A DNA stretch of 64,000 bases from Gammaproteobacteria bacterium (GTDB lineage: Bacteria > Pseudomonadota > Gammaproteobacteria > Eutrophobiales > Eutrophobiaceae): NCBI GenBank assembly GCA_030835405.1, contig JAURPG010000053.1, positions 1 through 64,000 on the forward strand, given 5' to 3'. The notes below the pieces were generated by a model, which had not been told where the DNA came from, did not search any database, and worked only from the letters and a program-made list of their open reading frames with translations. The position numbers were made by a program, and so were the translations under genes. Every line of letters begins with the position of its first letter. Position 1 is the stretch's first letter. Of the stretch, positions 1 through 64,000 are shown one piece after another.

Positions 1-1361
1 ATACCCTTTTCTTTAAATATCTCCAAATGTGGGCTGTTTTTTGCCGTTGTAAGATTTTCAGCTGTTAAAAAATAAATCTCTTTCTGACCTTCCCGCATAC
101 GTTCAATATAGTCTTTAAGGGAAACTGACTGCTCTTCTGTGTCTTCATGTGTTGTTGTAAACCTGAATAACCTGGCCAGATCTTCTTTTTTGTCAGAGAC
201 TTCTTCTACGACGCCTTCTTTTAATACCTTGCCAAATTCTTTCCAGAACGTTTTATATTTTTCGGGTTCCTTTTCAGCCATATCAGACAATAAATCCAGT
301 ATTCGCTTTGTCGCACCGGAACGAATGGAATCAATGGTTTTGTTTTGTTGGAGGATTTCCCTGGAAATATTCAGTGGCAAGTCACTTGAATCAACAATAC
401 CTCTGACAAACCTGAGATAGGGAGGGAGCAATTGGTCAGCATCATCCATAATAAATACTTTTCTGACATAAAGCTTTACTCCGTGGCGGTTGTCCCTGTC
501 CCATAAGTCAAACTGTGCGCGGGAGGGAATATATAATAAGGTGGTATATTCAAGTTTCCCCTCTACCTTGGAATGGATTTTAGCCAAAGGATCTTCAAAA
601 TCATGACCAACGTGTTTATAAAACTCGTTATATTCCTCTTCAGAGATATCTTTTTTGTTTCTTGTCCAAAGGGCCTGGGCACTGTTAACTGTGTCATCTC
701 CCTTTTCATCACCCTCTGCCGGCATAATAATGGGGATGGCAATATGGTCAGAGTATCTTTTAATGATTGAGCGCAATCTGAAGCCATCCAGAAATTCTTC
801 GGCGTCATCCCGCAGGTACAACACCACCTTAGTACCACGCCGCGGCCGATCTACTGTTTCTATAGTGTAATCATTTTCCCCTTGTGACACCCATCTGATA
901 CCCTCGGCTCTGGCCGCACCTGCACGCCGGGTTACCACCTCAACCTTTTCAGCCACAATAAATGATGAATAAAAGCCAACACCGAACTGACCGATCAAAC
1001 TGGAGTCTTTTGACTGGTCCCCGGTTAACTGCTCTAAAAACTGACGGGTACCGGATTTTGCGATGGTACCAAGATTGGCAATCACTTCGTCCCTGGACAT
1101 CCCGATCCCGTTATCAATGACTGAAATAGTCTTCTGGTCCTTATTGTATTCAACCCTGACATTTAACTCCGGATCATCTTCAAATAATTTGTCATCTTTC
1201 AGGGCTTCAAATCTTAATTTATCTGCTGCATCGGATGCATTTGATATTAGTTCCCGGAGAAAAATTTCCTTGTTGCTATATAGTGAATGAACCATTAGGT
1301 GTAGAAGTTGCTGCACCTCAGTCTCAAACCCTAGCGTTTCCTTTTTTGTATCTGCACTCAT
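1..1361 (-). CDS. htpG: Molecular chaperone HtpG (Hsp90), 3' end cut off by the window edge
   Basis: Cytosolic ATP-dependent Hsp90 chaperone. Reading leftward from ATG at 1361-1359 gives an unbroken frame of about 453 codons to the window edge, so the C-terminal dimerisation domain and the stop lie outside. Seen: the GHKL ATPase motifs in order, namely [14 protein letters not shown] near residue 37 (metal-binding Asn), DNGIGM near residue 83, and GQFGVGFYS near residue 125, then the middle domain with [12 protein letters not shown] and [10 protein letters not shown]. The spacing matches bacterial HtpG and there is no eukaryotic-type charged linker. No codon is broken in the visible part. It is transcribed away from the lipoprotein gene at 1557, and the 195 bp between them must hold both promoters. 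I did not find a convincing sigma-32 site. Confidence 0.97.
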
Positions 1362-1516
1362 TTAACTTCCCTTATAGTTTAAATTTTGATTGTGATCCCA
1401 TGATGTGGTGATTAACTGTGTTTTTTTCAAGTACATGAATTATTTACACTGCCGGATATTTTCCTGATTTTGCAATCGTTATAGTGATTTATACCAAAAA
1501 ATCTGTAGATGCGGGA

Positions 1517-1522
1517 TATAAT
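1517..1522 (+). promoter_or_regulatory. Candidate -10 box upstream of the TPR lipoprotein gene
   Basis: A perfect TATAAT lies 35 bp before the ATG at 1557. No good -35 hexamer sits 16-18 bp upstream, so the assignment rests on the -10 match and its position alone. Confidence 0.3.
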
Positions 1523-1556
1523 GCCTGAAAATTAATAAACAACCCGGTTGAAACCC

Positions 1557-2006
1557 ATGAAATTATATTTTTTTATTTTTGCATGCTTGCTGTTATCCGG
1601 CTGTGCAACAACAAAACCAGCTGTTTCTGTTGCATCCAATGAATTCCCGCGTACTTCAGTCACAGCTGCCATGGCAGATGCTGCCTACTCAAGTTCAGAT
1701 TGGGAAAAAAGTGAACAACATTATTTAAGTCTCCTGGAATTAACGCCAGATAATGGGCATTTCTGGTACCGCCTGGGTAATATTTATTCATCCACGAACC
1801 GAATACATGAGGCCATTGTAGCCTATAACCAGGCCCTTATACTTGACCCCCAAAATACCTATGCCTGGTATAACCTGGGTATGGTGCAATTAAAGCAATC
1901 AGCTTATACATTTAATGCCATGCAATCCCAACTAACACAGCAAGATCCCATGAACAATCGTGCCAGGCATATTCTGGAAAGGATCATGGGGCTTCTAAAT
2001 GAATAA
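1557..2006 (+). CDS. TPR-repeat outer-membrane lipoprotein of unknown role
   Basis: A 149-residue protein if started at ATG 1557; an in-frame TTG at 1548 would add three residues. I prefer the ATG because it gives a compact lipoprotein signal: a hydrophobic run ending in LLLSGC, so Cys16 would be acylated after signal peptidase II cleavage. The residue after Cys is Ala, which fits outer-membrane sorting by the Lol +2 rule. The rest contains two clear TPR units (WYRLGNIYSSTNRIHEAI and WYNLGMVQLKQSAY), after a degenerate first unit. The length resembles small TPR lipoproteins such as PilF/PilW, but nothing here proves a pilus role and fimV is 40 kb away. Single gene between htpG (divergent) and mutS (same strand, 95 bp gap). 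Confidence 0.85.
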   Translation: MKLYFFIFACLLLSGCATTKPAVSVASNEFPRTSVTAAMADAAYSSSDWEKSEQHYLSLLELTPDNGHFWYRLGNIYSSTNRIHEAIVAYNQALILDPQNTYAWYNLGMVQLKQSAYTFNAMQSQLTQQDPMNNRARHILERIMGLLNE

Positions 2007-2101
2007 AACGATATAAGTTCCATTCAAATACTGCCAGATATCCCACGGATTGATGGTGATTTTCAATAGCACCAATCACAAATTCACGATATGATCTGGA
2101 C

Positions 2102-4660
2102 ATGCAAATCAGTGAAAACTCTATTCACAAGCATACCCCTGTAATCCAGCAATACCTTGGATTTAAAGCACGCCATCCCGACAAACTGCTGTTCTTCAGA
2201 ATGGGGGATTTTTACGAATTATTTTTTGATGATGCGAAAAAAGCTGCCAGATTACTAGATATTACACTGACCAAAAGGGGCCAATCGGCCGGCACGCCTA
2301 TACCAATGGCCGGCGTCCCGTTCCATGCCGCGGAAAATTACCTGTCCAAATTAATCAAACAAGGCGAATCGGTTGTCATCTGCGAACAAATTGGCGACCC
2401 GGCAAAATCTAAAGGTCCCGTAGAGCGCAAGATTACCAGGATTCTTACTCCCGGTACCGCAACTGATGACGCCCTCCTGGAACAAACCCTAGACTGTCTG
2501 CTATCCGCAATCTATAAAGGCAAAAAAGGGTTTGGAATTGCCTCACTGGATTTAAGCAGTGGGCAATTTCGGGCAATGCAGGTCCCGGATATGCAACATG
2601 TCAAACGAGAACTGAATCGTATAAAACCAGCTGAAATACTGATTGCGGAATCTGAAGATGCACTTTTGAATAATGATGAAGTGGATTGCCGTATCACCAT
2701 GAGGGCTGAAGATATTTTTGATATCGCCTCTTCAAGGGAGATTATCAAGAAACAATATTTATTACCGACTTTAATGGGACAGGATATTGAAGGCCAATAT
2801 GAGATCATTTGTGCAGCAGGTGCTGCCTTATATTATGCCCGGGAAACCCAATGCCAGGACCTTCACCATATTCGCCCGATTCAGATAGAAAACACAACTG
2901 ACTGGGTCTTAATTGACAATATCAGTCAAAAAAATCTGGAGCTTATCGAAGACACTACCGGTAAAAAGCAAAATTGTCTGATCAATGTCCTCGATGCCAC
3001 CAGTTGCGCCATGGGAAGCAGAATGTTACGGCGTTGGCTGGTACAACCTATACGTGACCACGATACTTTAAGACTTCGTCATGATGCAGTTTTACAGTTT
3101 CAGACGACTAAAAATTATGTTCCCATCAGAAATAATTTGGCCGAAATATGCGATATGGAGCGTGTAATCTCAAGGGTGTCCCTGGGAACCGCCCGGCCAA
3201 GAGATCTGGTACAGCTCAGACATTCCCTTGGTTTGCTGCCTGATATAAAAAAATGTCTGGAATCACTGGACAGCCCCAGGTTAACCGAACTGGCACAGCA
3301 AATGGACTTGTTACCTGCGTTACTGTCTTTTCTTGAAAAGGCATTGATTGATGAACCCCCACAAACCATCCGTGACGGTGGGGTCATTGCAGAGGGGTTT
3401 GATGAAGAACTTGATGAACTTAGAAGACTCAGCACTGATGCTGGTGACTACCTCAATGAAATGGAGGAAAGGGAAAAGACCAGGACTGGCCTGACCACCC
3501 TTAAAGTGGGGTATAACAGGGTTCATGGATATTATATTGAAGTCAGTAGGCTATATAGTGATAAAGTCCCCGCAGAATACCACCGTAGACAAACACTGAA
3601 ATCGACAGAACGGTTTATTACGGAAGAACTTAAACAATTTGAAGACAAAATCTTAAGCGCCAGGGAAAAATCGCTGGCGAGAGAAAAGTACCTTTATAAC
3701 CTTATTCTTTCACGCATCGTTGAAGATCTGGTATTCATACAGAATATCGCCAGTGCCATTGCTGAAGCTGACGTGTTATCTACCTTTGCAGAAAGATCAG
3801 AAATTAATAATTATTCTAAACCTGAGCTTAGGGACACACCGGGGATTTCAATCTCCAATGGTCGACACCCAGTGGTAGAACAGATTCAGTTCAATCCCTT
3901 TATTGCCAATGACATACACATGGATGATAACCATAAGATGTTATTGATTACCGGCCCGAATATGGGTGGAAAATCTACCTATATGCGCCAGGCCGCCTTA
4001 ATTGTGATCATGGCGCATATTGGTTGTTTCGTGCCGGCTGATTCTGCATCAATAGGTCCTGTGGATAGAGTATTTACCCGGATCGGTGCCAGTGACAATC
4101 TTGCCGCAGGACAATCAACCTTCATGGTGGAAATGGTCGAAACGGCCAATATCTTAAATAATGCTACCCAAAACAGCCTGGTATTACTGGATGAGATAGG
4201 CAGAGGCACCAGCACTTATGACGGGTTGGCACTGGCCTGGGCTTGCGCACAATACTTAACCTGCGAGATTGGGCCATTCTGCCTGTTTGCTACGCATTAT
4301 TTTGAGTTAACCGAGCTTGTCGACCAAACCGATGGAATCGTAAATCTCCATTTTGATGCCATAGAACACAAAGAAAAAATTGTTTTCCTTCATAGGGTTA
4401 AAGAAGGTCCTGCCAACAGGAGTTATGGCTTGCAGGTTGCCCAGTTAGCCGGCATCCCCAGAAGCGTCATCAGTTCAGCAAAAACCAGGCTCGATGAAAT
4501 CGAACAAAATCAACGAATTGGTCTTGATTCAGTTCCACAAAAAGATATGTTTTCCCAGGAAGACCCATGGATTACAAGGTTAAAGGATATGGATCCTGAC
4601 TCATTATCGCCCAAACAGGCCCTGGATTTACTGTTCCAATGGAAAAAATTACTGGATTGA
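2102..4660 (+). CDS. mutS: DNA mismatch repair protein MutS
   Basis: Recognises mismatches and small loops and recruits MutL. The 852-residue length is normal for MutS. Seen: the N-terminal mismatch-binding motif with Phe37 and Glu39 (GDFYELF), connector and core domains, then the ABC-type ATPase with Walker [10 protein letters not shown] near residue 618 and Walker [12 protein letters not shown] near residue 696, followed by the helix-turn-helix dimer region. The C-terminal tail matches the long MutS form. It ends in TGA, which matters for the neighbouring DUF4124 gene because it shows TGA is read as stop here. fdxA follows after 106 bp on the same strand. Confidence 0.99.
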
Positions 4661-4766
4661 AACACTTTTTACATCAATTTTTCAGGATCTTCGTAGTAAA
4701 ATACTCACTCATGGAAATATCCAGAGAATTTTCTGAGTTAGAAATCAACATAGAGGAAATATAAAG

Positions 4767-5090
4767 ATGCCATTTATTGTTACCGAATCATGCATCAAAT
4801 GTAAGTACACGGATTGTGTGGAAGTTTGTCCTGTCGACTGTTTCCATGAAGGCCCTAATATGCTGGTAATTGATCCAGACGAATGCATAGATTGCACCTT
4901 GTGTGAACCGGAATGTCCGGTAGAGGCAATTGTATCTGAGGATGAAGTTACAGAATCACAACAGGAATTTATCTCATTGAATGCCGAACTAGCAAAACTA
5001 TGGCCGGTCATCAATGAAAGAAAAGAACCGCCTGAAGATGCCGACGAATGGAAGGACATTAACGACAAGCTTAACCATCTGGAGCGTTAA
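4767..5090 (+). CDS. fdxA: 7Fe-8S ferredoxin FdxA
   Basis: A small soluble electron carrier of 107 residues. The cysteine ladder is C9, C12, C17, C21, C25, then C40, C43, C46, C50. It matches the Azotobacter FdI pattern that binds one [3Fe-4S] and one [4Fe-4S] cluster, and both cluster motifs keep the Pro after the last Cys (CP at 21-22 and 50-51). The acidic C-terminal tail of about 50 residues is typical of the proteobacterial FdxA family. In many proteobacteria fdxA lies just downstream of mutS, as here. The redox partner cannot be told from the window. Confidence 0.97.
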
Positions 5091-5101
5091 TCTTTCTATA
5101 A

Positions 5102-5614
5102 ATGAGAAGTCTTTCAGACAAAATCAGATTAATAACACCCCAGTCTGAATGTTTGAATTTTAAATATCGTAGATGGTTATTTATTTGCCCTGTGTTGATC
5201 TGCACCATATCCATACCTGCCACCGCGGAAGTATACAAATGAGTGGATGAAAATGGCCGGATTCATTATGGAGACAAACCTGGTAATAATGCTTCCGAGA
5301 AGCTAAACATTCAGAAAAGCTATACGACGAACCCGATTGATGTGAAACAGGAATCCCGTCGTCAACGTTTACTGGACGTTATGAAAGAAGAACGACAGGC
5401 TAAAAGAGAACAACAGGAAGAAGCACAAAAACAAGCAAAGACTAAAAAAACCAATTGTAACCGTGCAAAAAAACAACTGGCATCCATTGAAAACTCCAGT
5501 TATCTGATGGAAAAGACAAATGACCCCTACAATCCTAAGATTTTAACGGATGCAGAACGTCAAACAGCCACAAAGAATGCCCAAAAGGCAGTAAATTATT
5601 GGTGTTCTGGCTAA
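5102..5614 (+). pseudogene. Secreted DUF4124-domain protein interrupted by an in-frame TGA
   Basis: From ATG 5102 the frame encodes 46 residues: a basic N-terminus, a hydrophobic segment around residues 25-42 and an AXA-like signal-peptidase site (ATA|EVYK). TGA follows at 5240-5242, and the frame then continues with VDENGRIHYGDKP and runs to TAA at 5614. The DUF4124 family begins the mature protein with a motif of the form Y-K/R-W-V-D-x-x-G-x-x-H-Y-x-D, so the TGA sits exactly where the conserved Trp (TGG) belongs. Downstream is a Lys/Gln-rich coiled-coil region and a C-terminal segment with two Cys. GTG at 5243 could restart translation, but the product would lack the signal peptide. It lies 11 bp after fdxA. 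Either a one-base nonsense mutation or a sequence error; genome-wide recoding is unlikely. Confidence 0.8.
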
Positions 5615-5816
5615 TTAATTTTCCTGTCATTTTCATAGACAATTCTAATAAAATCAGGGTATTATGTGCGAAATTAACAGTAATAAATACTATTATTAAA
5701 CATCTGTTGTTTGGCCAACAAGGCAATCAATAGGGTCATAAAAATATATTAAAAACAATACACTCTATAAACCACCCGGTTACAACAAACCATTTATCCT
5801 GAAAGATTGCCAGTAA

Positions 5817-6647
5817 ATGAGCCTGTTAGAAAAAATTGAAATTGTAAATGTTTCAGATGTGGGGAAATGCAGGCCACATAATGAAGACAGTACATTAAGT
5901 GATTCCAGTGAAGGACTGGTGATCCTGGCAGATGGAATGGGGGGATACAAAGGCGGTGAGGTTGCTAGTGCCATTGCGGTAACGTCTATCCACTTTGAGA
6001 TATTAGCCGGGCTGGGAAAGATTCAGCGTGGTAAAAAGACTGAAAATTCAGAAATCAGTCTGGAATCAGACGTGATAAAAAATGCAATAACTTTAGCAAA
6101 TTCAGAGATTTACAGTACTGCCCAGACAGATCAGCAATGCCAGGGCATGGGAACCACCATTATTGTTGCGCTGTTCCATAATAATAAATGCACCATAGGT
6201 CATGTGGGTGATTCCAGGGCATACCGTAAAAGGGCCAATACATTTACCCAGATCACTAAAGATCATTCGTTAATTCAAGAACTTATAGATAGGGGCATGT
6301 ATACACCTGAAGAAGCGGTAAAGCATGCCCCAAAAAATCTGGTCACCAGGGCCATGGGAATTGATAGCCAGGTTGAGGTTGATATTGGCGAGGATATCGT
6401 TGAACCCGGGGATATTTATATGCTGTGTTCAGATGGATTAAATGATATGGTAGGGGATGAAGAAATTCACTTAACCCTAAGTAAATATAGTGCTAATCTA
6501 GCACAGGCTTCTGACGAATTAGTTCGATTAGCAAACACCAAAGGGGGAAAGGATAATATTTCCATCATCCTGGTGAAGGTTTTGGAAGAATTTTCAAGCT
6601 CCGATGGGGGCATAATAAAAAAACTAAAAAGTCGTTTGTTTCAATAA
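5817..6647 (+). CDS. PP2C-family Ser/Thr protein phosphatase (Stp/PrpC type)
   Basis: Metal-dependent cytosolic phosphatase that removes phosphate from Ser/Thr of proteins phosphorylated by Hanks-type kinases. The 276 residues match the bacterial single-domain form. Seen: R-P-H-N-E-D at 19-24, the metal-binding Asp in ADGMGG (Asp39), GMGTT, GHVGDSRAYR, TKDHSL, CSDGLNDMV, and GGKDNISIILV near the C-terminus, which are the conserved PP2C motifs in order. Basic tail, no membrane segment. It is followed after 24 bp by the FHA gene, so the two probably form an operon and act on the same phosphoprotein circuit. The only Hanks kinase in the window is about 54 kb away (60746). Confidence 0.95.
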   Translation: MSLLEKIEIVNVSDVGKCRPHNEDSTLSDSSEGLVILADGMGGYKGGEVASAIAVTSIHFEILAGLGKIQRGKKTENSEISLESDVIKNAITLANSEIYSTAQTDQQCQGMGTTIIVALFHNNKCTIGHVGDSRAYRKRANTFTQITKDHSLIQELIDRGMYTPEEAVKHAPKNLVTRAMGIDSQVEVDIGEDIVEPGDIYMLCSDGLNDMVGDEEIHLTLSKYSANLAQASDELVRLANTKGGKDNISIILVKVLEEFSSSDGGIIKKLKSRLFQ

Positions 6648-6671
6648 ATGTCAGGGGACAGGACATAATCG

Positions 6672-7403
6672 ATGTCTAAGTTAGTATTAAGCTTAAATGG
6701 AGTCGTACAAGGCGAATATGAACTCAATCAGGAGAGGGTTACGATTGGGCGCAAAGCCGAAAATGAGATTCCAATTGATAATCTTGCCGTTAGCGGCAAA
6801 CACGCTCTAATCATTACAATTCTGGATGACTCATTCCTGGAAGACCTTGGTAGTACCAATGGGACTTACGTGAATGGAAAACTCATTAAAAAACATGCCC
6901 TTAAGAATGGGGACGTGATTGCCATCGGCAAGCATGAATTGAAATATGTCAATGATGCCGTTGGGGATGACTATGATGAGGATGAATTTGAAAAGACCAT
7001 GATCATCAAGCCCGGCTCTGCCAGTGCGGCAGTTGCGGCCGCCAAGGCGGCAGAAAATGCCGGCGCAGCAGCAGAACCAGCCAGGCCTGCATCGGCAGGA
7101 GCCCCTGCGGGTGGTGGCGGCGGGATGCCACTGGGTAGATTGACTGTCCTTAACGGCCCGATTGCTGGCAAAGAACTGGAATTAACCAAGGCGCTGATTA
7201 CACTTGGTAAACCCGGGACCCAAGTAGCTGTTATTTCCCGTCGGCCACAGGGTTACTTTTTGACCCATATTGAAAGTGATGGCGATGGTAAACGTTATCC
7301 GACAGTTAATGGCGAACCCATTGGTCCAAAGGCATATCAGTTAAAAGATGGTGATTTGATTGAGCTGGCAGGGATTAAGATGGAGTTCAGTAGTTCGAAT
7401 TGA
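6672..7403 (+). CDS. FHA-domain phosphothreonine-binding adaptor with a second degenerate FHA-like domain
   Basis: 243 residues. The first FHA domain (about 2-95) has the canonical pattern: G26-R27, then SGKHA at 41-45 and GSTNGTYVNG at 60-69, which form the phosphothreonine-binding site. A Thr at 109 sits in an acidic stretch (DEDEFEKTMII) that resembles the phosphorylated segments of GarA-like FHA proteins. Residues 118-151 are an Ala/Pro/Gly-rich flexible linker. Residues 155-239 form a second FHA-like fold (VNGEPIG, LKDGDLIELAG) that lacks the first Ser/His signature. A good Shine-Dalgarno (AGGGGACAGGA) precedes the ATG. Paired with the PP2C gene, and ends at a strong terminator shared with the opposing STAS gene. 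Confidence 0.93.
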   Translation: MSKLVLSLNGVVQGEYELNQERVTIGRKAENEIPIDNLAVSGKHALIITILDDSFLEDLGSTNGTYVNGKLIKKHALKNGDVIAIGKHELKYVNDAVGDDYDEDEFEKTMIIKPGSASAAVAAAKAAENAGAAAEPARPASAGAPAGGGGGMPLGRLTVLNGPIAGKELELTKALITLGKPGTQVAVISRRPQGYFLTHIESDGDGKRYPTVNGEPIGPKAYQLKDGDLIELAGIKMEFSSSN

Positions 7404-7423
7404 TTTACAATTAGTCGTATTAG

Positions 7424-7450
7424 AAAAACCGCCTTTCGGCGGTTTTTTTA
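7424..7450. terminator. Bidirectional rho-independent terminator between the FHA and STAS genes
   Basis: A GC-rich stem (AACCGCC / GGCGGTT) with a TTTC loop, flanked by an A-run on the left and seven T on the right. It sits 20 bp after the FHA stop and just beyond the stop of the convergent STAS reading frame (7454), so it can end both transcripts. Confidence 0.93.
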
Positions 7451-7453
7451 TGC

Positions 7454-7788
7454 TTATGAATCTGCCTGGATTCTTGCATCAACAGAATCATGAATAGGGA
7501 ATATCTTGTCCAGCCTGGCCAATTGCAATACATTCATTGCTGCATCACTAACACCAATAAATCCAAAATTTACGTTGATTTTCTTGGCGGTCGATAACCT
7601 TCAACAAGACTGGCTATGACTGAGCTGTCAATATAACTAACTTGTGACAAATCCACTAGAACACCTATATTGCTATCTTCAAGACAGGCCAGGATCTGCT
7701 TTCTGGCATCGGGTGAACAGGACAAATCTACCTCACCTGACATTTCCACAACCTTGTAACCAGCCTCTTCTCTCTCATTATATTTCAT
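7454..7788 (-). pseudogene. STAS-domain anti-anti-sigma factor, frameshifted
   Basis: The STAS domain of a partner-switching system, which binds the anti-sigma kinase when its conserved Ser is dephosphorylated. From ATG 7788 the frame gives 66 good STAS residues, including YIDSSVIASLVEGY, then runs out of homology and stops at 7570. Reading one frame over from about 7577-7591 recovers KINVNFGFIGVSDAAMNVLQ, then LARLDKIF, and ends at TAA 7456-7454. That makes an ordinary STAS length of about 111 residues. A lost A in the AAAA run at 7579-7582 would explain it. The usual Gly after DSS is Val here. Last gene of the minus-strand signalling operon. Real mutation, sequence error and ribosomal slippage are all possible; slippage is least likely. 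Confidence 0.85.
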
Positions 7789-7842
7789 TGATAAACCTGC
7801 TGGTTATTATTAATTTTTAATACTACTACGCTTAAAAAAAGC

Positions 7843-8271
7843 TTAATCAAGATTGATCAGCATTTCCATATAATTCCCTTTATTATCATCCAGATGACCC
7901 ATTTTAAACTCATCCATAATTTCCTGAATGAAATGAATCCCCAGGCCGCCGGGCCTGATATCATCCAAATCCCGTGGCTTTACACTATCTAAATTGATTG
8001 GCGGTGCGTGGTCTGTCAATCGAAATCTCAGCCCTCCACTTGTCTTTGACAGCTCTAATTCAAATATCCCTTCTCCAACATCTTTATAGGCATGAGTAAT
8101 AATGTTCATACACGCTTCATTAACTGCTATCACAATATTTTGGGCCAATTCCTTACTGCAACCATCATTTTCCAATGCCCGTTGGACGACAGATCTGACT
8201 AATGCCAAACGATCTGCTTCGGCAGGTAACTTCAATTTAAACAACAATTCTGGGTCTATATTTGGCTGCAT
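7843..8271 (-). CDS. Anti-sigma factor / GHKL serine kinase (RsbW-SpoIIAB type)
   Basis: 142 residues with a HATPase_c fold. N-box NEACMNIITHAYKD at 51-64, Asp87 in LTDHAPP, and the G-box PGGLGIHFI at 107-115 are present. In partner switching such a protein phosphorylates the STAS protein and otherwise sequesters a target, classically a sigma factor. The start overlaps the end of the upstream phosphatase gene by 16 bp, so the two are translationally coupled. The STAS gene follows after 54 bp. No sigma factor gene lies nearby, so the target is unknown and may not be a sigma factor. Confidence 0.92.
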   Translation of the reverse strand: MQPNIDPELLFKLKLPAEADRLALVRSVVQRALENDGCSKELAQNIVIAVNEACMNIITHAYKDVGEGIFELELSKTSGGLRFRLTDHAPPINLDSVKPRDLDDIRPGGLGIHFIQEIMDEFKMGHLDDNKGNYMEMLINLD

Positions 8272-9536
8272 TCAATCAATAAAATGGTTATGTCATCGTG
8301 TTGGCCTTCATTTGGCCGCCTTATATTACTGACAATCGAATCAAGTCGCTTGCTACTAATAGTCTTGGAATTGGATTTAATCAGATTGATTAGTCCATCA
8401 ACTTCCAGTTCCTTTCCTGATTCATCCATAGCCTCTGTTACGCCATCCGTGAAAACATATAAGCTCTCTCCGTCCAGTGAAAGGGTCGTCGCAGGAAACT
8501 CGATCCCGGTCATAATCCCCACCGGTGGGGCCGTTGCCGGCAGCTCCTCAAAGGTGTCATCATTTTTATGGAATAAAGGAGGTTGATGTCCCGCATTGGC
8601 AAAACTCACAATATTGGTCTGTGGATCAATAAACCCTGATACCAGGGTCACAAACATCCCATGGGATACCGTCTCACAAATTTCATCGTTCACACGCTGT
8701 AGCAACTTCGCCGGGTCTTTCATGTCCTTTGCCAGGTGATGCAGTAAACTGCTCACATTGGCCATTAATAAGGCTGCATTCATCCCTTTTCCTGACACAT
8801 CGGCAAGATTAAAGTAAATAAGTCCGTCTTCCCTTTGAAAGAAATCAAAGAAGTCCCCTGACACCTCGCTGGCGGGGTAATTCAATCCCTGGACCAGGAA
8901 TTCCTCATCAACCGATCTGGGTAACAGGCTTTCCTGGATTTCCCGGGCCAATTCCAGTTCTTTCTGCATACGTTCCTGCACTACTAACTGGTCAGCCATC
9001 CTGGCATTATGAATTGCAAGAACTGCTGCAGATGCCAGCGCAATCATGATATTTTCATCACGCTTGTCAAATAATCCATCGCCACCGCGTTTATTAATCA
9101 GTTCCAAAGCACCTATGCATTCTTCCAGGACCATTAATGGTGCGCAGAGAATAGACCGGGTTTCAAATCCCGTATCTTCATCTACATTCTGGGCAAAATC
9201 CGGGTCTTCCCTGATATCTCTGACGATCTGGCTGGAACAGGTATTGACAGTTTTGCCGACAATTCCCGCAGTGGCAGGCAAGGTCAGGCCGGTGATATCT
9301 ACCGGGCCGGCACAACCCCGACAGACCAGTTGCTCACCGTCATCTGTGAGTAAAAAGATGGATGCTGCCTCTGCATCCAGGTATTGAATAAATCGCTCGA
9401 TTGCAATATTGAGTGTTTCGTCGATATCAAGAGATGCAGCGAATGATTGAACCACTTCCGCCAGTAGTACCAACTGTGAATCCAGATCCGGATCGGTTTC
9501 TGTTTCGAACAGGGAATATACATTACTGGACTTCAT
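8256..9536 (-). CDS. GAF-domain SpoIIE/RsbU-type serine phosphatase
   Basis: 426 residues. An N-terminal GAF sensor (about 25-180) is followed by a short linker with REIQESLLP at 198-206, the usual entry to this phosphatase class. The PP2C_SIG/SpoIIE domain (about 213-423) carries metal-site residues in GDFFDFF (Asp228), ADVSGKGMNAAL (Asp246), NAGHQPP, FTDGVTEA (Asp364) and HDDITIL (Asp414/415). It would dephosphorylate the STAS protein when GAF senses its ligand, releasing the anti-sigma partner. No membrane segment, so cytosolic. Its start overlaps the DUF1841 stop in an ATGA arrangement and its end overlaps the kinase gene: a tight operon. Confidence 0.94.
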   Translation of the reverse strand: MKSSNVYSLFETETDPDLDSQLVLLAEVVQSFAASLDIDETLNIAIERFIQYLDAEAASIFLLTDDGEQLVCRGCAGPVDITGLTLPATAGIVGKTVNTCSSQIVRDIREDPDFAQNVDEDTGFETRSILCAPLMVLEECIGALELINKRGGDGLFDKRDENIMIALASAAVLAIHNARMADQLVVQERMQKELELAREIQESLLPRSVDEEFLVQGLNYPASEVSGDFFDFFQREDGLIYFNLADVSGKGMNAALLMANVSSLLHHLAKDMKDPAKLLQRVNDEICETVSHGMFVTLVSGFIDPQTNIVSFANAGHQPPLFHKNDDTFEELPATAPPVGIMTGIEFPATTLSLDGESLYVFTDGVTEAMDESGKELEVDGLINLIKSNSKTISSKRLDSIVSNIRRPNEGQHDDITILLIECSQI

Positions 9537-9958
9537 CAGGTTAGCTTCCTCAGGCTTTCCATGTATGCCCGCTCATCCGGCATGGCACCAGTTTGTTGCG
9601 CCTTCCATAATGACTCTTCCAGACAATCCATTATTATATGTTGTAACTGGTGTTCATCAGGGTATTTTGTCAGTAATGACTGGTAAAGAGAAGAAATTCC
9701 GATGGGTCTATCAGTTGATACCTGTTCCAGCAGGGCAATATGCAGGCCCATATGAAGAAATGGATTTTGTTGCTCATTGAAACAATCTTGATCTTCGACG
9801 ACTAAATCTAAATCGTCAAGAATTATGTGATATTCGGGATGTCCCTGGATCACATGACAAACCATTAACTCCAGAGGCTCCATGGGTGTTGATTTGCGAA
9901 ATTTCTGCCAGGCCTGAAAAAATACACGCCTGCTTTCATCACGATCCTGAATAATCAT
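9536..9958 (-). CDS. DUF1841 family protein
   Basis: 140 residues, matching the length and character of DUF1841, a proteobacterial family of unknown function. Seen: a start rich in Arg/Glu, a central HPEYHIILDD segment, NPFLHMGLHIALLEQVSTD, and a C-terminal helix with CLEESLWKAQ. No signal peptide or membrane segment. It is the first gene of the minus-strand operon and overlaps the GAF-phosphatase gene by the four bases ATGA. The coupling puts it in the partner-switching unit, but in other genomes the family is also found alone, so a signalling role is only an inference. Confidence 0.85.
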   Translation of the reverse strand: MIIQDRDESRRVFFQAWQKFRKSTPMEPLELMVCHVIQGHPEYHIILDDLDLVVEDQDCFNEQQNPFLHMGLHIALLEQVSTDRPIGISSLYQSLLTKYPDEHQLQHIIMDCLEESLWKAQQTGAMPDERAYMESLRKLT

Positions 9959-10038
9959 ATTTGATATTTATCATTTCATGAATATTAATTATTTTAAAAA
10001 ATGTTTTCGACTTAGCCAAACCAGGAAATTAACTATAT

Positions 10039-10077
10039 AAAAAAAGGGGCGCATATATTTTTTGAATATACGCCCCT
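10039..10077 (-). terminator. Rho-independent terminator of the FecR-repeat gene
   Basis: Read on the minus strand, AGGGGCG pairs with CGCCCCT and extends into an AT stem. A run of seven T follows directly. It lies 20 bp beyond the stop of the FecR gene at 10098 and separates the envelope cluster from the DUF1841 operon. Confidence 0.93.
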
Positions 10078-10097
10078 GCAGGATCTATTAAAGATAA

Positions 10098-13000
10098 TCA
10101 GGGTATAGAGAAGCCCGCAGCCCCCATAATGACATCCGTTTCAAGTATTTCATATACAATACCAATATGCTTTGGGACGCCTCCTGAATTTGGTCCAGCG
10201 AAGCCACCATCTATAAATGCACCACAGTTGGGATTACAGGCGCTTCCTGCCGCGACAGTACTCGCCGTTACGCCGCTAGTAACATCAAATACTGCGCCAT
10301 TTGCAGGGTCTACAATCAAACTACCATTCACATTGTAAGCCGCACCGTTATGACCAACATTCATATTAATTGTACCAGTCCCGGCAAAATCAATTCCTAT
10401 CGTTCCAGAAGTTGCACCGTCGCCTATGGTACTGCCACTTGCACTTGTGGATGATGTTCCTCCGGACCAATTATATGTGGCCAATCCGGAAGTATTGATA
10501 ACACCTGGATCCTTACCAAAAACAAAGTGTGCGCTCTGGTTGCCCGTTAGAGGATTCTCATCTGTCCCCGATGTCGCATCAAATGAAAGTACAGAACCAT
10601 TGGTCCACCGTCCCCAACCGATACCATCAGTCGCATCATAGAATGAATCCTGAATGGAAGCAGCACCTGATGTATAGGCTGAGATTATTGATTGATCGCC
10701 AGTGCTCTGGGCAGTAATAAGCGAATTCACTTCAGTCACTGAGGTTGAATCATCACCAACAAGCATCAGATCCAGATCGACTGTGTTAACCACTCGAAAA
10801 GTACCAACCGGAGAATCTAAATCTTCAGTCCCCAATGCACCAACTACATTATCATTTTCATCCAGAAAAATAGAGGCATCCCAGCCAGTCGTTGACTCTT
10901 CGGGGTTTATACCAACATATACCGAATTCGTTTGAACGGTGCTTGTTGGTGTTGCCGTGAAACTGCCGAATTGAAATACCCCAACGCCCATGATTAGATC
11001 TGTTGTCTGAATATCATACTCAAAACCGGCATATTTGGGAAAGACGTCAGATACCGGTCCGGTAAAACCACCCTCAATAAACGTCTCACATGACACGGTA
11101 CATTCACCGCCAGTTGCGGTAACCTGGGATACACCACTAACCTGAAAATCAAAGAATGCGCCATCAAAAGGATCAATAAGAAGTGGTCCCTGTACATTGT
11201 AGTCAATACTGTTGTGCGATACATTCATATCCAGATCTGCTGAATATAATGCGAAATTGACATCTATCGTACCTGATGTAATTCCATTCCCAATTGTACT
11301 GCCACTAAAAGACGTAGACTGAGTGCCATCTAAAAATGAGTAACTGGCGCTTTCATCATTGACAGGTATTGCCGGTGGCTCCATACCAAATAGATAGTGA
11401 AAGCTCTGCGTGCCAGTCAGCTCAATGATTTCATTATCCGCAACAACACTACTTTCATTGAGCACCAGAATATTACCTTCGGCCCATCTTGCATACCCAA
11501 TCTCACCATTGCTAAAAAATTCAACCGGACTGGCAGGGTTTGCCTCAAACGACGCAATCAAAGCCGAGTCGGCCAATGCTTCCAGGGACTGAGCAGAACC
11601 TGCTGCCGCAGCATTGTTTGCGCCCAATACAGCCTCCAGATCGATAGTTGCTAATACCTGTGTAGAAGGACCGATATCATCTTCTGCCAGACCGAGAATA
11701 CCCACCACTTTGCTGTCTGAATCACGTTGAAAAAGTGACGCACCAAATTCAACACTCGGCACATCCACACTATCCGGCTCTGACGCATCGGGTAGCACAC
11801 CGATTAATCCAAACCCAGAAAGCACGGTAGATGTAGCAGGTGCATCAAAGTTTGAAAATGAAAACGCAGCCACGCCCATGATGGGGTCTGTTACCAGAAT
11901 GTCATATTCAAGACCAATATACTTGGGGAAATTCCCACTGGCTGGACCTGCAAATGAGGCATCGATAAATGTATCGCAGGGCAAGCAATCGCCACCTGAT
12001 GCCAGCACTTCCAAATCTGATAATAAAGCGTCATTAGGCTCTACAATAAGAGTCCCGTCAATAGCATAATTGATACTGTTATGTGACACATTCATATCCA
12101 GAAAGGCAGAACTGATTTCGAAATCGACACCAATAACCCCGCTGGTTACCCCCTGGCCGATGGTATCACCACTAACCGTTGTGGACTGGGTGCCATCCAG
12201 AAAGTTATATGTGGCCTTACCTGCCAACGTAGGTAAAGCAGGCGATTGGGTACCGAATATATAGTGAGCACTCTGATGATTGATAAGTACTCCAACATCG
12301 TTATCGCCATCACCCTCTCCTAGTGTCAAAACATTACCATCTGTCCAGCGACCAAAACCGATCTCTTCATTAAAGAAAAACTCTGCTGATGTGGCGGGAT
12401 TTTCCTCGAATTGGGCTATTAACGCCGGACTGGCTGCAGATAACAGTCTCTCCGCCACTGCAACTTCAGCGGCATTATCACCACCCCTGATTGCATCGAT
12501 ATCTATCGTTGCCAGGGACACAACTTCATCACCTTCTTCTATTCCAAGTATTCCGATCCCCGCACTATCTGAACTTCGCCTAAAGATAGAGGTCCCGAAA
12601 TTAAACTCGAAGATATCCAATCCATCTATTGCCTCATCATCAGGGAAAACTCCCAGCACACCAAAGTTCGTCAGTACGGCTGAATTTACCCTAGAGGATG
12701 AAATGATATCCTGGTCTCCGGTTTCATCACGCTGTTCGGCCACTGCAACAATTCTGGTCTGTTCCTCGGCCTCCCGATTTTCCTGTTCTTCCTCTTCAAC
12801 TTCCTCGCGCGAAGTATCAACTGCAAGTAGTGCTGGTGGTTGATCCAATACTTCGATCTCTGTATCGATATCCTGAACATAAACACCTGTACCAGAGGGA
12901 ACATCTTCAACATCGACATCGTTAACTACAAAGGTAATTCCTTCCCAGGTATGGTGATACAGTCCGTCTGGACGACTATCGCAGTCTCCAGCACAAATCC

Positions 13001-13454
13001 GGGTATTATGCCCCGTCCCGCGGATACCAATCGTTGCAACAGCAGTATTGACTTTATATGCCTCAGGATTTTGGCGACCAATTAACCCTGTCACCGCCCT
13101 GACACCACCTTTAACCAACCGATAAGAAGCCTGTTCTGTACCATCTGGTGACCCGGAATAATTATAAGTCTCAATCTGGTACTCGGAATTTGGCTGGACT
13201 GAAATAAAAGCGCCATCCACCATGCTCAACTGCAACCGACCATTGTCAGTAATCAACCTATCACCGGAAAATATTTCATTTCCTCGTGCCAGATTTCGCT
13301 GTACGCCAGCGGTGTTTGTTGCCGTAGCCCCCCCCTGAGCAAAGACTATACGACCTGCCGCGTCCTGCGCTGACACATTGTGAATAAGGCTCAAAGACAT
13401 AAGTACAAGGATTGACCTGACTAGATATATTTTTTTAGGTAAAGAGGTTCTCAT
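10098..13454 (-). CDS. Large secreted FecR-domain protein with three TbpB-like beta-barrel repeats
   Basis: 1118 residues from ATG 13454. An in-frame ATG at 13541 lies inside the upstream gene; I prefer 13454 because AGGAAA sits before it and it begins a clean signal peptide ending near HNVSAQ|DAAG. Residues 31-150 are a FecR domain (GDRLITDNGRLQLSMVDGA, VRAVTGLIG, TAVATIGIRGTGHN). A Glu-rich linker at about 215-240 leads to three repeats of about 275-285 residues. Each has GRW or ARW, an H-Y/F-x-FG segment, GTQST-type strands, IGxGxTSGxI, MNVxHN, a close Cys pair, then FxGPxSGxxPKxxGxxYDI and IMG. These recall the solute-binding barrels of TbpB-like proteins. No lipobox and no C-terminal anchor seen. 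It starts 16 bp after the TPR-barrel gene. Confidence 0.85.
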   Translation of the reverse strand: MRTSLPKKIYLVRSILVLMSLSLIHNVSAQDAAGRIVFAQGGATATNTAGVQRNLARGNEIFSGDRLITDNGRLQLSMVDGAFISVQPNSEYQIETYNYSGSPDGTEQASYRLVKGGVRAVTGLIGRQNPEAYKVNTAVATIGIRGTGHNTRICAGDCDSRPDGLYHHTWEGITFVVNDVDVEDVPSGTGVYVQDIDTEIEVLDQPPALLAVDTSREEVEEEEQENREAEEQTRIVAVAEQRDETGDQDIISSSRVNSAVLTNFGVLGVFPDDEAIDGLDIFEFNFGTSIFRRSSDSAGIGILGIEEGDEVVSLATIDIDAIRGGDNAAEVAVAERLLSAASPALIAQFEENPATSAEFFFNEEIGFGRWTDGNVLTLGEGDGDNDVGVLINHQSAHYIFGTQSPALPTLAGKATYNFLDGTQSTTVSGDTIGQGVTSGVIGVDFEISSAFLDMNVSHNSINYAIDGTLIVEPNDALLSDLEVLASGGDCLPCDTFIDASFAGPASGNFPKYIGLEYDILVTDPIMGVAAFSFSNFDAPATSTVLSGFGLIGVLPDASEPDSVDVPSVEFGASLFQRDSDSKVVGILGLAEDDIGPSTQVLATIDLEAVLGANNAAAAGSAQSLEALADSALIASFEANPASPVEFFSNGEIGYARWAEGNILVLNESSVVADNEIIELTGTQSFHYLFGMEPPAIPVNDESASYSFLDGTQSTSFSGSTIGNGITSGTIDVNFALYSADLDMNVSHNSIDYNVQGPLLIDPFDGAFFDFQVSGVSQVTATGGECTVSCETFIEGGFTGPVSDVFPKYAGFEYDIQTTDLIMGVGVFQFGSFTATPTSTVQTNSVYVGINPEESTTGWDASIFLDENDNVVGALGTEDLDSPVGTFRVVNTVDLDLMLVGDDSTSVTEVNSLITAQSTGDQSIISAYTSGAASIQDSFYDATDGIGWGRWTNGSVLSFDATSGTDENPLTGNQSAHFVFGKDPGVINTSGLATYNWSGGTSSTSASGSTIGDGATSGTIGIDFAGTGTINMNVGHNGAAYNVNGSLIVDPANGAVFDVTSGVTASTVAAGSACNPNCGAFIDGGFAGPNSGGVPKHIGIVYEILETDVIMGAAGFSIP
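10101..12680 (-). repeat. Three tandem protein repeats inside the FecR gene
   Basis: Repeat units span about 12680-11853, 11825-10968 and 10937-10101. They align through their whole length at the protein level but have drifted at the DNA level. Units 1 and 2 are most alike (both keep FLDGTQST and MNVSHNSI); unit 3 is the most divergent and has lost part of the N-terminal half. Each holds one pair of cysteines three to four residues apart. Confidence 0.85.
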
Positions 13455-13470
13455 ATCACTTTTTTCCTGT

Positions 13471-14802
13471 TTAGAAATTGTATCGGGCAGTTGCAAATAC
13501 CTGCCATCGATCAAAATCATTAATAACAAAATTTGAATCATTGATTAAATATCTCACTTCACTGGTTATAACCCAGTGATCACCATATGAGTGTTCAAGA
13601 CCACCTCTCAGGAAAAAAAAGTTGTCCTTACGGGTTTCCTGAAACAAGGGATCTTCTCCACCATATTTACTATGTTGATAGTTGGCGCTGGCTATCCATT
13701 TCATGCTGTCGTTAATACTGTATTCGCCACCTGCCCGGATTCCAAAGTAGGTTCGGCCAAAATCAGGCCGGGTAGCTTCTAACTCATCATCGGTTCCCAC
13801 ATATAAACTACCGAAAATAATCGGGCTGGCTTCCCCAGGCAATAAGTGTACTACGCCTACACCCCCACTATACTGGTTCAGATCCCGGATTTCCTGATCG
13901 GGAAAACGTTGGGTTAACCCCTGGACAAATACAGAATACTGCGTCCTCGTGCTGGCTGTGTGTAACCATTGAAAATTTAATCCCATCTGGTCACGGTTAG
14001 TATCATCATCTATTAAATAACGCTGGGCCTGTAATGACAGTAAGAACGAATTTTCATCCCTGGTGTGTCTCAGCCCCAGCTGACCATTACCGGCAGCTGT
14101 ATCGAAACGATGTTCATTCCAGGTGGGTCGATAAAAAATATTGGCTCCTCCAAATACCGAGATATTTCGATCCGGGTCAATACGACTTGAAAAGTTTAAG
14201 CCACCTTCCAGATTATAAAAGCCACTATCCAATTCCTGTGAAGTATCATCCAGTGTAAATACCAAATTACCGAAGGCAGGCAATGCCACGGTAGAGGTAT
14301 CCGTCGCACTGTTCACATTCATATCGTAACCAAGGCTGGCCTGTAGGTAGAAATTCAACTTTCTTTGCTGTTCTGCCAACCTGACCCTGTCGTCTATAGC
14401 TGTTAAATACTCTTCAATGGTTGCCTTGACTGTCTCTGGAACCTCCTGACTCTGAGTATAGGCAAACTCTTCTCTAGATGCCTCATTCTCACCCAGTTCA
14501 AAGTAGGCCCGCGCTAGTTCCAGTCGTGCTCGAGAATTATCTGGTTCGATGGCCAACACCCGCTCAAAAGCGAACACCGCCTGGGTAGGATGGCCAGAAT
14601 CCAGTGCTGCAATTCCGAGGAGCAAATCATATTCCGGTGTGCCCGCACGCTCATCTATATCTGCAAACAACAATTGAAATGCTTCTTCATTATTATTTGC
14701 ATCAATTAACTGCTGGGCGCGGTCTGTTAATTCATCGCCATACGTCAGCAAAGGGAGTGAGAATAGGAGTAAAGCAGGTATAATTTTATTATTTTTAACC
14801 AT
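13471..14802 (-). CDS. TPR plus outer-membrane beta-barrel protein, Slam-like architecture
   Basis: 443 residues. A signal peptide ends near LLTYG|DE. TPR-like helices occupy about 22-150 (AVFAFERVLAIEPDNSRARL, ARAYFELGENEASREEF). From about 155 the sequence alternates polar and aromatic residues as beta strands and ends in Phe (FATARYNF), a typical outer-membrane barrel terminus. The barrel part is about 290 residues. This periplasmic-TPR plus C-terminal-barrel layout and size match the Slam family (surface lipoprotein assembly modulator, DUF560), which moves TbpB-type proteins to the cell surface. The next gene, 16 bp downstream, carries TbpB-like repeats, which fits exporter and substrate. 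The Slam assignment is inferred from architecture, not proven. Confidence 0.8.
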   Translation of the reverse strand: MVKNNKIIPALLLFSLPLLTYGDELTDRAQQLIDANNNEEAFQLLFADIDERAGTPEYDLLLGIAALDSGHPTQAVFAFERVLAIEPDNSRARLELARAYFELGENEASREEFAYTQSQEVPETVKATIEEYLTAIDDRVRLAEQQRKLNFYLQASLGYDMNVNSATDTSTVALPAFGNLVFTLDDTSQELDSGFYNLEGGLNFSSRIDPDRNISVFGGANIFYRPTWNEHRFDTAAGNGQLGLRHTRDENSFLLSLQAQRYLIDDDTNRDQMGLNFQWLHTASTRTQYSVFVQGLTQRFPDQEIRDLNQYSGGVGVVHLLPGEASPIIFGSLYVGTDDELEATRPDFGRTYFGIRAGGEYSINDSMKWIASANYQHSKYGGEDPLFQETRKDNFFFLRGGLEHSYGDHWVITSEVRYLINDSNFVINDFDRWQVFATARYNF

Positions 14803-14900
14803 AGAATAATTCCCTAAAAAAGCATAACATCAAGACATCCAAACTTATTGCTCATTTGGCAAAAATTATAGCTCAATTAATCTAAATTTATACGACAACT

Positions 14901-17159
14901 TTATTTGGTTTTGTGGGTAAAGACTCCGTCCCATGACTCACCTGGAGAATCAACACGATATGCCCCAATCCGTTCCAGATATAAAGAATATACCAATCTA
15001 TCCTCATATTGAGTTTTAAGTTCATTCAGGATCTTTTCAGCCGTATCCCAATCCTGTTGACGGTAATATTTCAGGCAGTCATTATATTTTGCCATTTCTT
15101 CCTCTTCTTCCGGAGAGATTTCATCAACTAAAGCAATGGGTTCATATATACCCACCGGCTGGTCTTTGCCTTTTACCCTTACTAAGTCAAGCTCGCGATA
15201 TACATATTCAGGTACAGCATTTTTTGTCGCCTCACCAACAATGATCTCCACACCATATGTCTTAGTCAGCCCTTCCAGCCTGGAGGCAAGGTTTACTGCA
15301 TCTCCGAGTACCGTATAAGCCATGCGAAATTCAGAACCCATATCACCCACACTCATGGGACCGGAATTGATCCCGACACCAATCTTGATCTCAGGCCAGC
15401 CACGCTCTAGAAATATTTCCTGCACACCTTTCAATCTTTCCAGCATGGCCAACCCCCCTTTAATCGCATGGCGGGCATGGTCTTCATCCTTCAATGGAGC
15501 TCCCCAGAATGCCATTACGGCATCACCAATATACTTATCAATGGTCCCCCGACTTCCATGAATGATGCTGGTCATAGGTGTCAGATATAAATTCATTAAT
15601 TCAGACAACTCAGAGGCACTAAGACTTTCTGAAATCGTGGTAAAACTCCTGATATCTGAAAATAATACTGACATCTCCCGGGTTTGTGCACCCTGGATAT
15701 AGGATTCCGGGTCAGCGCTCATTTCACTGACTAGCTCTGGAGGCAGATACTGTCCAAACAATGCCGAGAGTTGACGTTTACCCCTGCGCTCAATGACAAA
15801 CCCATAAATGATATTAGTCAGGAAGAGTAGCGTGGTTAACAATAATATCGAAGCTAGTGGCATATGCAGGTTTAGGTTCTGCCAAAAGTACAGGTTCAAG
15901 GAAGTTGTACTTATTAGAATGGCTATGGTCGTGAGAATTGAGATTACCGGGCTCAAGTGCGGAAGCAATAATGACAATAACATGCCAATCACCAGAAGCT
16001 GTAAATATTCCATCCACCACAACTCGACAGGACTATGTTTTAAATTTTGATCAAATATCCCTGATAATAAATTTGCGTGAATTTCCACACCTGGAAATTC
16101 TGGATTTACCGGTGTCGATCTGAGATCTGACAGGCCTTTAGCGGACGTTCCAACTAATGCTATTTTACCTGCCAGATCCTCAATTGGTATTCTCTGCTCC
16201 ATGACATCAACGGCGGAAATATATTGATAATTTTGCCCCTTTCCCCTATAGGGAATCAATGCCTGCAAATTAACATCAACAGGTAAATTATGATCTGCGA
16301 TTTTCAGGCTTTCGATTTCACTATCGGTCGTAATTTTGCCTTCTTGATTAACGGAATATATTGGTTCAATCTCATCTGCAATTAGCATATACCTGGCGAT
16401 AGCAAGTGACAGGGCCTCATAATAATTTCCTTCAAACTCCATCAGCATTGGCACCCTACGCACAATACCATCTGCATCCAGTCCCCTGCTGGTATGACCG
16501 GTAGCAATGGCCGCTTGTTGAATCATTGGTAAATTGACACCATATCCACTGGCAACCGATGCATGAACGTTTCTACTGGCAAAGTCCTCCGCTGTTAATA
16601 CCGGCGGAGGAAGATTTCCTCCTCGCAAATCCGAGAATGCTTCTACCTCCGTAAAGAAAGTAAATCCTAGCACCACAGGCCCTTTCATCATGCTGTCAAC
16701 AAACATTTGATCATAATTAAGTCGTTGACTGATTTCGCCGAGGCGAGACCTATATTCAGGTAAATCTGAGAATTCATCATTTGCCAGGGACTCTAAAACC
16801 CTGAGACCGGAACTCTGATCTGCTTCCCTGAAGTAAATATCAAAGCCAATGATGGCAACAAAATAATTGTCGAATAGCTGATCAACCAGCAAGGCCATTT
16901 TGTCCCTGCCCCAGGGCCATCTTTCAACCTCAGCCAGGCTTTTCTCATCTATATCGATAATCACAATACGATCATCGTTTTCACCGGACACAGTTAGTAC
17001 AACCTTTAAATCGTACAGTTTATTCTCAAGCTGCTCGAGGAAGGCCCATTCGTAAGTCCCTCTGGAATATCCAAGAAAGGCAATCGTCATCAATAATGAT
17101 ATTATGATGATGAACAATTGCTTTCTATACTTCTTTAATGTTTGAAAAAGTATTTTCAA
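14901..17159 (-). CDS. CHASE2-domain class III adenylate/guanylate cyclase
   Basis: 752 residues. One N-terminal membrane helix (about 14-30) leads to an extracytoplasmic CHASE2 sensor (about 35-375; IVIIDIDEKSL, WPWGRDK, GKIALVGTSAKGLSD). Three membrane helices follow (about 385-455), then the cyclase domain (about 490-670). Catalytic features: metal Asp502 in FSDIRSF, Asp546 in KYIGDAVMAFWGAP, Lys542, and LGDAVNLASRLEG with Asp620 and Arg627. Lys and Asp at the purine-recognition positions favour ATP over GTP. A short TPR-like tail (about 690-730) ends the protein. Together with the next two genes it suggests an envelope-sensing cyclase linked to a surface protein. nth lies 51 bp upstream. 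Confidence 0.94.
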   Translation of the reverse strand: MKILFQTLKKYRKQLFIIIISLLMTIAFLGYSRGTYEWAFLEQLENKLYDLKVVLTVSGENDDRIVIIDIDEKSLAEVERWPWGRDKMALLVDQLFDNYFVAIIGFDIYFREADQSSGLRVLESLANDEFSDLPEYRSRLGEISQRLNYDQMFVDSMMKGPVVLGFTFFTEVEAFSDLRGGNLPPPVLTAEDFASRNVHASVASGYGVNLPMIQQAAIATGHTSRGLDADGIVRRVPMLMEFEGNYYEALSLAIARYMLIADEIEPIYSVNQEGKITTDSEIESLKIADHNLPVDVNLQALIPYRGKGQNYQYISAVDVMEQRIPIEDLAGKIALVGTSAKGLSDLRSTPVNPEFPGVEIHANLLSGIFDQNLKHSPVELWWMEYLQLLVIGMLLSLLLPHLSPVISILTTIAILISTTSLNLYFWQNLNLHMPLASILLLTTLLFLTNIIYGFVIERRGKRQLSALFGQYLPPELVSEMSADPESYIQGAQTREMSVLFSDIRSFTTISESLSASELSELMNLYLTPMTSIIHGSRGTIDKYIGDAVMAFWGAPLKDEDHARHAIKGGLAMLERLKGVQEIFLERGWPEIKIGVGINSGPMSVGDMGSEFRMAYTVLGDAVNLASRLEGLTKTYGVEIIVGEATKNAVPEYVYRELDLVRVKGKDQPVGIYEPIALVDEISPEEEEEMAKYNDCLKYYRQQDWDTAEKILNELKTQYEDRLVYSLYLERIGAYRVDSPGESWDGVFTHKTK

Positions 17160-17210
17160 TTTAAATACCTTTGTTCTTTTTCTTAATATTTACCATTTAA
17201 GACTTCAACA

Positions 17211-17849
17211 TTAACAATATTTTTTTTTATCTTTCCATTCACAATAAGTATAGATTGAACAGCAAAAGCATTTAGGATTTCTGGCAATACAGGTATATCG
17301 ACCATGCAGTATCAACCAGTGATGGGCATTTTTTTTATATTCATCCGGGACCAATTTAAGGAGTCTGTTTTCCACCTCGAGAACATTTTTTCCTGGCGCA
17401 ATCCCAGTCCGGTTGGAAACCCTGAAGATATGGGTGTCCACAGCGATGGTGGGAAGTCCAAATGCAGTGTTTAATATGACATTGGCTGTTTTTCGACCAA
17501 CACCAGGCAATGCCTCCAATGCTGCACGATCACAGCGAACTTCACCACCATATTCTGACATCAATTTCCGGCATGTCTTGATGATATTTTTTGCCTTGGT
17601 ATTAAACAAACCGATGGTCTTTATATAATTTTTGAGTTTATTTTCACCCAGTTTGACCAGGGCATCAGGTGTATTTGCTACCTTAAATAGTTGCATAGTC
17701 GCTTTGTTCACGCTGACATCTGTCGCCTGTGCCGAGAGAATTACCGCAATTAGCAACTCAAACGTTGAGTCATAAATAAGTTCAGTAGTGGGATGAGGAT
17801 CCTGTTGCTTAAGAACTTCAAATATTTCTTGTCGTTTGGATTTATTCAA
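17211..17849 (-). CDS. nth: Endonuclease III
   Basis: Base-excision-repair DNA glycosylase/AP lyase for oxidised pyrimidines. The 212 residues match the family. Seen: the helix-hairpin-helix LPGVGRKTANVILN with the catalytic Lys, VDTHIFRVSNR with the catalytic Asp, and a C-terminal [4Fe-4S] loop with spacing Cys-x6-Cys-x2-Cys-x5-Cys. It follows rnfE by 26 bp, the order also known from E. coli (rsxE-nth), so rnfE and nth probably share a transcript. Confidence 0.98.
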   Translation of the reverse strand: MNKSKRQEIFEVLKQQDPHPTTELIYDSTFELLIAVILSAQATDVSVNKATMQLFKVANTPDALVKLGENKLKNYIKTIGLFNTKAKNIIKTCRKLMSEYGGEVRCDRAALEALPGVGRKTANVILNTAFGLPTIAVDTHIFRVSNRTGIAPGKNVLEVENRLLKLVPDEYKKNAHHWLILHGRYTCIARNPKCFCCSIYTYCEWKDKKKYC

Positions 17850-17875
17850 GGCGGTTTTTGGTATGAATTTTATAT

Positions 17876-18505
17876 TTATTCAGAGCCGTTAATAGCTAAC
17901 AAAATATTTATTAATGCAAAAATACATCCAGCAATGATAAATGCGCCTGAGGCTGTATTGAATATTGACATATTTAAAACGCTGGGAAGGAGTTTTATAC
18001 CAGTTTCAGGAAATATCACCGCCGTTTCCATTTTCAAGAATAACCCACCAGTTACAAAAATTTCTCTCAAAAGGCCAACGAGAACACAGATGATTAAAAT
18101 CAAGAATGATGTATAGCATGATGACTTAATGATATATCTCGGAGGAAATTTTAATGCGTCTGCTTCGAGAAAATATAACACCAGGCAATTCATCACGATC
18201 ATTGGCAGATAAATATGGACAAATTGATGTAACTGGTAAAATACTGCCTGAGTCAATAGATTGATAACAGAAACACTTGCGGTACTGACAATTAATAAAT
18301 AAGCCAGTCTTGTTGAATGTGATATGAGTGGCCTGAGGCTGGATATAATCAAGGCGGTAATTATAAGACTCACCGAAAAGACTATCCCCATGAACAGTCC
18401 TGTGGTTAAGGATTTGGACATGGCGATAAGGGGTGCCACCCCCAACCCACTAAGAAAAACCGGATTATTTAGTCGATTTCTTTTTAGTTTATTAGGAATA
18501 CTCAT
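17876..18505 (-). CDS. rnfE: RnfE/RsxE-like membrane subunit, without the other rnf genes
   Basis: 209 residues with about six membrane helices, in the RnfA/RnfE-NqrD/E family. In the Rnf complex this subunit helps form the membrane core that couples ferredoxin-NAD electron flow to ion movement. Seen: the family start NNPVFLSGLGVAPLIAMS, IVMNCLVLYFLEADAL, and LVGLLREIFVTGGLF, which align with E. coli RsxE. rnfABCDG would be expected just upstream, but mpl lies there instead (103 bp away). Either the rest of the operon is elsewhere or this is a leftover. The gene is intact, with no stop or frame break. Confidence 0.85.
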   Translation of the reverse strand: MSIPNKLKRNRLNNPVFLSGLGVAPLIAMSKSLTTGLFMGIVFSVSLIITALIISSLRPLISHSTRLAYLLIVSTASVSVINLLTQAVFYQLHQFVHIYLPMIVMNCLVLYFLEADALKFPPRYIIKSSCYTSFLILIICVLVGLLREIFVTGGLFLKMETAVIFPETGIKLLPSVLNMSIFNTASGAFIIAGCIFALINILLAINGSE

Positions 18506-18608
18506 CAGGAAAATTCATTAGTACCTTCTTCAATAATACTTGTGTCATATAGTTAAGCAGAATAAGTGTTTCAACTGATATTTACCCATTATAAGGAATA
18601 CATTGAGA

Positions 18609-19973
18609 TCAACCAGGTTTGCTTTCCAGTGCATCTAATATCATTTGATGAATCCCACCAAATCCCCCATTACTCATGATAACCACATGGTCTCCTGGAC
18701 GAAGTTCTGCCTGTAACGCTGTGACAATGTCGGTCACTGAGATTTGTATTTCATAACGACCTGAAAAACCTGTAAATGTATCGGCAAGTTCCCATGTTAA
18801 AGCTTCGGGTTGAAACGCATAAACAAGATCTGCATCACAAAACGCCTGTCCCAGGGTTGCGCTATGTACCCCCATTTTCATGGTATTGGAGCGAGGTTCA
18901 AATACCGCGATAAGTCGTTGTTCACCCACATGGGCACGTAATGCTGCCAATGTGGTCGCTATAGCCGTTGGATGGTGGGCAAAATCATCATAAACCCTTA
19001 TTCCATTTACCTCGCCGAGTACCTCTAGCCGGCGTTTTACACTTTTAAAGGTTTTCAGGGCCTTAGCAGTATCATTGATGCCAATACCAAGCAGATCTCC
19101 CATAACCGCAACTGCCAGGGCATTAGAGGCGTTATGTTCTCCCAACAGGTCCCAGTGAAGCGTGGTACGCTCTGTATTGTGAATAATCTCAAACACAGAA
19201 TGGTCTGGGTATTTTGCACAACTGGACCAGTTTGCCTTATCTCCAGAGAACGGGATCGTGTTGCTCCAGCAACCGGTTTCAAGAAGTTCAGCGATATTCG
19301 GATCGTCACCACGATAAATTACAGTTCCATTTTCTGGAATTATAGCCACTAATCGACGAAATTCAAGTAATATATCCTCAATATTAGAGAAGATATCCGC
19401 ATGGTCATATTCAATGTTATTGATCACCAGTATCGTTGGACAATAGTGGATAAACTTTGACCGCTTGTCAAAGAATGCGGTGTCATATTCATCTGCCTCA
19501 ATGACAAAGAATTCCGATTCCCCCAGCCTGGCCGAGGTCCCAAAGTTTTCCGCGACACCACCGATCAAAAACCCAGGGGATAACCCGGCCTGCTCCAGTA
19601 CCCATGCTGCCATGCTGGTGGTGGTGGTCTTGCCATGAGTGCCGGCAATGGCGATGACCTTGCGGTATTGAAGTACATTCTCTGAAAGCCATTGAGGACC
19701 GGACCGATACGGGATCCGTTCATTCAAGACATATTCCACCGCTGGATTCCCACGGGACAGGGTATTTCCTATTATGACCAGATCACAACCATCCCCCAAA
19801 GGGGCTGTATCGTACCCCTCGTGAATCTCAATCCCATGCTGCCTTAGAAAATCACTCATTGGCGGGTATACATTTGCATCTGTCCCGGAAACATCATGGC
19901 CCAGTTCTCTGGCGAGGATTGCCAGACCACCCATAAAAGTCCCGCAAATACCGAGGATATGAATTTTCATCAC
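18609..19973 (-). CDS. mpl: UDP-N-acetylmuramate:L-Ala-gamma-D-Glu-meso-DAP ligase Mpl
   Basis: Cytosolic Mur-ligase-family enzyme that attaches recycled murein tripeptide to UDP-MurNAc. 454 residues is the normal length. Seen: the N-terminal Rossmann start HILGICGTFMGGLA, where Mpl differs from MurC, the P-loop AGTHGKTTTTSMAAW, EADEYDTAFFDKRSKF, NIEYDHADIF, and the C-terminal YDDFAHHPTAI and FEPRSNTMK. The ATG is 2 bp after the stop of the upstream membrane-protein gene, so the two are co-transcribed. It links functionally with the diaminopimelate genes at 43-47 kb. Confidence 0.97.
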   Translation of the reverse strand: MMKIHILGICGTFMGGLAILARELGHDVSGTDANVYPPMSDFLRQHGIEIHEGYDTAPLGDGCDLVIIGNTLSRGNPAVEYVLNERIPYRSGPQWLSENVLQYRKVIAIAGTHGKTTTTSMAAWVLEQAGLSPGFLIGGVAENFGTSARLGESEFFVIEADEYDTAFFDKRSKFIHYCPTILVINNIEYDHADIFSNIEDILLEFRRLVAIIPENGTVIYRGDDPNIAELLETGCWSNTIPFSGDKANWSSCAKYPDHSVFEIIHNTERTTLHWDLLGEHNASNALAVAVMGDLLGIGINDTAKALKTFKSVKRRLEVLGEVNGIRVYDDFAHHPTAIATTLAALRAHVGEQRLIAVFEPRSNTMKMGVHSATLGQAFCDADLVYAFQPEALTWELADTFTGFSGRYEIQISVTDIVTALQAELRPGDHVVIMSNGGFGGIHQMILDALESKPG

Positions 19974-19975
19974 AT

Positions 19976-20485
19976 TCAGGATAGGGGAAAAAGTTGTTGA
20001 AGGATCATCATAATAATTGCCACATAGGCAATCGATGCGGTTGCAGCAAGAAGATAGGATGATGAGAAGGCGTTTTTCAAAATATAACTCATGACAGCGA
20101 TATTCCAGAACCAGATAAAAATTATGAACGTCATAATCAAGTCCTGCGGTGATGGACCTATATCAGCATAAACCCTTATATAATATAGCGGCACAACAAT
20201 ACCACTGAAAATTATACCTGTACCTGCCAATGCAGTACTGACCTGCAACCAACGATTTGGAACACTCCTTAAATAAAGAAAAATATAAGTAAGGGTTAGA
20301 AGAATTGTGGTTTCCACAAAACCCGAGGCCACGGCAGTCCAACCAGATGCAGAAGGATAGGCCATGATCGCGCTCATGAGGGTATATAAAATGACCGAAA
20401 ACCAGAGTAACTCACTGGCGGCTGGCAGGTCTTGTGGCCGCTTTCGAAACAGACAAATATTAAAATATTCTTTGGCGATAGGCAT
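19976..20485 (-). CDS. Integral membrane protein of unknown function, coupled to mpl
   Basis: 169 residues with about five predicted hydrophobic helices (near 24-42, 52-72, 80-103, 115-138 and 145-165). It has a short charged N-terminus (FRKRPQD) and an almost immediate C-terminal stop after the last helix. I do not recognise the family with confidence; the fold could be Yip1-like. It lies directly upstream of mpl with a 2-bp gap, so it is probably translated together with the murein-recycling ligase. Whether it acts in cell-wall recycling or the arrangement is incidental cannot be decided here. Confidence 0.7.
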   Translation of the reverse strand: MPIAKEYFNICLFRKRPQDLPAASELLWFSVILYTLMSAIMAYPSASGWTAVASGFVETTILLTLTYIFLYLRSVPNRWLQVSTALAGTGIIFSGIVVPLYYIRVYADIGPSPQDLIMTFIIFIWFWNIAVMSYILKNAFSSSYLLAATASIAYVAIIMMILQQLFPLS

Positions 20486-20606
20486 TAAAATTTTTGTGAA
20501 TGATGATTGCAGTGTCTATCTCCGCAGGCCTACTCTCACCACCTTATGAATGATGATAATTGATGATCTACAGTTGAATTCTGGCATTACCATCAGGCTA
20601 GGAAAT

Positions 20607-21113
20607 CTACATGCCATTTTTTAGCAATAAGTACTCAAATTCCCTCAGCGCCTGCTTGTAAACTTTTCTTTTAAACGAGATAACTTCAGACACCGGATCC
20701 CAGTAGTTAACCCATCGCCAGTGATCAAATTCAGGGGAGTCACTGCTATCCAGTCTTACTGAATTTTCTGAACCGATAAACTTCAGCAAATACCAGCGTT
20801 GCTTTTGACCACAGCATAATGGCTTTGAGTGCTTGCGAATATATTTTTGAGGAAGCCGGTATCTTAACCATCTGCGAGTGCAGCCAATAATCTCCACATG
20901 TTCAGGCAGTAGGCCAATTTCTTCCTTTAACTCGCGGTACATGGCGACTTCAGAGTGTTCTTTTGGCCTAATCCCACCCTGGGGAAATTGCCAGGCATCC
21001 ATTCCTATACGCTTTGCCCAGAATAACTTTCCCGCTTCATTGGTGAGGACGATACCTACATTTGCCCTAAAGCCATCAGCATCAATATTTGAATATGAAA
21101 AATCTGTCCTCAT
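20607..21113 (-). CDS. rppH: RNA pyrophosphohydrolase RppH (Nudix)
   Basis: Removes pyrophosphate from the 5' end of mRNA, starting RNase E-dependent decay. 168 residues. The Nudix box is complete: [20 protein letters not shown] followed by IGL. The flanking sequence [21 protein letters not shown] near the start and [21 protein letters not shown] near the end are characteristic of RppH rather than other Nudix enzymes. It follows mdh by 27 bp on the same strand, which is unusual, since rppH often neighbours ptsP or lgt. Confidence 0.97.
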
Positions 21114-21140
21114 TCTTTTGTATGCTCGCTTGTGAAGGGG

Positions 21141-22121
21141 TTAGCTTATTAATTCGGCAACGGCATCCCTTTCTTCTTCCAGTTCTTTCCTCGTTGCGTC
21201 AAGTCTGGCCTGACTGAATTCACTAATCTCCAATCCTTCAACAATCTTGTATTCACCATTGCTACACTCAACAGGAAAGGAAAAAATCAGTCCTTCCGGT
21301 ATCCCATAGGCACCAGTACTCGGTATCCCCATACTCAACCAGTCACCATCAGTTGTACCAATGACCCAGTCTCGCATATGTTCCAGGGCAGCATTTGCCG
21401 CCGATGCTGCACTGGACGCGCCCCTGGCGTCGATGATCGCTGCTCCGCGCTTTGCCACCGTAGGAATATATTCATTCTCATACCATTGCTGATCAATCAA
21501 TCCCATTACTGGCTTGCCATCTACAATGGCATGATGAAGATCCGGGTATTGTGTGGTGGAATGATTTCCCCAGACACATAACTTCTGGATATCTGACACG
21601 GTGACACCCGCCTTGGCAGCCAGTTGTGCCAGCGCACGGTTATGGTCCAGACGCATCATTGCCGTAATGTTTGACGGATTTAAATCTGGTGCATTTTTCA
21701 TTGTTATCAATGCATTGGTATTTGCTGGATTACCCACAACAAGAATTTTAACATCGCGACTTGCATTATCATTTAATGCCTTACCCTGAGCACTAAAAAT
21801 TGCTGCATTTGCCTGTAGCAAGTCGTTTCTTTCCATCCCGGGTCCCCTGGGTCTTGCGCCAACCAGGAATGCAAAATCTGCGTCCTTAAAAGCAACATTC
21901 GGATCATCGCTGATCTCTATCCCAGCAAGCGTTGAAAATGCACAGTCATCCAATTCCATTACCACCCCTTCCAGGGCTTTCATCGCCGGAGTCACTTCCA
22001 GTAATTGCAGAATAACGGGTTGGTCTTTGCCGAGCATTTCACCTGCAGCGATTCTAAATAATAATGCGTAGCCTATTTGTCCCGCAGCGCCTGTTATAGC
22101 AATTCTTACTGATGGTTTCAT
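21141..22121 (-). CDS. mdh: NAD-dependent malate dehydrogenase
   Basis: Oxidises malate to oxaloacetate in the TCA cycle. 326 residues of the type also found in beta- and many gammaproteobacteria (similar to cytosolic MDH) rather than the shorter E. coli type. Seen: the NAD-binding [10 protein letters not shown], substrate Arg in [32 protein letters not shown], and the catalytic His in [11 protein letters not shown]. It lies 27 bp downstream of gltA, so citrate synthase and the enzyme that makes its oxaloacetate are probably co-expressed. Confidence 0.97.
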
Positions 22122-22148
22122 ACTCCTGTTATCTCCTTAAAATTATAT

Positions 22149-23441
22149 TTATTTTCTTTCATTCATGGGGACATAATCCCGTTTTTCCTGACCTATATAA
22201 AGCTGCCTTGGACGACCAATTCGAAAATCAGGGTCTTTCATCAACTCCATCCATTGTGCAATCCACCCAGCACTCCTGGCCAGGGCAAACATCACAGTAA
22301 ACATGTCTGTCGGGATTTTTAATGCCTGATAAATCAGTCCTGAATAAAAATCTACATTAGGATAGAGTTTTCGTTCAATAAAGTATTCGTCATTAAGCGC
22401 AATTTTCTCCAACTCCTTGGCAATCTCAAACAAAGGCTGATTAAGGTTCATTTCATCCATCAGGTCATGTACTGCCTGCTGGATGATCCTTGCACGCGGG
22501 TCATAATTCTTATAGACCCTGTGACCAAACCCCATGAGTCTGAAAGGATCATTCTTATCCTTGGCTCGGGCAATAAATTTGGGAATATTTTCCGGGCTTT
22601 CGATCTCCGTTAACATATTAATAACCGCCTCATTTGCTCCACCATGTGCCGTACCCCATAAGGTACATATCCCGGCAGCGACACAAGCAAATGGATTGGC
22701 CTCCGCACTCGCTGCTAACCTGACTGTCGAGGTACTGGCATTCTGTTCATGGTCGGCGTGCAATATGAATAAGAGGTTTAGCGCCCTGAGGGCAACAGGG
22801 TTGGGTACATATTCCTCTGAAGGCCAGGAAAACATCATATACATAAAGTTCTCTACATAATCCCTGGAGTTGTCTGGGTAGACAAATGGCAGACCTGAGG
22901 CATAGCGGTAACATTTAGCTGCCACATTGGGAATTTTTCCTATCACCCGTTTAGCGGTCATGATCCTGTGCTCAGGATTACGAATATCAGTAGCATCGTG
23001 ATAGAAAGAGGCAATTGCCGCCATAACTCCCGACATAATAGACATGGGATGAGCATCTGGGCGATAGCCATTATAAAATCTGGTCAGATGCTCATGAGTC
23101 ATGCTATGCATCTTCAAATCATGCTCAAAATCTGCCATTTGATTTTGATTTGGCAGTTCACCATTGAGCAACAAGTAACAAACTTCAGTAAAGCTACTAT
23201 TTTCAGCCAATTGTTCAATAGGATATCCACGGTGTAACAGTACCCCTTCATCTCCATCAAGGTAGGTGATTGAACTTTTACAACTTGCGGTAGTACCAAA
23301 GCCCGGGTCCAGGGTAAATACACCCAATTCCTTATATAGATTACTGGTATCTATAACCGGCGCACCATACTTGCCTGTCAAAACCGGGCACTCTACTTGT
23401 TTCCCGGTGCGGTTATCTGTAATTGTCACTGAATTTGACAT
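22149..23441 (-). CDS. gltA: Citrate synthase, type II
   Basis: Condenses acetyl-CoA and oxaloacetate to citrate. 430 residues, matching the hexameric NADH-sensitive gammaproteobacterial form with its N-terminal beta domain. Seen: [20 protein letters not shown] near residue 50, LLNGELP, the oxaloacetate-binding His in [22 protein letters not shown], and [14 protein letters not shown]. First gene of the minus-strand run gltA-mdh-rppH and divergent from sucA. The long leader holds a stable hairpin (23491-23524) that could affect expression. Confidence 0.98.
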
Positions 23442-23490
23442 TAAAACGCCTCCCTCGGCTTTAATATTATTCTTTTTTTTTCAGGATAAT

Positions 23491-23524
23491 ACCGTCCACG
23501 ATGACCAGGTCGCATCTGGACGGT
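23491..23524. promoter_or_regulatory. Stable hairpin in the gltA leader region
   Basis: ACCGTCCA pairs with TGGACGGT, then after a single-base bulge GATG pairs with CATC around a nine-base loop. It lies 50 bp upstream of the gltA start. On the gltA strand it is followed by ATTATCCTG and a run of A, not T, so it is not a terminator for that direction. It may be an mRNA structure or a protein site. Confidence 0.55.
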
Positions 23525-23576
23525 CATCTTAAGAGGGCATATTATGCCTGCTTTTTTTGGAATTGTGTCTAGATCT

Positions 23577-23598
23577 TATCTCAATATACATTGAGATA
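23577..23598. promoter_or_regulatory. Perfect 9-bp palindrome between gltA and sucA, candidate operator
   Basis: TATCTCAAT and ATTGAGATA are exact inverted copies separated by ATAC. The site sits in the middle of the 296-bp divergent interval, 136 bp from gltA and 140 bp from sucA, where one regulator could serve both TCA-cycle promoters. The rest of the interval shows no further gene. I cannot name the regulator. Confidence 0.5.
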
Positions 23599-23737
23599 GG
23601 TTCTTATCTTGGAAACTTGTATCAAACTTACGCCAAGTTACTTAAAATAATGCGAATTACTCCTTGAGAATTCTAACTAAATAAGGAAAATTAACAACTT
23701 TATTGTACTTATTTTTACAGCCGGATATGTAATAAAA

Positions 23738-26596
23738 ATGCAGAATAATTTATCAACCTGGTTATATAGCGCCAACGCAGATTTTATCGAAGATTTATAT
23801 GAGTCATATCTCACCGATCCTGGCTCGGTCTCAGATGAATGGCAAAAATTCTTTAATTCATTAGAGGAAAATGATTCCAGCTCAGCTCAGGACAGATTAC
23901 ACTCAAAAATTCGAGAGAAATTTCTGAACCTTTCCAGTAACAAGAAGGCCTCGATACAAGTTACCTCGGAAACATCAGCGGAACATGAAAAGCAGGTTTC
24001 TGTTCTCCAATTGATTAATGCCCATCGCTTTAGAGGCCATCAACAGGCCAACCTGGACCCACTAAACCAGTATGAACGCCCTCCCGTACCAGAACTGGAT
24101 CCCGAGTTTCATAATCTCACGACCGCAGATCTGGACAAGACCTTCAATACCGGTTCCTTGTTTGCGGCCAAAGAGATCCCGCTGAAAAACATAATCAGCA
24201 TTATTCGCAAAACCTATTGTGGAAATATCGGTGCCGAATATATGCATATCAATGAAACCGAACAGAAACGCTGGATTCAACAACGGCTGGAAGAACCCAT
24301 GTCTGTACCGGACTTTTCAGACGATAAACGTAAACGAATATTAAACCGTGTAATTGCGGCCAATGCACTTGAGGAATATTTACATACGAAATATGCCGGT
24401 CAAAAGCGTTTTTCACTTGAAGGCGGAGAATGCCTGATTCCATTACTGGATGAAATTGTCCAAAACGGTACCGCTTTATCTGTGGAAGAAGTTGTTATCG
24501 GCATGGCACACCGAGGTCGGCTCAATGTGTTAATTAATATCATTGGAAAAATGCCAAGCGAGCTGTTTGGTGAGTTTGAAGGGAAGATATCAGATGATAT
24601 TAATATCGATGATGTTCAGTCAGGTGATGTCAAATACCATCTCGGGTATTCCTCAGATATTCAAACGCCGGGAGGAGCAGTACACCTTACACTGGCATTT
24701 AACCCCTCTCACCTGGAAATTATTGATCCGGTTGTTGAGGGTTCGGTAAGGGCAAGACAGGATCGCAGGGATGATAAATCAAGAGATCAAGTGCTGCCTA
24801 TCCTTATCCATGGTGATGCTGCATTTGCCGGTCAGGGCGTAGTCATGGAGACATTTCAGTTATCACAAACCAGGGGGTACTCCACTGGTGGCACTGTACA
24901 TGTAATCGTTAACAATCAGATTGGTTTTACCACCAGCGACCCGCTGGATTCACGATCAACCTTGTATTGCACGGATGTCGCAAAGCTTGTGCAGGCACCC
25001 ATATTTCATGTGAATGGCGATGATCCTGAGGCGGTTGTATTCATTACCAAACTTGCCCTGGATTTCAGAATGAAATTCAAAAAAGACGTGATTATAGACA
25101 TGATTTGTTATCGAAAACATGGGCATAGTGAAGCTGATGAACCGGCTGCGACTCAACCGGTCATGTACAAAAAGATCAGGAGCCACCCAAACGTCAGAGA
25201 GTTGTATTCCAAGCAATTGATCGATGGAGGTGTGGTGTCTGAATCAGAAGTCCAGGCAATGAGTGATAATTATATCAATTGCCTGGATTCAAACGAATCC
25301 GTGGCTGGCCCAAAAGCAACGAATATTAACATGACGCATTTAATCAATTACGCCCCGTATAAAGATGCGCTCTGGCGTGATTTCATATCAACAAGCATCA
25401 CTGACGAAGAAGTAAATCGTTATGTCAATGCAATCACAACGATCCCCGATGAATTTAAATTACATCCGACAGTCAATAAAATTATTGAATCTCGCAAAAA
25501 AATGGGCGCAGGAGATTTACCAATGGATTGGGGGTTTGCTGAAACCCTGGCCTATGCCTCTCTGGTAGACAAGGGCCATCCTGTAAGAATTTCCGGTCAA
25601 GACAGTGGTCGAGGTACCTTTTTCCATCGCCATGCGGTCATTCATAACCAGGAAGACGGGGATACCTATTTACCCCTGCAGCATATCAGTAGTGAACAGG
25701 CAAATTTTCTGGTGATCAACTCAATATTATCTGAAGAAGCAGTGTTAGGATTTGAATATGGATATAGCAGTTCAGAACCCCGCGCATTGGTTATCTGGGA
25801 GGCACAATTTGGCGATTTTGCAAATGGTGCGCAAGTAGTATTTGACCAATTTATCAGCTCCTGTGAGGCAAAATGGGGACGTTATTGCGGAGTAACTGTT
25901 TTGCTGCCTCACGGTTATGATGGCGCAGGCCCAGAGCATTCATCTGCGAGACTTGAACGATTCCTGCAATTGTGCGCACGGGAAAATATGCAGGTTTGTG
26001 TCCCCAGTACACCCGCTCAGATGTTTCATATGTTGCGACGACAGGTAATCAGGCCTTATCGCAAGCCATTAATTATTATGAGTCCAAAAAGCCTGCTGCG
26101 ACATAAATTATCAACTTCCAGTATCAGTGATCTCACGAATGGTGAGTTTCAACTGGTTATTAATGAAATTGATCAACTGGATAAGAATAATGTGACTCGT
26201 CTTTTAATGTGTTCAGGCAAGGTATATTTTGATTTGTTGGAAGCCAGGCGTACAAATAAACTATCCAATATTGCCATTGCCAGAATTGAACAACTGTTTC
26301 CATTTCCCTCAGAGGAAGTGAAATCTGTTATTGATGGCTATCCTAATTTACGTGAGGTTGTATGGGTACAAGAAGAACCTAAAAACCAGGGCTCCTGGTA
26401 TTATATGCAGTCCAGGGGAACAATGATTGGTTGTTTAAGTGAGAACCATACATTTGGTTATGCAGGCAGATTTTATTCTTCATCACCAGCGACGGGTTCA
26501 ATGAAACTTCACCTGGCTCAACAAAAACAACTTGTGGATGACGCCTTGCAACTAGACAAATTGGAAGTAACAACACATAAAAGCGCCTTTAATTAA
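23738..26596 (+). CDS. sucA: 2-Oxoglutarate dehydrogenase E1 component
   Basis: Thiamine-diphosphate enzyme that decarboxylates 2-oxoglutarate and passes the succinyl group to E2. 952 residues, close to the usual 930-950. Seen: the N-terminal E2-docking start LYSANADFIEDLYESYL, AHRFRGHQQANLDPL, GMAHRGRLNVL, HLGYSSD, HGDAAFAGQGVVMETFQLSQ with the TPP/Mg region, NNQIGFTT, RKHGHSEADEP, and the transketolase-like C-terminal half (SGQDSGRGTFFHRHA, LPHGYDGAGPEHSSARLERF). First gene of sucA-sucB-lpd, with 27 bp to sucB. No sdh or sucCD genes lie in the window. Confidence 0.98.
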   Translation: MQNNLSTWLYSANADFIEDLYESYLTDPGSVSDEWQKFFNSLEENDSSSAQDRLHSKIREKFLNLSSNKKASIQVTSETSAEHEKQVSVLQLINAHRFRGHQQANLDPLNQYERPPVPELDPEFHNLTTADLDKTFNTGSLFAAKEIPLKNIISIIRKTYCGNIGAEYMHINETEQKRWIQQRLEEPMSVPDFSDDKRKRILNRVIAANALEEYLHTKYAGQKRFSLEGGECLIPLLDEIVQNGTALSVEEVVIGMAHRGRLNVLINIIGKMPSELFGEFEGKISDDINIDDVQSGDVKYHLGYSSDIQTPGGAVHLTLAFNPSHLEIIDPVVEGSVRARQDRRDDKSRDQVLPILIHGDAAFAGQGVVMETFQLSQTRGYSTGGTVHVIVNNQIGFTTSDPLDSRSTLYCTDVAKLVQAPIFHVNGDDPEAVVFITKLALDFRMKFKKDVIIDMICYRKHGHSEADEPAATQPVMYKKIRSHPNVRELYSKQLIDGGVVSESEVQAMSDNYINCLDSNESVAGPKATNINMTHLINYAPYKDALWRDFISTSITDEEVNRYVNAITTIPDEFKLHPTVNKIIESRKKMGAGDLPMDWGFAETLAYASLVDKGHPVRISGQDSGRGTFFHRHAVIHNQEDGDTYLPLQHISSEQANFLVINSILSEEAVLGFEYGYSSSEPRALVIWEAQFGDFANGAQVVFDQFISSCEAKWGRYCGVTVLLPHGYDGAGPEHSSARLERFLQLCARENMQVCVPSTPAQMFHMLRRQVIRPYRKPLIIMSPKSLLRHKLSTSSISDLTNGEFQLVINEIDQLDKNNVTRLLMCSGKVYFDLLEARRTNKLSNIAIARIEQLFPFPSEEVKSVIDGYPNLREVVWVQEEPKNQGSWYYMQSRGTMIGCLSENHTFGYAGRFYSSSPATGSMKLHLAQQKQLVDDALQLDKLEVTTHKSAFN

Positions 26597-26623
26597 ACGA
26601 AATATTTACCGAGGAGATAGTGA

Positions 26624-27922
26624 ATGGTTGATGTGAAAGTTCCTGTTCTGGCTGAATCTGTGTCAGAAGCAACATTAATGAAATGGCATAAAAAAGCAGG
26701 TGATAAAGTCAAACGCGGGGACAACCTGATAGATATTGAAACTGATAAGGTAACACTGGAGGTTGCTGCGTTAACTGATGGAGTTCTATCAGAGATATTA
26801 AAAGGTAATGGCGAAACAGTTGAAAGCGATGAAGTTATTGCCAGGATCGATACTAATAGTAGTACTGACGATAAACCTGTAGAAAAAGCAAAAAAAGAAA
26901 TGCCTGAACAGCAGTCACTACCTGTAGAAGAGGCATCAAAACAACCGCCCAAGACCAGTCCGGCAGTGAGAAATCTGATCGCGGAGAATAATATTAATGC
27001 TGCAGACATACAGGACAAAGATGGTGATGGCCGTATTACCAAAGAAGACGTGGTCGACTTTTTAGATAAAAATCCAAAGGCTAAAAATTCTGGACCGAAG
27101 GAAAATATGCAACAGACCGAGGCAGCTAAAACAACATCTGTAGAAGAAAGCATAGAAAAAACTGATATTGAAAAAACACCCGTACCCAAGCTTACGCCAG
27201 TTGCCGCAGAAACACTGGAAGGAAGAGGTGAAGAAAGGGTAAAAATGACACGGCTGAGACAACGAACTGCTGAGAGACTCCTGGCCGCACAACATGAAAA
27301 CGCCATTTTAACGACATTTAATGAAGTTAATATGAAGCCAGTCATGGCGCTGCGTTCACAGTATAAAGATGAGTTTGAAAAACAGCATGGGGTAAAACTC
27401 GGGTTCATGTCCTTTTTTACCAAGGCTGCCACAGAGGCATTGAAGAAATATCCTGTTATTAATGCCTCAATAGACGAGAAAGATATTATCTATCATGGTT
27501 ATTTTGATATTGGTATAGCTGTGAGCTCGGACCGGGGATTAGTGGTACCAATATTACGTGATGTGGATGCCATGTCGTTTGCAGAGATAGAAAAGAAAAT
27601 TGTGGAATATGGTCAAAAGGCCCGTGATTCAAAATTAACCATAGATGAACTCACAGGCGGAACATTTACCATTACCAATGGTGGAATCTTTGGGTCACTG
27701 GTATCAACACCTATTCTGAATCCGCCACAAAGTGCCATTCTGGGTATGCATAAAATTCAGGAACGCCCAATGGCAGTGAATGGTGAGGTGGTTATACTTC
27801 CTATGATGTATTTGGCTCTGTCCTACGATCATAGAATCGTAGATGGTCGTGATGCCGTCCAATTCCTGGTAACGATCAAGAACCTGCTGGAAGATCCTGC
27901 CAGGTTACTATTACAAGTTTAG
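26624..27922 (+). CDS. sucB: 2-Oxoglutarate dehydrogenase E2, dihydrolipoyl succinyltransferase
   Basis: 432 residues. One lipoyl domain (about 2-77) has the lipoylated Lys42 in ETDKVTLEV. The E3-binding domain (about 111-147) begins [13 protein letters not shown] and carries an unusual [12 protein letters not shown] segment that has the spacing of an EF-hand loop. A charged linker of about 50 residues leads to the catalytic domain (about 203-432), with [13 protein letters not shown]-type strand [13 protein letters not shown] and the catalytic His in [12 protein letters not shown] strong Shine-Dalgarno (GAGGAG) precedes the ATG. It sits between sucA and lpd. Confidence 0.98.
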
Positions 27923-29359
<1,437 letters not shown>

Positions 29360-29458
29360 ATATTCATTAAACCTATATTTTTCAATAAGTTAGAGTAACA
29401 TCGGCCGATTAAGACGTGGAAATGTAACACTTTCCAGTAGTACCTCTTTTTGTTACTA

Positions 29459-29483
29459 TGCAACATAAATTGTGCGCTGCAAC
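29459..29483 (+). promoter_or_regulatory. TGC-rich direct repeat upstream of the thiolase gene, candidate PhaR site
   Basis: TGCAAC occurs at 29459 and again at 29478, and the second copy lies in TTGTGCGCTGCAA. PhaR proteins are known to favour TGC-rich DNA, and a phaR gene lies two genes downstream. The site is 54 bp before the thiolase ATG. The link to PhaR is a guess from location and base content. Confidence 0.2.
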
Positions 29484-29536
29484 GAGAGTAGCATCTCCCT
29501 GAATTTCAATCTTTTTTTAAAATTACGAGGTATTTT

Positions 29537-30718
29537 ATGACAGACAATGTGGTCATCGTCGACGCCGCCAGGACACCTATCGGGACTTTTGGTGGCACAC
29601 TATCATCAATCGCCGCAACCAACCTGGGTGCTAGTGTAATCAAGGGACTGATAGAAAGGACCGGAATCAGTGCCGATAAGATTGATGAAGTCATCATGGG
29701 TCAGGTGCTCGCAGCAGGCGTTGGCCAGAACCCGGCGCGTCAGGCCTCCATAATCGCTGGTCTCCCAGACATAGTCCCCTGTATGACAATCAACAAAGTT
29801 TGTGGCAGTGGATTGAAAGCCACACATTTGGCGGCCCAGGCAATTAAATGTGGTGATGCCAGGGTTATTATTGCTGGTGGCCAGGAAAATATGAACCTGG
29901 CACCCCATGTATTACCGAATTCACGTAATGGCAACCGCATGGGAAACTGGAAGTTACTCGACTCCATGATAGTCGATGGGCTTTGGGACGCCTTTAATGA
30001 TTACCATATGGGCACCACAGCAGAAAATATTGCTCAGAAATATAATATCAACAGAGAAGAACAGGATGAATTTGCCGCCGCTTCTCAGCAAAAAACCGAA
30101 GCCGCACAAGGCAAGGGGGTATTTAGTGACGAAATTATTCCAGTCAGTATTCCTCAACGTAAAGCTGACCCCGTTATCTTTGATCGTGATGAATTTCCCC
30201 GGGCAGGCGTGACAGCTGAAGGGCTTGCCAAACTCAGACCGGCATTTGCTAAAGACGGAACCGTCACTGCTGGTAATGCATCAGGGATCAATGATGGCGC
30301 TGCTGCAGTTTTAATGATGTCTGAAAGTACTGCCAAGGAACTGGGCCTTGAACCCCTGGCCACGATTAAGGCCTATTCCAGTGCTGGTGTGGCTCCTGAA
30401 ATTATGGGTACCGGCCCGATTCCAGCTACCAGGCTATGCCTGGAAAAGGCAGGATGGACCGTTGACGACCTAGATCTCATCGAAGCTAACGAAGCCTTTG
30501 CAGCACAGGCCATCTCCGTTAATAAAGAGTTGGGTTGGGACCTTAGTAAGGTCAATGTCAATGGCGGTGCCATTTCATTGGGACATCCGATTGGAGCGTC
30601 GGGATGCCGGATACTGGTAACTTTATTACATGAAATGAAACGTCGGGATGCCCATAAAGGTCTTGCTACCCTATGTATAGGTGGTGGACAAGGTGTCGCC
30701 CTCGCGGTAGAGAGATAG
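29537..30718 (+). CDS. phaA: Acetyl-CoA C-acetyltransferase (beta-ketothiolase)
   Basis: Condenses two acetyl-CoA to acetoacetyl-CoA, the first step of polyhydroxybutyrate synthesis; it can also run in reverse. 393 residues. Seen: the acyl-accepting Cys in [10 protein letters not shown], and the C-terminal [16 protein letters not shown] with the catalytic His and CIGGGQG with the second Cys. AGG-type Shine-Dalgarno (GAGG) 9 bp before the ATG. The gene name phaA rather than atoB rests on the neighbours: a reductase paralogue one base downstream, then phaR and phaB. Confidence 0.93.
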
Positions 30719-30719
30719 T

Positions 30720-31436
30720 ATGAATATCGATTTAAACAATAGAATAGCCCTGGTGATTGGCGGAACCAGTAGTCTTGGCACGGCAATTTGTAAACAACTC
30801 TCAAAATCGGGGGCAAATGTAATTACAGATTATAATCATGGTGACATCAGTAACTGGCTAAATCCGTTACTTGAATCAGGGATAAACATCACCGCCATGG
30901 AGGCAAACATTACTGATTTTGACGAGTGTGTAAAATTCGTTGATGATATTGAAAGTCAAATTGGCCCGATAGATATCATTGTCAATAGTAATGAACTGGA
31001 CAATGTTGTCCCTTTTAACAAAATGAATAAAGCCCAATGGGACGAGGCAATTTCCGGAAATATTGATTCCTTGTTTAACATTTGCAGAAATGTTGCAGAA
31101 AAAATGTGCAACAGAGGCTTCGGCCGGATTATTAATATTTCATCGATTATCGCCAGAATGGGTAATCCAGAACGAACCCACCTGGCGGCAGCTAAATCAG
31201 GAATACATGGTTTTACCATGGCCTTATCCCAGGAGGTGGGAAAAAAAGGAGTAACAGTCAACACGGTCTCACCTGGACTCCTCGAACAACATGATCACAG
31301 CCAAAAGGCAGATATCTCATCTTCCTTTAAGGGTGGTGAAGACGTTGCCTATCTAGTCGATTTTCTATGCTCAGATCAGGCAGCACACATAAATGGCGTA
31401 GATATCTCAATAAATGGCGGTGAATATTTACACTAA
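30720..31436 (+). CDS. SDR-family PhaB paralogue with destroyed active site
   Basis: 238 residues that align throughout with the acetoacetyl-CoA reductase at 31951. Key residues are lost. The cofactor motif TGGxxGIG has become IGGTSSLG (13-20), the NAG motif is NSNE (89-92), and the catalytic Tyr of YxxxK is Leu155, although Lys159 and the Ser141-Ser142 pair remain. The C-terminal region is shortened but keeps INGVDISINGG. The frame is intact and starts one base after the thiolase stop, so it is translated, probably by coupling. A non-catalytic partner or regulator of PhaB seems more likely than a working dehydrogenase; early decay is the alternative. Confidence 0.85.
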   Translation: MNIDLNNRIALVIGGTSSLGTAICKQLSKSGANVITDYNHGDISNWLNPLLESGINITAMEANITDFDECVKFVDDIESQIGPIDIIVNSNELDNVVPFNKMNKAQWDEAISGNIDSLFNICRNVAEKMCNRGFGRIINISSIIARMGNPERTHLAAAKSGIHGFTMALSQEVGKKGVTVNTVSPGLLEQHDHSQKADISSSFKGGEDVAYLVDFLCSDQAAHINGVDISINGGEYLH

Positions 31437-31454
31437 CGTATCCGGTGACTTGCT

Positions 31455-31913
31455 ATGCGAATAATTAAAAAATATCCCAACAGGCGATTGTATGATACGG
31501 AAATCAGTAAATACATTACTTTAGAAGATGTAAAAAACCTCGTGCTCGATGGCACTTCATTTGTCGTCAAAGATGTAAAAACCGAAGAAGATCTGACCCG
31601 TAGTATCTTGTTACAGATTATCTCTGAACAGGAACACAATGGTGAACCATTGCTATCCACCCAATCTCTGACTCATTTAATCCGTTTTTACGGTAATGCG
31701 TACCAGTCTGTGTTTTCAGACTATCTGGAGCAATCACTAGATATTTTCACGAACCAACAAAAAGAATTTCAGAGTAAAATTAATGAAGCAGTCTCTTCTA
31801 CGCCACTTGAAACCATGCAAAAAGTGACAAATAAAAATCTTGAAATGTGGCAAAAAGTTCAAAATGATTTCTTTAAAGCTGCAGGGTTTAACCCCAAAAA
31901 AGATGATAAATAA
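31455..31913 (+). CDS. phaR: PHA synthesis repressor PhaR
   Basis: 152 residues. The N-terminal PHB/PHA accumulation regulator DNA-binding domain (about 3-62) begins IIKKYPNRRLYDTEISKYIT, highly typical of PhaR. The second domain (about 65-110; LIRFYGNAYQSVFSDYLEQS) and a Gln/Lys-rich helical tail follow. PhaR proteins bind both DNA and PHA granules and repress phasin and other PHA genes until granules form. It sits in the middle of the thiolase-reductase operon, 18 bp after the reductase paralogue and 37 bp before phaB. A granule-bound phasin is not visible in the window. Confidence 0.95.
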   Translation: MRIIKKYPNRRLYDTEISKYITLEDVKNLVLDGTSFVVKDVKTEEDLTRSILLQIISEQEHNGEPLLSTQSLTHLIRFYGNAYQSVFSDYLEQSLDIFTNQQKEFQSKINEAVSSTPLETMQKVTNKNLEMWQKVQNDFFKAAGFNPKKDDK

Positions 31914-31950
31914 TTCACACCATATCTAAAATTACCAGGTCCTAATAACT

Positions 31951-32892
31951 ATGTTAATAGAAAGCATAATCAACAATCAGATCTCTGCTGTAAAACAATG
32001 GCAATCAGTTTGTGATAATTTTATTTATTTATTTAATGCCATGTTTGACTCATCCAATTCAGTTCTGGGTGATTATTTAAAACCATTCCCGGATACAGCA
32101 AAAGGGAGTGAGCAAAAGCAACTGAGATCACATTCATTAAATAAAACTGTAAAACTGGACACTGCAGTGGTAACAGGTGGAGTCGGAGGAATAGGAACAG
32201 CTATCTGCAGGCGCCTTGCAGCTGGTGGAAACCGAATCATATCCACTTATATCCCCAGTGAAGAAACTGCTGCAAGGGCCTGGAAGAAGGATCTGGAAAA
32301 AGACGGCTATCAAGTTGAAATTCATGAATGTGATGTCTCTGATTATGATTCATGTAAGAATTTCGCCTCCATCATTGAAGCAAAATACGGTCAGATTGAT
32401 ATCCTGGTAAATGGTGCCGGTATCACGTGCGATGCAATGTTAAAAAAAATGGACAAGCACAAATGGGACGCGGTTATAGACATCAACCTTGATAGCGTCT
32501 TTAATATGACCCGGTCATTTATCAATGGAATGATAAACAATGGATATGGTCGGATAATCAATATTTCATCTGTCAATGGACAAAAAGGCCAGTTTGGACA
32601 GACAAACTATTCTACAGCCAAAGCGGGGATGATTGGTTTTACCCGGTCCCTGGCACTTGAGTTGGCAGAGAAAGGAATCACAGTAAATTGTATTTGTCCG
32701 GGGTATGTGGGGACGCCCATGGTTGAAGCGATACGTGAGGATGTTCTTGATGGAATTATTCAACAGATTCCCATGAAACGCCTGGCAAAGGTCGAGGAAA
32801 TCGCGGATGCCATTGCCTTTCTTTCCGATAAAAATAGCAGCTACATCACAGGAACGGAGCTTGCGGTTAATGGCGGCCTATGGATGGGATAA
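31951..32892 (+). CDS. phaB: Acetoacetyl-CoA reductase with N-terminal extension
   Basis: NADPH-dependent SDR that makes (R)-3-hydroxybutyryl-CoA for PHA synthase. The reductase domain (about 69-313) is complete: TGGVGGIGTA at 75-84, NGAG at 154-157, NISSVNGQKGQFGQTNYSTA with Ser207 and Tyr220, Lys224, then CPGYVGTPM. PhaB normally starts near residue 69 here, so the first 65 or so residues are extra: an amphipathic helix-like stretch (IINNQISAVKQWQSVCDNF, IYLFNAMF) and a polar linker. It could be a granule- or protein-binding tag. An internal start is possible but I see no ribosome site there. Ends 14 bp from the convergent purF stop. Confidence 0.93.
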   Translation: MLIESIINNQISAVKQWQSVCDNFIYLFNAMFDSSNSVLGDYLKPFPDTAKGSEQKQLRSHSLNKTVKLDTAVVTGGVGGIGTAICRRLAAGGNRIISTYIPSEETAARAWKKDLEKDGYQVEIHECDVSDYDSCKNFASIIEAKYGQIDILVNGAGITCDAMLKKMDKHKWDAVIDINLDSVFNMTRSFINGMINNGYGRIINISSVNGQKGQFGQTNYSTAKAGMIGFTRSLALELAEKGITVNCICPGYVGTPMVEAIREDVLDGIIQQIPMKRLAKVEEIADAIAFLSDKNSSYITGTELAVNGGLWMG

Positions 32893-32906
32893 ATGATGGC
32901 TATTAT

Positions 32907-34424
32907 CTAAACGCCATTAGACAAGTCCAGAATCATTTCCTCACTCGTCTCACGCTTTGATTTAGCTTCATCATTTCTTAATATGGATATCTGATTCAGA
33001 TAGTCATCACTGATATCACCGGTGACATATTTTCCAGTGAAACACGATGCATCAAATTCCTTGATTTCAGGGTTGCCTGCCCTTGCTGCATTGATTAAGT
33101 CTTCGACATCCTGGTATATCAGCCAATCCGCCCCAATAATTTCGCAAACCTCCTCTTCTGTACGATTATATGCAACCAGCTCTTCTGATGTGGGTATATC
33201 AATCCCGTAGACATTCGGGTATCTGACAGGCGGGGCAGCTGAAGCAAAATAAACTTTCTTGGCACCTGCCTCTCTTGCCATCTGGATGATCTCTCCAGAT
33301 GTCGTTCCTCTGACAATAGAGTCATCTACCAGTAATACAACTTTATCTTTAAACTCAAGTTCGATGGCATTTAACTTCTGGCGCACCGATTTTTTACGAA
33401 TGCCTTGCCCTGGCATGATGAATGTCCTGGGAATATATCTGTTCTTGATGAACCCTTCACGAAATTTAACGCCCAGTTCATGGGCAATGGATAATGATGC
33501 CGTTCTCCCTGTATCAGGAATGGGTATCACTACATCAATATCATGTTCTGGTCTTGCTTTGAGTATTTTCTGGGCAAGTGACTCCCCCATTCTTAACCTT
33601 GCCTTATATACCGATACCTTGTCGATAATGGAATCCGGGCGGGCAAAATAGACATATTCAAATATGCATGGCGCTAATTTAACCTTTTCAGCACACTGCT
33701 TTCCCTTAAACTCCCCCTTGGAGCTAATGAAGACAGCCTCACCAGGATCAATATCCCGGACCAGCGTATAGTCCAGTGCATCAATCCCGACACTCTCAGA
33801 TGAGATAATATACTCGGTTCCCTTATCGGTCATTTTTTCGCCATAGACGATGGGCCTTATGCCGTACGGGTCACGAAATCCAACAATTCCAACACCAATA
33901 ATCATCACTATCGCTGCATAGCCTCCCTTACATCGCTTATGCACCATACTAATGGCCGCAAAAATGTCCTCGGCTGTCAATTCACTTCGCTTTTTCCCGA
34001 ATTTTTGTAATTCAAATGCAAAAATATTCAGTAATACTTCAGAATCAGATCCTGTATTCAAGTGTCTGCGGTCAAGGTCCATTAAATCCCGCTTTAATTG
34101 ATCGTTATTGGTCAAATTTCCATTATGGGCAAGGGTAATACCATAGGGAGAATTAACATAGAATGGTTGTGCTTCCGCAGATGAAGAGCACCCTGCGGTA
34201 GGGTATCTCACGTGACCTATACCCATGTTTCCTTTAAGGTTCAACATATGCCTGGTTTGAAATACGTCTCTGACCAGACCATTATTTTTCCTCAGATAAA
34301 GTCGTTGATCATCACAAGTCACTATACCGGCAGCATCTTGCCCCCTATGTTGTATAATAGTTAAACCATCATATAAAGTCTGATTAACGGGACTTTTACC
34401 AACGACACCAAGGATTCCACACAT
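32907..34424 (-). CDS. purF: Amidophosphoribosyltransferase
   Basis: First committed enzyme of purine synthesis: PRPP plus glutamine to phosphoribosylamine. 505 residues as in E. coli. Seen: the mature N-terminus MCGILGVVG with nucleophile Cys2, HRGQDAAG, GHVRYPTAG, HNGNLTN, and in the C-terminal half the PRPP-binding loop VVLLVDDSIVRGTTSGEI. It starts directly after the cvpA stop with no gap, the cvpA-purF pair known from E. coli. A PurR-type operator was not seen upstream. Confidence 0.98.
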   Translation of the reverse strand: MCGILGVVGKSPVNQTLYDGLTIIQHRGQDAAGIVTCDDQRLYLRKNNGLVRDVFQTRHMLNLKGNMGIGHVRYPTAGCSSSAEAQPFYVNSPYGITLAHNGNLTNNDQLKRDLMDLDRRHLNTGSDSEVLLNIFAFELQKFGKKRSELTAEDIFAAISMVHKRCKGGYAAIVMIIGVGIVGFRDPYGIRPIVYGEKMTDKGTEYIISSESVGIDALDYTLVRDIDPGEAVFISSKGEFKGKQCAEKVKLAPCIFEYVYFARPDSIIDKVSVYKARLRMGESLAQKILKARPEHDIDVVIPIPDTGRTASLSIAHELGVKFREGFIKNRYIPRTFIMPGQGIRKKSVRQKLNAIELEFKDKVVLLVDDSIVRGTTSGEIIQMAREAGAKKVYFASAAPPVRYPNVYGIDIPTSEELVAYNRTEEEVCEIIGADWLIYQDVEDLINAARAGNPEIKEFDASCFTGKYVTGDISDDYLNQISILRNDEAKSKRETSEEMILDLSNGV

Positions 34425-34937
34425 TTAATTGTTTACCTCATTTTCGGGTTCATAATTATGATATCTCGCCATAGACTCAGGAATAAACTGCCTGCTCCAG
34501 ATTCCAATACGTTCAAATGGTCCTACAACCAATGAAGATTGCCACCACGCAGCCCGGGTCATTTCCGTAAATCCAGCCAGAAATATCAGTACTGATACAA
34601 TCGCCCCGCCCAATCCAAGTCCGAAGATCATTCCCAGAATACGGTCGGCTGCTGTTAAACCTGACCTGCCAAGTAATTTAACCACAAAATATCCCAGAGC
34701 GGAAAAGATAATCTGACATATTATAAATATGCCAAAAAATGCTATAGCCTGCCTGAAAACCTCAGTATCTATATAATCGACCAGCATGGGGGCAAAACTA
34801 CTGCTAAATTTGATTGCCAGACCAAAAGACACGCCCCATGCCACTAAAGATAATACAATGTTTAAAAATCCGTATAGCACGCCCACCACGGCCGGGAGCA
34901 ATAGTGTCAGCAAAATTCCTATATCAAATATTCCCAA
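34425..34937 (-). CDS. cvpA: Colicin V production protein homologue CvpA
   Basis: 170-residue inner-membrane protein with four hydrophobic helices (near 4-26, 29-47, 63-87 and 100-123). The family start FDIGILLTLLLPAVVGVLYG and LGRSGLTAADRILGMIFG are typical. Its molecular role is poorly known; it is linked to envelope stress tolerance and, by location, to purF. It abuts purF and follows the SPOR gene by 46 bp in the gammaproteobacterial dedD-cvpA-purF order. Confidence 0.95.
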   Translation of the reverse strand: MGIFDIGILLTLLLPAVVGVLYGFLNIVLSLVAWGVSFGLAIKFSSSFAPMLVDYIDTEVFRQAIAFFGIFIICQIIFSALGYFVVKLLGRSGLTAADRILGMIFGLGLGGAIVSVLIFLAGFTEMTRAAWWQSSLVVGPFERIGIWSRQFIPESMARYHNYEPENEVNN

Positions 34938-34983
34938 CTCTGTGCCTTTATATTTATCTGGATATTTGAAGCGTTAAATTAGC

Positions 34984-35607
34984 TCAGGGATACGTTAAGA
35001 TAATGCCTTTTATGCCTGTCTTTTCCACCAATGACAGGCGGATTGTTTCAGCATCCTCACGTTTCAATTCAGGACCTACCCTCACCCTGAAGATAGACTC
35101 TGTATCTTCAGCTAATTCTTCAATGAATGCAGGATACCCTTGGGCCTGCAGCCCGGTCACCAGACCCTGGGCATTGGCCCTATTAGAGAAACTGCCTAAT
35201 TGAACTACCCAACCTGAAAGCACCTGAGGGTTATCTGTCTCGATTTGAGTTCCAGTTTGTCGCTTGACTCTACCCTGATCAGTTCTATTATTAGAAGCAG
35301 CCATATTGGCACCTGGTGAAATGGTACTTTGTTCTGGTTCTTCTGCAGTTACGACTGGCTGGTCATTTGTCTGAATATCATTATTTTCTGCAGGCAAGGG
35401 CAGTTGGGAAATACTGGCAGGTTGAGAATTATTTTCAACAGGTATAATCCTGGACTGATATTCAGGATTTGGCTTCGGCTGTAATACTTCAAGTTCCGTT
35501 TCAGGTTGTTGTTCTGGAGAGTTGTCCAGGACCATTGGGATGAAAGTGACGCCTAGTAATACCAGTACTGTGGCACCAGTTAGTCGTTCTTTAAGATGTC
35601 GTTCCAA
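34984..35607 (-). CDS. dedD: SPOR-domain cell-division protein, DedD-like
   Basis: 207 residues. A short cytosolic N-terminus (MERHLKERLTG), one membrane helix (about 10-26), a Pro/Gln/Asn-rich periplasmic linker (about 30-125), and a C-terminal SPOR domain (about 127-205) with SGWVVQLGSFSNRANAQGLV and FRVRVGPEL. SPOR domains bind denuded septal glycan, which places DedD-type proteins at the division site. The E. coli order folC-dedD-cvpA-purF is conserved here; it starts one base after folC. Confidence 0.92.
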   Translation of the reverse strand: MERHLKERLTGATVLVLLGVTFIPMVLDNSPEQQPETELEVLQPKPNPEYQSRIIPVENNSQPASISQLPLPAENNDIQTNDQPVVTAEEPEQSTISPGANMAASNNRTDQGRVKRQTGTQIETDNPQVLSGWVVQLGSFSNRANAQGLVTGLQAQGYPAFIEELAEDTESIFRVRVGPELKREDAETIRLSLVEKTGIKGIILTYP

Positions 35608-35608
35608 T

Positions 35609-36922
35609 CTACTGATTCTCTAAATTAAAGAATTCAATCGCCATACCCACAGTAATAAACGAACCTGTAATAATGATAATATCGTCAGTTAAAGCATTTG
35701 ACCTTGCCCAGGTCAACGCGTCAAATAGTTTACCAAAAACCATCACTTCTGTATCTACCTCACACGCATCTACAGCCAACTCAAGTTCTTCTGCAGTGCC
35801 CCCCCGACTGCAGTCTAGTCCCGCCAAACATAAAATATCGGCGCCTGGCGCCAGATTTGATAAAAATGCCTCATGGTTTTTATCTTTGAGCATAGCAACA
35901 ACCATTATGATTCGTTTTTTATTAAAATATTTTTCAATATTTTTACGTAATACAGAGGCAGATTGAGCATTATGTGCTACATCCAGGACCATCATTGTTT
36001 CGCCATTTATAACTTGAAATCTGCCTGGTATCGCAAAATTTTCTAGGCCTTTTAGTATGGCCTCCTGGCTGACTGGATAATTTTCCGCCATAGATTCCAA
36101 TGCCATAAGCACTGTAGCAGCATTTTGGACCTGATAATCTACGTCTCCCGGAATGGGTAAATTAGAGTAGCGGGTTTTACCTGAACGCCAGGACCAGGAA
36201 TCATTATTATAATCAAACTGAAAATCCTTACCCGCTTGATATATATTGGCGCCCACAAGGTCGGCGACTTCTATAATTGTTGGTGGCAGATCAAGGTCAC
36301 CACAGATAGCCGGGCGCATAGATCGAAAAATACCGGCTTTTTCTTTGCCTATTTTACCCCTTGTATTGCCCAGCCATTGCTCGTGATCAATATCTATAGT
36401 GGTAATAATGGCAACATTTGCATCAAGCATATTGACTGCATCTAGCCTGCCCCCCATACCTACTTCCATAATGGCAATATCAATGTCATTTCTCGCAAAT
36501 ATATCCATTGCTGCGATGGTGCCAAATTCAAAATACGTTAAAGATATTTCACCTCGTGATTGGTTGATTCTGGAAAAAGAATCACACAAGACTTCATCAC
36601 TCTGCTCAAATCCATTAATTTTTATTCGTTCATTATATCGGGACAGGTGTGGTGAACTATAAAGACCGGTCTTGTACCCTGCTTCACGCAAGATCAATTC
36701 CAGGAGAACAGCAGATGATCCTTTACCATTTGTGCCAGCAATTGATATTACATGATAAATGGGTGGCAATAAATTCATAGCATCAGCTACCCGTCGACAT
36801 CTGTCTAAACCAAGTTCAATAGCGGTGAAATGAAGGCTTTCCTGCCAATCCAGCCAATCTTTTAACGTCCTGTTTTTTTGTTGCCGGGTAGGATTAATAC
36901 TCGCTATATTGGATATGCTCAT
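35609..36922 (-). CDS. folC: Folylpolyglutamate synthase / dihydrofolate synthase
   Basis: Adds Glu to dihydropteroate and then further Glu residues to folates. 437 residues, Mur-ligase fold. Seen: SLHFTAIELGLDR near the start, P-loop SIAGTNGKGSSAVLLE, YSSPHLSRYNERIKI, EVGMGGRLDAVN, TTIDIDHEQWLG, GKEKAGIFR, and DVAHNAQSA. It lies between accD (29 bp upstream) and dedD, the standard accD-folC arrangement. Confidence 0.97.
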   Translation of the reverse strand: MSISNIASINPTRQQKNRTLKDWLDWQESLHFTAIELGLDRCRRVADAMNLLPPIYHVISIAGTNGKGSSAVLLELILREAGYKTGLYSSPHLSRYNERIKINGFEQSDEVLCDSFSRINQSRGEISLTYFEFGTIAAMDIFARNDIDIAIMEVGMGGRLDAVNMLDANVAIITTIDIDHEQWLGNTRGKIGKEKAGIFRSMRPAICGDLDLPPTIIEVADLVGANIYQAGKDFQFDYNNDSWSWRSGKTRYSNLPIPGDVDYQVQNAATVLMALESMAENYPVSQEAILKGLENFAIPGRFQVINGETMMVLDVAHNAQSASVLRKNIEKYFNKKRIIMVVAMLKDKNHEAFLSNLAPGADILCLAGLDCSRGGTAEELELAVDACEVDTEVMVFGKLFDALTWARSNALTDDIIIITGSFITVGMAIEFFNLENQ

Positions 36923-36951
36923 GCAGGTTTATAAAAAAAGCAGGGAGATTA

Positions 36952-37815
36952 TCACTGAGGAGCGTTTTGGTGCATTAGCATGGCGAGCAAATTTACAATC
37001 TTATCCCTAAGCTGATTACGATCGACTATCATATCTATAATGCCGTGCTCTAAGAGGAACTCACTACGCTGGAATCCTTCCGGCAATGTTTCTCTGACAG
37101 TCTGCTCAATCACCCTGGGTCCGGCAAAGCCAATTAACGCATTTGGTTCAGCAATATTAATATCACCAAGCGTAGATAAGCTTGCAGATACACCGCCGGT
37201 GGTTGGGTTAGTCAAAACAGAGATATAGGGCAATCCCCGTTTTTTTAATTGCGCCAATGCCGCACTGGTTTTGGCCATCTGCATCAAGGAAAACAGGCCT
37301 TCCTGCATTCTCGCGCCTCCGCTGGCCGCAAAACAAACCAGCGGGAGTTCCTCTTTAAGACAGACCTCAGCAGCCAGAACAAATCGCTCTCCAACCACCG
37401 ACCCCATTGAACCACCCATAAATCCAAACTCAAAAGCACAGGCTACCAGTGGTACAGATCTAACGGTACCTTTCATCGCAATTAATGCGTCATGTTCACC
37501 AGTAGACTTTTGTGCCTGATTTAATCGGTCTTTATATTTCTTACTGTCTTTGAATTTATATTTATCTATTGGTCTGATATCCAACCCTATTTCTATTGTA
37601 GAACCTTTATCCAGAAAACGCTCAAGACGAGACCTTGCATGAATTAGCATGTGATTTCCACATTTTGGGCATACTTCCTGATTTCGATTCAATTCTGCCC
37701 TGTAAAGGACCGAGTTGCATACGGAACATTTTGTCCAAACCCCCTCAGGCACGGTCCTCCTGCTACTTGGACTTGTATTTATCCTTGAGGGTAATAATTT
37801 ATTCAGCCAACTCAT
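36952..37815 (-). CDS. accD: Acetyl-CoA carboxylase carboxyltransferase subunit beta
   Basis: Transfers carboxyl from biotin to acetyl-CoA, the first step of fatty acid synthesis, with AccA. 287 residues. A zinc ribbon at Cys30, Cys33, Cys49 and Cys52 precedes the crotonase-like domain with [46 protein letters not shown] and [11 protein letters not shown]. The usual upstream trpBA genes are absent; a small predicted helix-turn-helix gene is 6 bp upstream instead. Confidence 0.98.
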
Positions 37816-37821
37816 TCGATT

Positions 37822-38043
37822 TTATAGTCCCGATCCTGAATCATTACATTCTTGATGTTTCGCTCCCAACTTAAGCTCAGGCAGTTCGATTGCCATGTCT
37901 GGTATTTCTTCATTAAATTTGGATTCAGTAGACATTAACCAATGATCAACCGTATCACGCTTGACTTTTAGCATCTCTGCAATTATCAATATATCAAGCT
38001 TAAATTCAGCTATCAAATCTATCAAACGTTGTCTGTTATTCAT
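37822..38043 (-). CDS. Small protein with predicted helix-turn-helix, coupled to trpF
   Basis: 73 residues. The first 37 (RQRLIDLIAEFKLDILIIAE, then MLKVKRDTVDHWL) read as a helix-turn-helix of the kind that chooses a target by an adaptor helix, followed by an acidic, Pro-containing tail. Its ATG overlaps the trpF stop as ATGA, and accD begins 6 bp after its stop, which argues strongly that it is real and translated. The position is where trpB and trpA stand in many gammaproteobacteria. No family name can be given. It may be a regulator too small to be noticed by annotation. Confidence 0.7.
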   Translation of the reverse strand: MNNRQRLIDLIAEFKLDILIIAEMLKVKRDTVDHWLMSTESKFNEEIPDMAIELPELKLGAKHQECNDSGSGL

Positions 38044-38666
38044 ATTGTTAATTCCTTGGTCTTTTGGATAAATTTTAGCATTTTATCTTTATCTTTAATT
38101 CCGGGTGATTTTTCCACACCTCCACTTACATCAACAGCATATGGCTTTACACTCCGTATTGCATCACTGACATTTTCTGGTGTCAATCCACCGGCGAGAA
38201 TTAATGGTTTACTGATATGTTCATCTATTAAATTCCAGTCAAATGACTTCCCAGTACCACCGGGAGTACCGCTGATGTAGGTATCCACAAGTATTGCTGA
38301 GGATTTACTATAATGTGTTATCACTTCAGTTAATTTCATTCCTTCGCGCATTCTAATCGCTTTTATATATGGAAGTCCGTATCGCATACAATCATCTTCA
38401 TTTTCTCCTCCATGAAACTGGATTACATCCAGATTCACCTCGGATAAAATAGATTGAATATAATCATGAGAAGCATCAACAAACAGACCAACTTTTGTAA
38501 TAAATGGCGGTAGTGAATCTACGATATGACAGGCAATATCTATATCTATTGCACGAGGACTTTTGTTGTAGAAATTCAGGCCGATTGCATCCGCACCTGC
38601 CTCAGATGCCAGAACGGCATCTTCTGGTTGAGTAATTCCACAGATTTTTACTTTAACCTTGGGCAT
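38040..38666 (-). CDS. trpF: Phosphoribosylanthranilate isomerase
   Basis: Third step of tryptophan synthesis, a TIM-barrel isomerase. 208 residues. Seen: VKICGITQPEDAVLASEAGA at the start, where the Cys is catalytic, GLFVDASHDYI, VIQFHGGE, DTYISGTPGGTGKSFDW, LAGGLTPENV, and AVDVSGGVEKSPGIKD with the catalytic Asp. It follows truA by 92 bp and overlaps the helix-turn-helix gene by four bases. Other trp genes are not in the window. Confidence 0.97.
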   Translation of the reverse strand: MPKVKVKICGITQPEDAVLASEAGADAIGLNFYNKSPRAIDIDIACHIVDSLPPFITKVGLFVDASHDYIQSILSEVNLDVIQFHGGENEDDCMRYGLPYIKAIRMREGMKLTEVITHYSKSSAILVDTYISGTPGGTGKSFDWNLIDEHISKPLILAGGLTPENVSDAIRSVKPYAVDVSGGVEKSPGIKDKDKMLKFIQKTKELTI

Positions 38667-38758
38667 TTAACTTAATTTCAATCACAATTTAGTTTTCTGA
38701 TTATTTTCCCATAAATAACTTAATTTCTCAGTATTTCCCCTACTTGCTCAAAATAATA

Positions 38759-39556
38759 TTAAATTTCAATATTGAAAAAATTCTCAAAATTTTCAGTATC
38801 ACATAATGGGAGGTTGAATTTATCAGGATACTGGACCTTCATTAAATAAAGACCACTGGCAGGTGCGGTGATTCCTCCTTTTGCCCTGTCCCGAGCATTA
38901 AGCACATCCTCTGCCCATTCTACAGGATATTTTTTACTACCAATTTGTATTAACACCCCAGCAATATTCCTTACCATGTGATGCAAAAAAGCATTGGCTT
39001 GAATATCAATAAAGATAAAGTCACCTCGCCTTTGTACTGTCAAATTTCGTACATGTCTAATTGGAGTTTTTGACTGACAAGAGGTTGCCCTGAATGAGGT
39101 GAAATCATGTTTGCCTATAAGAAAATTTGCCGCTTCAGACATATCTTCTTCATTTAAAGAATGCACCTCCCATGCAGTAAAATCTTTCAACAATGCTGAA
39201 CGGGTAACTCTATTCAGGATGATATATCTGTAATATCTGGATAATGCTGAAAAACGAGCATGAAATTCAGAATCCACCTGCTTAACCCAGTTTAGATTGA
39301 TATCATCGGGTAATATGGAATTGACACCAAATACCCATGAATGATTTTCCCGAAAAGATTCCGTATCGAAATGAATTATCTGCTCAACAGCATGCACTCC
39401 AGAATCGGTCCTGCCTGCACATTGAACTGAAACAGAGTGATCGGCGACTTTAGAAAATGCCAATTCTACACACTGCTGGATTGTTCTGCCCTGGTCCTGT
39501 TTTTGCCACCCATCAAAATCAGTGCCATGATATTCAACGCTGGCTACAATTCTCAT
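38759..39556 (-). CDS. truA: tRNA pseudouridine(38-40) synthase
   Basis: Converts U38-40 of the anticodon arm to pseudouridine. About 265 residues from ATG 39556; a GTG at 39577 would add seven. I prefer the ATG because MRIVASVEYHGTDFDGWQ aligns with the family start. The catalytic Asp lies in QCAGRTDSGVHA. Further motifs are RYYRYIILN, GKHDFTSFRA, and AFLHHMVRNIAGVLIQIG. It sits between fimV and trpF, the conserved fimV-truA-trpF order of gammaproteobacteria. Confidence 0.97.
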   Translation of the reverse strand: MRIVASVEYHGTDFDGWQKQDQGRTIQQCVELAFSKVADHSVSVQCAGRTDSGVHAVEQIIHFDTESFRENHSWVFGVNSILPDDINLNWVKQVDSEFHARFSALSRYYRYIILNRVTRSALLKDFTAWEVHSLNEEDMSEAANFLIGKHDFTSFRATSCQSKTPIRHVRNLTVQRRGDFIFIDIQANAFLHHMVRNIAGVLIQIGSKKYPVEWAEDVLNARDRAKGGITAPASGLYLMKVQYPDKFNLPLCDTENFENFFNIEI

Positions 39557-39621
39557 AGTGAAAAGTGGATTTGCCACTCAATCGAGAACACAGGGAAAAG
39601 TTAGTGTATAAGATAAGTAAG

Positions 39622-42600
39622 TCAGGAAACCTGGGCTTTTAATTCTTCTGCCTGACGTTTCTGTTCGTCATTTCCTTCTGCGATTATTTCATCAAGGATA
39701 GTCTTGGCACTATCACCATCACCCAACTCTACATAGGCCTTAGCCAGATCCAGCTTGGTAGCAATCTCATCTTCAGCACATTGTTCACCGCTATCAACGG
39801 TCCTGGGAACAGTATGATCTTCATCATCATCCTCGTCATCATCATCCAGGGATATTTCCGGCACATCCTGATCGGCGCCGCCATCATCGCCCATATCCAG
39901 TTCTATACCACCGGCATCACCACTGTCGTCACTACCTTCATCGAGGGATATCTCCAGGCCTGCATCGCTACCGGCATCATCACTCAAGTCCAGTTCTATG
40001 CCACCGGCATCGCCACTGTTGTCTCCGCCATCATCCAGGGATATCTCAAGGCCTGCATCGCTATCGGCATCATCTCCCATATCCAGTTCTATGCCACCGG
40101 CATCGCCACTGTCGTCTCCACCATCATCCAGGGATATCTCAAGGCCTTCATCGCTACCAGATGTTTCACTGCCAGCAGCATCAAAATCAATGACATTATC
40201 ATCATCAGCTTCTACCGGTTCGTCTCCACCAAGATCAAAATCAAGAGAGTTATCATCTGATGATTCAGTTGGTATTTTCAAGGTGGAATCCATTTCATCG
40301 GATGACTCAGTTGGAATCTTCATGGTTGAATCCATATCCGGTTCTGAGGAGGCTGCAGCAGTTAAATCCAGAATATCTTCATTTCCCTCATCCTCTAATT
40401 CTGTATGCGCGGTAACATCGAGTAAATCTTCTTCTCCTCCAGGTGCAGCAGAGATGTCCAGAACGTCGTCCTCTGCCTGAATATCACCAGCAATATCCAA
40501 CATATTATCTTCATCACCATCCGGCTCCGCTACCTGGGATACTTCATCAAGCCCTACAGCTGCAGTTACATCTAAAAGGTCCTCATCGTCGGAACCTGCA
40601 GAATCGGCGGTAATATCCAGAATATCATCACCACCAGACGTAATATCAAGCATTCCATCATCACTATCACTCTGATCAGTGGTTGATTTTTCAGCATCTC
40701 CACCACCAAGATAAAAATCCAGACCATCGTCTGAGTTATCATCCCCTTCTTCATCTGCCGTCAGGTCAACGATACCCCCACCCTTGGCCTCATCAGAAGC
40801 TTCTTCTTCACCATCTACGGGTTCAGCAAACAGCTCCCTGCTCGGAGAAATTTCCTGCCACATAATAGTCGCCATTTCCCAATGCGGTCCTTCACCTCCA
40901 GTCAATTCATTCAGGACTTTAGCCTCTTCTTCATATTTGACCTTATCGCCCGAAGAATAAAAGACTTCCAATAACTTACTATGGTAATCCAGATTATTCG
41001 GATCGCCCTGAATTGCATCTCTGATAAATTCTTCTGCCTGATCAAAATGCTCATAGGCAAGGAAGACATTTACTTCTGCAAGCGGATCATCCTCAGGTTC
41101 ATCAACTGTCTCCTGAACAACCTCCTCTGCACCTGAATCTACAGCCTGTTCCTCAACCTGGGCAGGTTCATCGATGGCTATTACATCTGATTCTTCAGCA
41201 ACATCTTCATCTCCCGCATCTATTTCAGAATCAATTTCAGATTCTTCTTCAGGCATAGCCGTTTCTTCAGCGGTACTTTCGGGTTCAGATATTTCAGCAT
41301 CTGTTAATTCATCATCAAGGGCAGATTCCTTGCGTTTCTTTATAAAAAGCAATGCTGCAATGGCAACAATTAATGCACCTAAGGCCCCTCCAACCAGGAC
41401 AATATTTCCAAAAATGAATGACAATATCTGGATAACCAGTCCAGGTTGAGCAGGCATTATTTCCGGTTGAGTAGTAACACCTGCAGGTGCACTGGATTGT
41501 TCTTCGGTAGGGGGAGCTTCCTCTATGGAATCTTCTACAGGCTCTACTGTTTCTTCCAAGGCCAGGCTGGTAATTTCTTCAGGAACAATTTCAGCGTCCA
41601 CCACTTCATTAGATTCTTCTACCGTATCCTCAATGACTTGCTCAATTGCTTCATCAGCTTCTTCGATGATTGCCCCACCCGCCGCTTGTTGTTGTAATGT
41701 GGCGAGTTCATCATCCCTTAATTCCAGTAACCTTTGCAGGTCTTGAATTAATACTTCAGACTCATCCAGGCGGCCTCTCAGATCCCTGTTTTCAGCGGTT
41801 AATGCCTCAAGTTGCTCATTCGCCAGTGCCAGATCCGCCCCGCCTTGTCCAGCAGAATCAAATGATGCTGCCGTCTGTCCTGTATCTGTCGCACTATCAG
41901 CCCCAGGTGAGATCAGCCTCAATTCGGAAGTATCTGAATCGGCGTTGGATAAAGTGCTGGATGATGCGGGTTGAGTCGTACTACCGGCAGGTCTTTGTGA
42001 GACGTTAGCCACGAATGAACCTCTTACTTCCTCCCATAGCGAGTTTTGGGACTGCACTTGTGATAATGCCACCCCGGCAGATATCGCTGAAATTTCTTCA
42101 CTATCCGGGATCCGTAACACCTGACCTTCACGAAGCCCGTTTATATTATTTTCAATAAATGCCTCTGGATTCGCGCGTAGGAGCGCCAACATCATTTGCT
42201 GTACCGTAACTGGCGTATCTGGCCTTACACGGCTAGCAATTGACCAAAGCGTATCATCTGAGCCAGTTGGACCATATTCATTACCTGAGTATGAGGATGC
42301 TGATGATGGTGATGTGACTGACGGTGTAGTGACGGCTTGAGATGGACTGACTGATTCAGGTTCCGATGCAGGGGCACTGGGAACCGCAATCCTCCTGATA
42401 TTCGGATCATATAGTGGGGGATCAAGCAAAACCGTATATTCTCTGAATAGTCTTCCACTGGACCAACTGGCTTCCAATAAGAAGTTCAAATAAGGTTCGC
42501 GTATCGCTTCACTTGAAGTAATGCGAATGTAATCCGGGCCTGAATCGTTAATTTCTATTTCGAATTGTAGTGAACTGAGAATAAAGCCACGCTCAATGCC

Positions 42601-42795
42601 TGCACGATTGAAGGCCTCAAGATCTGCCAGTCTGACACTTAAGGTATCGATTTCAGCAGAAGTTGGTGATAAGAGCTCTATTCTTGCATCAAAAGGTTGG
42701 TTCAAGGCAGAATTTAATTCGATATTACCCAAACCGAGCGCAAACAATCGGGTAGTAGAAAATAATAAAAGTACTGTTAATGCAATTTTAGGCAT
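39622..42795 (-). CDS. fimV: FimV, LysM-containing inner-membrane hub protein
   Basis: 1057 residues. FimV organises the cell pole, and in Pseudomonas it supports type IV pilus assembly. Seen in order: a signal peptide (cleavage near RLFA|LGLG), the FimV N-terminal domain (about 20-125; NIELNSALNQPFDARIEL, YIRITSSEAIREP, SGRLFREYTVLLDPP), a LysM-like segment (about 176-231), a coiled coil (about 320-370), one membrane helix (about 450-485), then a very acidic cytosolic part. This has many DxLDIxA/LLDVTA repeats, four 31-residue repeats rich in Asp/Gly, and a C-terminal TPR-like motif (KLDLAKAYVELGDGDSAKTI). A broken copy of the N-terminal domain lies just upstream. No pilus genes are nearby. 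Confidence 0.95.
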   Translation of the reverse strand: MPKIALTVLLLFSTTRLFALGLGNIELNSALNQPFDARIELLSPTSAEIDTLSVRLADLEAFNRAGIERGFILSSLQFEIEINDSGPDYIRITSSEAIREPYLNFLLEASWSSGRLFREYTVLLDPPLYDPNIRRIAVPSAPASEPESVSPSQAVTTPSVTSPSSASSYSGNEYGPTGSDDTLWSIASRVRPDTPVTVQQMMLALLRANPEAFIENNINGLREGQVLRIPDSEEISAISAGVALSQVQSQNSLWEEVRGSFVANVSQRPAGSTTQPASSSTLSNADSDTSELRLISPGADSATDTGQTAASFDSAGQGGADLALANEQLEALTAENRDLRGRLDESEVLIQDLQRLLELRDDELATLQQQAAGGAIIEEADEAIEQVIEDTVEESNEVVDAEIVPEEITSLALEETVEPVEDSIEEAPPTEEQSSAPAGVTTQPEIMPAQPGLVIQILSFIFGNIVLVGGALGALIVAIAALLFIKKRKESALDDELTDAEISEPESTAEETAMPEEESEIDSEIDAGDEDVAEESDVIAIDEPAQVEEQAVDSGAEEVVQETVDEPEDDPLAEVNVFLAYEHFDQAEEFIRDAIQGDPNNLDYHSKLLEVFYSSGDKVKYEEEAKVLNELTGGEGPHWEMATIMWQEISPSRELFAEPVDGEEEASDEAKGGGIVDLTADEEGDDNSDDGLDFYLGGGDAEKSTTDQSDSDDGMLDITSGGDDILDITADSAGSDDEDLLDVTAAVGLDEVSQVAEPDGDEDNMLDIAGDIQAEDDVLDISAAPGGEEDLLDVTAHTELEDEGNEDILDLTAAASSEPDMDSTMKIPTESSDEMDSTLKIPTESSDDNSLDFDLGGDEPVEADDDNVIDFDAAGSETSGSDEGLEISLDDGGDDSGDAGGIELDMGDDADSDAGLEISLDDGGDNSGDAGGIELDLSDDAGSDAGLEISLDEGSDDSGDAGGIELDMGDDGGADQDVPEISLDDDDEDDDEDHTVPRTVDSGEQCAEDEIATKLDLAKAYVELGDGDSAKTILDEIIAEGNDEQKRQAEELKAQVS
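39843..40152 (-). repeat. Tandem 93-bp repeats coding for the acidic tail of FimV
   Basis: Three full copies and a partial fourth of a 31-residue unit (LEISLDDGGDDSGDAGGIEL followed by DMGDDADSDAG) occur in a row with strong DNA identity. The high identity suggests recent expansion or gene conversion. The opposite strand has a long open frame here, which is a by-product of the repeat. Confidence 0.85.
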
Positions 42796-42828
42796 GGCTT
42801 CGTTTGTTCCTTTGCACGATCCCCAGTG

Positions 42829-43206
42829 TCACCTGGCGGGATCAATCAATAAATCATATTCTCTGATTAATCTTCCCTGTCCCCAGGTGAGTTCGATCGT
42901 AAAGCTCAGTATTGGCTCACGAATGGATTCAAGACTGGTTATACGTAAATAATGTCCGCTTTGTTCACCTATGATTTCTATTTTTAATGTCCCAGCCATT
43001 ACTGCTGAGCCTTTATTTACATCTAGTATTCTGGCATTTAGACGGTCAAGATCACCGGATTCTATATCATTTATTGCTATTTTCGCATCCAATGCCTAAT
43101 TAAAATAGGAGTTCAGCTCAATATCTGCCACAGACAATGCAGTTACCGGAGACGATATAACCCCCAGTACCACCAACAGCATATTAATCGCATAACGATT
43201 TAGCAT
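42829..43206 (-). pseudogene. Duplicated FimV N-terminal domain with a TAG stop at codon 37
   Basis: From ATG 43206 a signal peptide (MLNRYAINMLLVVLGVISSP region, cleavage near TALS) leads to VADIELNSYFN. Then TAG occurs at 43098-43096, followed in the same frame by ALDAKIAINDIESGDLDRL and on to YLRITSLESIREPILSF and GRLIREYDLLIDPA, ending in TGA at 42829. In FimV the aligned segment is NIELNSALNQPFDAR, so the TAG replaces the conserved Gln (CAG). The stop after the DPA motif gives a stand-alone N-terminal domain of about 125 codons, without LysM or membrane helix. It lies 33 bp upstream of fimV. A tandem duplicate, probably secreted before it was broken. Confidence 0.85.
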
Positions 43207-43383
43207 CTAAATAACTTCAATTATGAAACAAAAAACCTTAATTAACAATTAGTTATATATGGTTAAATAAGCCCGATGTCAATAAAGTATTACTAAGTTA
43301 TTGCCAAATCGGGGCATTTTCCAGTTTTTGTCCCGCAAAAATACCTGTGAAAATGCTTTATATTTACCACTTAACTATATAGT

Positions 43384-44406
43384 TTACAGATAGTCTTTTA
43401 CCAAAATTTCACCAATTTGAACACTATTTAATGCTGCCCCTTTGCGCAGATTATCAGAAACTACCCATAAATCTATGCCTTTTGGATGTGAGATATCCTC
43501 TCGGATCCGGCCAACATAGACTGGATCTGTCCCCTCTCCTTCCGATACTGCGGTAGGATATCCCCCTGGTTTATGCTCATCCATAACTACCACTCCAGGC
43601 ATGGATGCCAGAAGTTGGCGCACCTGGTCCACCTGGATTTTTTCACGGGTTTCAATATGAATTGCCTCTGAGTGTCCATAATAGACAGGCACCCTGACCG
43701 TAGTAGGATTGACCTTTATATTGGGATCCTCAAATATTTTTTGGGTTTCCCAAACCATTTTCATTTCTTCCTTGGTATATCCATTTTCCTGAAATGCATC
43801 AATGTGAGGCAACACATTAAATGCAATTTGCTTAGGGTAGGTCTCGCATTTAACAGGTTTACCATTGATGATAGCCGCTGATTGTTCAGCCAATTCATCG
43901 ATTCCGTCTTTACCGGTTCCGGACACAGACTGATAGGTACAAACATTTATTCGTTCGATTCCCACTGCATCATAAATGGGTTTTAACGCGACCAACATTT
44001 GAATCGTCGAACAATTGGGGTTGGCAATAATCCCTTTATTTTTGTAATCAGCAATGGCATGTGGATTAACTTCAGGCACTATTAAAGGAATATCATCCTG
44101 ATATCGAAACTGTGATGTATTATCAATAACCACACACCCCGCCTGTGCCGCCTTTGGGGCATAAATTTCTGAAATAGGCGCGCCTGGTGAAAATAAGCCA
44201 ATATCTATATCTTTAAAATCAAATGATTCCAGATCTTCTATCACAAGATCACTATTATCAAAATGTATTCTATTGCCTGCTGAGCGGCTACTTGCCACCG
44301 CATGAACGTTGTTATAGGGAAAGTTTCGTTCAACTAATAATGACAACATCACTTCACCCACCGCACCGGTAGCACCAACCACTGCGACATTTACTTTCCT
44401 GCTCAT
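43384..44406 (-). CDS. asd: Aspartate-semialdehyde dehydrogenase
   Basis: Makes aspartate semialdehyde for lysine/diaminopimelate, threonine and methionine. 340 residues. Seen: the NADP-binding VVGATGAVGEVMLSLL, FSPGAPIS, the catalytic Cys132 in IANPNCSTIQM, YQSVSGTGKDGIDEL, and VPVYYGHSEAIHIETR. It is the first gene of the asd-fimV-truA run and faces the diaminopimelate genes dapC-dapD across a 194-bp divergent interval, which fits joint control of the pathway. Confidence 0.98.
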   Translation of the reverse strand: MSRKVNVAVVGATGAVGEVMLSLLVERNFPYNNVHAVASSRSAGNRIHFDNSDLVIEDLESFDFKDIDIGLFSPGAPISEIYAPKAAQAGCVVIDNTSQFRYQDDIPLIVPEVNPHAIADYKNKGIIANPNCSTIQMLVALKPIYDAVGIERINVCTYQSVSGTGKDGIDELAEQSAAIINGKPVKCETYPKQIAFNVLPHIDAFQENGYTKEEMKMVWETQKIFEDPNIKVNPTTVRVPVYYGHSEAIHIETREKIQVDQVRQLLASMPGVVVMDEHKPGGYPTAVSEGEGTDPVYVGRIREDISHPKGIDLWVVSDNLRKGAALNSVQIGEILVKDYL

Positions 44407-44433
44407 AATTTATTCCACTTTATTGACATAATT

Positions 44434-44457
44434 TGTTTAAATTACTGTTTAAATTAT
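44434..44457. repeat. Tandem 12-bp repeat between asd and dapC
   Basis: TGTTTAAATTAC is followed directly by TGTTTAAATTAT, 28 bp before the asd start. Each copy holds a TTTAAA palindrome, so a dimeric regulator could bind both. TTGACA occurs 11 bp away at 44423. The function is not known. Confidence 0.45.
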
Positions 44458-44600
44458 CAGCTTGATCTCCCACAATTGCATGTAGAAATACCAAGCTAAC
44501 TCGTAAGGATATCATAAGAGAAAATATCAAGACTATATTGGATAAATACAAATACAATGTTCTCCTGATTAAAATCGACTAAATTCATGAACAAACTGAA

Positions 44601-45800
44601 ATGTTAAACCCTGGATTTGCAAACCTGCAGCCATACCCGTTCCAGAAACTGTCAAGTTTACTGGTAGACAGTTCCCCTGCTGCAAAAATACCAATTGATC
44701 TCTCGTTAGGGGAACCAAAGCATCCAACGCCGGAATTTATTCTAGACGCCATCAGGGATAATCTTCAGGGTGCTGGAAAATATCCGCCAATAAAAGGTGA
44801 TAAACCAATAAGAGAGACCATTAAATCCTGGCTGATAAACCGCTATGCATTACCTGCTGATACAATTGATCCGGACATAAACGTCTTGCCGGTAACAGGT
44901 ACTCGGGAGGCCCTGTTCGCCATTGCCCACTGTGTGATTGATTCACAGGTAAATGACCCCGTCGTAGTTACCGGAAATCCCTTTTACCAGATATATGAAG
45001 GCGCTGGTCTTCTTGCCGGGACATCCATGTGGTATGTCAATACCCTGGAAGAAAATGGATATCTGCCAGATTATTCAAATGTACCTGGTCATATCTGGGA
45101 AAGGTGTCAGTTACTTTATATATGTTCTCCCAATAATCCTACCGGCATGGTAATGAGTCAGCAAGAGTATGAGTTGCTGTTTAAATTGTCTGATAAATAT
45201 AATTTTATTATTGCCGCTGATGAATGTTATTCGGAAATCTATCTGGATGAAAAACATCCACCACTGGGTATATTGCAGGCGGCTAATACTGCTGGACGAC
45301 GAAATTTTAAAAATATTATTATTTTTCACAGTCTCTCAAAAAGATCTAATGTGCCGGGAATGCGATCAGGTTTTGTTGCCGGTGACACGGTTTTACTTAG
45401 TAAATTTTACCAATATCGTACCTATCATGGTTGTGCAATGTCGCCATATATACAGGAGGCCAGCATCGCCGCATGGAGTGAAGAGTCACATGTGGTACAA
45501 AATCGGCATTTATACAGGGAGAAGTTTGATGCCGTTCTTGATATTCTTGAGCCTGTCATGGACATATACAGACCGCAAGCCGGTTTTTATCTATGGCCCA
45601 AAACTCCAATAGATGATGTAAAATTTACACGATTAATGGTGGATAACGAAAACGTCACCGTATTACCTGGAAGCTTCACGTCGAGAGAAGTGAATGGAGT
45701 CAATCCAGGTAAAAATCGAATTAGAATCGCACTGGTTGCGCCGTTGGAAGATTGCATCATCGCTGCAGAACGAATAAAAAATCAAATAAATACAATATAA
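44601..45800 (+). CDS. dapC: Succinyldiaminopimelate transaminase
   Basis: PLP-dependent aminotransferase of the succinylase route to meso-diaminopimelate. 399 residues, fold type I. Seen: LSLGEPKHPTP near residue 35, GTREALFAIAH, SPNNPTGMVMS, ADECYSEIYLDE with the PLP-ring Asp, HSLSKRSNVPGMRSG with the PLP Lys247, and RIRIALV near the end. It is followed by dapD after 15 bp, which supports dapC over other aminotransferases of the same family. Confidence 0.95.
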   Translation: MLNPGFANLQPYPFQKLSSLLVDSSPAAKIPIDLSLGEPKHPTPEFILDAIRDNLQGAGKYPPIKGDKPIRETIKSWLINRYALPADTIDPDINVLPVTGTREALFAIAHCVIDSQVNDPVVVTGNPFYQIYEGAGLLAGTSMWYVNTLEENGYLPDYSNVPGHIWERCQLLYICSPNNPTGMVMSQQEYELLFKLSDKYNFIIAADECYSEIYLDEKHPPLGILQAANTAGRRNFKNIIIFHSLSKRSNVPGMRSGFVAGDTVLLSKFYQYRTYHGCAMSPYIQEASIAAWSEESHVVQNRHLYREKFDAVLDILEPVMDIYRPQAGFYLWPKTPIDDVKFTRLMVDNENVTVLPGSFTSREVNGVNPGKNRIRIALVAPLEDCIIAAERIKNQINTI

Positions 45801-45815
45801 AAACAGGGAATTAAT

Positions 45816-46637
45816 ATGAATCAGCTGGAAACCATCATTAACAATTACTTTGAAAACCGCTCGGAAATAAAACTCGACAATGTCCCGGATGAATTACGAA
45901 ACGCCATTAATGAAGTAATAGCAGGATTAAACAGCGGTGAACTGAGAGTCGCTGAAAAGCAAAGCGGCACATGGGCAGTTCACCAATGGATTAAAAAGGC
46001 CGTATTATTGTCTTTTGCAATAAATGGTAACAAGCCCATCGATGGCGGGTTTACCAGTTATTTTGACAAAGTCCCGCAAAAATTCTCAGGTTTGTCTGAA
46101 GATGATTTCAACCGTATCGGTGCGCGTGTCGTCCCGCCCGCTCTGGCCAGACAAGGTAGTTTTATCGCCCCCGGTGTCGTTTTAATGCCCAGCTACGTTA
46201 ATATCGGCGCCTACGTGGATTCAGGCACCATGGTTGATACCTGGGCAACTGTGGGCTCGTGTGCACAAATCGGGAAAAATGTTCACCTTTCAGGTGGCGT
46301 CGGGATAGGAGGAGTACTCGAACCCTTACAGGCCAACCCTACCATAATAGAAGATAACTGTTTTATCGGTGCAAGATCTGAAATCGTTGAAGGTGTCATC
46401 ATTGAAGAAGGATCCGTTATCTCCATGGGGGTATATATAGGTCAAAGCACAAAAATCTATAACAGGCTAACGGGAGAAATCACCTATGGCCGGGTACCAA
46501 AAGGATCCGTTGTCGTTTCCGGGAACCTGCCTTCTGATGATGGCAAGTACAGTCTGTATTGCGCGATAATTGTAAAACAGGTAGATGAGAAGACCAGAAG
46601 TAAAGTCAGCCTTAATGATTTATTGCGAGACGATTAA
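45816..46637 (+). CDS. dapD: Tetrahydrodipicolinate N-succinyltransferase
   Basis: Succinylates tetrahydrodipicolinate in the lysine/diaminopimelate pathway. 273 residues. Seen: the N-terminal helical domain with [14 protein letters not shown], then the left-handed beta-helix with hexapeptide repeats ([78 protein letters not shown]). A good Shine-Dalgarno (AGGGA) lies before the ATG. It is cotranscribed with dapC and probably with the aldehyde dehydrogenase 21 bp downstream. Confidence 0.98.
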
Positions 46638-46658
46638 CCATTTTATAAATAGACAACA

Positions 46659-48023
46659 ATGCTCGTTTCAATTAATCCGGCGGATAATAAGGAAATTGCC
46701 AGATATGAAGAACATTCGGAACACGAAGTTAAAAACATTCTGGTAGATTCTAAAACGGCATTTAATAGTTGGAAGAATACGACTTTTACAGAACGTTCCG
46801 AGTTAATGCGAAATGCCGCAGCAGCTTTGAAGAAGAACCTGGAAGAACATGCCAAGCTTATAACCCTGGAAATGGGAAAACCCATAAAACAGAGTCGGGC
46901 AGAAGTTGAAAAATGTGCTTTCGTTTGTGAATACTATGCAAATAGTGCTGAAGGTTTCTTAGCAAACCTCAACGTTCATTCCGATGCCGAAAATAGTTTT
47001 GTTAGTTTCCAACCTCTAGGAACCATACTAGCCGTCATGCCCTGGAATTTCCCGTTCTGGCAGGTATTCCGGTTTGCCGCCCCTGCCCTGATGGCAGGCA
47101 ATGCGGGAGTTTTGAAACACGCATCTAATGTGACGGGTTGTGCCCTGGCAATCGAAGGCGTATTCCGTGATGCCGGCTTTGAAAGCATGCTATTTAGAAC
47201 ACTGAAACTACCTGGCAGCAAAGTTTCCTCTGTCATTGAACACCCTGCGATTCAGGCAGTGACCCTGACTGGTAGCGGGGCGGCAGGAAAGTCCGTTGCC
47301 CAATGCGCAGGTAGAATGTTAAAAAAGTCCGTACTGGAACTGGGTGGCAGTGATCCCTATATCATTCTGGAAGATGCCAATCTTGATGATGCCGTTAACG
47401 CCTGTGTGACCAGCCGACTGATAAATGGCGGGCAAAGCTGTATTGCGGCAAAACGGTTCATTGTCATCGAATCCATAAAGGAAGAATTTGAACGCAGATT
47501 CGTAGAACTGATGTCACAAAAAGCCATGGGAGATCCCATGGACGAGAAATATGATATTGGACCACAGGCCAGGACTGAACTACGTGACGAATTGCATGAA
47601 CAGGTATCTGAAAGTATTTCCAGGGGGGCAACTTGTATATCGGGTGGTGAGGTTCCAGAAATAGACGGTGCCTATTATCCGCCCACGGTTTTAACAAATG
47701 TCACAAAAGGTATGCCAGCCTATGATGACGAATTATTTGGCCCTGTTGCGGCTATCATTTCAGCAAAAGATGAAGAAGAGGCTATAGTCATCGCCAATGA
47801 CAGTGACTTTGGTCTGGGTGCGGCAGTGTTTACCCAGGATATTAAACGAGGCGAAGAAATTGCTGCCAACAGGCTTGAGGCCGGTTGTTGCTTCGTGAAT
47901 GATTTTGTTAAGTCTGACCCCAGGTTGCCGTTTGGCGGAATAAAACAAAGTGGCTATGGCAGGGAACTGTCCCATTTCGGGATTCAGGAATTTGTCAATA
48001 TTAAAACTGTGTATCGAAAATAA
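46659..48023 (+). CDS. NAD(P)-dependent succinate-semialdehyde dehydrogenase (Sad type)
   Basis: 454 residues of the aldehyde dehydrogenase superfamily. Seen: PWNFPFWQVFRFAAPALMAG, LTGSGAAGKSVAQ, the general base in LELGGSDPYIILEDA, the nucleophile Cys in GGQSCIAAKRF near residue 261, DDELFGPVA, and PFGGIKQSGYGRELSHFG. The short N-terminus and these segments resemble YneI/Sad rather than GabD. The substrate is inferred. The role next to dapCD is not obvious, and succinate semialdehyde is not a known dap intermediate. It ends 2 bp from the convergent DUF1015 gene. Confidence 0.9.
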   Translation: MLVSINPADNKEIARYEEHSEHEVKNILVDSKTAFNSWKNTTFTERSELMRNAAAALKKNLEEHAKLITLEMGKPIKQSRAEVEKCAFVCEYYANSAEGFLANLNVHSDAENSFVSFQPLGTILAVMPWNFPFWQVFRFAAPALMAGNAGVLKHASNVTGCALAIEGVFRDAGFESMLFRTLKLPGSKVSSVIEHPAIQAVTLTGSGAAGKSVAQCAGRMLKKSVLELGGSDPYIILEDANLDDAVNACVTSRLINGGQSCIAAKRFIVIESIKEEFERRFVELMSQKAMGDPMDEKYDIGPQARTELRDELHEQVSESISRGATCISGGEVPEIDGAYYPPTVLTNVTKGMPAYDDELFGPVAAIISAKDEEEAIVIANDSDFGLGAAVFTQDIKRGEEIAANRLEAGCCFVNDFVKSDPRLPFGGIKQSGYGRELSHFGIQEFVNIKTVYRK

Positions 48024-48025
48024 TA

Positions 48026-49267
48026 TTAGACAAGGCTATGCACAACCAGCCCGCTTCTTAGCTTTGGCTCAAACCAGGTCACTTTCGGTGGCATGATTAA
48101 ATCATTATCGGCAATATCCATGAGTTGTTCCATAGAAACAGGATACATTGCAAATGCCACGGCCATCTCACCTGAATCAACCCGCTGCTCAAGTTCCTTG
48201 AGACCGCGTATCCCTCCCACGAACTCAATGCGTTTGTCAGTCCTGAGATCTTTGATATTTAGAACAGGCTCCAGGATATGCCCTGATAATACTGTTACAT
48301 CCAGCACACCGATTGGGTCGTTGTCATCATAGGAATCGGCTTTAGCCGTTAATTTGTACCAGTTTCCATCCAGATACATGCCGATATCATGAAGCTGACC
48401 AGGTTTATACTGATTTTTGCCAATTAAACTAATTTCAAAACTACTGGAAATCGCGGATAAGAATGCTTCCGGTGAGAGTCCATTGAGGTCTTTTACTACC
48501 CGGTTGTAATCGAATATTTGTAATTGATTATCAGGGAAATGCACAGCAAGAAAATAATTATATTCTTCACTGCCCATATGTGATGGGTTTTCTTCCTTGA
48601 GTTCATTTCCAACCAGTGCAGCTGCCGCTGTTCTATGGTGACCATCCGCCACATAGGTCTCTGACATTCGGGAGAAAGCTTCAACTATTGATTTGATAAC
48701 AGAATCATTATTTACGATCCAAAGCCTGTGCCGAATATCATCGTCAGCTACGAAATCATAAACAGCCTGCCCCTGTTTCTCGGCATTAATTATCGCATCA
48801 AGATCATCTTGTGATTTATAGGCAAAAAAAACAGGCTCAGCATTTAACATAGAAATACGAACATGGTTTTTCCGGTCGCTTTCCTTATCGGGACGGGTTA
48901 ATTCATGTTTTTTAATCCTGCCTTCCATGTAATCTTTCACAGCAGCACAGGCAACAATTCCAGTCTGGGATCGCCCATCCATTGTAAGTTCATATACATA
49001 CAGACTATCAGTCTCGTCCTGGATAAATATATCCTGGTCAATCAAGGCCTGAAAGTTTTGCTTACCCGTCTCATAAACTTCTTGTGAATAGGGGTTCATG
49101 TCTTTGGGCAGTGTAATCTCAGGCTTTACGACGTTAAGAAAAGAATAGGGGTTACCTTTTGCCTCCTCCCTGGCCTCATTGGAATCCAGCACATCATATG
49201 GCCGACTGGCAACCTGACCACAATACTCTGGCCTGGGTCTTAAGCCTTTAAATGGTTTAATATCCAC
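48026..49267 (-). CDS. DUF1015 family protein
   Basis: 413 residues matching DUF1015, a widespread family of unknown function. Seen: KPFKGLRPRPEYCGQVASRP and YDVLDSNEAR near the start, NPYSFLNVVKPE, YVYELTMDGRSQTGIVAC, and the strongly conserved YVADGHHRTAAA in the middle. The His-rich motif hints at a ParB/sulfiredoxin-like nucleotide-binding fold, but no activity is established. It starts with GTG overlapping the last base of the serA stop (TAGTG), so it is coupled to serA. DUF1015 genes are often found beside serA in other bacteria, which points to serine metabolism. Confidence 0.93.
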   Translation of the reverse strand: MDIKPFKGLRPRPEYCGQVASRPYDVLDSNEAREEAKGNPYSFLNVVKPEITLPKDMNPYSQEVYETGKQNFQALIDQDIFIQDETDSLYVYELTMDGRSQTGIVACAAVKDYMEGRIKKHELTRPDKESDRKNHVRISMLNAEPVFFAYKSQDDLDAIINAEKQGQAVYDFVADDDIRHRLWIVNNDSVIKSIVEAFSRMSETYVADGHHRTAAAALVGNELKEENPSHMGSEEYNYFLAVHFPDNQLQIFDYNRVVKDLNGLSPEAFLSAISSSFEISLIGKNQYKPGQLHDIGMYLDGNWYKLTAKADSYDDNDPIGVLDVTVLSGHILEPVLNIKDLRTDKRIEFVGGIRGLKELEQRVDSGEMAVAFAMYPVSMEQLMDIADNDLIMPPKVTWFEPKLRSGLVVHSLV

Positions 49268-50856
49268 TACAGGCTGACTTGCATGGCCTTGCTGATAGCA
49301 TCAATATTGGAGATTTCATCCATTGCCTCTTTATCAAGTGGAACGGATATACTCATGATTCCAACGGCTTTACTGCCGCCATTGACGATTCCAAGCTGCA
49401 TGCTGGAAATATTGATTTTTTGTTCTGCGAGTATAGAACTGACTGCGGCAATGACACCAGGTTGATCATTATGACGGGTAATCAGCATATTTCCATCGAG
49501 GACGGTCTCGATATTGTAATCATTGATCCTTACCAACCTTGGATATTTATGATCAAACAATGCTCCTTCAACCGTGGTTTTATTATCTTTTCCATGATGT
49601 GCCGTCAGACTAACAGTGGCATGATAACTGGGATGCTCATCACAGCTACTTTCCATGAGTTTTGTACCATTTTTAAGTGCCGTGGATACTGCGTTAACGC
49701 TGTTTATCGGTGCAGACATTCTTGTACTGAGCATTCCCACCAGGCTTTCCACCGAAATAGATCTGGCATCACGCTTACTTGCCTCACCAGACAAGGTAAC
49801 ATCAAGCTGGGTAACCGACTCATCTACCATACTACCAAGCAATTTACCCAATCTATTTACCAGGATAATATACGGTTGCAACTTGACCAATTCTTCGGAT
49901 GAAACCGGTGGCAGGTTAAGTGCGTTAACAGGTTCACCTGTTTGTAAATAAATTGCAATTTGCTGTGCAAGTTCGGTACCTGCCGCACGCTGGGCCTCAT
50001 CTGTTGACGCGCCAAGATGCGGAGTAAACACCACATTATCAAGCTCTAATAGTGGAGATTCACCTGGAGGTTCATTCACAAAAACGTCGAGAGCGGCACC
50101 AGCAAGCTGACCTGACTTAATTGCCTCATATAATGCCTGTTCATCCACCAGACCACCACGAGCAACATTGATAATCCTTGCTCCCTTTTTCATCGTCTTG
50201 ATACGGTCTGCATTTAAGATACCCCTGGTCTTGTCATTTACAGGGCAATGTAAGGTAATAAAATCTGATGCTTTTACCAGTTCATCTACTTCCAATGGAG
50301 TGACACCTTCTTTTTCAAACGCCTCATCTGTTACAAATGGATCGAATGCAACAATTTTCATTCTAAATGCCTTTGCACGCGAAGCGACTATACGTCCTAT
50401 ATTCCCAAATCCAATAATTCCCAGGGTTTTATTGGCAAGCTCAGCACCCATAAATTTTGATCGTTCCCATTTGCCACTTCTCACAGACAGGTCTGCGGCG
50501 GGCAGGCTTCTACTTAAAGAAAGGATATGCGCAAATGTAAGTTCTGCAGTGGTTGTCGCATTTGCATCTGGTGTATTCATGACGACTATTCCTTTTTCAG
50601 TCGCCTTATCAACATCTATATTATCTACACCAATCCCAGCCCGGCCTATCACCTGCAACACATCAGCAGCATCAATGACTTTGTCAGTTACTTTAACTCC
50701 ACTTCTCACCAGGATAGCGTGATAGCCAGGAATTTTTTTACATAACCCAGCCTCATCGAGGCCATGTTCAACATCCACAATGAATCCTGATTGATCTATT
50801 AAATAATCTACGCCATCCTGGGCAATTTTATCAGCAATAAGTATTTTTTTATCCAT
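49267..50856 (-). CDS. serA: D-3-Phosphoglycerate dehydrogenase
   Basis: First step of serine synthesis from 3-phosphoglycerate. 529 residues: the long form with an N-terminal substrate domain, a Rossmann domain (LGIIGFGNIGRIVASRAKAF), an intervening ASB domain and a C-terminal ACT domain (HNDQPGVIAAVSSILAEQKI). Catalytic residues are visible in VARGGLVDEQAL (Arg) and in TPHLGASTDEAQ (His). The E. coli enzyme is shorter, so this is the type common in alphaproteobacteria, actinobacteria and many other lineages. The 169 bp before its start show no other gene and should hold its promoter. Confidence 0.98.
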   Translation of the reverse strand: MDKKILIADKIAQDGVDYLIDQSGFIVDVEHGLDEAGLCKKIPGYHAILVRSGVKVTDKVIDAADVLQVIGRAGIGVDNIDVDKATEKGIVVMNTPDANATTTAELTFAHILSLSRSLPAADLSVRSGKWERSKFMGAELANKTLGIIGFGNIGRIVASRAKAFRMKIVAFDPFVTDEAFEKEGVTPLEVDELVKASDFITLHCPVNDKTRGILNADRIKTMKKGARIINVARGGLVDEQALYEAIKSGQLAGAALDVFVNEPPGESPLLELDNVVFTPHLGASTDEAQRAAGTELAQQIAIYLQTGEPVNALNLPPVSSEELVKLQPYIILVNRLGKLLGSMVDESVTQLDVTLSGEASKRDARSISVESLVGMLSTRMSAPINSVNAVSTALKNGTKLMESSCDEHPSYHATVSLTAHHGKDNKTTVEGALFDHKYPRLVRINDYNIETVLDGNMLITRHNDQPGVIAAVSSILAEQKINISSMQLGIVNGGSKAVGIMSISVPLDKEAMDEISNIDAISKAMQVSL

Positions 50857-51025
50857 GAGTTTTTTCCGGTTATGTATTTCTACGAGTACAGGGGCAATGT
50901 CAGCACATCAATTCACTCATCAGAGTATTTACATTTACCTTTTGTTAAAAACTGGTAATGATGAAGGGTCGCTATTGTAAAATAAGAATAGATGAGTTGA
51001 AACACTAACATTGTAACAATATTGT

Positions 51026-52360
51026 TTACCTGGATTGAAGCGTTGCTTCCACCTCGCTGGCAAGCTGTTTAGCTAATATTGAGACGGTATTTTCATCAAT
51101 TCCTTCCACCATTACCCTGATCAGGGGCTCGGTACCCGATTGCCTGAGTAGCACTCTACCATTGTTACCCAACTGGTTTTCCACATCTTTGGTCATCTTA
51201 TCTATCGCGGGTATATCTGCAATATCGAGGTCCTTGGGGGTTTTAATATTAATCAATACCTGGGGACATTTATTCATACCAGATATCAACTCTCTCAAGT
51301 TTTTTCCGGTCCTTATCATATATTCAAGCACCAGTAGGGCTGATAGCACTCCATCCCCTGTTGTAGCCTTATTTAAATTGATTATATGTCCCGAAGATTC
51401 TCCACCAAGGACAAGCTGTTTGGACCTCATCAGGTCCACGACATAACGGTCGCCTACATTTGCACGGTAAAACCCCAGATCCATGCTTTTAATTGCCATT
51501 TCCAACCCCAGGTTACTCATTGATGTTCCCACGACGGCACCATTTAGCGTATCCAGGGTTGATTTGGCGATAATATATAGGATCTCGTCCCCATCCACAG
51601 CAACTCCATCAGCATCCACCAGGATTAATCTGTCGCCATCGCCATCCAGTGCAACCCCCAGATCTGCATTAGATTCAACAACTGATCGCTGGAGATTTTT
51701 TGTCTGTGTTGCGCCATAACCGTCATTAATATTTTTTCCATCCGGGTTTACACCGATGGCTGAAACATTTGCTCCAAGCTCTTCTAAGACCTGTGGTGCG
51801 ATGTGATACGTCGCCCCATGAGCACAATCCACAATAATATTCAGCCCGTTGAGACTATAAGCGGTCTCAAACTGGCTCTTACAAAATTCGATATATCGTC
51901 TGGGAGCATCATTGATCCGTTTCGCCTTACCCAATTTTGTAGATTCAATGACCTCAAGATCTTTTCCCAGCTCTGACTCAATTTCCATTTCAATGGCATC
52001 ATCCAGCTTATAACCATCTGCGGAGAAAAATTTAAAACCATTATCGTTATAGGGATTATGTGATGCACTAATCACAATGCCGGCCTGGGCTAGAGTACTT
52101 TTTGTTAAATAAGCGATACCCGGGGTGGGCATAGGTCCCAGCAAACGTATATCCACACCTGCAGCCGATAAACCGGACTCCAGAGCAGATTCCAGCATGT
52201 AGCCGGACAGACGGGTATCTTTTCCTATTAAGACAGGACCTGAACCATTACGAGCCAGCACCCTGCCGGCAGCCCATCCAAGTTGCATGGCAAATCCGGG
52301 GGTGATTGGAAATTCACCTACTTTCCCTCGAACTCCATCTGTACCAAAAAGCTGCCTCAT
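51026..52360 (-). CDS. glmM: Phosphoglucosamine mutase
   Basis: Interconverts glucosamine 6- and 1-phosphate for UDP-GlcNAc, and so for murein and LPS. 444 residues. Seen: [17 protein letters not shown] at the start, the phosphoserine loop [12 protein letters not shown] with Ser100, the metal site [15 protein letters not shown], and [15 protein letters not shown] near the C-terminus. It follows ftsH by 49 bp; in E. coli folP lies between the two, and folP is not found in this window. Confidence 0.98.
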
Positions 52361-52409
52361 AGGTTATGAAGTTTTATTATGCCTAGGGAAATATATTGAC
52401 TATAACGAT

Positions 52410-54371
52410 TTATGATTTTGCAGGATCAATGACAGAATCATCTGAATCATCGGTATCGGATGATTTCGTTTTCCCTGCCGCCTTCTTTTTACGTTTCCTT
52501 GTAGTCTTCTTTTTTAAACTTCCGGTCTCATGATCATCATCATCGTCGCTCCACTCCGATGGTGGTCTTGGAGATTTACCCTCCATAATGTCGTCAATTT
52601 GATGTGTATCAAGGGTTTCATACTTGATTAGGGCTTCAGCCATCAAATGTAGTTTCTCAAGATTCGTCTTAAGAATATCTTCGGCCTTGCCATAAGTCCT
52701 GTCTATAATGTCCTTGATCTCTGAATCAATCAATCTGGCAGTTTCGTCAGATATCTCCTTATGCTTAGTAACGGAATGACCAAGAAAAACCTCTCCTTCC
52801 TCTTCATCATATGTAAGCGGTCCAAGCTTTTCAGATAGCCCCCATTTGGTCACCATGCTTCTTGCAATTGAAGTTGCCCGTTGGATATCGTTTGATGCCC
52901 CTGTAGTTACAGACTCAGGACCAAATATAAGCTCTTCTGCTATCCTTCCGCCAAACAGGCTGCATAACTGGCTTTCCAGAAACTTTTTGCTATAACTTAA
53001 TCTGTCTGACTCGGGTAAAAACATGGTGATACCCAATGCTCTACCCCTGGGTATAATAGAAACCTTATAAACCGGGTCATGGCCAGGCATGGAACGACCC
53101 ACTATGGTGTGACCAGCTTCATGATAAGCGGTTAGTTTCTTCTCATCATCACTCATGACCATGGACCGACGCTCAGCACCCATCATGACCTTGTCTTTTG
53201 CCCGCTCAAAGTCATCCATTTCCACAAGTTTTTTATTTCCCCTGGCAGCAAACAATGCCGCTTCATTCACCAGGTTGGCAAGATCCGCACCTGAAAAACC
53301 CGGTGTTCCGCGGGCGATTACCGTAGCATCAACGTTATTTCCCAGGGCCACCTTACGCATATGGACTTTTAATATCTGTTCACGACCACGGATATCGGGT
53401 AATGGCACAACTACCTGTCGGTCAAAGCGACCAGGCCTGAGCAATGCAGGGTCCAGCACATCTGGACGGTTTGTCGCAGCAATGACGATGACACCTTCGG
53501 TACCCTCAAACCCGTCCATCTCAACCAATAATTGGTTAAGTGTCTGCTCCCGTTCATCATGACCGCCTCCCAATCCAGCGCCACGATGACGTCCCACTGC
53601 ATCTATTTCATCTATAAAGATGATACATGGGGCATGTTTTTTTGCCTGCTCAAACATGTCTCTGACACGGGAGGCTCCTACACCAACAAACATTTCCACG
53701 AAGTCTGAACCTGATATCGTAAAAAAGGGCACTTTTGCCTCACCTGCGATGGCCTTTGCCAGTAGCGTTTTACCTGTGCCAGGTGAACCAACCATTAATA
53801 CCCCGGATGGAATCTTGCCTCCGAGTTTTTGGAATTTAGTAGGATCTCGTAAAAACTCAACCAGTTCGGATACTTCTTCTTTCGCTTCTTCAACACCAGC
53901 GACATCGTTAAAAGTAATCTTGACCTGGTCTTCACCCAGCATCCTTGCCCGGCTCTTGCCAAACGATAAGGCCCCACGGCCACTACCGCCACCTTGCATC
54001 TGGCGCATGAAATAAATCCATATCCCTAATAACAGTAAAATGGGAAACCAGGAGATGAGTGCCTGTGCCCAAAATGAATTCCTTGGCGCCGACCCAAGAA
54101 TTTCCACATTGTTATCCAGCAAGGTACCAATGAGAGCATCATAACTTGTCTCTGGGCTATAGCTGGTAAATCGGCTGCCATCCGTAAACTCTCCATTGAT
54201 GGTACTACCTTCAATGGTGACTGAGTCAATACGCCCGGTTTTTACATTAGAAATGAATTGTGAATAAGGTATCGTCGAGCTAGATGAAGGCGCACCAAAA
54301 TTTTTGAACACCATCATCAGCACCAGGGCAATAATTACCCAAAGTACCAGGTTTTTTCCAAAATCGTTCAA
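52410..54371 (-). CDS. ftsH: ATP-dependent zinc metalloprotease FtsH
   Basis: Membrane-anchored AAA+ protease that degrades damaged membrane proteins and regulators. 653 residues. Seen: membrane helices at about 7-23 and 104-122 around a periplasmic domain, Walker A GSPGTGKT at 195-202, Walker [12 protein letters not shown], the AAA second-region homology ([20 protein letters not shown]), the zinc site HEAGH at 417-421, and a highly charged Lys/Asp/Ser-rich C-terminal tail (about 610-653). It follows rlmE, the standard rlmE-ftsH order. Confidence 0.99.
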
Positions 54372-54491
54372 TTTCTCTCCTTATATATACCGGGTTATCT
54401 CGATCATCTGACCAAGAATAGGACGGAAAATTCGGTTGACCAGTTAATTACAGTATAAATTAAATAAATGTTTTATAAGATAATGTTTGAA

Positions 54492-55103
54492 TTATATCCC
54501 ATATCCTCTTGCCAGCATATAAAACTCCCGTGAACTGTCCCGTGAGGCCTTGGGCTTTCTAACTGTAACCTTTTGAAATTTTGAAGATAATTCTGATTTC
54601 AATGTTCCAGATAAACTACCTTCGAAGGTCTTGATTAATAAATCTCCTCCTGATTTTATGACCCGGGATGTGGTTTCTATAACAGATATCGCCAATTCTT
54701 CGATCCTAGCCTCATCTGTATCCCTGATACCTGTTAAATCGGGGGCAATATCAGAAATTACAAGGTCAAATGCCTTATCATCAGTCAAAGATAAACAATG
54801 TTTGATGGTCTCAGTATCAAGAATATCGCCCAAAATAAATTCAACCCCAGAGATTGCCTCCATCTGCAACCTATCAATCGCGATAACCTTACCTCCGGGT
54901 TTAATCTTTTTCGCGGCATACTGGCACCATCCGCCAGGGGCGGCACCCAAATCGAGCACAAACATCCCTGGCTGAAACAACCTGTCTTTAACGTCTATTT
55001 CCTGTAATTTATAGACTGCACGTGATCGGTAATTCTGCTTTTTTGCAGTTTTTACATAAGGGTCTTTTTGTTGGCGGTGTAGCCATGATTTGTTACGTTT
55101 CAT
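54492..55103 (-). CDS. rlmE: 23S rRNA 2'-O-methyltransferase RlmE
   Basis: Methylates the 2'-O of U2552 in 23S rRNA during late assembly of the large subunit. 203 residues. Seen: SWLHRQQKDPYVKTAKKQNY at the start with YRSRAVYKL, the SAM-binding FVLDLGAAPGGWCQYA, DLVISDIAPDLTG, and SGGDLLIKTFEG with the catalytic Lys; together they give the K-D-K-E tetrad. It lies between greA and ftsH. The yhbY gene that usually sits divergently between greA and rlmE is absent: only 78 bp are left. Confidence 0.97.
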   Translation of the reverse strand: MKRNKSWLHRQQKDPYVKTAKKQNYRSRAVYKLQEIDVKDRLFQPGMFVLDLGAAPGGWCQYAAKKIKPGGKVIAIDRLQMEAISGVEFILGDILDTETIKHCLSLTDDKAFDLVISDIAPDLTGIRDTDEARIEELAISVIETTSRVIKSGGDLLIKTFEGSLSGTLKSELSSKFQKVTVRKPKASRDSSREFYMLARGYGI

Positions 55104-55181
55104 TGACAGGCACCTGCTTGCCTAAAGTGGTTTATGACCGGACTTATTGCCAGTCGCCTATCACGATTAGCTGTTTTGGTA

Positions 55182-55655
55182 TCAAATATAGCTTATTTCA
55201 AGGATCTCATATTCAACAATACCACCTGGGGCATGAACTTCCACAATATCGCCTGGTTCCCTGCCAATTAACGCTTTTGCGATAGGCGAAGAAACAGAAA
55301 CCAGTCCCATGTTGATATCTGACTCCTCTTCACCAACTATCTGATAGACGACTTCATTATCATTTTCCAGATTAATTAATTTGACGGTTGCACCAAAAAC
55401 TACCTTCTCACCCGCATCGATTGTAGTCACATCAATAACCTGCGCTATTGACAGGACCGACTCCAGAGAAGCAATTCTACCTTCAATAAATCCCTGTTGT
55501 TCTTTAGCCGCATGATACTCGGCATTTTCACTTAAATCGCCATGACTACGGGCTTCTGCAATAGCTTCAATGATTTTAGGCCTGTCCACTTTTTTGAGTT
55601 TTTGTAACATCTCCCTCAGTCTATCTGCACCTTTTGAAGTTAATGGAGTACTCAT
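55182..55655 (-). CDS. greA: Transcription elongation factor GreA
   Basis: Binds the secondary channel of RNA polymerase and rescues backtracked complexes. 157 residues, the normal length. Seen: the N-terminal coiled coil [20 protein letters not shown] and [20 protein letters not shown] with the acidic tip that enters the channel, then the C-terminal FKBP-like domain ([20 protein letters not shown]). Its ATG overlaps the carB stop (ATGA), so it is translated with carbamoyl-phosphate synthase. Confidence 0.98.
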
Positions 55656-58600
55656 TTATTGGCCCCTTTGTGTAATTCCTGTAAACAATAAACATTGCTC
55701 AAGTCCAGACATTTGAGTGCATTTACAGTCGCAGTTGCACCTGCAATGGTAGTCGAATAAAAAACCTTATGTTGTAATGCCGTCCTCCGAATCGAATATG
55801 AGTCAGCAACAGCCTGTTTACCTTTTGTAGTATTAATTATCAGATTGATTTCCTCATTTTTAAGCATATCTACAATGTGGGGCTGCCCTTCCCTTACTTT
55901 ATTTACACCCATACATTCAACACCTGCATCCCTGATCGCCTTTGCCGTCCCATGTGTTGCACAAATTTTGAATCCCAGTTTACTAAGATCATTGGCAATT
56001 TGCTGTGCCTTAGGCTTATCTGAATCTCTCACACTGATAAACGCCAATCCACCTTTTGGAATTTTTGTCCCTGCACCCAACTGGGCCTTGGCAAATGCCT
56101 CTCCAAAACTTTTTCCAACCCCCATTACTTCACCGGTAGATTTCATTTCTGGGCCCAGTAATGAATCGACCTCCGGGAATTTAAGGAATGGGAAGACGGC
56201 TTCTTTTACAGAAAAATAGTCAGGTGTGATAATAGTTATTGGTTTTTGCTCATCCAGTGAAATATCAATCATACATTTGGCCGCAATCTTTGCCAATGGC
56301 GCACTGGTGGCCTTGGAGACATAAGGGACTGTGCGTGAAGCCCTGGGGTTAACTTCCAGTACAAATATTTCTCCATCTTGTATGGCAAACTGCGTATTCA
56401 TCAGCCCCTTTACTTTCAGTCCCGTTGCCATTTCAGTTACCTGTTTACATAATTCATCCTGAACTGATTTCTCAAGACTGTATGGTGGTAATGAACAAGC
56501 GGAATCACCAGAGTGGACCCCTGCCTGTTCAATGTGCTCCATTATTCCGCCTATCATTACCTTCTGCCCATCTGAAACCGCATCCACATCAACTTCTATC
56601 GCATTATTCAGAAACTTATCAAGTAATACGGGTGATTCATTAGAAACGGATACGGCAACATTCATATAAATACGCAGTTCATCTTCCGAATAGACAATTT
56701 CCATAGCTCGACCACCCAGCACATAAGATGGTCTGACCACCAATGGGTAACCTATTTCTTCGGCAAGCTTTACGGCATCCTCACAGGTCCGGGCAATACG
56801 GTTTGCTGGCTGTAACAAACCCAGCTCATTTAGAAACTTTTGAAACCGTTCCCTGTCCTCGGCCAGATCAATGGAATCAGGGGACGTTCCGATAATCGGT
56901 GCACCAGCTGCTTCCAGGTCTCTTGCCAGTTTCAACGGTGTCTGACCACCAAACTGGACAATCACACCTTGAGGTTTTTCCACCCTGATCACCTCAAGAA
57001 CGTCTTCCAGTGTCAAGGGTTCAAAATATAATCGGTCGGAAATATCATAATCAGTCGATACTGTTTCAGGGTTACAATTAATCATAATTGACTCGTAACC
57101 CGCTTCTTTCATTGCCAGGGCTGCCTGCACACAGCAGTAATCAAACTCGATACCCTGACCAATACGATTTGGACCACCACCCAAAATGATGATTTTTTTA
57201 TTTTGACTGGGATTGGCCTCACACTCCTCATCATAAGTGGAATACATATAAGCCGTAGTCGTGGAAAATTCAGCGGCACATGAATCCACACGTTTATATA
57301 CAGGGAAAATCCCATATTGATTACGCCACTCCCTGACATCCTGTTCTTTAACATTCATTAAGCTGGCAATCCGCGAGTCTGCAAAGCCTTTCTTCTTCAA
57401 TCGTGCTAAATCCTGTTCTGACAACATATCAGATTCAGTAGAAAGCAAGGTTTGCTCTTCAATAATCAGATCCTCTATCTGGGCAAGAAACCATAGATCA
57501 ATATGGGTAATTGAATGAATTTCTTCAATTGACAGACCTGCCCTGAAGGCATCTCCGACATAAAGCAAGCGATCAGACCGGGTATTACTGATCCCCGCCC
57601 TCACAACATCGTCTGCATCAGACGCCTTAAGATTTACTTGCTCAACGAAGCCATCAATTCCCGTCTCCAGTCCTCGTAAGGCTTTTTGCAGGGATTCCTG
57701 AAATGTTCTTCCCATTGCCATGACTTCACCTACAGATTTCATCTGTGTTGAGATTCGATCTTCTGCCTGTGGGAATTTCTCAAACGTAAACCTTGGGATT
57801 TTGGTTACAACATAATCAATTGTAGGTTCGAATGATGCTGGTGTTTTACCGCCGGTAATTTCATTTTGAAGTTCATCAAGGGTATACCCCACCGCCAATT
57901 TTGCCGCAACCTTGGCAATGGGAAAACCAGTTGCCTTGGAGGCAAGTGCTGAAGAACGGGAGACCCTGGGGTTCATTTCAATAATCACCAGTTTTCCGGT
58001 ATCGGGATCGACAGCAAACTGAACATTGGATCCTCCTGTATCGACACCGATTTCACGTAATACCGCAATAGAGGCATTACGCATTATCTGATATTCCTTG
58101 TCAGTTAAGGTTTGTGACGGGGCGACAGTAATTGAATCGCCGGTATGCATCCCCATTGGGTCAAGATTTTCAATAGCACAAACTATGATACAGTTGTCCT
58201 TATTGTCCCGCACCACTTCCATTTCAAATTCTTTCCATCCTATTATGGCTTGTTCTACCAATATTTCGTTGGTTGGTGAGGCATCCAGTCCGCGCTCACA
58301 AATATCAATATATTCTTCTTTATTGTAGGCGATACCACCTCCGGTACCTCCAAGAGTGAACGATGGCCTGATAATGATAGGAAACCCTATTTCTTTCATT
58401 GCTAATCTGGCTTCATCCATATCATGGGCCAGCATTGACCGGGGCATTCCCAGACCGATCCTTTGCATGGCATCGCGAAATTTTTCCCTGTCTTCCGCTT
58501 TATCAATCGCTTCTTTAGTCGCACCAATTAATTCCACAGAATATTTCTCAAGTACCCCCATACGTGCAAGGTCAAGTGCGCAATTCAACCCAGTCTGCCC

Positions 58601-58873
58601 TCCCATTGTAGGTAAGATCGCATCGGGTCTTTCTTTCTCTACTATGCGTTCGACAGTCTGCCAATGGACCGGCTCTATATAAGTTGCATCCGCCATATCC
58701 GGGTCGGTCATGATTGTGGCAGGATTTGAGTTCACCAGGATCACCCGGTATCCCTCTTCTTTTAGTGCTTTACATGCCTGAGCTCCGGAATAATCAAACT
58801 CACATGCCTGGCCAATGACGATTGGCCCTGCACCAATTATTAATACACTATTTATGTCGGTTCTTTTAGGCAT
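55652..58873 (-). CDS. carB: Carbamoyl-phosphate synthase large subunit
   Basis: Makes carbamoyl phosphate for pyrimidines and arginine from bicarbonate, ATP and ammonia delivered by CarA. 1073 residues as in E. coli. Two ATP-grasp halves are visible ([18 protein letters not shown] near 170 and [17 protein letters not shown] near 715), with [19 protein letters not shown] at the start of the second half and the C-terminal allosteric MGS-like domain (about 935-1070; [19 protein letters not shown]). It starts 2 bp after carA and overlaps greA. Confidence 0.99.
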
Positions 58874-58875
58874 AT

Positions 58876-60024
58876 TCAGCTCTGTAATTTGGCCTTTCTT
58901 GCTTGCATGTTTGTTATGAAGTCATCAAACAAATAGAGAATGTCATGCGGACCGGGACTGGCTTCGGGGTGTCCCTGGAAACCAAAAGCCGGGGCTCGAG
59001 AGTGTCTGACACCTTGTAATGAACCATCAAATAACGATCGATGGGTCGCGGTCAACACCGAAGGGAGTGAGTTTTCATCTACTGCAAACCCATGGTTCTG
59101 ACTGGTAATTAACACCCGTTTGTCTCTTAGATCCTGCACCGGATGATTTGCACCATGATGTCCAAACTTCATTTTTTCTGTCTTGGCACCTGCTGCCAAT
59201 GAAAGTAGCTGGTGCCCCAGACAAATACCAAATACAGGAACATCAGTATTCAGAAATTCCTTGATTGCCTCTATGGCATAGTCACATGGATCGGGATCAC
59301 CGGGCCCATTGGATAAAAAGATGCCATCTGGATTCTGATTAATTACATCACTGGCACTGGTTGTTGCCGGCACAACTGTCACATCACATCCTAGATCTAC
59401 CAGTATCCTGAGAATATTACGTTTAACGCCAAAATCATAAGCAATGACACGAAAAGAATTTGATGGTTTTATCGCCCCTTTGAGTTTGGTATCTAGAGAC
59501 CAGGTCCCTTCCTTCCAGGCATAAGAATTCGAAGTTGTCACTTCTTTAGCAAGATCGACTCCTTTCAGGCCTGGAAACGCCTTTGCAGAAGATATAGCTT
59601 TTTCCACGTCCAGATTATTTCCAGCCATGATACAACCATTCTGCGCACCCTTGTTTCTAAGCAAAGATGTTAATCGCCTGGTGTCTATATCAGCAATTGC
59701 GACAATACTATTATGCTGAAGATAGCTTGATAAGGATTGTGATGATCGCCAGTTACTTGTCGAAAGTGGAAGTTGCTTGATAATTAAACCACTCGCATAA
59801 ACTTTATTGGATTCTTCATCCTCCGGATTAGCCCCCACATTACCGATATGTGGGTAGGTCATGGTGACAAGCTGCTGGTAATACGATGGATCAGTCAGTA
59901 TTTCCTGGTAACCCGTCATTGAGGTATTAAAGACAACTTCACCGACAGTCGTCCCCAGAGAACCAATTGACTGGCCATAAAACAAACTTCCATCTTCCAA
60001 TGCTAATAGAGCAGAGTGACCCAC
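58876..60024 (-). CDS. carA: Carbamoyl-phosphate synthase small subunit
   Basis: Glutamine amidotransferase subunit that feeds ammonia to CarB. 382 residues. Seen: the N-terminal domain with [17 protein letters not shown] and [20 protein letters not shown], then the class I amidotransferase with the nucleophile Cys in [15 protein letters not shown] and the His in [15 protein letters not shown]. First gene of carA-carB-greA. A strong hairpin lies 82 bp upstream and may affect expression. Confidence 0.99.
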
Positions 60025-60105
60025 ACAATTCTCCTGAATCGATTCATTTCTGGTAATGTTTCAACTTACAATTGTCTGTAGAGTCATACCATCAACAGAC
60101 ATATA

Positions 60106-60139
60106 AAACGGGAGTTATCAAGATGATTAACTCCCGTTT
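60106..60139. promoter_or_regulatory. Strong inverted repeat upstream of carA
   Basis: AAACGGGAGTTA pairs perfectly with TAACTCCCGTTT; an inner TCA/TGA pair follows after a one-base bulge, leaving a three-base loop. On the carA strand it is followed by TTTTATAT, which resembles a weak intrinsic terminator or attenuator. On the plus strand no T-run follows. The distance to carA leaves room for a short leader, but I see no Arg-rich leader peptide. Confidence 0.6.
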
Positions 60140-60204
60140 GATGAGATGAGTTAAAATTGTACTTAAAATCACCATTTCGTGTCTATGACGAAACGCTAAA
60201 TTCA

Positions 60205-60546
60205 ATGAAAAAAAATCATAAATCCAGGACAGTTTGCTCTATTGACGAGATTCCTTGTGAAACTGCCAGGGGATTTACCATCAAAACTAAAACTTCTCAG
60301 ATAAATATAATCGTTTTAAAAATATCTCATAAGGTCTATGTATATGAAAACCGCTGTCCCCATGTAGGAACGCCACTGGATTGGGTACCAGATCAGTTCT
60401 TAGATGAAAGCCAATCCCTGATCCAGTGTGCAACCCATGGGGCATTATTCAGGCCGGATAATGGCTATTGCCTTGCCGGGCCCTGCAAGGGCCAGTCTTT
60501 GAAAACCATCCCTTTCCAGATCAGAGATAACAATATTTATATCTGA
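60205..60546 (+). CDS. Small Rieske [2Fe-2S] ferredoxin-like protein
   Basis: 113 residues from ATG 60205; a TTG at 60157 would add 16. Neither has a good ribosome site, and the family start VCSIDEIPCETARGFTIK lies after both. The Rieske motif is complete: Cys-Pro-His in RCPHVGTPLDW and Cys-Ala-Thr-His in QCATHGALFRP, which bind the 2Fe-2S cluster through two Cys and two His. A close PDNGYCLAGPCKG follows. No signal peptide, so cytosolic; the size and motif resemble ferredoxin components of dioxygenases or NirD-like proteins. No oxygenase gene is nearby, so the partner is unknown. Alone between carA (divergent) and the kinase gene. Confidence 0.9.
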   Translation: MKKNHKSRTVCSIDEIPCETARGFTIKTKTSQINIIVLKISHKVYVYENRCPHVGTPLDWVPDQFLDESQSLIQCATHGALFRPDNGYCLAGPCKGQSLKTIPFQIRDNNIYI

Positions 60547-60745
60547 TAGTGATTATCCCGACACTGGATTCTAGCAGAAATTATATGTAACTTCTTGCAT
60601 TTAAAGGTTTTTTTCCATCATATCAATCATCTTTGATTGAATCCGAAAATAACGGGGTAAAATTACGTTCAACTTTCCATATTTCAGTATTACGATAACC
60701 GGCTAACGATGGTATTTATGTAAACCCTGAAAATTACTGATAAGA

Positions 60746-62434
60746 ATGGCTGACAATAATAAAAATAATCACCTGAATGCCATCAAACCTGGATTTGAGC
60801 TGCATTGGTATGGTTTCCGGGAAATACTGGGCCAGGGTGGATTTGGTATTACCTATATTGCCTACGATCGGAACCTTGCCCATGAAGTTGCGATTAAGGA
60901 GTACATGCCTGTTGATCTGGCAACCCGGGCACCTGATGATTCTGTCATGCCCATTTCCCCTGAATATCAGGAATGCTATGAATGGGGGCTGGAACGATTC
61001 ATTGATGAGGCCCGGACTCTGGCCCAGTTTGAACATCCCAATATTGTTCGCGTCAGGAACGTTTTCAAAAAAAATAATACTGCTTATATGGTCATGGATT
61101 ATGAGTTAGGAGAAAGTCTGCAGGAAATCTTAAGCCGCAGGAAAGTACTTGATGAAGACGACATTGAAACTGTGATGTATCCCATTATCGATGGACTCAA
61201 GCTAGTCCATGCGCATGGTTTCATCCACAGAGATATCAAACCGGCAAATATCTTTATCCGTGTTGATGGTGAGCCAGTACTGCTGGATTTTGGGTCTGCC
61301 CGACAGGCCGTTGAACAGAGTAAAAACTCCATGACTAGTATCTTTTCAAAAGGCTATGCACCAATTGAACAATACAATACTAGTGAAGATGAACAAGGAC
61401 CCTGGACAGACATATATGCCCTGGGAGCAACCATGTTCAGGGCCATTTCAGGAATACCTCCAACGGATGCCGTTGATAGAAGTATAGCAATCAGCATTAC
61501 TTCGCGGGATAGTTATGTATCAGCAGTTAAAATTGGGGAAGGTAAATATTCCAAACCTATACTTCGGGCGATAGATCATGCCATGGCATTTAATAGAAAC
61601 GATCGTCCTCAATCAATATCAGAGTGGTTATCTGAATTCTCAAAAAGACAAACAGTAACCCAAGAGCCAATTCAGGAAATAAATCAAAAACCACAAGAAA
61701 CAAACAAAATAGTTCAGGAGTTGTTGGCCAGTGCTGAATTTGGTGATTTAGACGCACAGGCAACGTTGGGATATATGTATGCAAAAGGCGTTGAAGTCAA
61801 TCAGGACCCCATTCTGGCAATGAAATGGTATGAAATGGCTGCCGGCCAAGGGCATGTCACCTCACAATATAATCTGGGAGTGATATACGCAAAAGGTCGA
61901 GGTGTTGAACAAAATTTCGACAAGGCATTTGAATGGTATACGAAGGCGGCCGAAGCTGGTGATAAAGGCGCCCAGGTTGCCCTGTCATCCATGTATAGTA
62001 AAGGTGTCGGCACAAATAAAGATGATCGTTTGGCGTATAAATGGTGTATGCGTGCTGCAAAACGGGGACACTTAAACTCAATGTATCATCTCGGTGAGAT
62101 GTACCATAAGGGTAGTGGTGTTTCTCAGGACAACAATGAAGCATACAAATGGTTTAAGAAAGCTGCTGATCAAAACCACATCAAGGCTCAAATGGTTCTG
62201 GGCTTTATGTATGGCAAAGGTGAGGGGGTGAATCGTGATGACATTGAGGCATATCACTGGTATAGAAAGGCAGCCGAAGCCGGTAATCCATATGCACAAT
62301 ATAATCTTGGTGTAATCTATTCAAAAGGCAGGGGGATTAGCCCAAATATTATAGAAGCTAAAAAATGGTATAAAAAATCTGCTGATCAGGGCAATGAATA
62401 CGCGGAGAAGGCATTACAACGATTGGGGGGCTAA
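60746..62434 (+). CDS. Hanks-type Ser/Thr protein kinase with C-terminal Sel1 repeats
   Basis: 562 residues. The kinase domain (about 22-305) has the Gly loop GQGGFG at 29-34, Lys51 in AIKEYMP, catalytic loop HRDIKPAN at 161-168, DFG at 181-183, and GYAPIEQY in the substrate region. The insert between Lys51 and the alphaC helix (PDDSVMPISPEYQECYEWG) is shared with a bacterial subfamily. After a Gln-rich linker (about 305-325), six Sel1 repeats (about 325-560; AQYNLGVIYxKGRG-like) form a solenoid. There is no membrane helix, so it is cytosolic, unlike PknB-type receptors. It has no adjacent phosphatase; the PP2C-FHA pair at 5.8 kb may be its counterpart. Confidence 0.93.
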   Translation: MADNNKNNHLNAIKPGFELHWYGFREILGQGGFGITYIAYDRNLAHEVAIKEYMPVDLATRAPDDSVMPISPEYQECYEWGLERFIDEARTLAQFEHPNIVRVRNVFKKNNTAYMVMDYELGESLQEILSRRKVLDEDDIETVMYPIIDGLKLVHAHGFIHRDIKPANIFIRVDGEPVLLDFGSARQAVEQSKNSMTSIFSKGYAPIEQYNTSEDEQGPWTDIYALGATMFRAISGIPPTDAVDRSIAISITSRDSYVSAVKIGEGKYSKPILRAIDHAMAFNRNDRPQSISEWLSEFSKRQTVTQEPIQEINQKPQETNKIVQELLASAEFGDLDAQATLGYMYAKGVEVNQDPILAMKWYEMAAGQGHVTSQYNLGVIYAKGRGVEQNFDKAFEWYTKAAEAGDKGAQVALSSMYSKGVGTNKDDRLAYKWCMRAAKRGHLNSMYHLGEMYHKGSGVSQDNNEAYKWFKKAADQNHIKAQMVLGFMYGKGEGVNRDDIEAYHWYRKAAEAGNPYAQYNLGVIYSKGRGISPNIIEAKKWYKKSADQGNEYAEKALQRLGG

Positions 62435-62451
62435 ATAATGTTAATAATACC

Positions 62452-62508
62452 ACCGAGGACGCAGAGCAAAACATATATCTTACCCTCTGTTATCTCTGTG
62501 CCCTCTGT
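62452..62508. repeat. Degenerate inverted repeat between the kinase and XdhC genes
   Basis: ACCGAGGACGCAGAG (62452-62466) is an imperfect inverse of CTCTGTGCCCTCTGT (62494-62508), with another CCCTCTGTTA between them. It resembles the dispersed palindromic CTCTGTG/CACAGAG repeats known from many environmental bacterial genomes. Only one copy is seen in this window. Confidence 0.5.
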
Positions 62509-62541
62509 ATCTTAATCTTTTTAAAGTAATAATCTAATAAT

Positions 62542-64000
62542 ATGAATTCAAGCATAAAAGGCATCGTTGACAAATTTCGAGAACTCAGGGAAACGGAAAA
62601 TGAATTTGTCCTGGCGACCATCATTGAAACATCAGGCTCGACCTACCGAAAATCTGGTGCGCGATTACTGATCACCCGAAGTGGAGAGTTTTACGGGCTT
62701 CTGGGCGGTGGTTGTTTTGAAGCTGATTTATTGGAACATGCCATGCAGGTATTTGATGATCATAAGGCACAAACTCTGTTTTATGATATGCGCGGACCTG
62801 AAGATTTGGTCTGGGGCTTAGGGTTAGGCTGTAACGGCGCTGTCAGGATTCGACTTGAATATGCAAAAACGGATAATGATTTGTCCCCTTTATCCATACT
62901 TGAAGCTGCTACATTACTTAACCAGGAATGCATTATCGTAACGATTAACCAATCAACATCCGATGATATCAAATCTGATACTCATCATTTAGTTACAATC
63001 GACCAGGCTATCAGGCAAGACGGCCCTTTGCCTGAGGTGATATATTCAACCTGTAATAACATACTTAAATCTGGTGGGTCTGAATGTAAGCAGCTTGAGA
63101 TAGATGGAAATATAGTTGAAATGTTCTTTTCTTTTGTCAACCCACCTGTCCATCTAATTATTGTAGGCGGTGGGCCTGATAGTGTCCCGGTCATGGATAC
63201 AGCCATGCTACTTGGTTGGTCAATAACCCTGGTAGATTATCGAGAAAGTTATACCAGGCCGGAAAAATTTCCAGCAGGTATTTCAATTCTGAAATCTACC
63301 CCTGAAGAAATCCAGGAAAAACTGGATGTCTTCAATGCCGATGCAGTTGTTCTAATGACACATAAATTTGAATATGACCAAAAATATTTAAAAGTATTCA
63401 CACAAACCTCCATTTCTTATATTGGCTTACTGGGCCCAACGGCAAGAAAAAATGAATTATTAAAATCATTAACATTAACGGATGACATCAAGAAGAGAAT
63501 TTTTGGCCCCGTTGGTATGGATCTCGGTGGCGAATTACCGGAAGAAATAGCTCTGTCACTGGTTGCTGAAATTCAGGCAGTGCTTAGTAACAGGAATGGA
63601 GGACATCTTTCCAGTAAAAATGATCAAACAGACATCCATAAGTCAAAACAAAAAATCTCGGTGCTGATTCTAGCAGCTGGAGGATCAAGCCGGTTTGGAG
63701 CATTAAAACAGCTACTTGAGTATAATGGAAAGAGCCTGTTAAAAAGGAGCGTTGAAACTGCATTATCCTTAGACTGCCATGAAGTCATAGTAGTACATGG
63801 ACCCAAGGCAAAAAAATGTCAGAGGGAACTTACTACTTATAATATAGAGAATATAACAAATGAAGACTGGGAGTCAGGACTATCGTCGTCTCTCAGACTC
63901 GGTTTAAAATCTGCTTCTCCAGGAATTAAAGCTATACTTATACTTTTATGCGATCAACCCCTGGTTCAACAACAACAACTTGAAAATCTGATTGAAACCT
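62542..64000 (+). CDS. XdhC-MocA fusion protein, 3' end cut off by the window edge
   Basis: From ATG 62542 the frame runs unbroken to the window edge (486 codons), so the end is missing. Residues 1-100 are the XdhC/CoxI N-terminal domain (TSGSTYRKSGARLLI, GLLGGGCFEADL, LGLGCNGAVRI with the conserved Cys). Residues about 205-340 are the Rossmann domain (IIVGGGPDSVPV, THKFEYD, YIGLLGPTARK, IFGPVGMDLG). From about 371 a MobA-like nucleotidyltransferase begins (SVLILAAGGSSRFGALKQLL, LLCDQPLV). XdhC inserts sulfurated molybdenum cofactor into xanthine-dehydrogenase-type enzymes, and MocA makes the cytosine dinucleotide form. Both steps serve the same enzymes, so the fusion is logical. The hydroxylase itself is not in the window. 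Confidence 0.9.
   Translation, partial: MNSSIKGIVDKFRELRETENEFVLATIIETSGSTYRKSGARLLITRSGEFYGLLGGGCFEADLLEHAMQVFDDHKAQTLFYDMRGPEDLVWGLGLGCNGAVRIRLEYAKTDNDLSPLSILEAATLLNQECIIVTINQSTSDDIKSDTHHLVTIDQAIRQDGPLPEVIYSTCNNILKSGGSECKQLEIDGNIVEMFFSFVNPPVHLIIVGGGPDSVPVMDTAMLLGWSITLVDYRESYTRPEKFPAGISILKSTPEEIQEKLDVFNADAVVLMTHKFEYDQKYLKVFTQTSISYIGLLGPTARKNELLKSLTLTDDIKKRIFGPVGMDLGGELPEEIALSLVAEIQAVLSNRNGGHLSSKNDQTDIHKSKQKISVLILAAGGSSRFGALKQLLEYNGKSLLKRSVETALSLDCHEVIVVHGPKAKKCQRELTTYNIENITNEDWESGLSSSLRLGLKSASPGIKAILILLCDQPLVQQQQLENLIET

Follow-up and report, generated by a model that had tools for sequence, protein, structure and literature searches.

A Slam-family outer-membrane protein of the type XI secretion system (T11SS) and a secreted FecR protein with three TbpB-like barrels form what comparison of gene neighbourhoods well supports as a tight, near-invariant pair, and a gene for a CHASE2 adenylyl cyclase is a frequent but optional, rearranged neighbour of this pair. 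Our best reading of the locus, to which we give about even weight, is that it encodes a variant of type XI (Slam) secretion that works as a surface sensor, with a FecR-anchored cargo signalling to the cyclase. The window analysed is a 64,000-nucleotide stretch (contig JAURPG010000053.1, positions 1 to 64,000) from a gammaproteobacterium of the order Eutrophobiales.

A three-gene block between nth and DUF1841

By open reading frame (ORF) listing and Pfam annotation, the three genes are adjacent and co-directional on the minus strand. They lie between nth (endonuclease III; 17211..17849, minus strand), which forms the upstream edge and is outside the cassette, and a DUF1841 gene (9536..9958, minus strand) at the downstream edge. 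The same arrangement of nth, three genes and DUF1841 is found in a second genome (G007). In three genomes of the same genus (G008, G009 and G010), DUF1841 directly follows nth; the trio thus occupies, as one block, a position at which these three carry nothing. G009 carries the set at another site, with the cyclase gene convergent. Promoter and terminator scans of the locus gave scores no better than those of shuffled sequences.

A predicted Slam and its putative FecR cargo

The middle gene (13471..14802, minus strand) encodes a 443-aa protein that matches the Slam/DUF560 profile PF04575 with 32.5 bits, above the curated cut-off of 22. It also matches TPR_19 (41.6 bits) and, below the cut-off of 35.2, TPR_Slam (PF24575; 26.8 bits). 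In the AF2 model (pLDDT 92.2), the N-terminus is helical, with TPR helices at residues 24–145, and 14 long strands follow at residues 148–442, a layout with the N-terminal TPR region and 14-strand barrel that characterize Slam proteins. Foldseek ranked BcsC first for this model and also returned PelB and the 14-strand porins CymA and OmpG; no solved Slam structure was among the matches listed. On profile and predicted layout, the middle gene is a Slam-family member.

The longest ORF of the next gene (1147 aa) overlaps the Slam gene. An internal ATG at 13454, which we consider the best start, gives a protein of 1118 aa (10098..13454, minus strand) and a 16-bp gap after Slam. Its N-terminus is a 29-aa signal peptide of the signal peptidase I type (13368..13454, minus strand; VSA/QD), with no Cys and no lipobox. 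A FecR domain follows (13008..13250, minus strand; PF04773, 30 bits against a cut-off of 24), and the same profile matches 36 of 36 relatives. This domain also resembles the retention or cell-surface anchoring domains of LapA-type adhesins. The NCBIfam retention_LapA profile NF033682 matches the cargo with E = 1.8e-4 and 21.7 bits, under the curated cut-off of 50 bits, and 32 of 36 relatives at E ≤ 0.01 (best 8.5e-9), all likewise under that cut-off. For an AF2 model spanning the FecR domain and the first repeat unit (pLDDT 87.4), Foldseek matched the FecR half to the FecR-type anti-sigma domains 4m0n and 6ovk, and to 5ix9, a domain for cell-surface anchoring with which it shares 28% identity at an rmsd of 0.8 over 63 residues. 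By analogy, this likeness suggests a way in which an unlipidated cargo may be held on the cell. A linker of low confidence (12693..12821, minus strand; pLDDT < 50 in parts) connects the FecR domain to the first unit.

The remainder of the protein consists of three units, each made up of a handle and a barrel on the minus strand. Unit 1 spans 11853..12683, with its barrel at 11859–12239; the barrel of unit 2 lies at 10971..11372, its handle between 11373 and 11850; and the barrel of unit 3 lies at 10107..10499, its handle between 10500 and 10970. A family profile built from 38 barrel units (A3) matches the cargo three times, with E-values of 2.4e-38 (unit 2), 2.5e-33 and 9e-33 (unit 3), unlike a BLAST self-comparison, in which the repeats were not seen. 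Against the PDB, A3 gave 24 matches with E up to 10; TbpB, LbpB and hemophilin account for 23 of them, the best at 4e-7. In support of a C-terminal eight-stranded barrel of the TbpB type, Foldseek matched the barrel half of the AF2 model to HpuA (8.5e-5), TbpB, fHbp and PmSLP, with low TM-scores owing to the two-domain query. In single-sequence searches, Pfam TbpB_B_D (PF01298) matched none of 36 members (the cargo and 35 relatives), and phmmer of the cargo against the PDB gave nothing useful. A Paracoccus member scored 22.1 bits against PF01298, for which the cut-off is 26. The NCBIfam profile slam_lipo matches five relatives (best 4.6e-9) and the Paracoccus member (5.5e-9), all under its curated cut-off. 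Judged by family profile and predicted fold, the repeats are remote TbpB-like barrels that fall under the Pfam cut-off.

A previous sequence-only reading had proposed much of this: three adjacent minus-strand genes, a barrel protein to be compared with the Slam profile, and a secreted 1118-residue protein with a FecR domain, three TbpB-like repeats and no lipobox. Each of these points was borne out, with one qualification: the suggested comparison of the repeats with TbpB_B_D fails by single-sequence Pfam search and succeeds by family profile and fold.

The Slam–cargo pair across genomes

Among 53 genomes of the window's own order, eight have a close Slam, and a FecR cargo adjoins it in the same eight. 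In a FecR-motif scan of about 85,000 species, 33 FecR loci had both a barrel and room for a Slam gene, and all 33 had one upstream on the same strand, against 2 of 11 FecR loci without a barrel (Fisher 8e-8, for loci that are not all independent); one of these two barrel-less loci, L098, resembles a decayed barrel. When 321 gammaproteobacterial genomes, drawn evenly, were searched with barrels only, 31 matched, among them that of the window. Among 34 loci fetched from the remaining matched genomes, 31 have FecR, and Slam was adjacent in all 29 FecR loci with room. It was directly upstream in 27; in the exceptions, one FecR gene intervenes (L185) or Slam lies downstream (L189). The set was also found in beta- and alphaproteobacteria. 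From family membership, near-invariant pairing and fold, we infer that Slam exports the paired FecR cargo. The sequence-only reading was to be given up if the profiles failed to match and neighbours in related genomes were random. Profile matches were found, and the neighbours are not random.

A CHASE2 cyclase beside the pair

The first gene of the trio (14901..17159, minus strand; TTG start) encodes a membrane adenylyl cyclase of 752 aa. Its CHASE2 domain (about 15975–17072, minus strand) matches PF05226 with E = 1.6e-54 and its class III catalytic domain (about 15159–15686, minus strand) matches PF00211 with E = 4e-20, which agrees with the membrane cyclase with a sensor that had been read from the sequence. 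PDB matches include CyaB-type cyclases (E down to 6.8e-32), and all catalytic residues of a class III adenylyl cyclase are present: two metal-binding Asp (D502 and D546), Lys and Thr for ATP (K542 and T616), and Asn and Arg (N623 and R627). The host genome encodes many cNMP-binding proteins, which could read the cAMP.

A CHASE2 cyclase lies within the fetched stretch at 11 of the 31 gammaproteobacterial FecR–barrel loci, from nine families, in upstream, downstream or convergent positions; by a rough estimate from 3.1 CHASE2 genes per genome, chance would place one at about 1.2% of loci. Within the window's own order, a cyclase is near the pair in four of eight cases. The order cyclase, Slam, cargo recurs in Gammaproteobacteria (L172, L174 and L183) and Betaproteobacteria (L093, L100 and L101). 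On plasmid pAMI5 of Paracoccus aminophilus, the Slam-like, FecR–barrel and cyclase genes are contiguous; this trio was reached through the cyclase, tblastn of the cargo against plasmids having given no match. CHASE2 is present in 29 of 31 barrel-bearing genomes and in 148 of 290 others, counts that are uncorrected for relatedness. Recurrence thus supports a putative link between the cyclase and the pair. As for the three-gene cluster proposed from the sequence, its Slam–cargo part proved near-invariant, whereas its cyclase part is present at a minority of gammaproteobacterial loci and in half of the cases in the window's own order.

Proposed mechanism and alternatives

In the sensor that we favour, the 1118-aa cargo would enter the periplasm through Sec, as its signal peptide indicates. 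Slam would then recognize the C-terminal TbpB-like barrels and move the three handle–barrel units to the surface, a step consistent with its family, pairing and fold. The FecR or retention-like domain may fold and stay in the periplasm, by analogy with LapA-type adhesins, and so anchor the unlipidated cargo. There, as the CyaK–NsrA system described below would suggest, it could contact the CHASE2 domain of the inner-membrane cyclase, so that a ligand, surface contact or the export state of the cargo might alter cAMP output. Tentatively, and at rather less than even confidence, we extend this to a T11SS that also serves for signalling across the membrane. Its cargo would span the outer membrane, the TbpB-like units lying outside and the FecR domain within, and the state of export or binding of this cargo would gate the CHASE2 cyclase.

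An unlikely but substantial alternative is plain export, in which the protein secreted by Slam is an adhesin or serves in binding, the FecR-like domain only anchors it, and the cyclase is separate, at most controlling expression of the pair. The match to retention_LapA is in keeping with this, as is the absence of a cyclase beside the pair at about two-thirds of gammaproteobacterial loci and most betaproteobacterial loci; the cyclase is therefore not obligatory locally. Betaproteobacterial loci have GT41 glycosyltransferases, or type I secretion genes with a 1322-aa RTX/cadherin adhesin, and such neighbours at some loci point to adhesion over sensing. However, the cyclase recurs by the pair, in several gene orders, in nine gammaproteobacterial families as well as in beta- and alphaproteobacteria, and FecR–CHASE2 pairs also occur without Slam (for example, L117 and L119).

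A precedent for a different role of the barrel comes from Sinorhizobium meliloti pSymB, on which the gene before cyaK encodes a 1190-aa protein that unites FecR and TPRs with an outer-membrane part at its C-terminus; by its size and layout, it is very probably nsrA. According to PMC7529298, NsrA is a receptor by genetics, its barrel is at residues 600–1200, and both it and CyaK are required for the uL2 protein to elicit a cAMP response. On that pattern, the TPR–barrel protein of our locus would be an outer-membrane receptor and the FecR/TbpB-like protein a periplasmic transducer or plug, with no export. We regard this as improbable: PF04575 marks the barrel protein as a Slam, it is paired with Slam-cargo-type barrels wherever there is room, and NsrA lacks a Slam barrel match. 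The CyaK–NsrA pair does lend support to the cyclic-nucleotide link drawn in the sequence-only reading. That the TPR–barrel protein exports polysaccharide in the manner of BcsC, PgaA or PelB, with the FecR protein as an accessory factor, is very improbable, despite the Foldseek matches to BcsC and PelB and the former inclusion of PgaA sequences in PF04575 (PMC8406197), because the model has 14 long strands rather than 16, Pfam recognized no polysaccharide synthase gene around the trio and the pairing with TbpB-like cargo is near-invariant.

The favoured sensor reading, in which the set probably senses something outside and reports inward, bears on several gaps. Nine-tenths of Slam/T11SS clusters have no characterized member (PMC8406197), and most T11SS proteins are without a known or predicted cargo (PMC12282271). 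This locus supplies environmental Slams with a class of cargo, suggests how cargo without a lipid might remain attached to the cell, and provides CHASE2 cyclases, the signals of which are mostly unknown, with a candidate input. It joins two separate literatures, on Slam export and on FecR–CHASE2 signalling, and culturable carriers (Paracoccus aminophilus and Polynucleobacter) allow testing.

Comparison with known systems

Like the Slam or type XI systems that handle TbpB, fHbp, HpuA and hemophilin, this locus places a TPR and 14-strand protein beside a cargo with a handle and an eight-stranded barrel. Unlipidated and multi-barrel Slam cargo is known (PMC8406197, PMC12282271). What differs is the FecR/retention-like N-terminus, the missing lipobox, the three handle–barrel units and the nearby CHASE2 cyclase. 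The T11SS surveys PMC8406197 and PMC12282271 make no mention of FecR or CHASE2, and no paper in the open-access literature searched joins FecR with Slam; within that literature, the earlier remark that FecR is an unusual Slam cargo stands. LapA-type retention modules resemble the N-terminal domain by profile and fold, but belong to RTX adhesins exported by type I secretion rather than by Slam.

The NsrA–CyaK system likewise couples a CHASE2 adenylyl cyclase to FecR, TPRs and a barrel in the outer membrane, and in it a protein signal from outside the cell increases expression that depends on cAMP (PMC7529298). Unlike our locus, it has FecR, TPRs and barrel in one polypeptide, a barrel that is not Slam, and no TbpB-like units. 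A view of NsrA as a fused Slam found no support, as NsrA has no Slam barrel match and is Slam-related only in its TPRs. In Campylobacterota, a CHASE2 cyclase cluster includes a phosphodiesterase, a FecR outer-membrane protein and a TPR protein (PMC9239204), the same kinds of gene by description rather than by sequence, with no Slam or TbpB-like cargo reported. The Burkholderia BiofilmReg operon (PMC5192318) likewise pairs a FecR protein, with LysM, with a CHASE2 sensor, which is a histidine kinase, and has neither Slam nor barrels. Given FecR–CHASE2 clustering in Sinorhizobium, Campylobacterota and Burkholderia, FecR-to-CHASE2 signalling is therefore already known as a theme; the novelty of this locus lies in joining it to Slam export.

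Genes beside the trio

Several other genes are neighbours of the window trio of CHASE2 cyclase, Slam and FecR cargo: positions 5817–9536 encode a PP2C phosphatase, an FHA protein, a GAF-SpoIIE phosphatase and an anti-sigma-type HATPase, and this gene set is kept in the same-genus genome G007. In that genome's copy of the trio (loci L054/L070, CALSRS010000002.1), the Slam gene is interrupted by an in-frame TAG and the reading frame of the cyclase gene is broken, through either decay or sequencing errors. Among the other genomes compared, CHASE2 proteins of about 850–1000 aa are repeatedly encoded 4–7 kb from a second CHASE2 protein of cyclase size (G200:C21, G221:C26 and G333:C4, among others).

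Variation in cargo and gene neighbourhood

At two of the fetched loci (L088 and L182), one Slam gene is followed by two tandem FecR cargo genes, the first of which in L182 encodes a 1358-aa protein with three barrels. FecR proteins without a barrel are encoded at L009, L010, L012, L117 and L119; several of these contain two FecR domains, and in L117 and L119 a CHASE2 cyclase gene directly follows. L164 and L166 each encode a short secreted handle-plus-barrel protein without FecR, and no Slam of the window type was found near it in these fetched loci.

Locus L082 (35–18030) contains, in order, ABC and HlyD genes for type I secretion and genes for a LuxR regulator, a ClpP-like protein, Slam, the FecR cargo and a 1322-aa RTX/cadherin adhesin, after which a class II cAMP phosphodiesterase and a CHASE2 cyclase are encoded on the opposite strand. 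Close to the cargo gene in L083, L091, L095, L096, L097 and L161, which belong to Burkholderiales and others, lies a gene for a TPR-GT41 glycosyltransferase resembling OGT and HMW1C.
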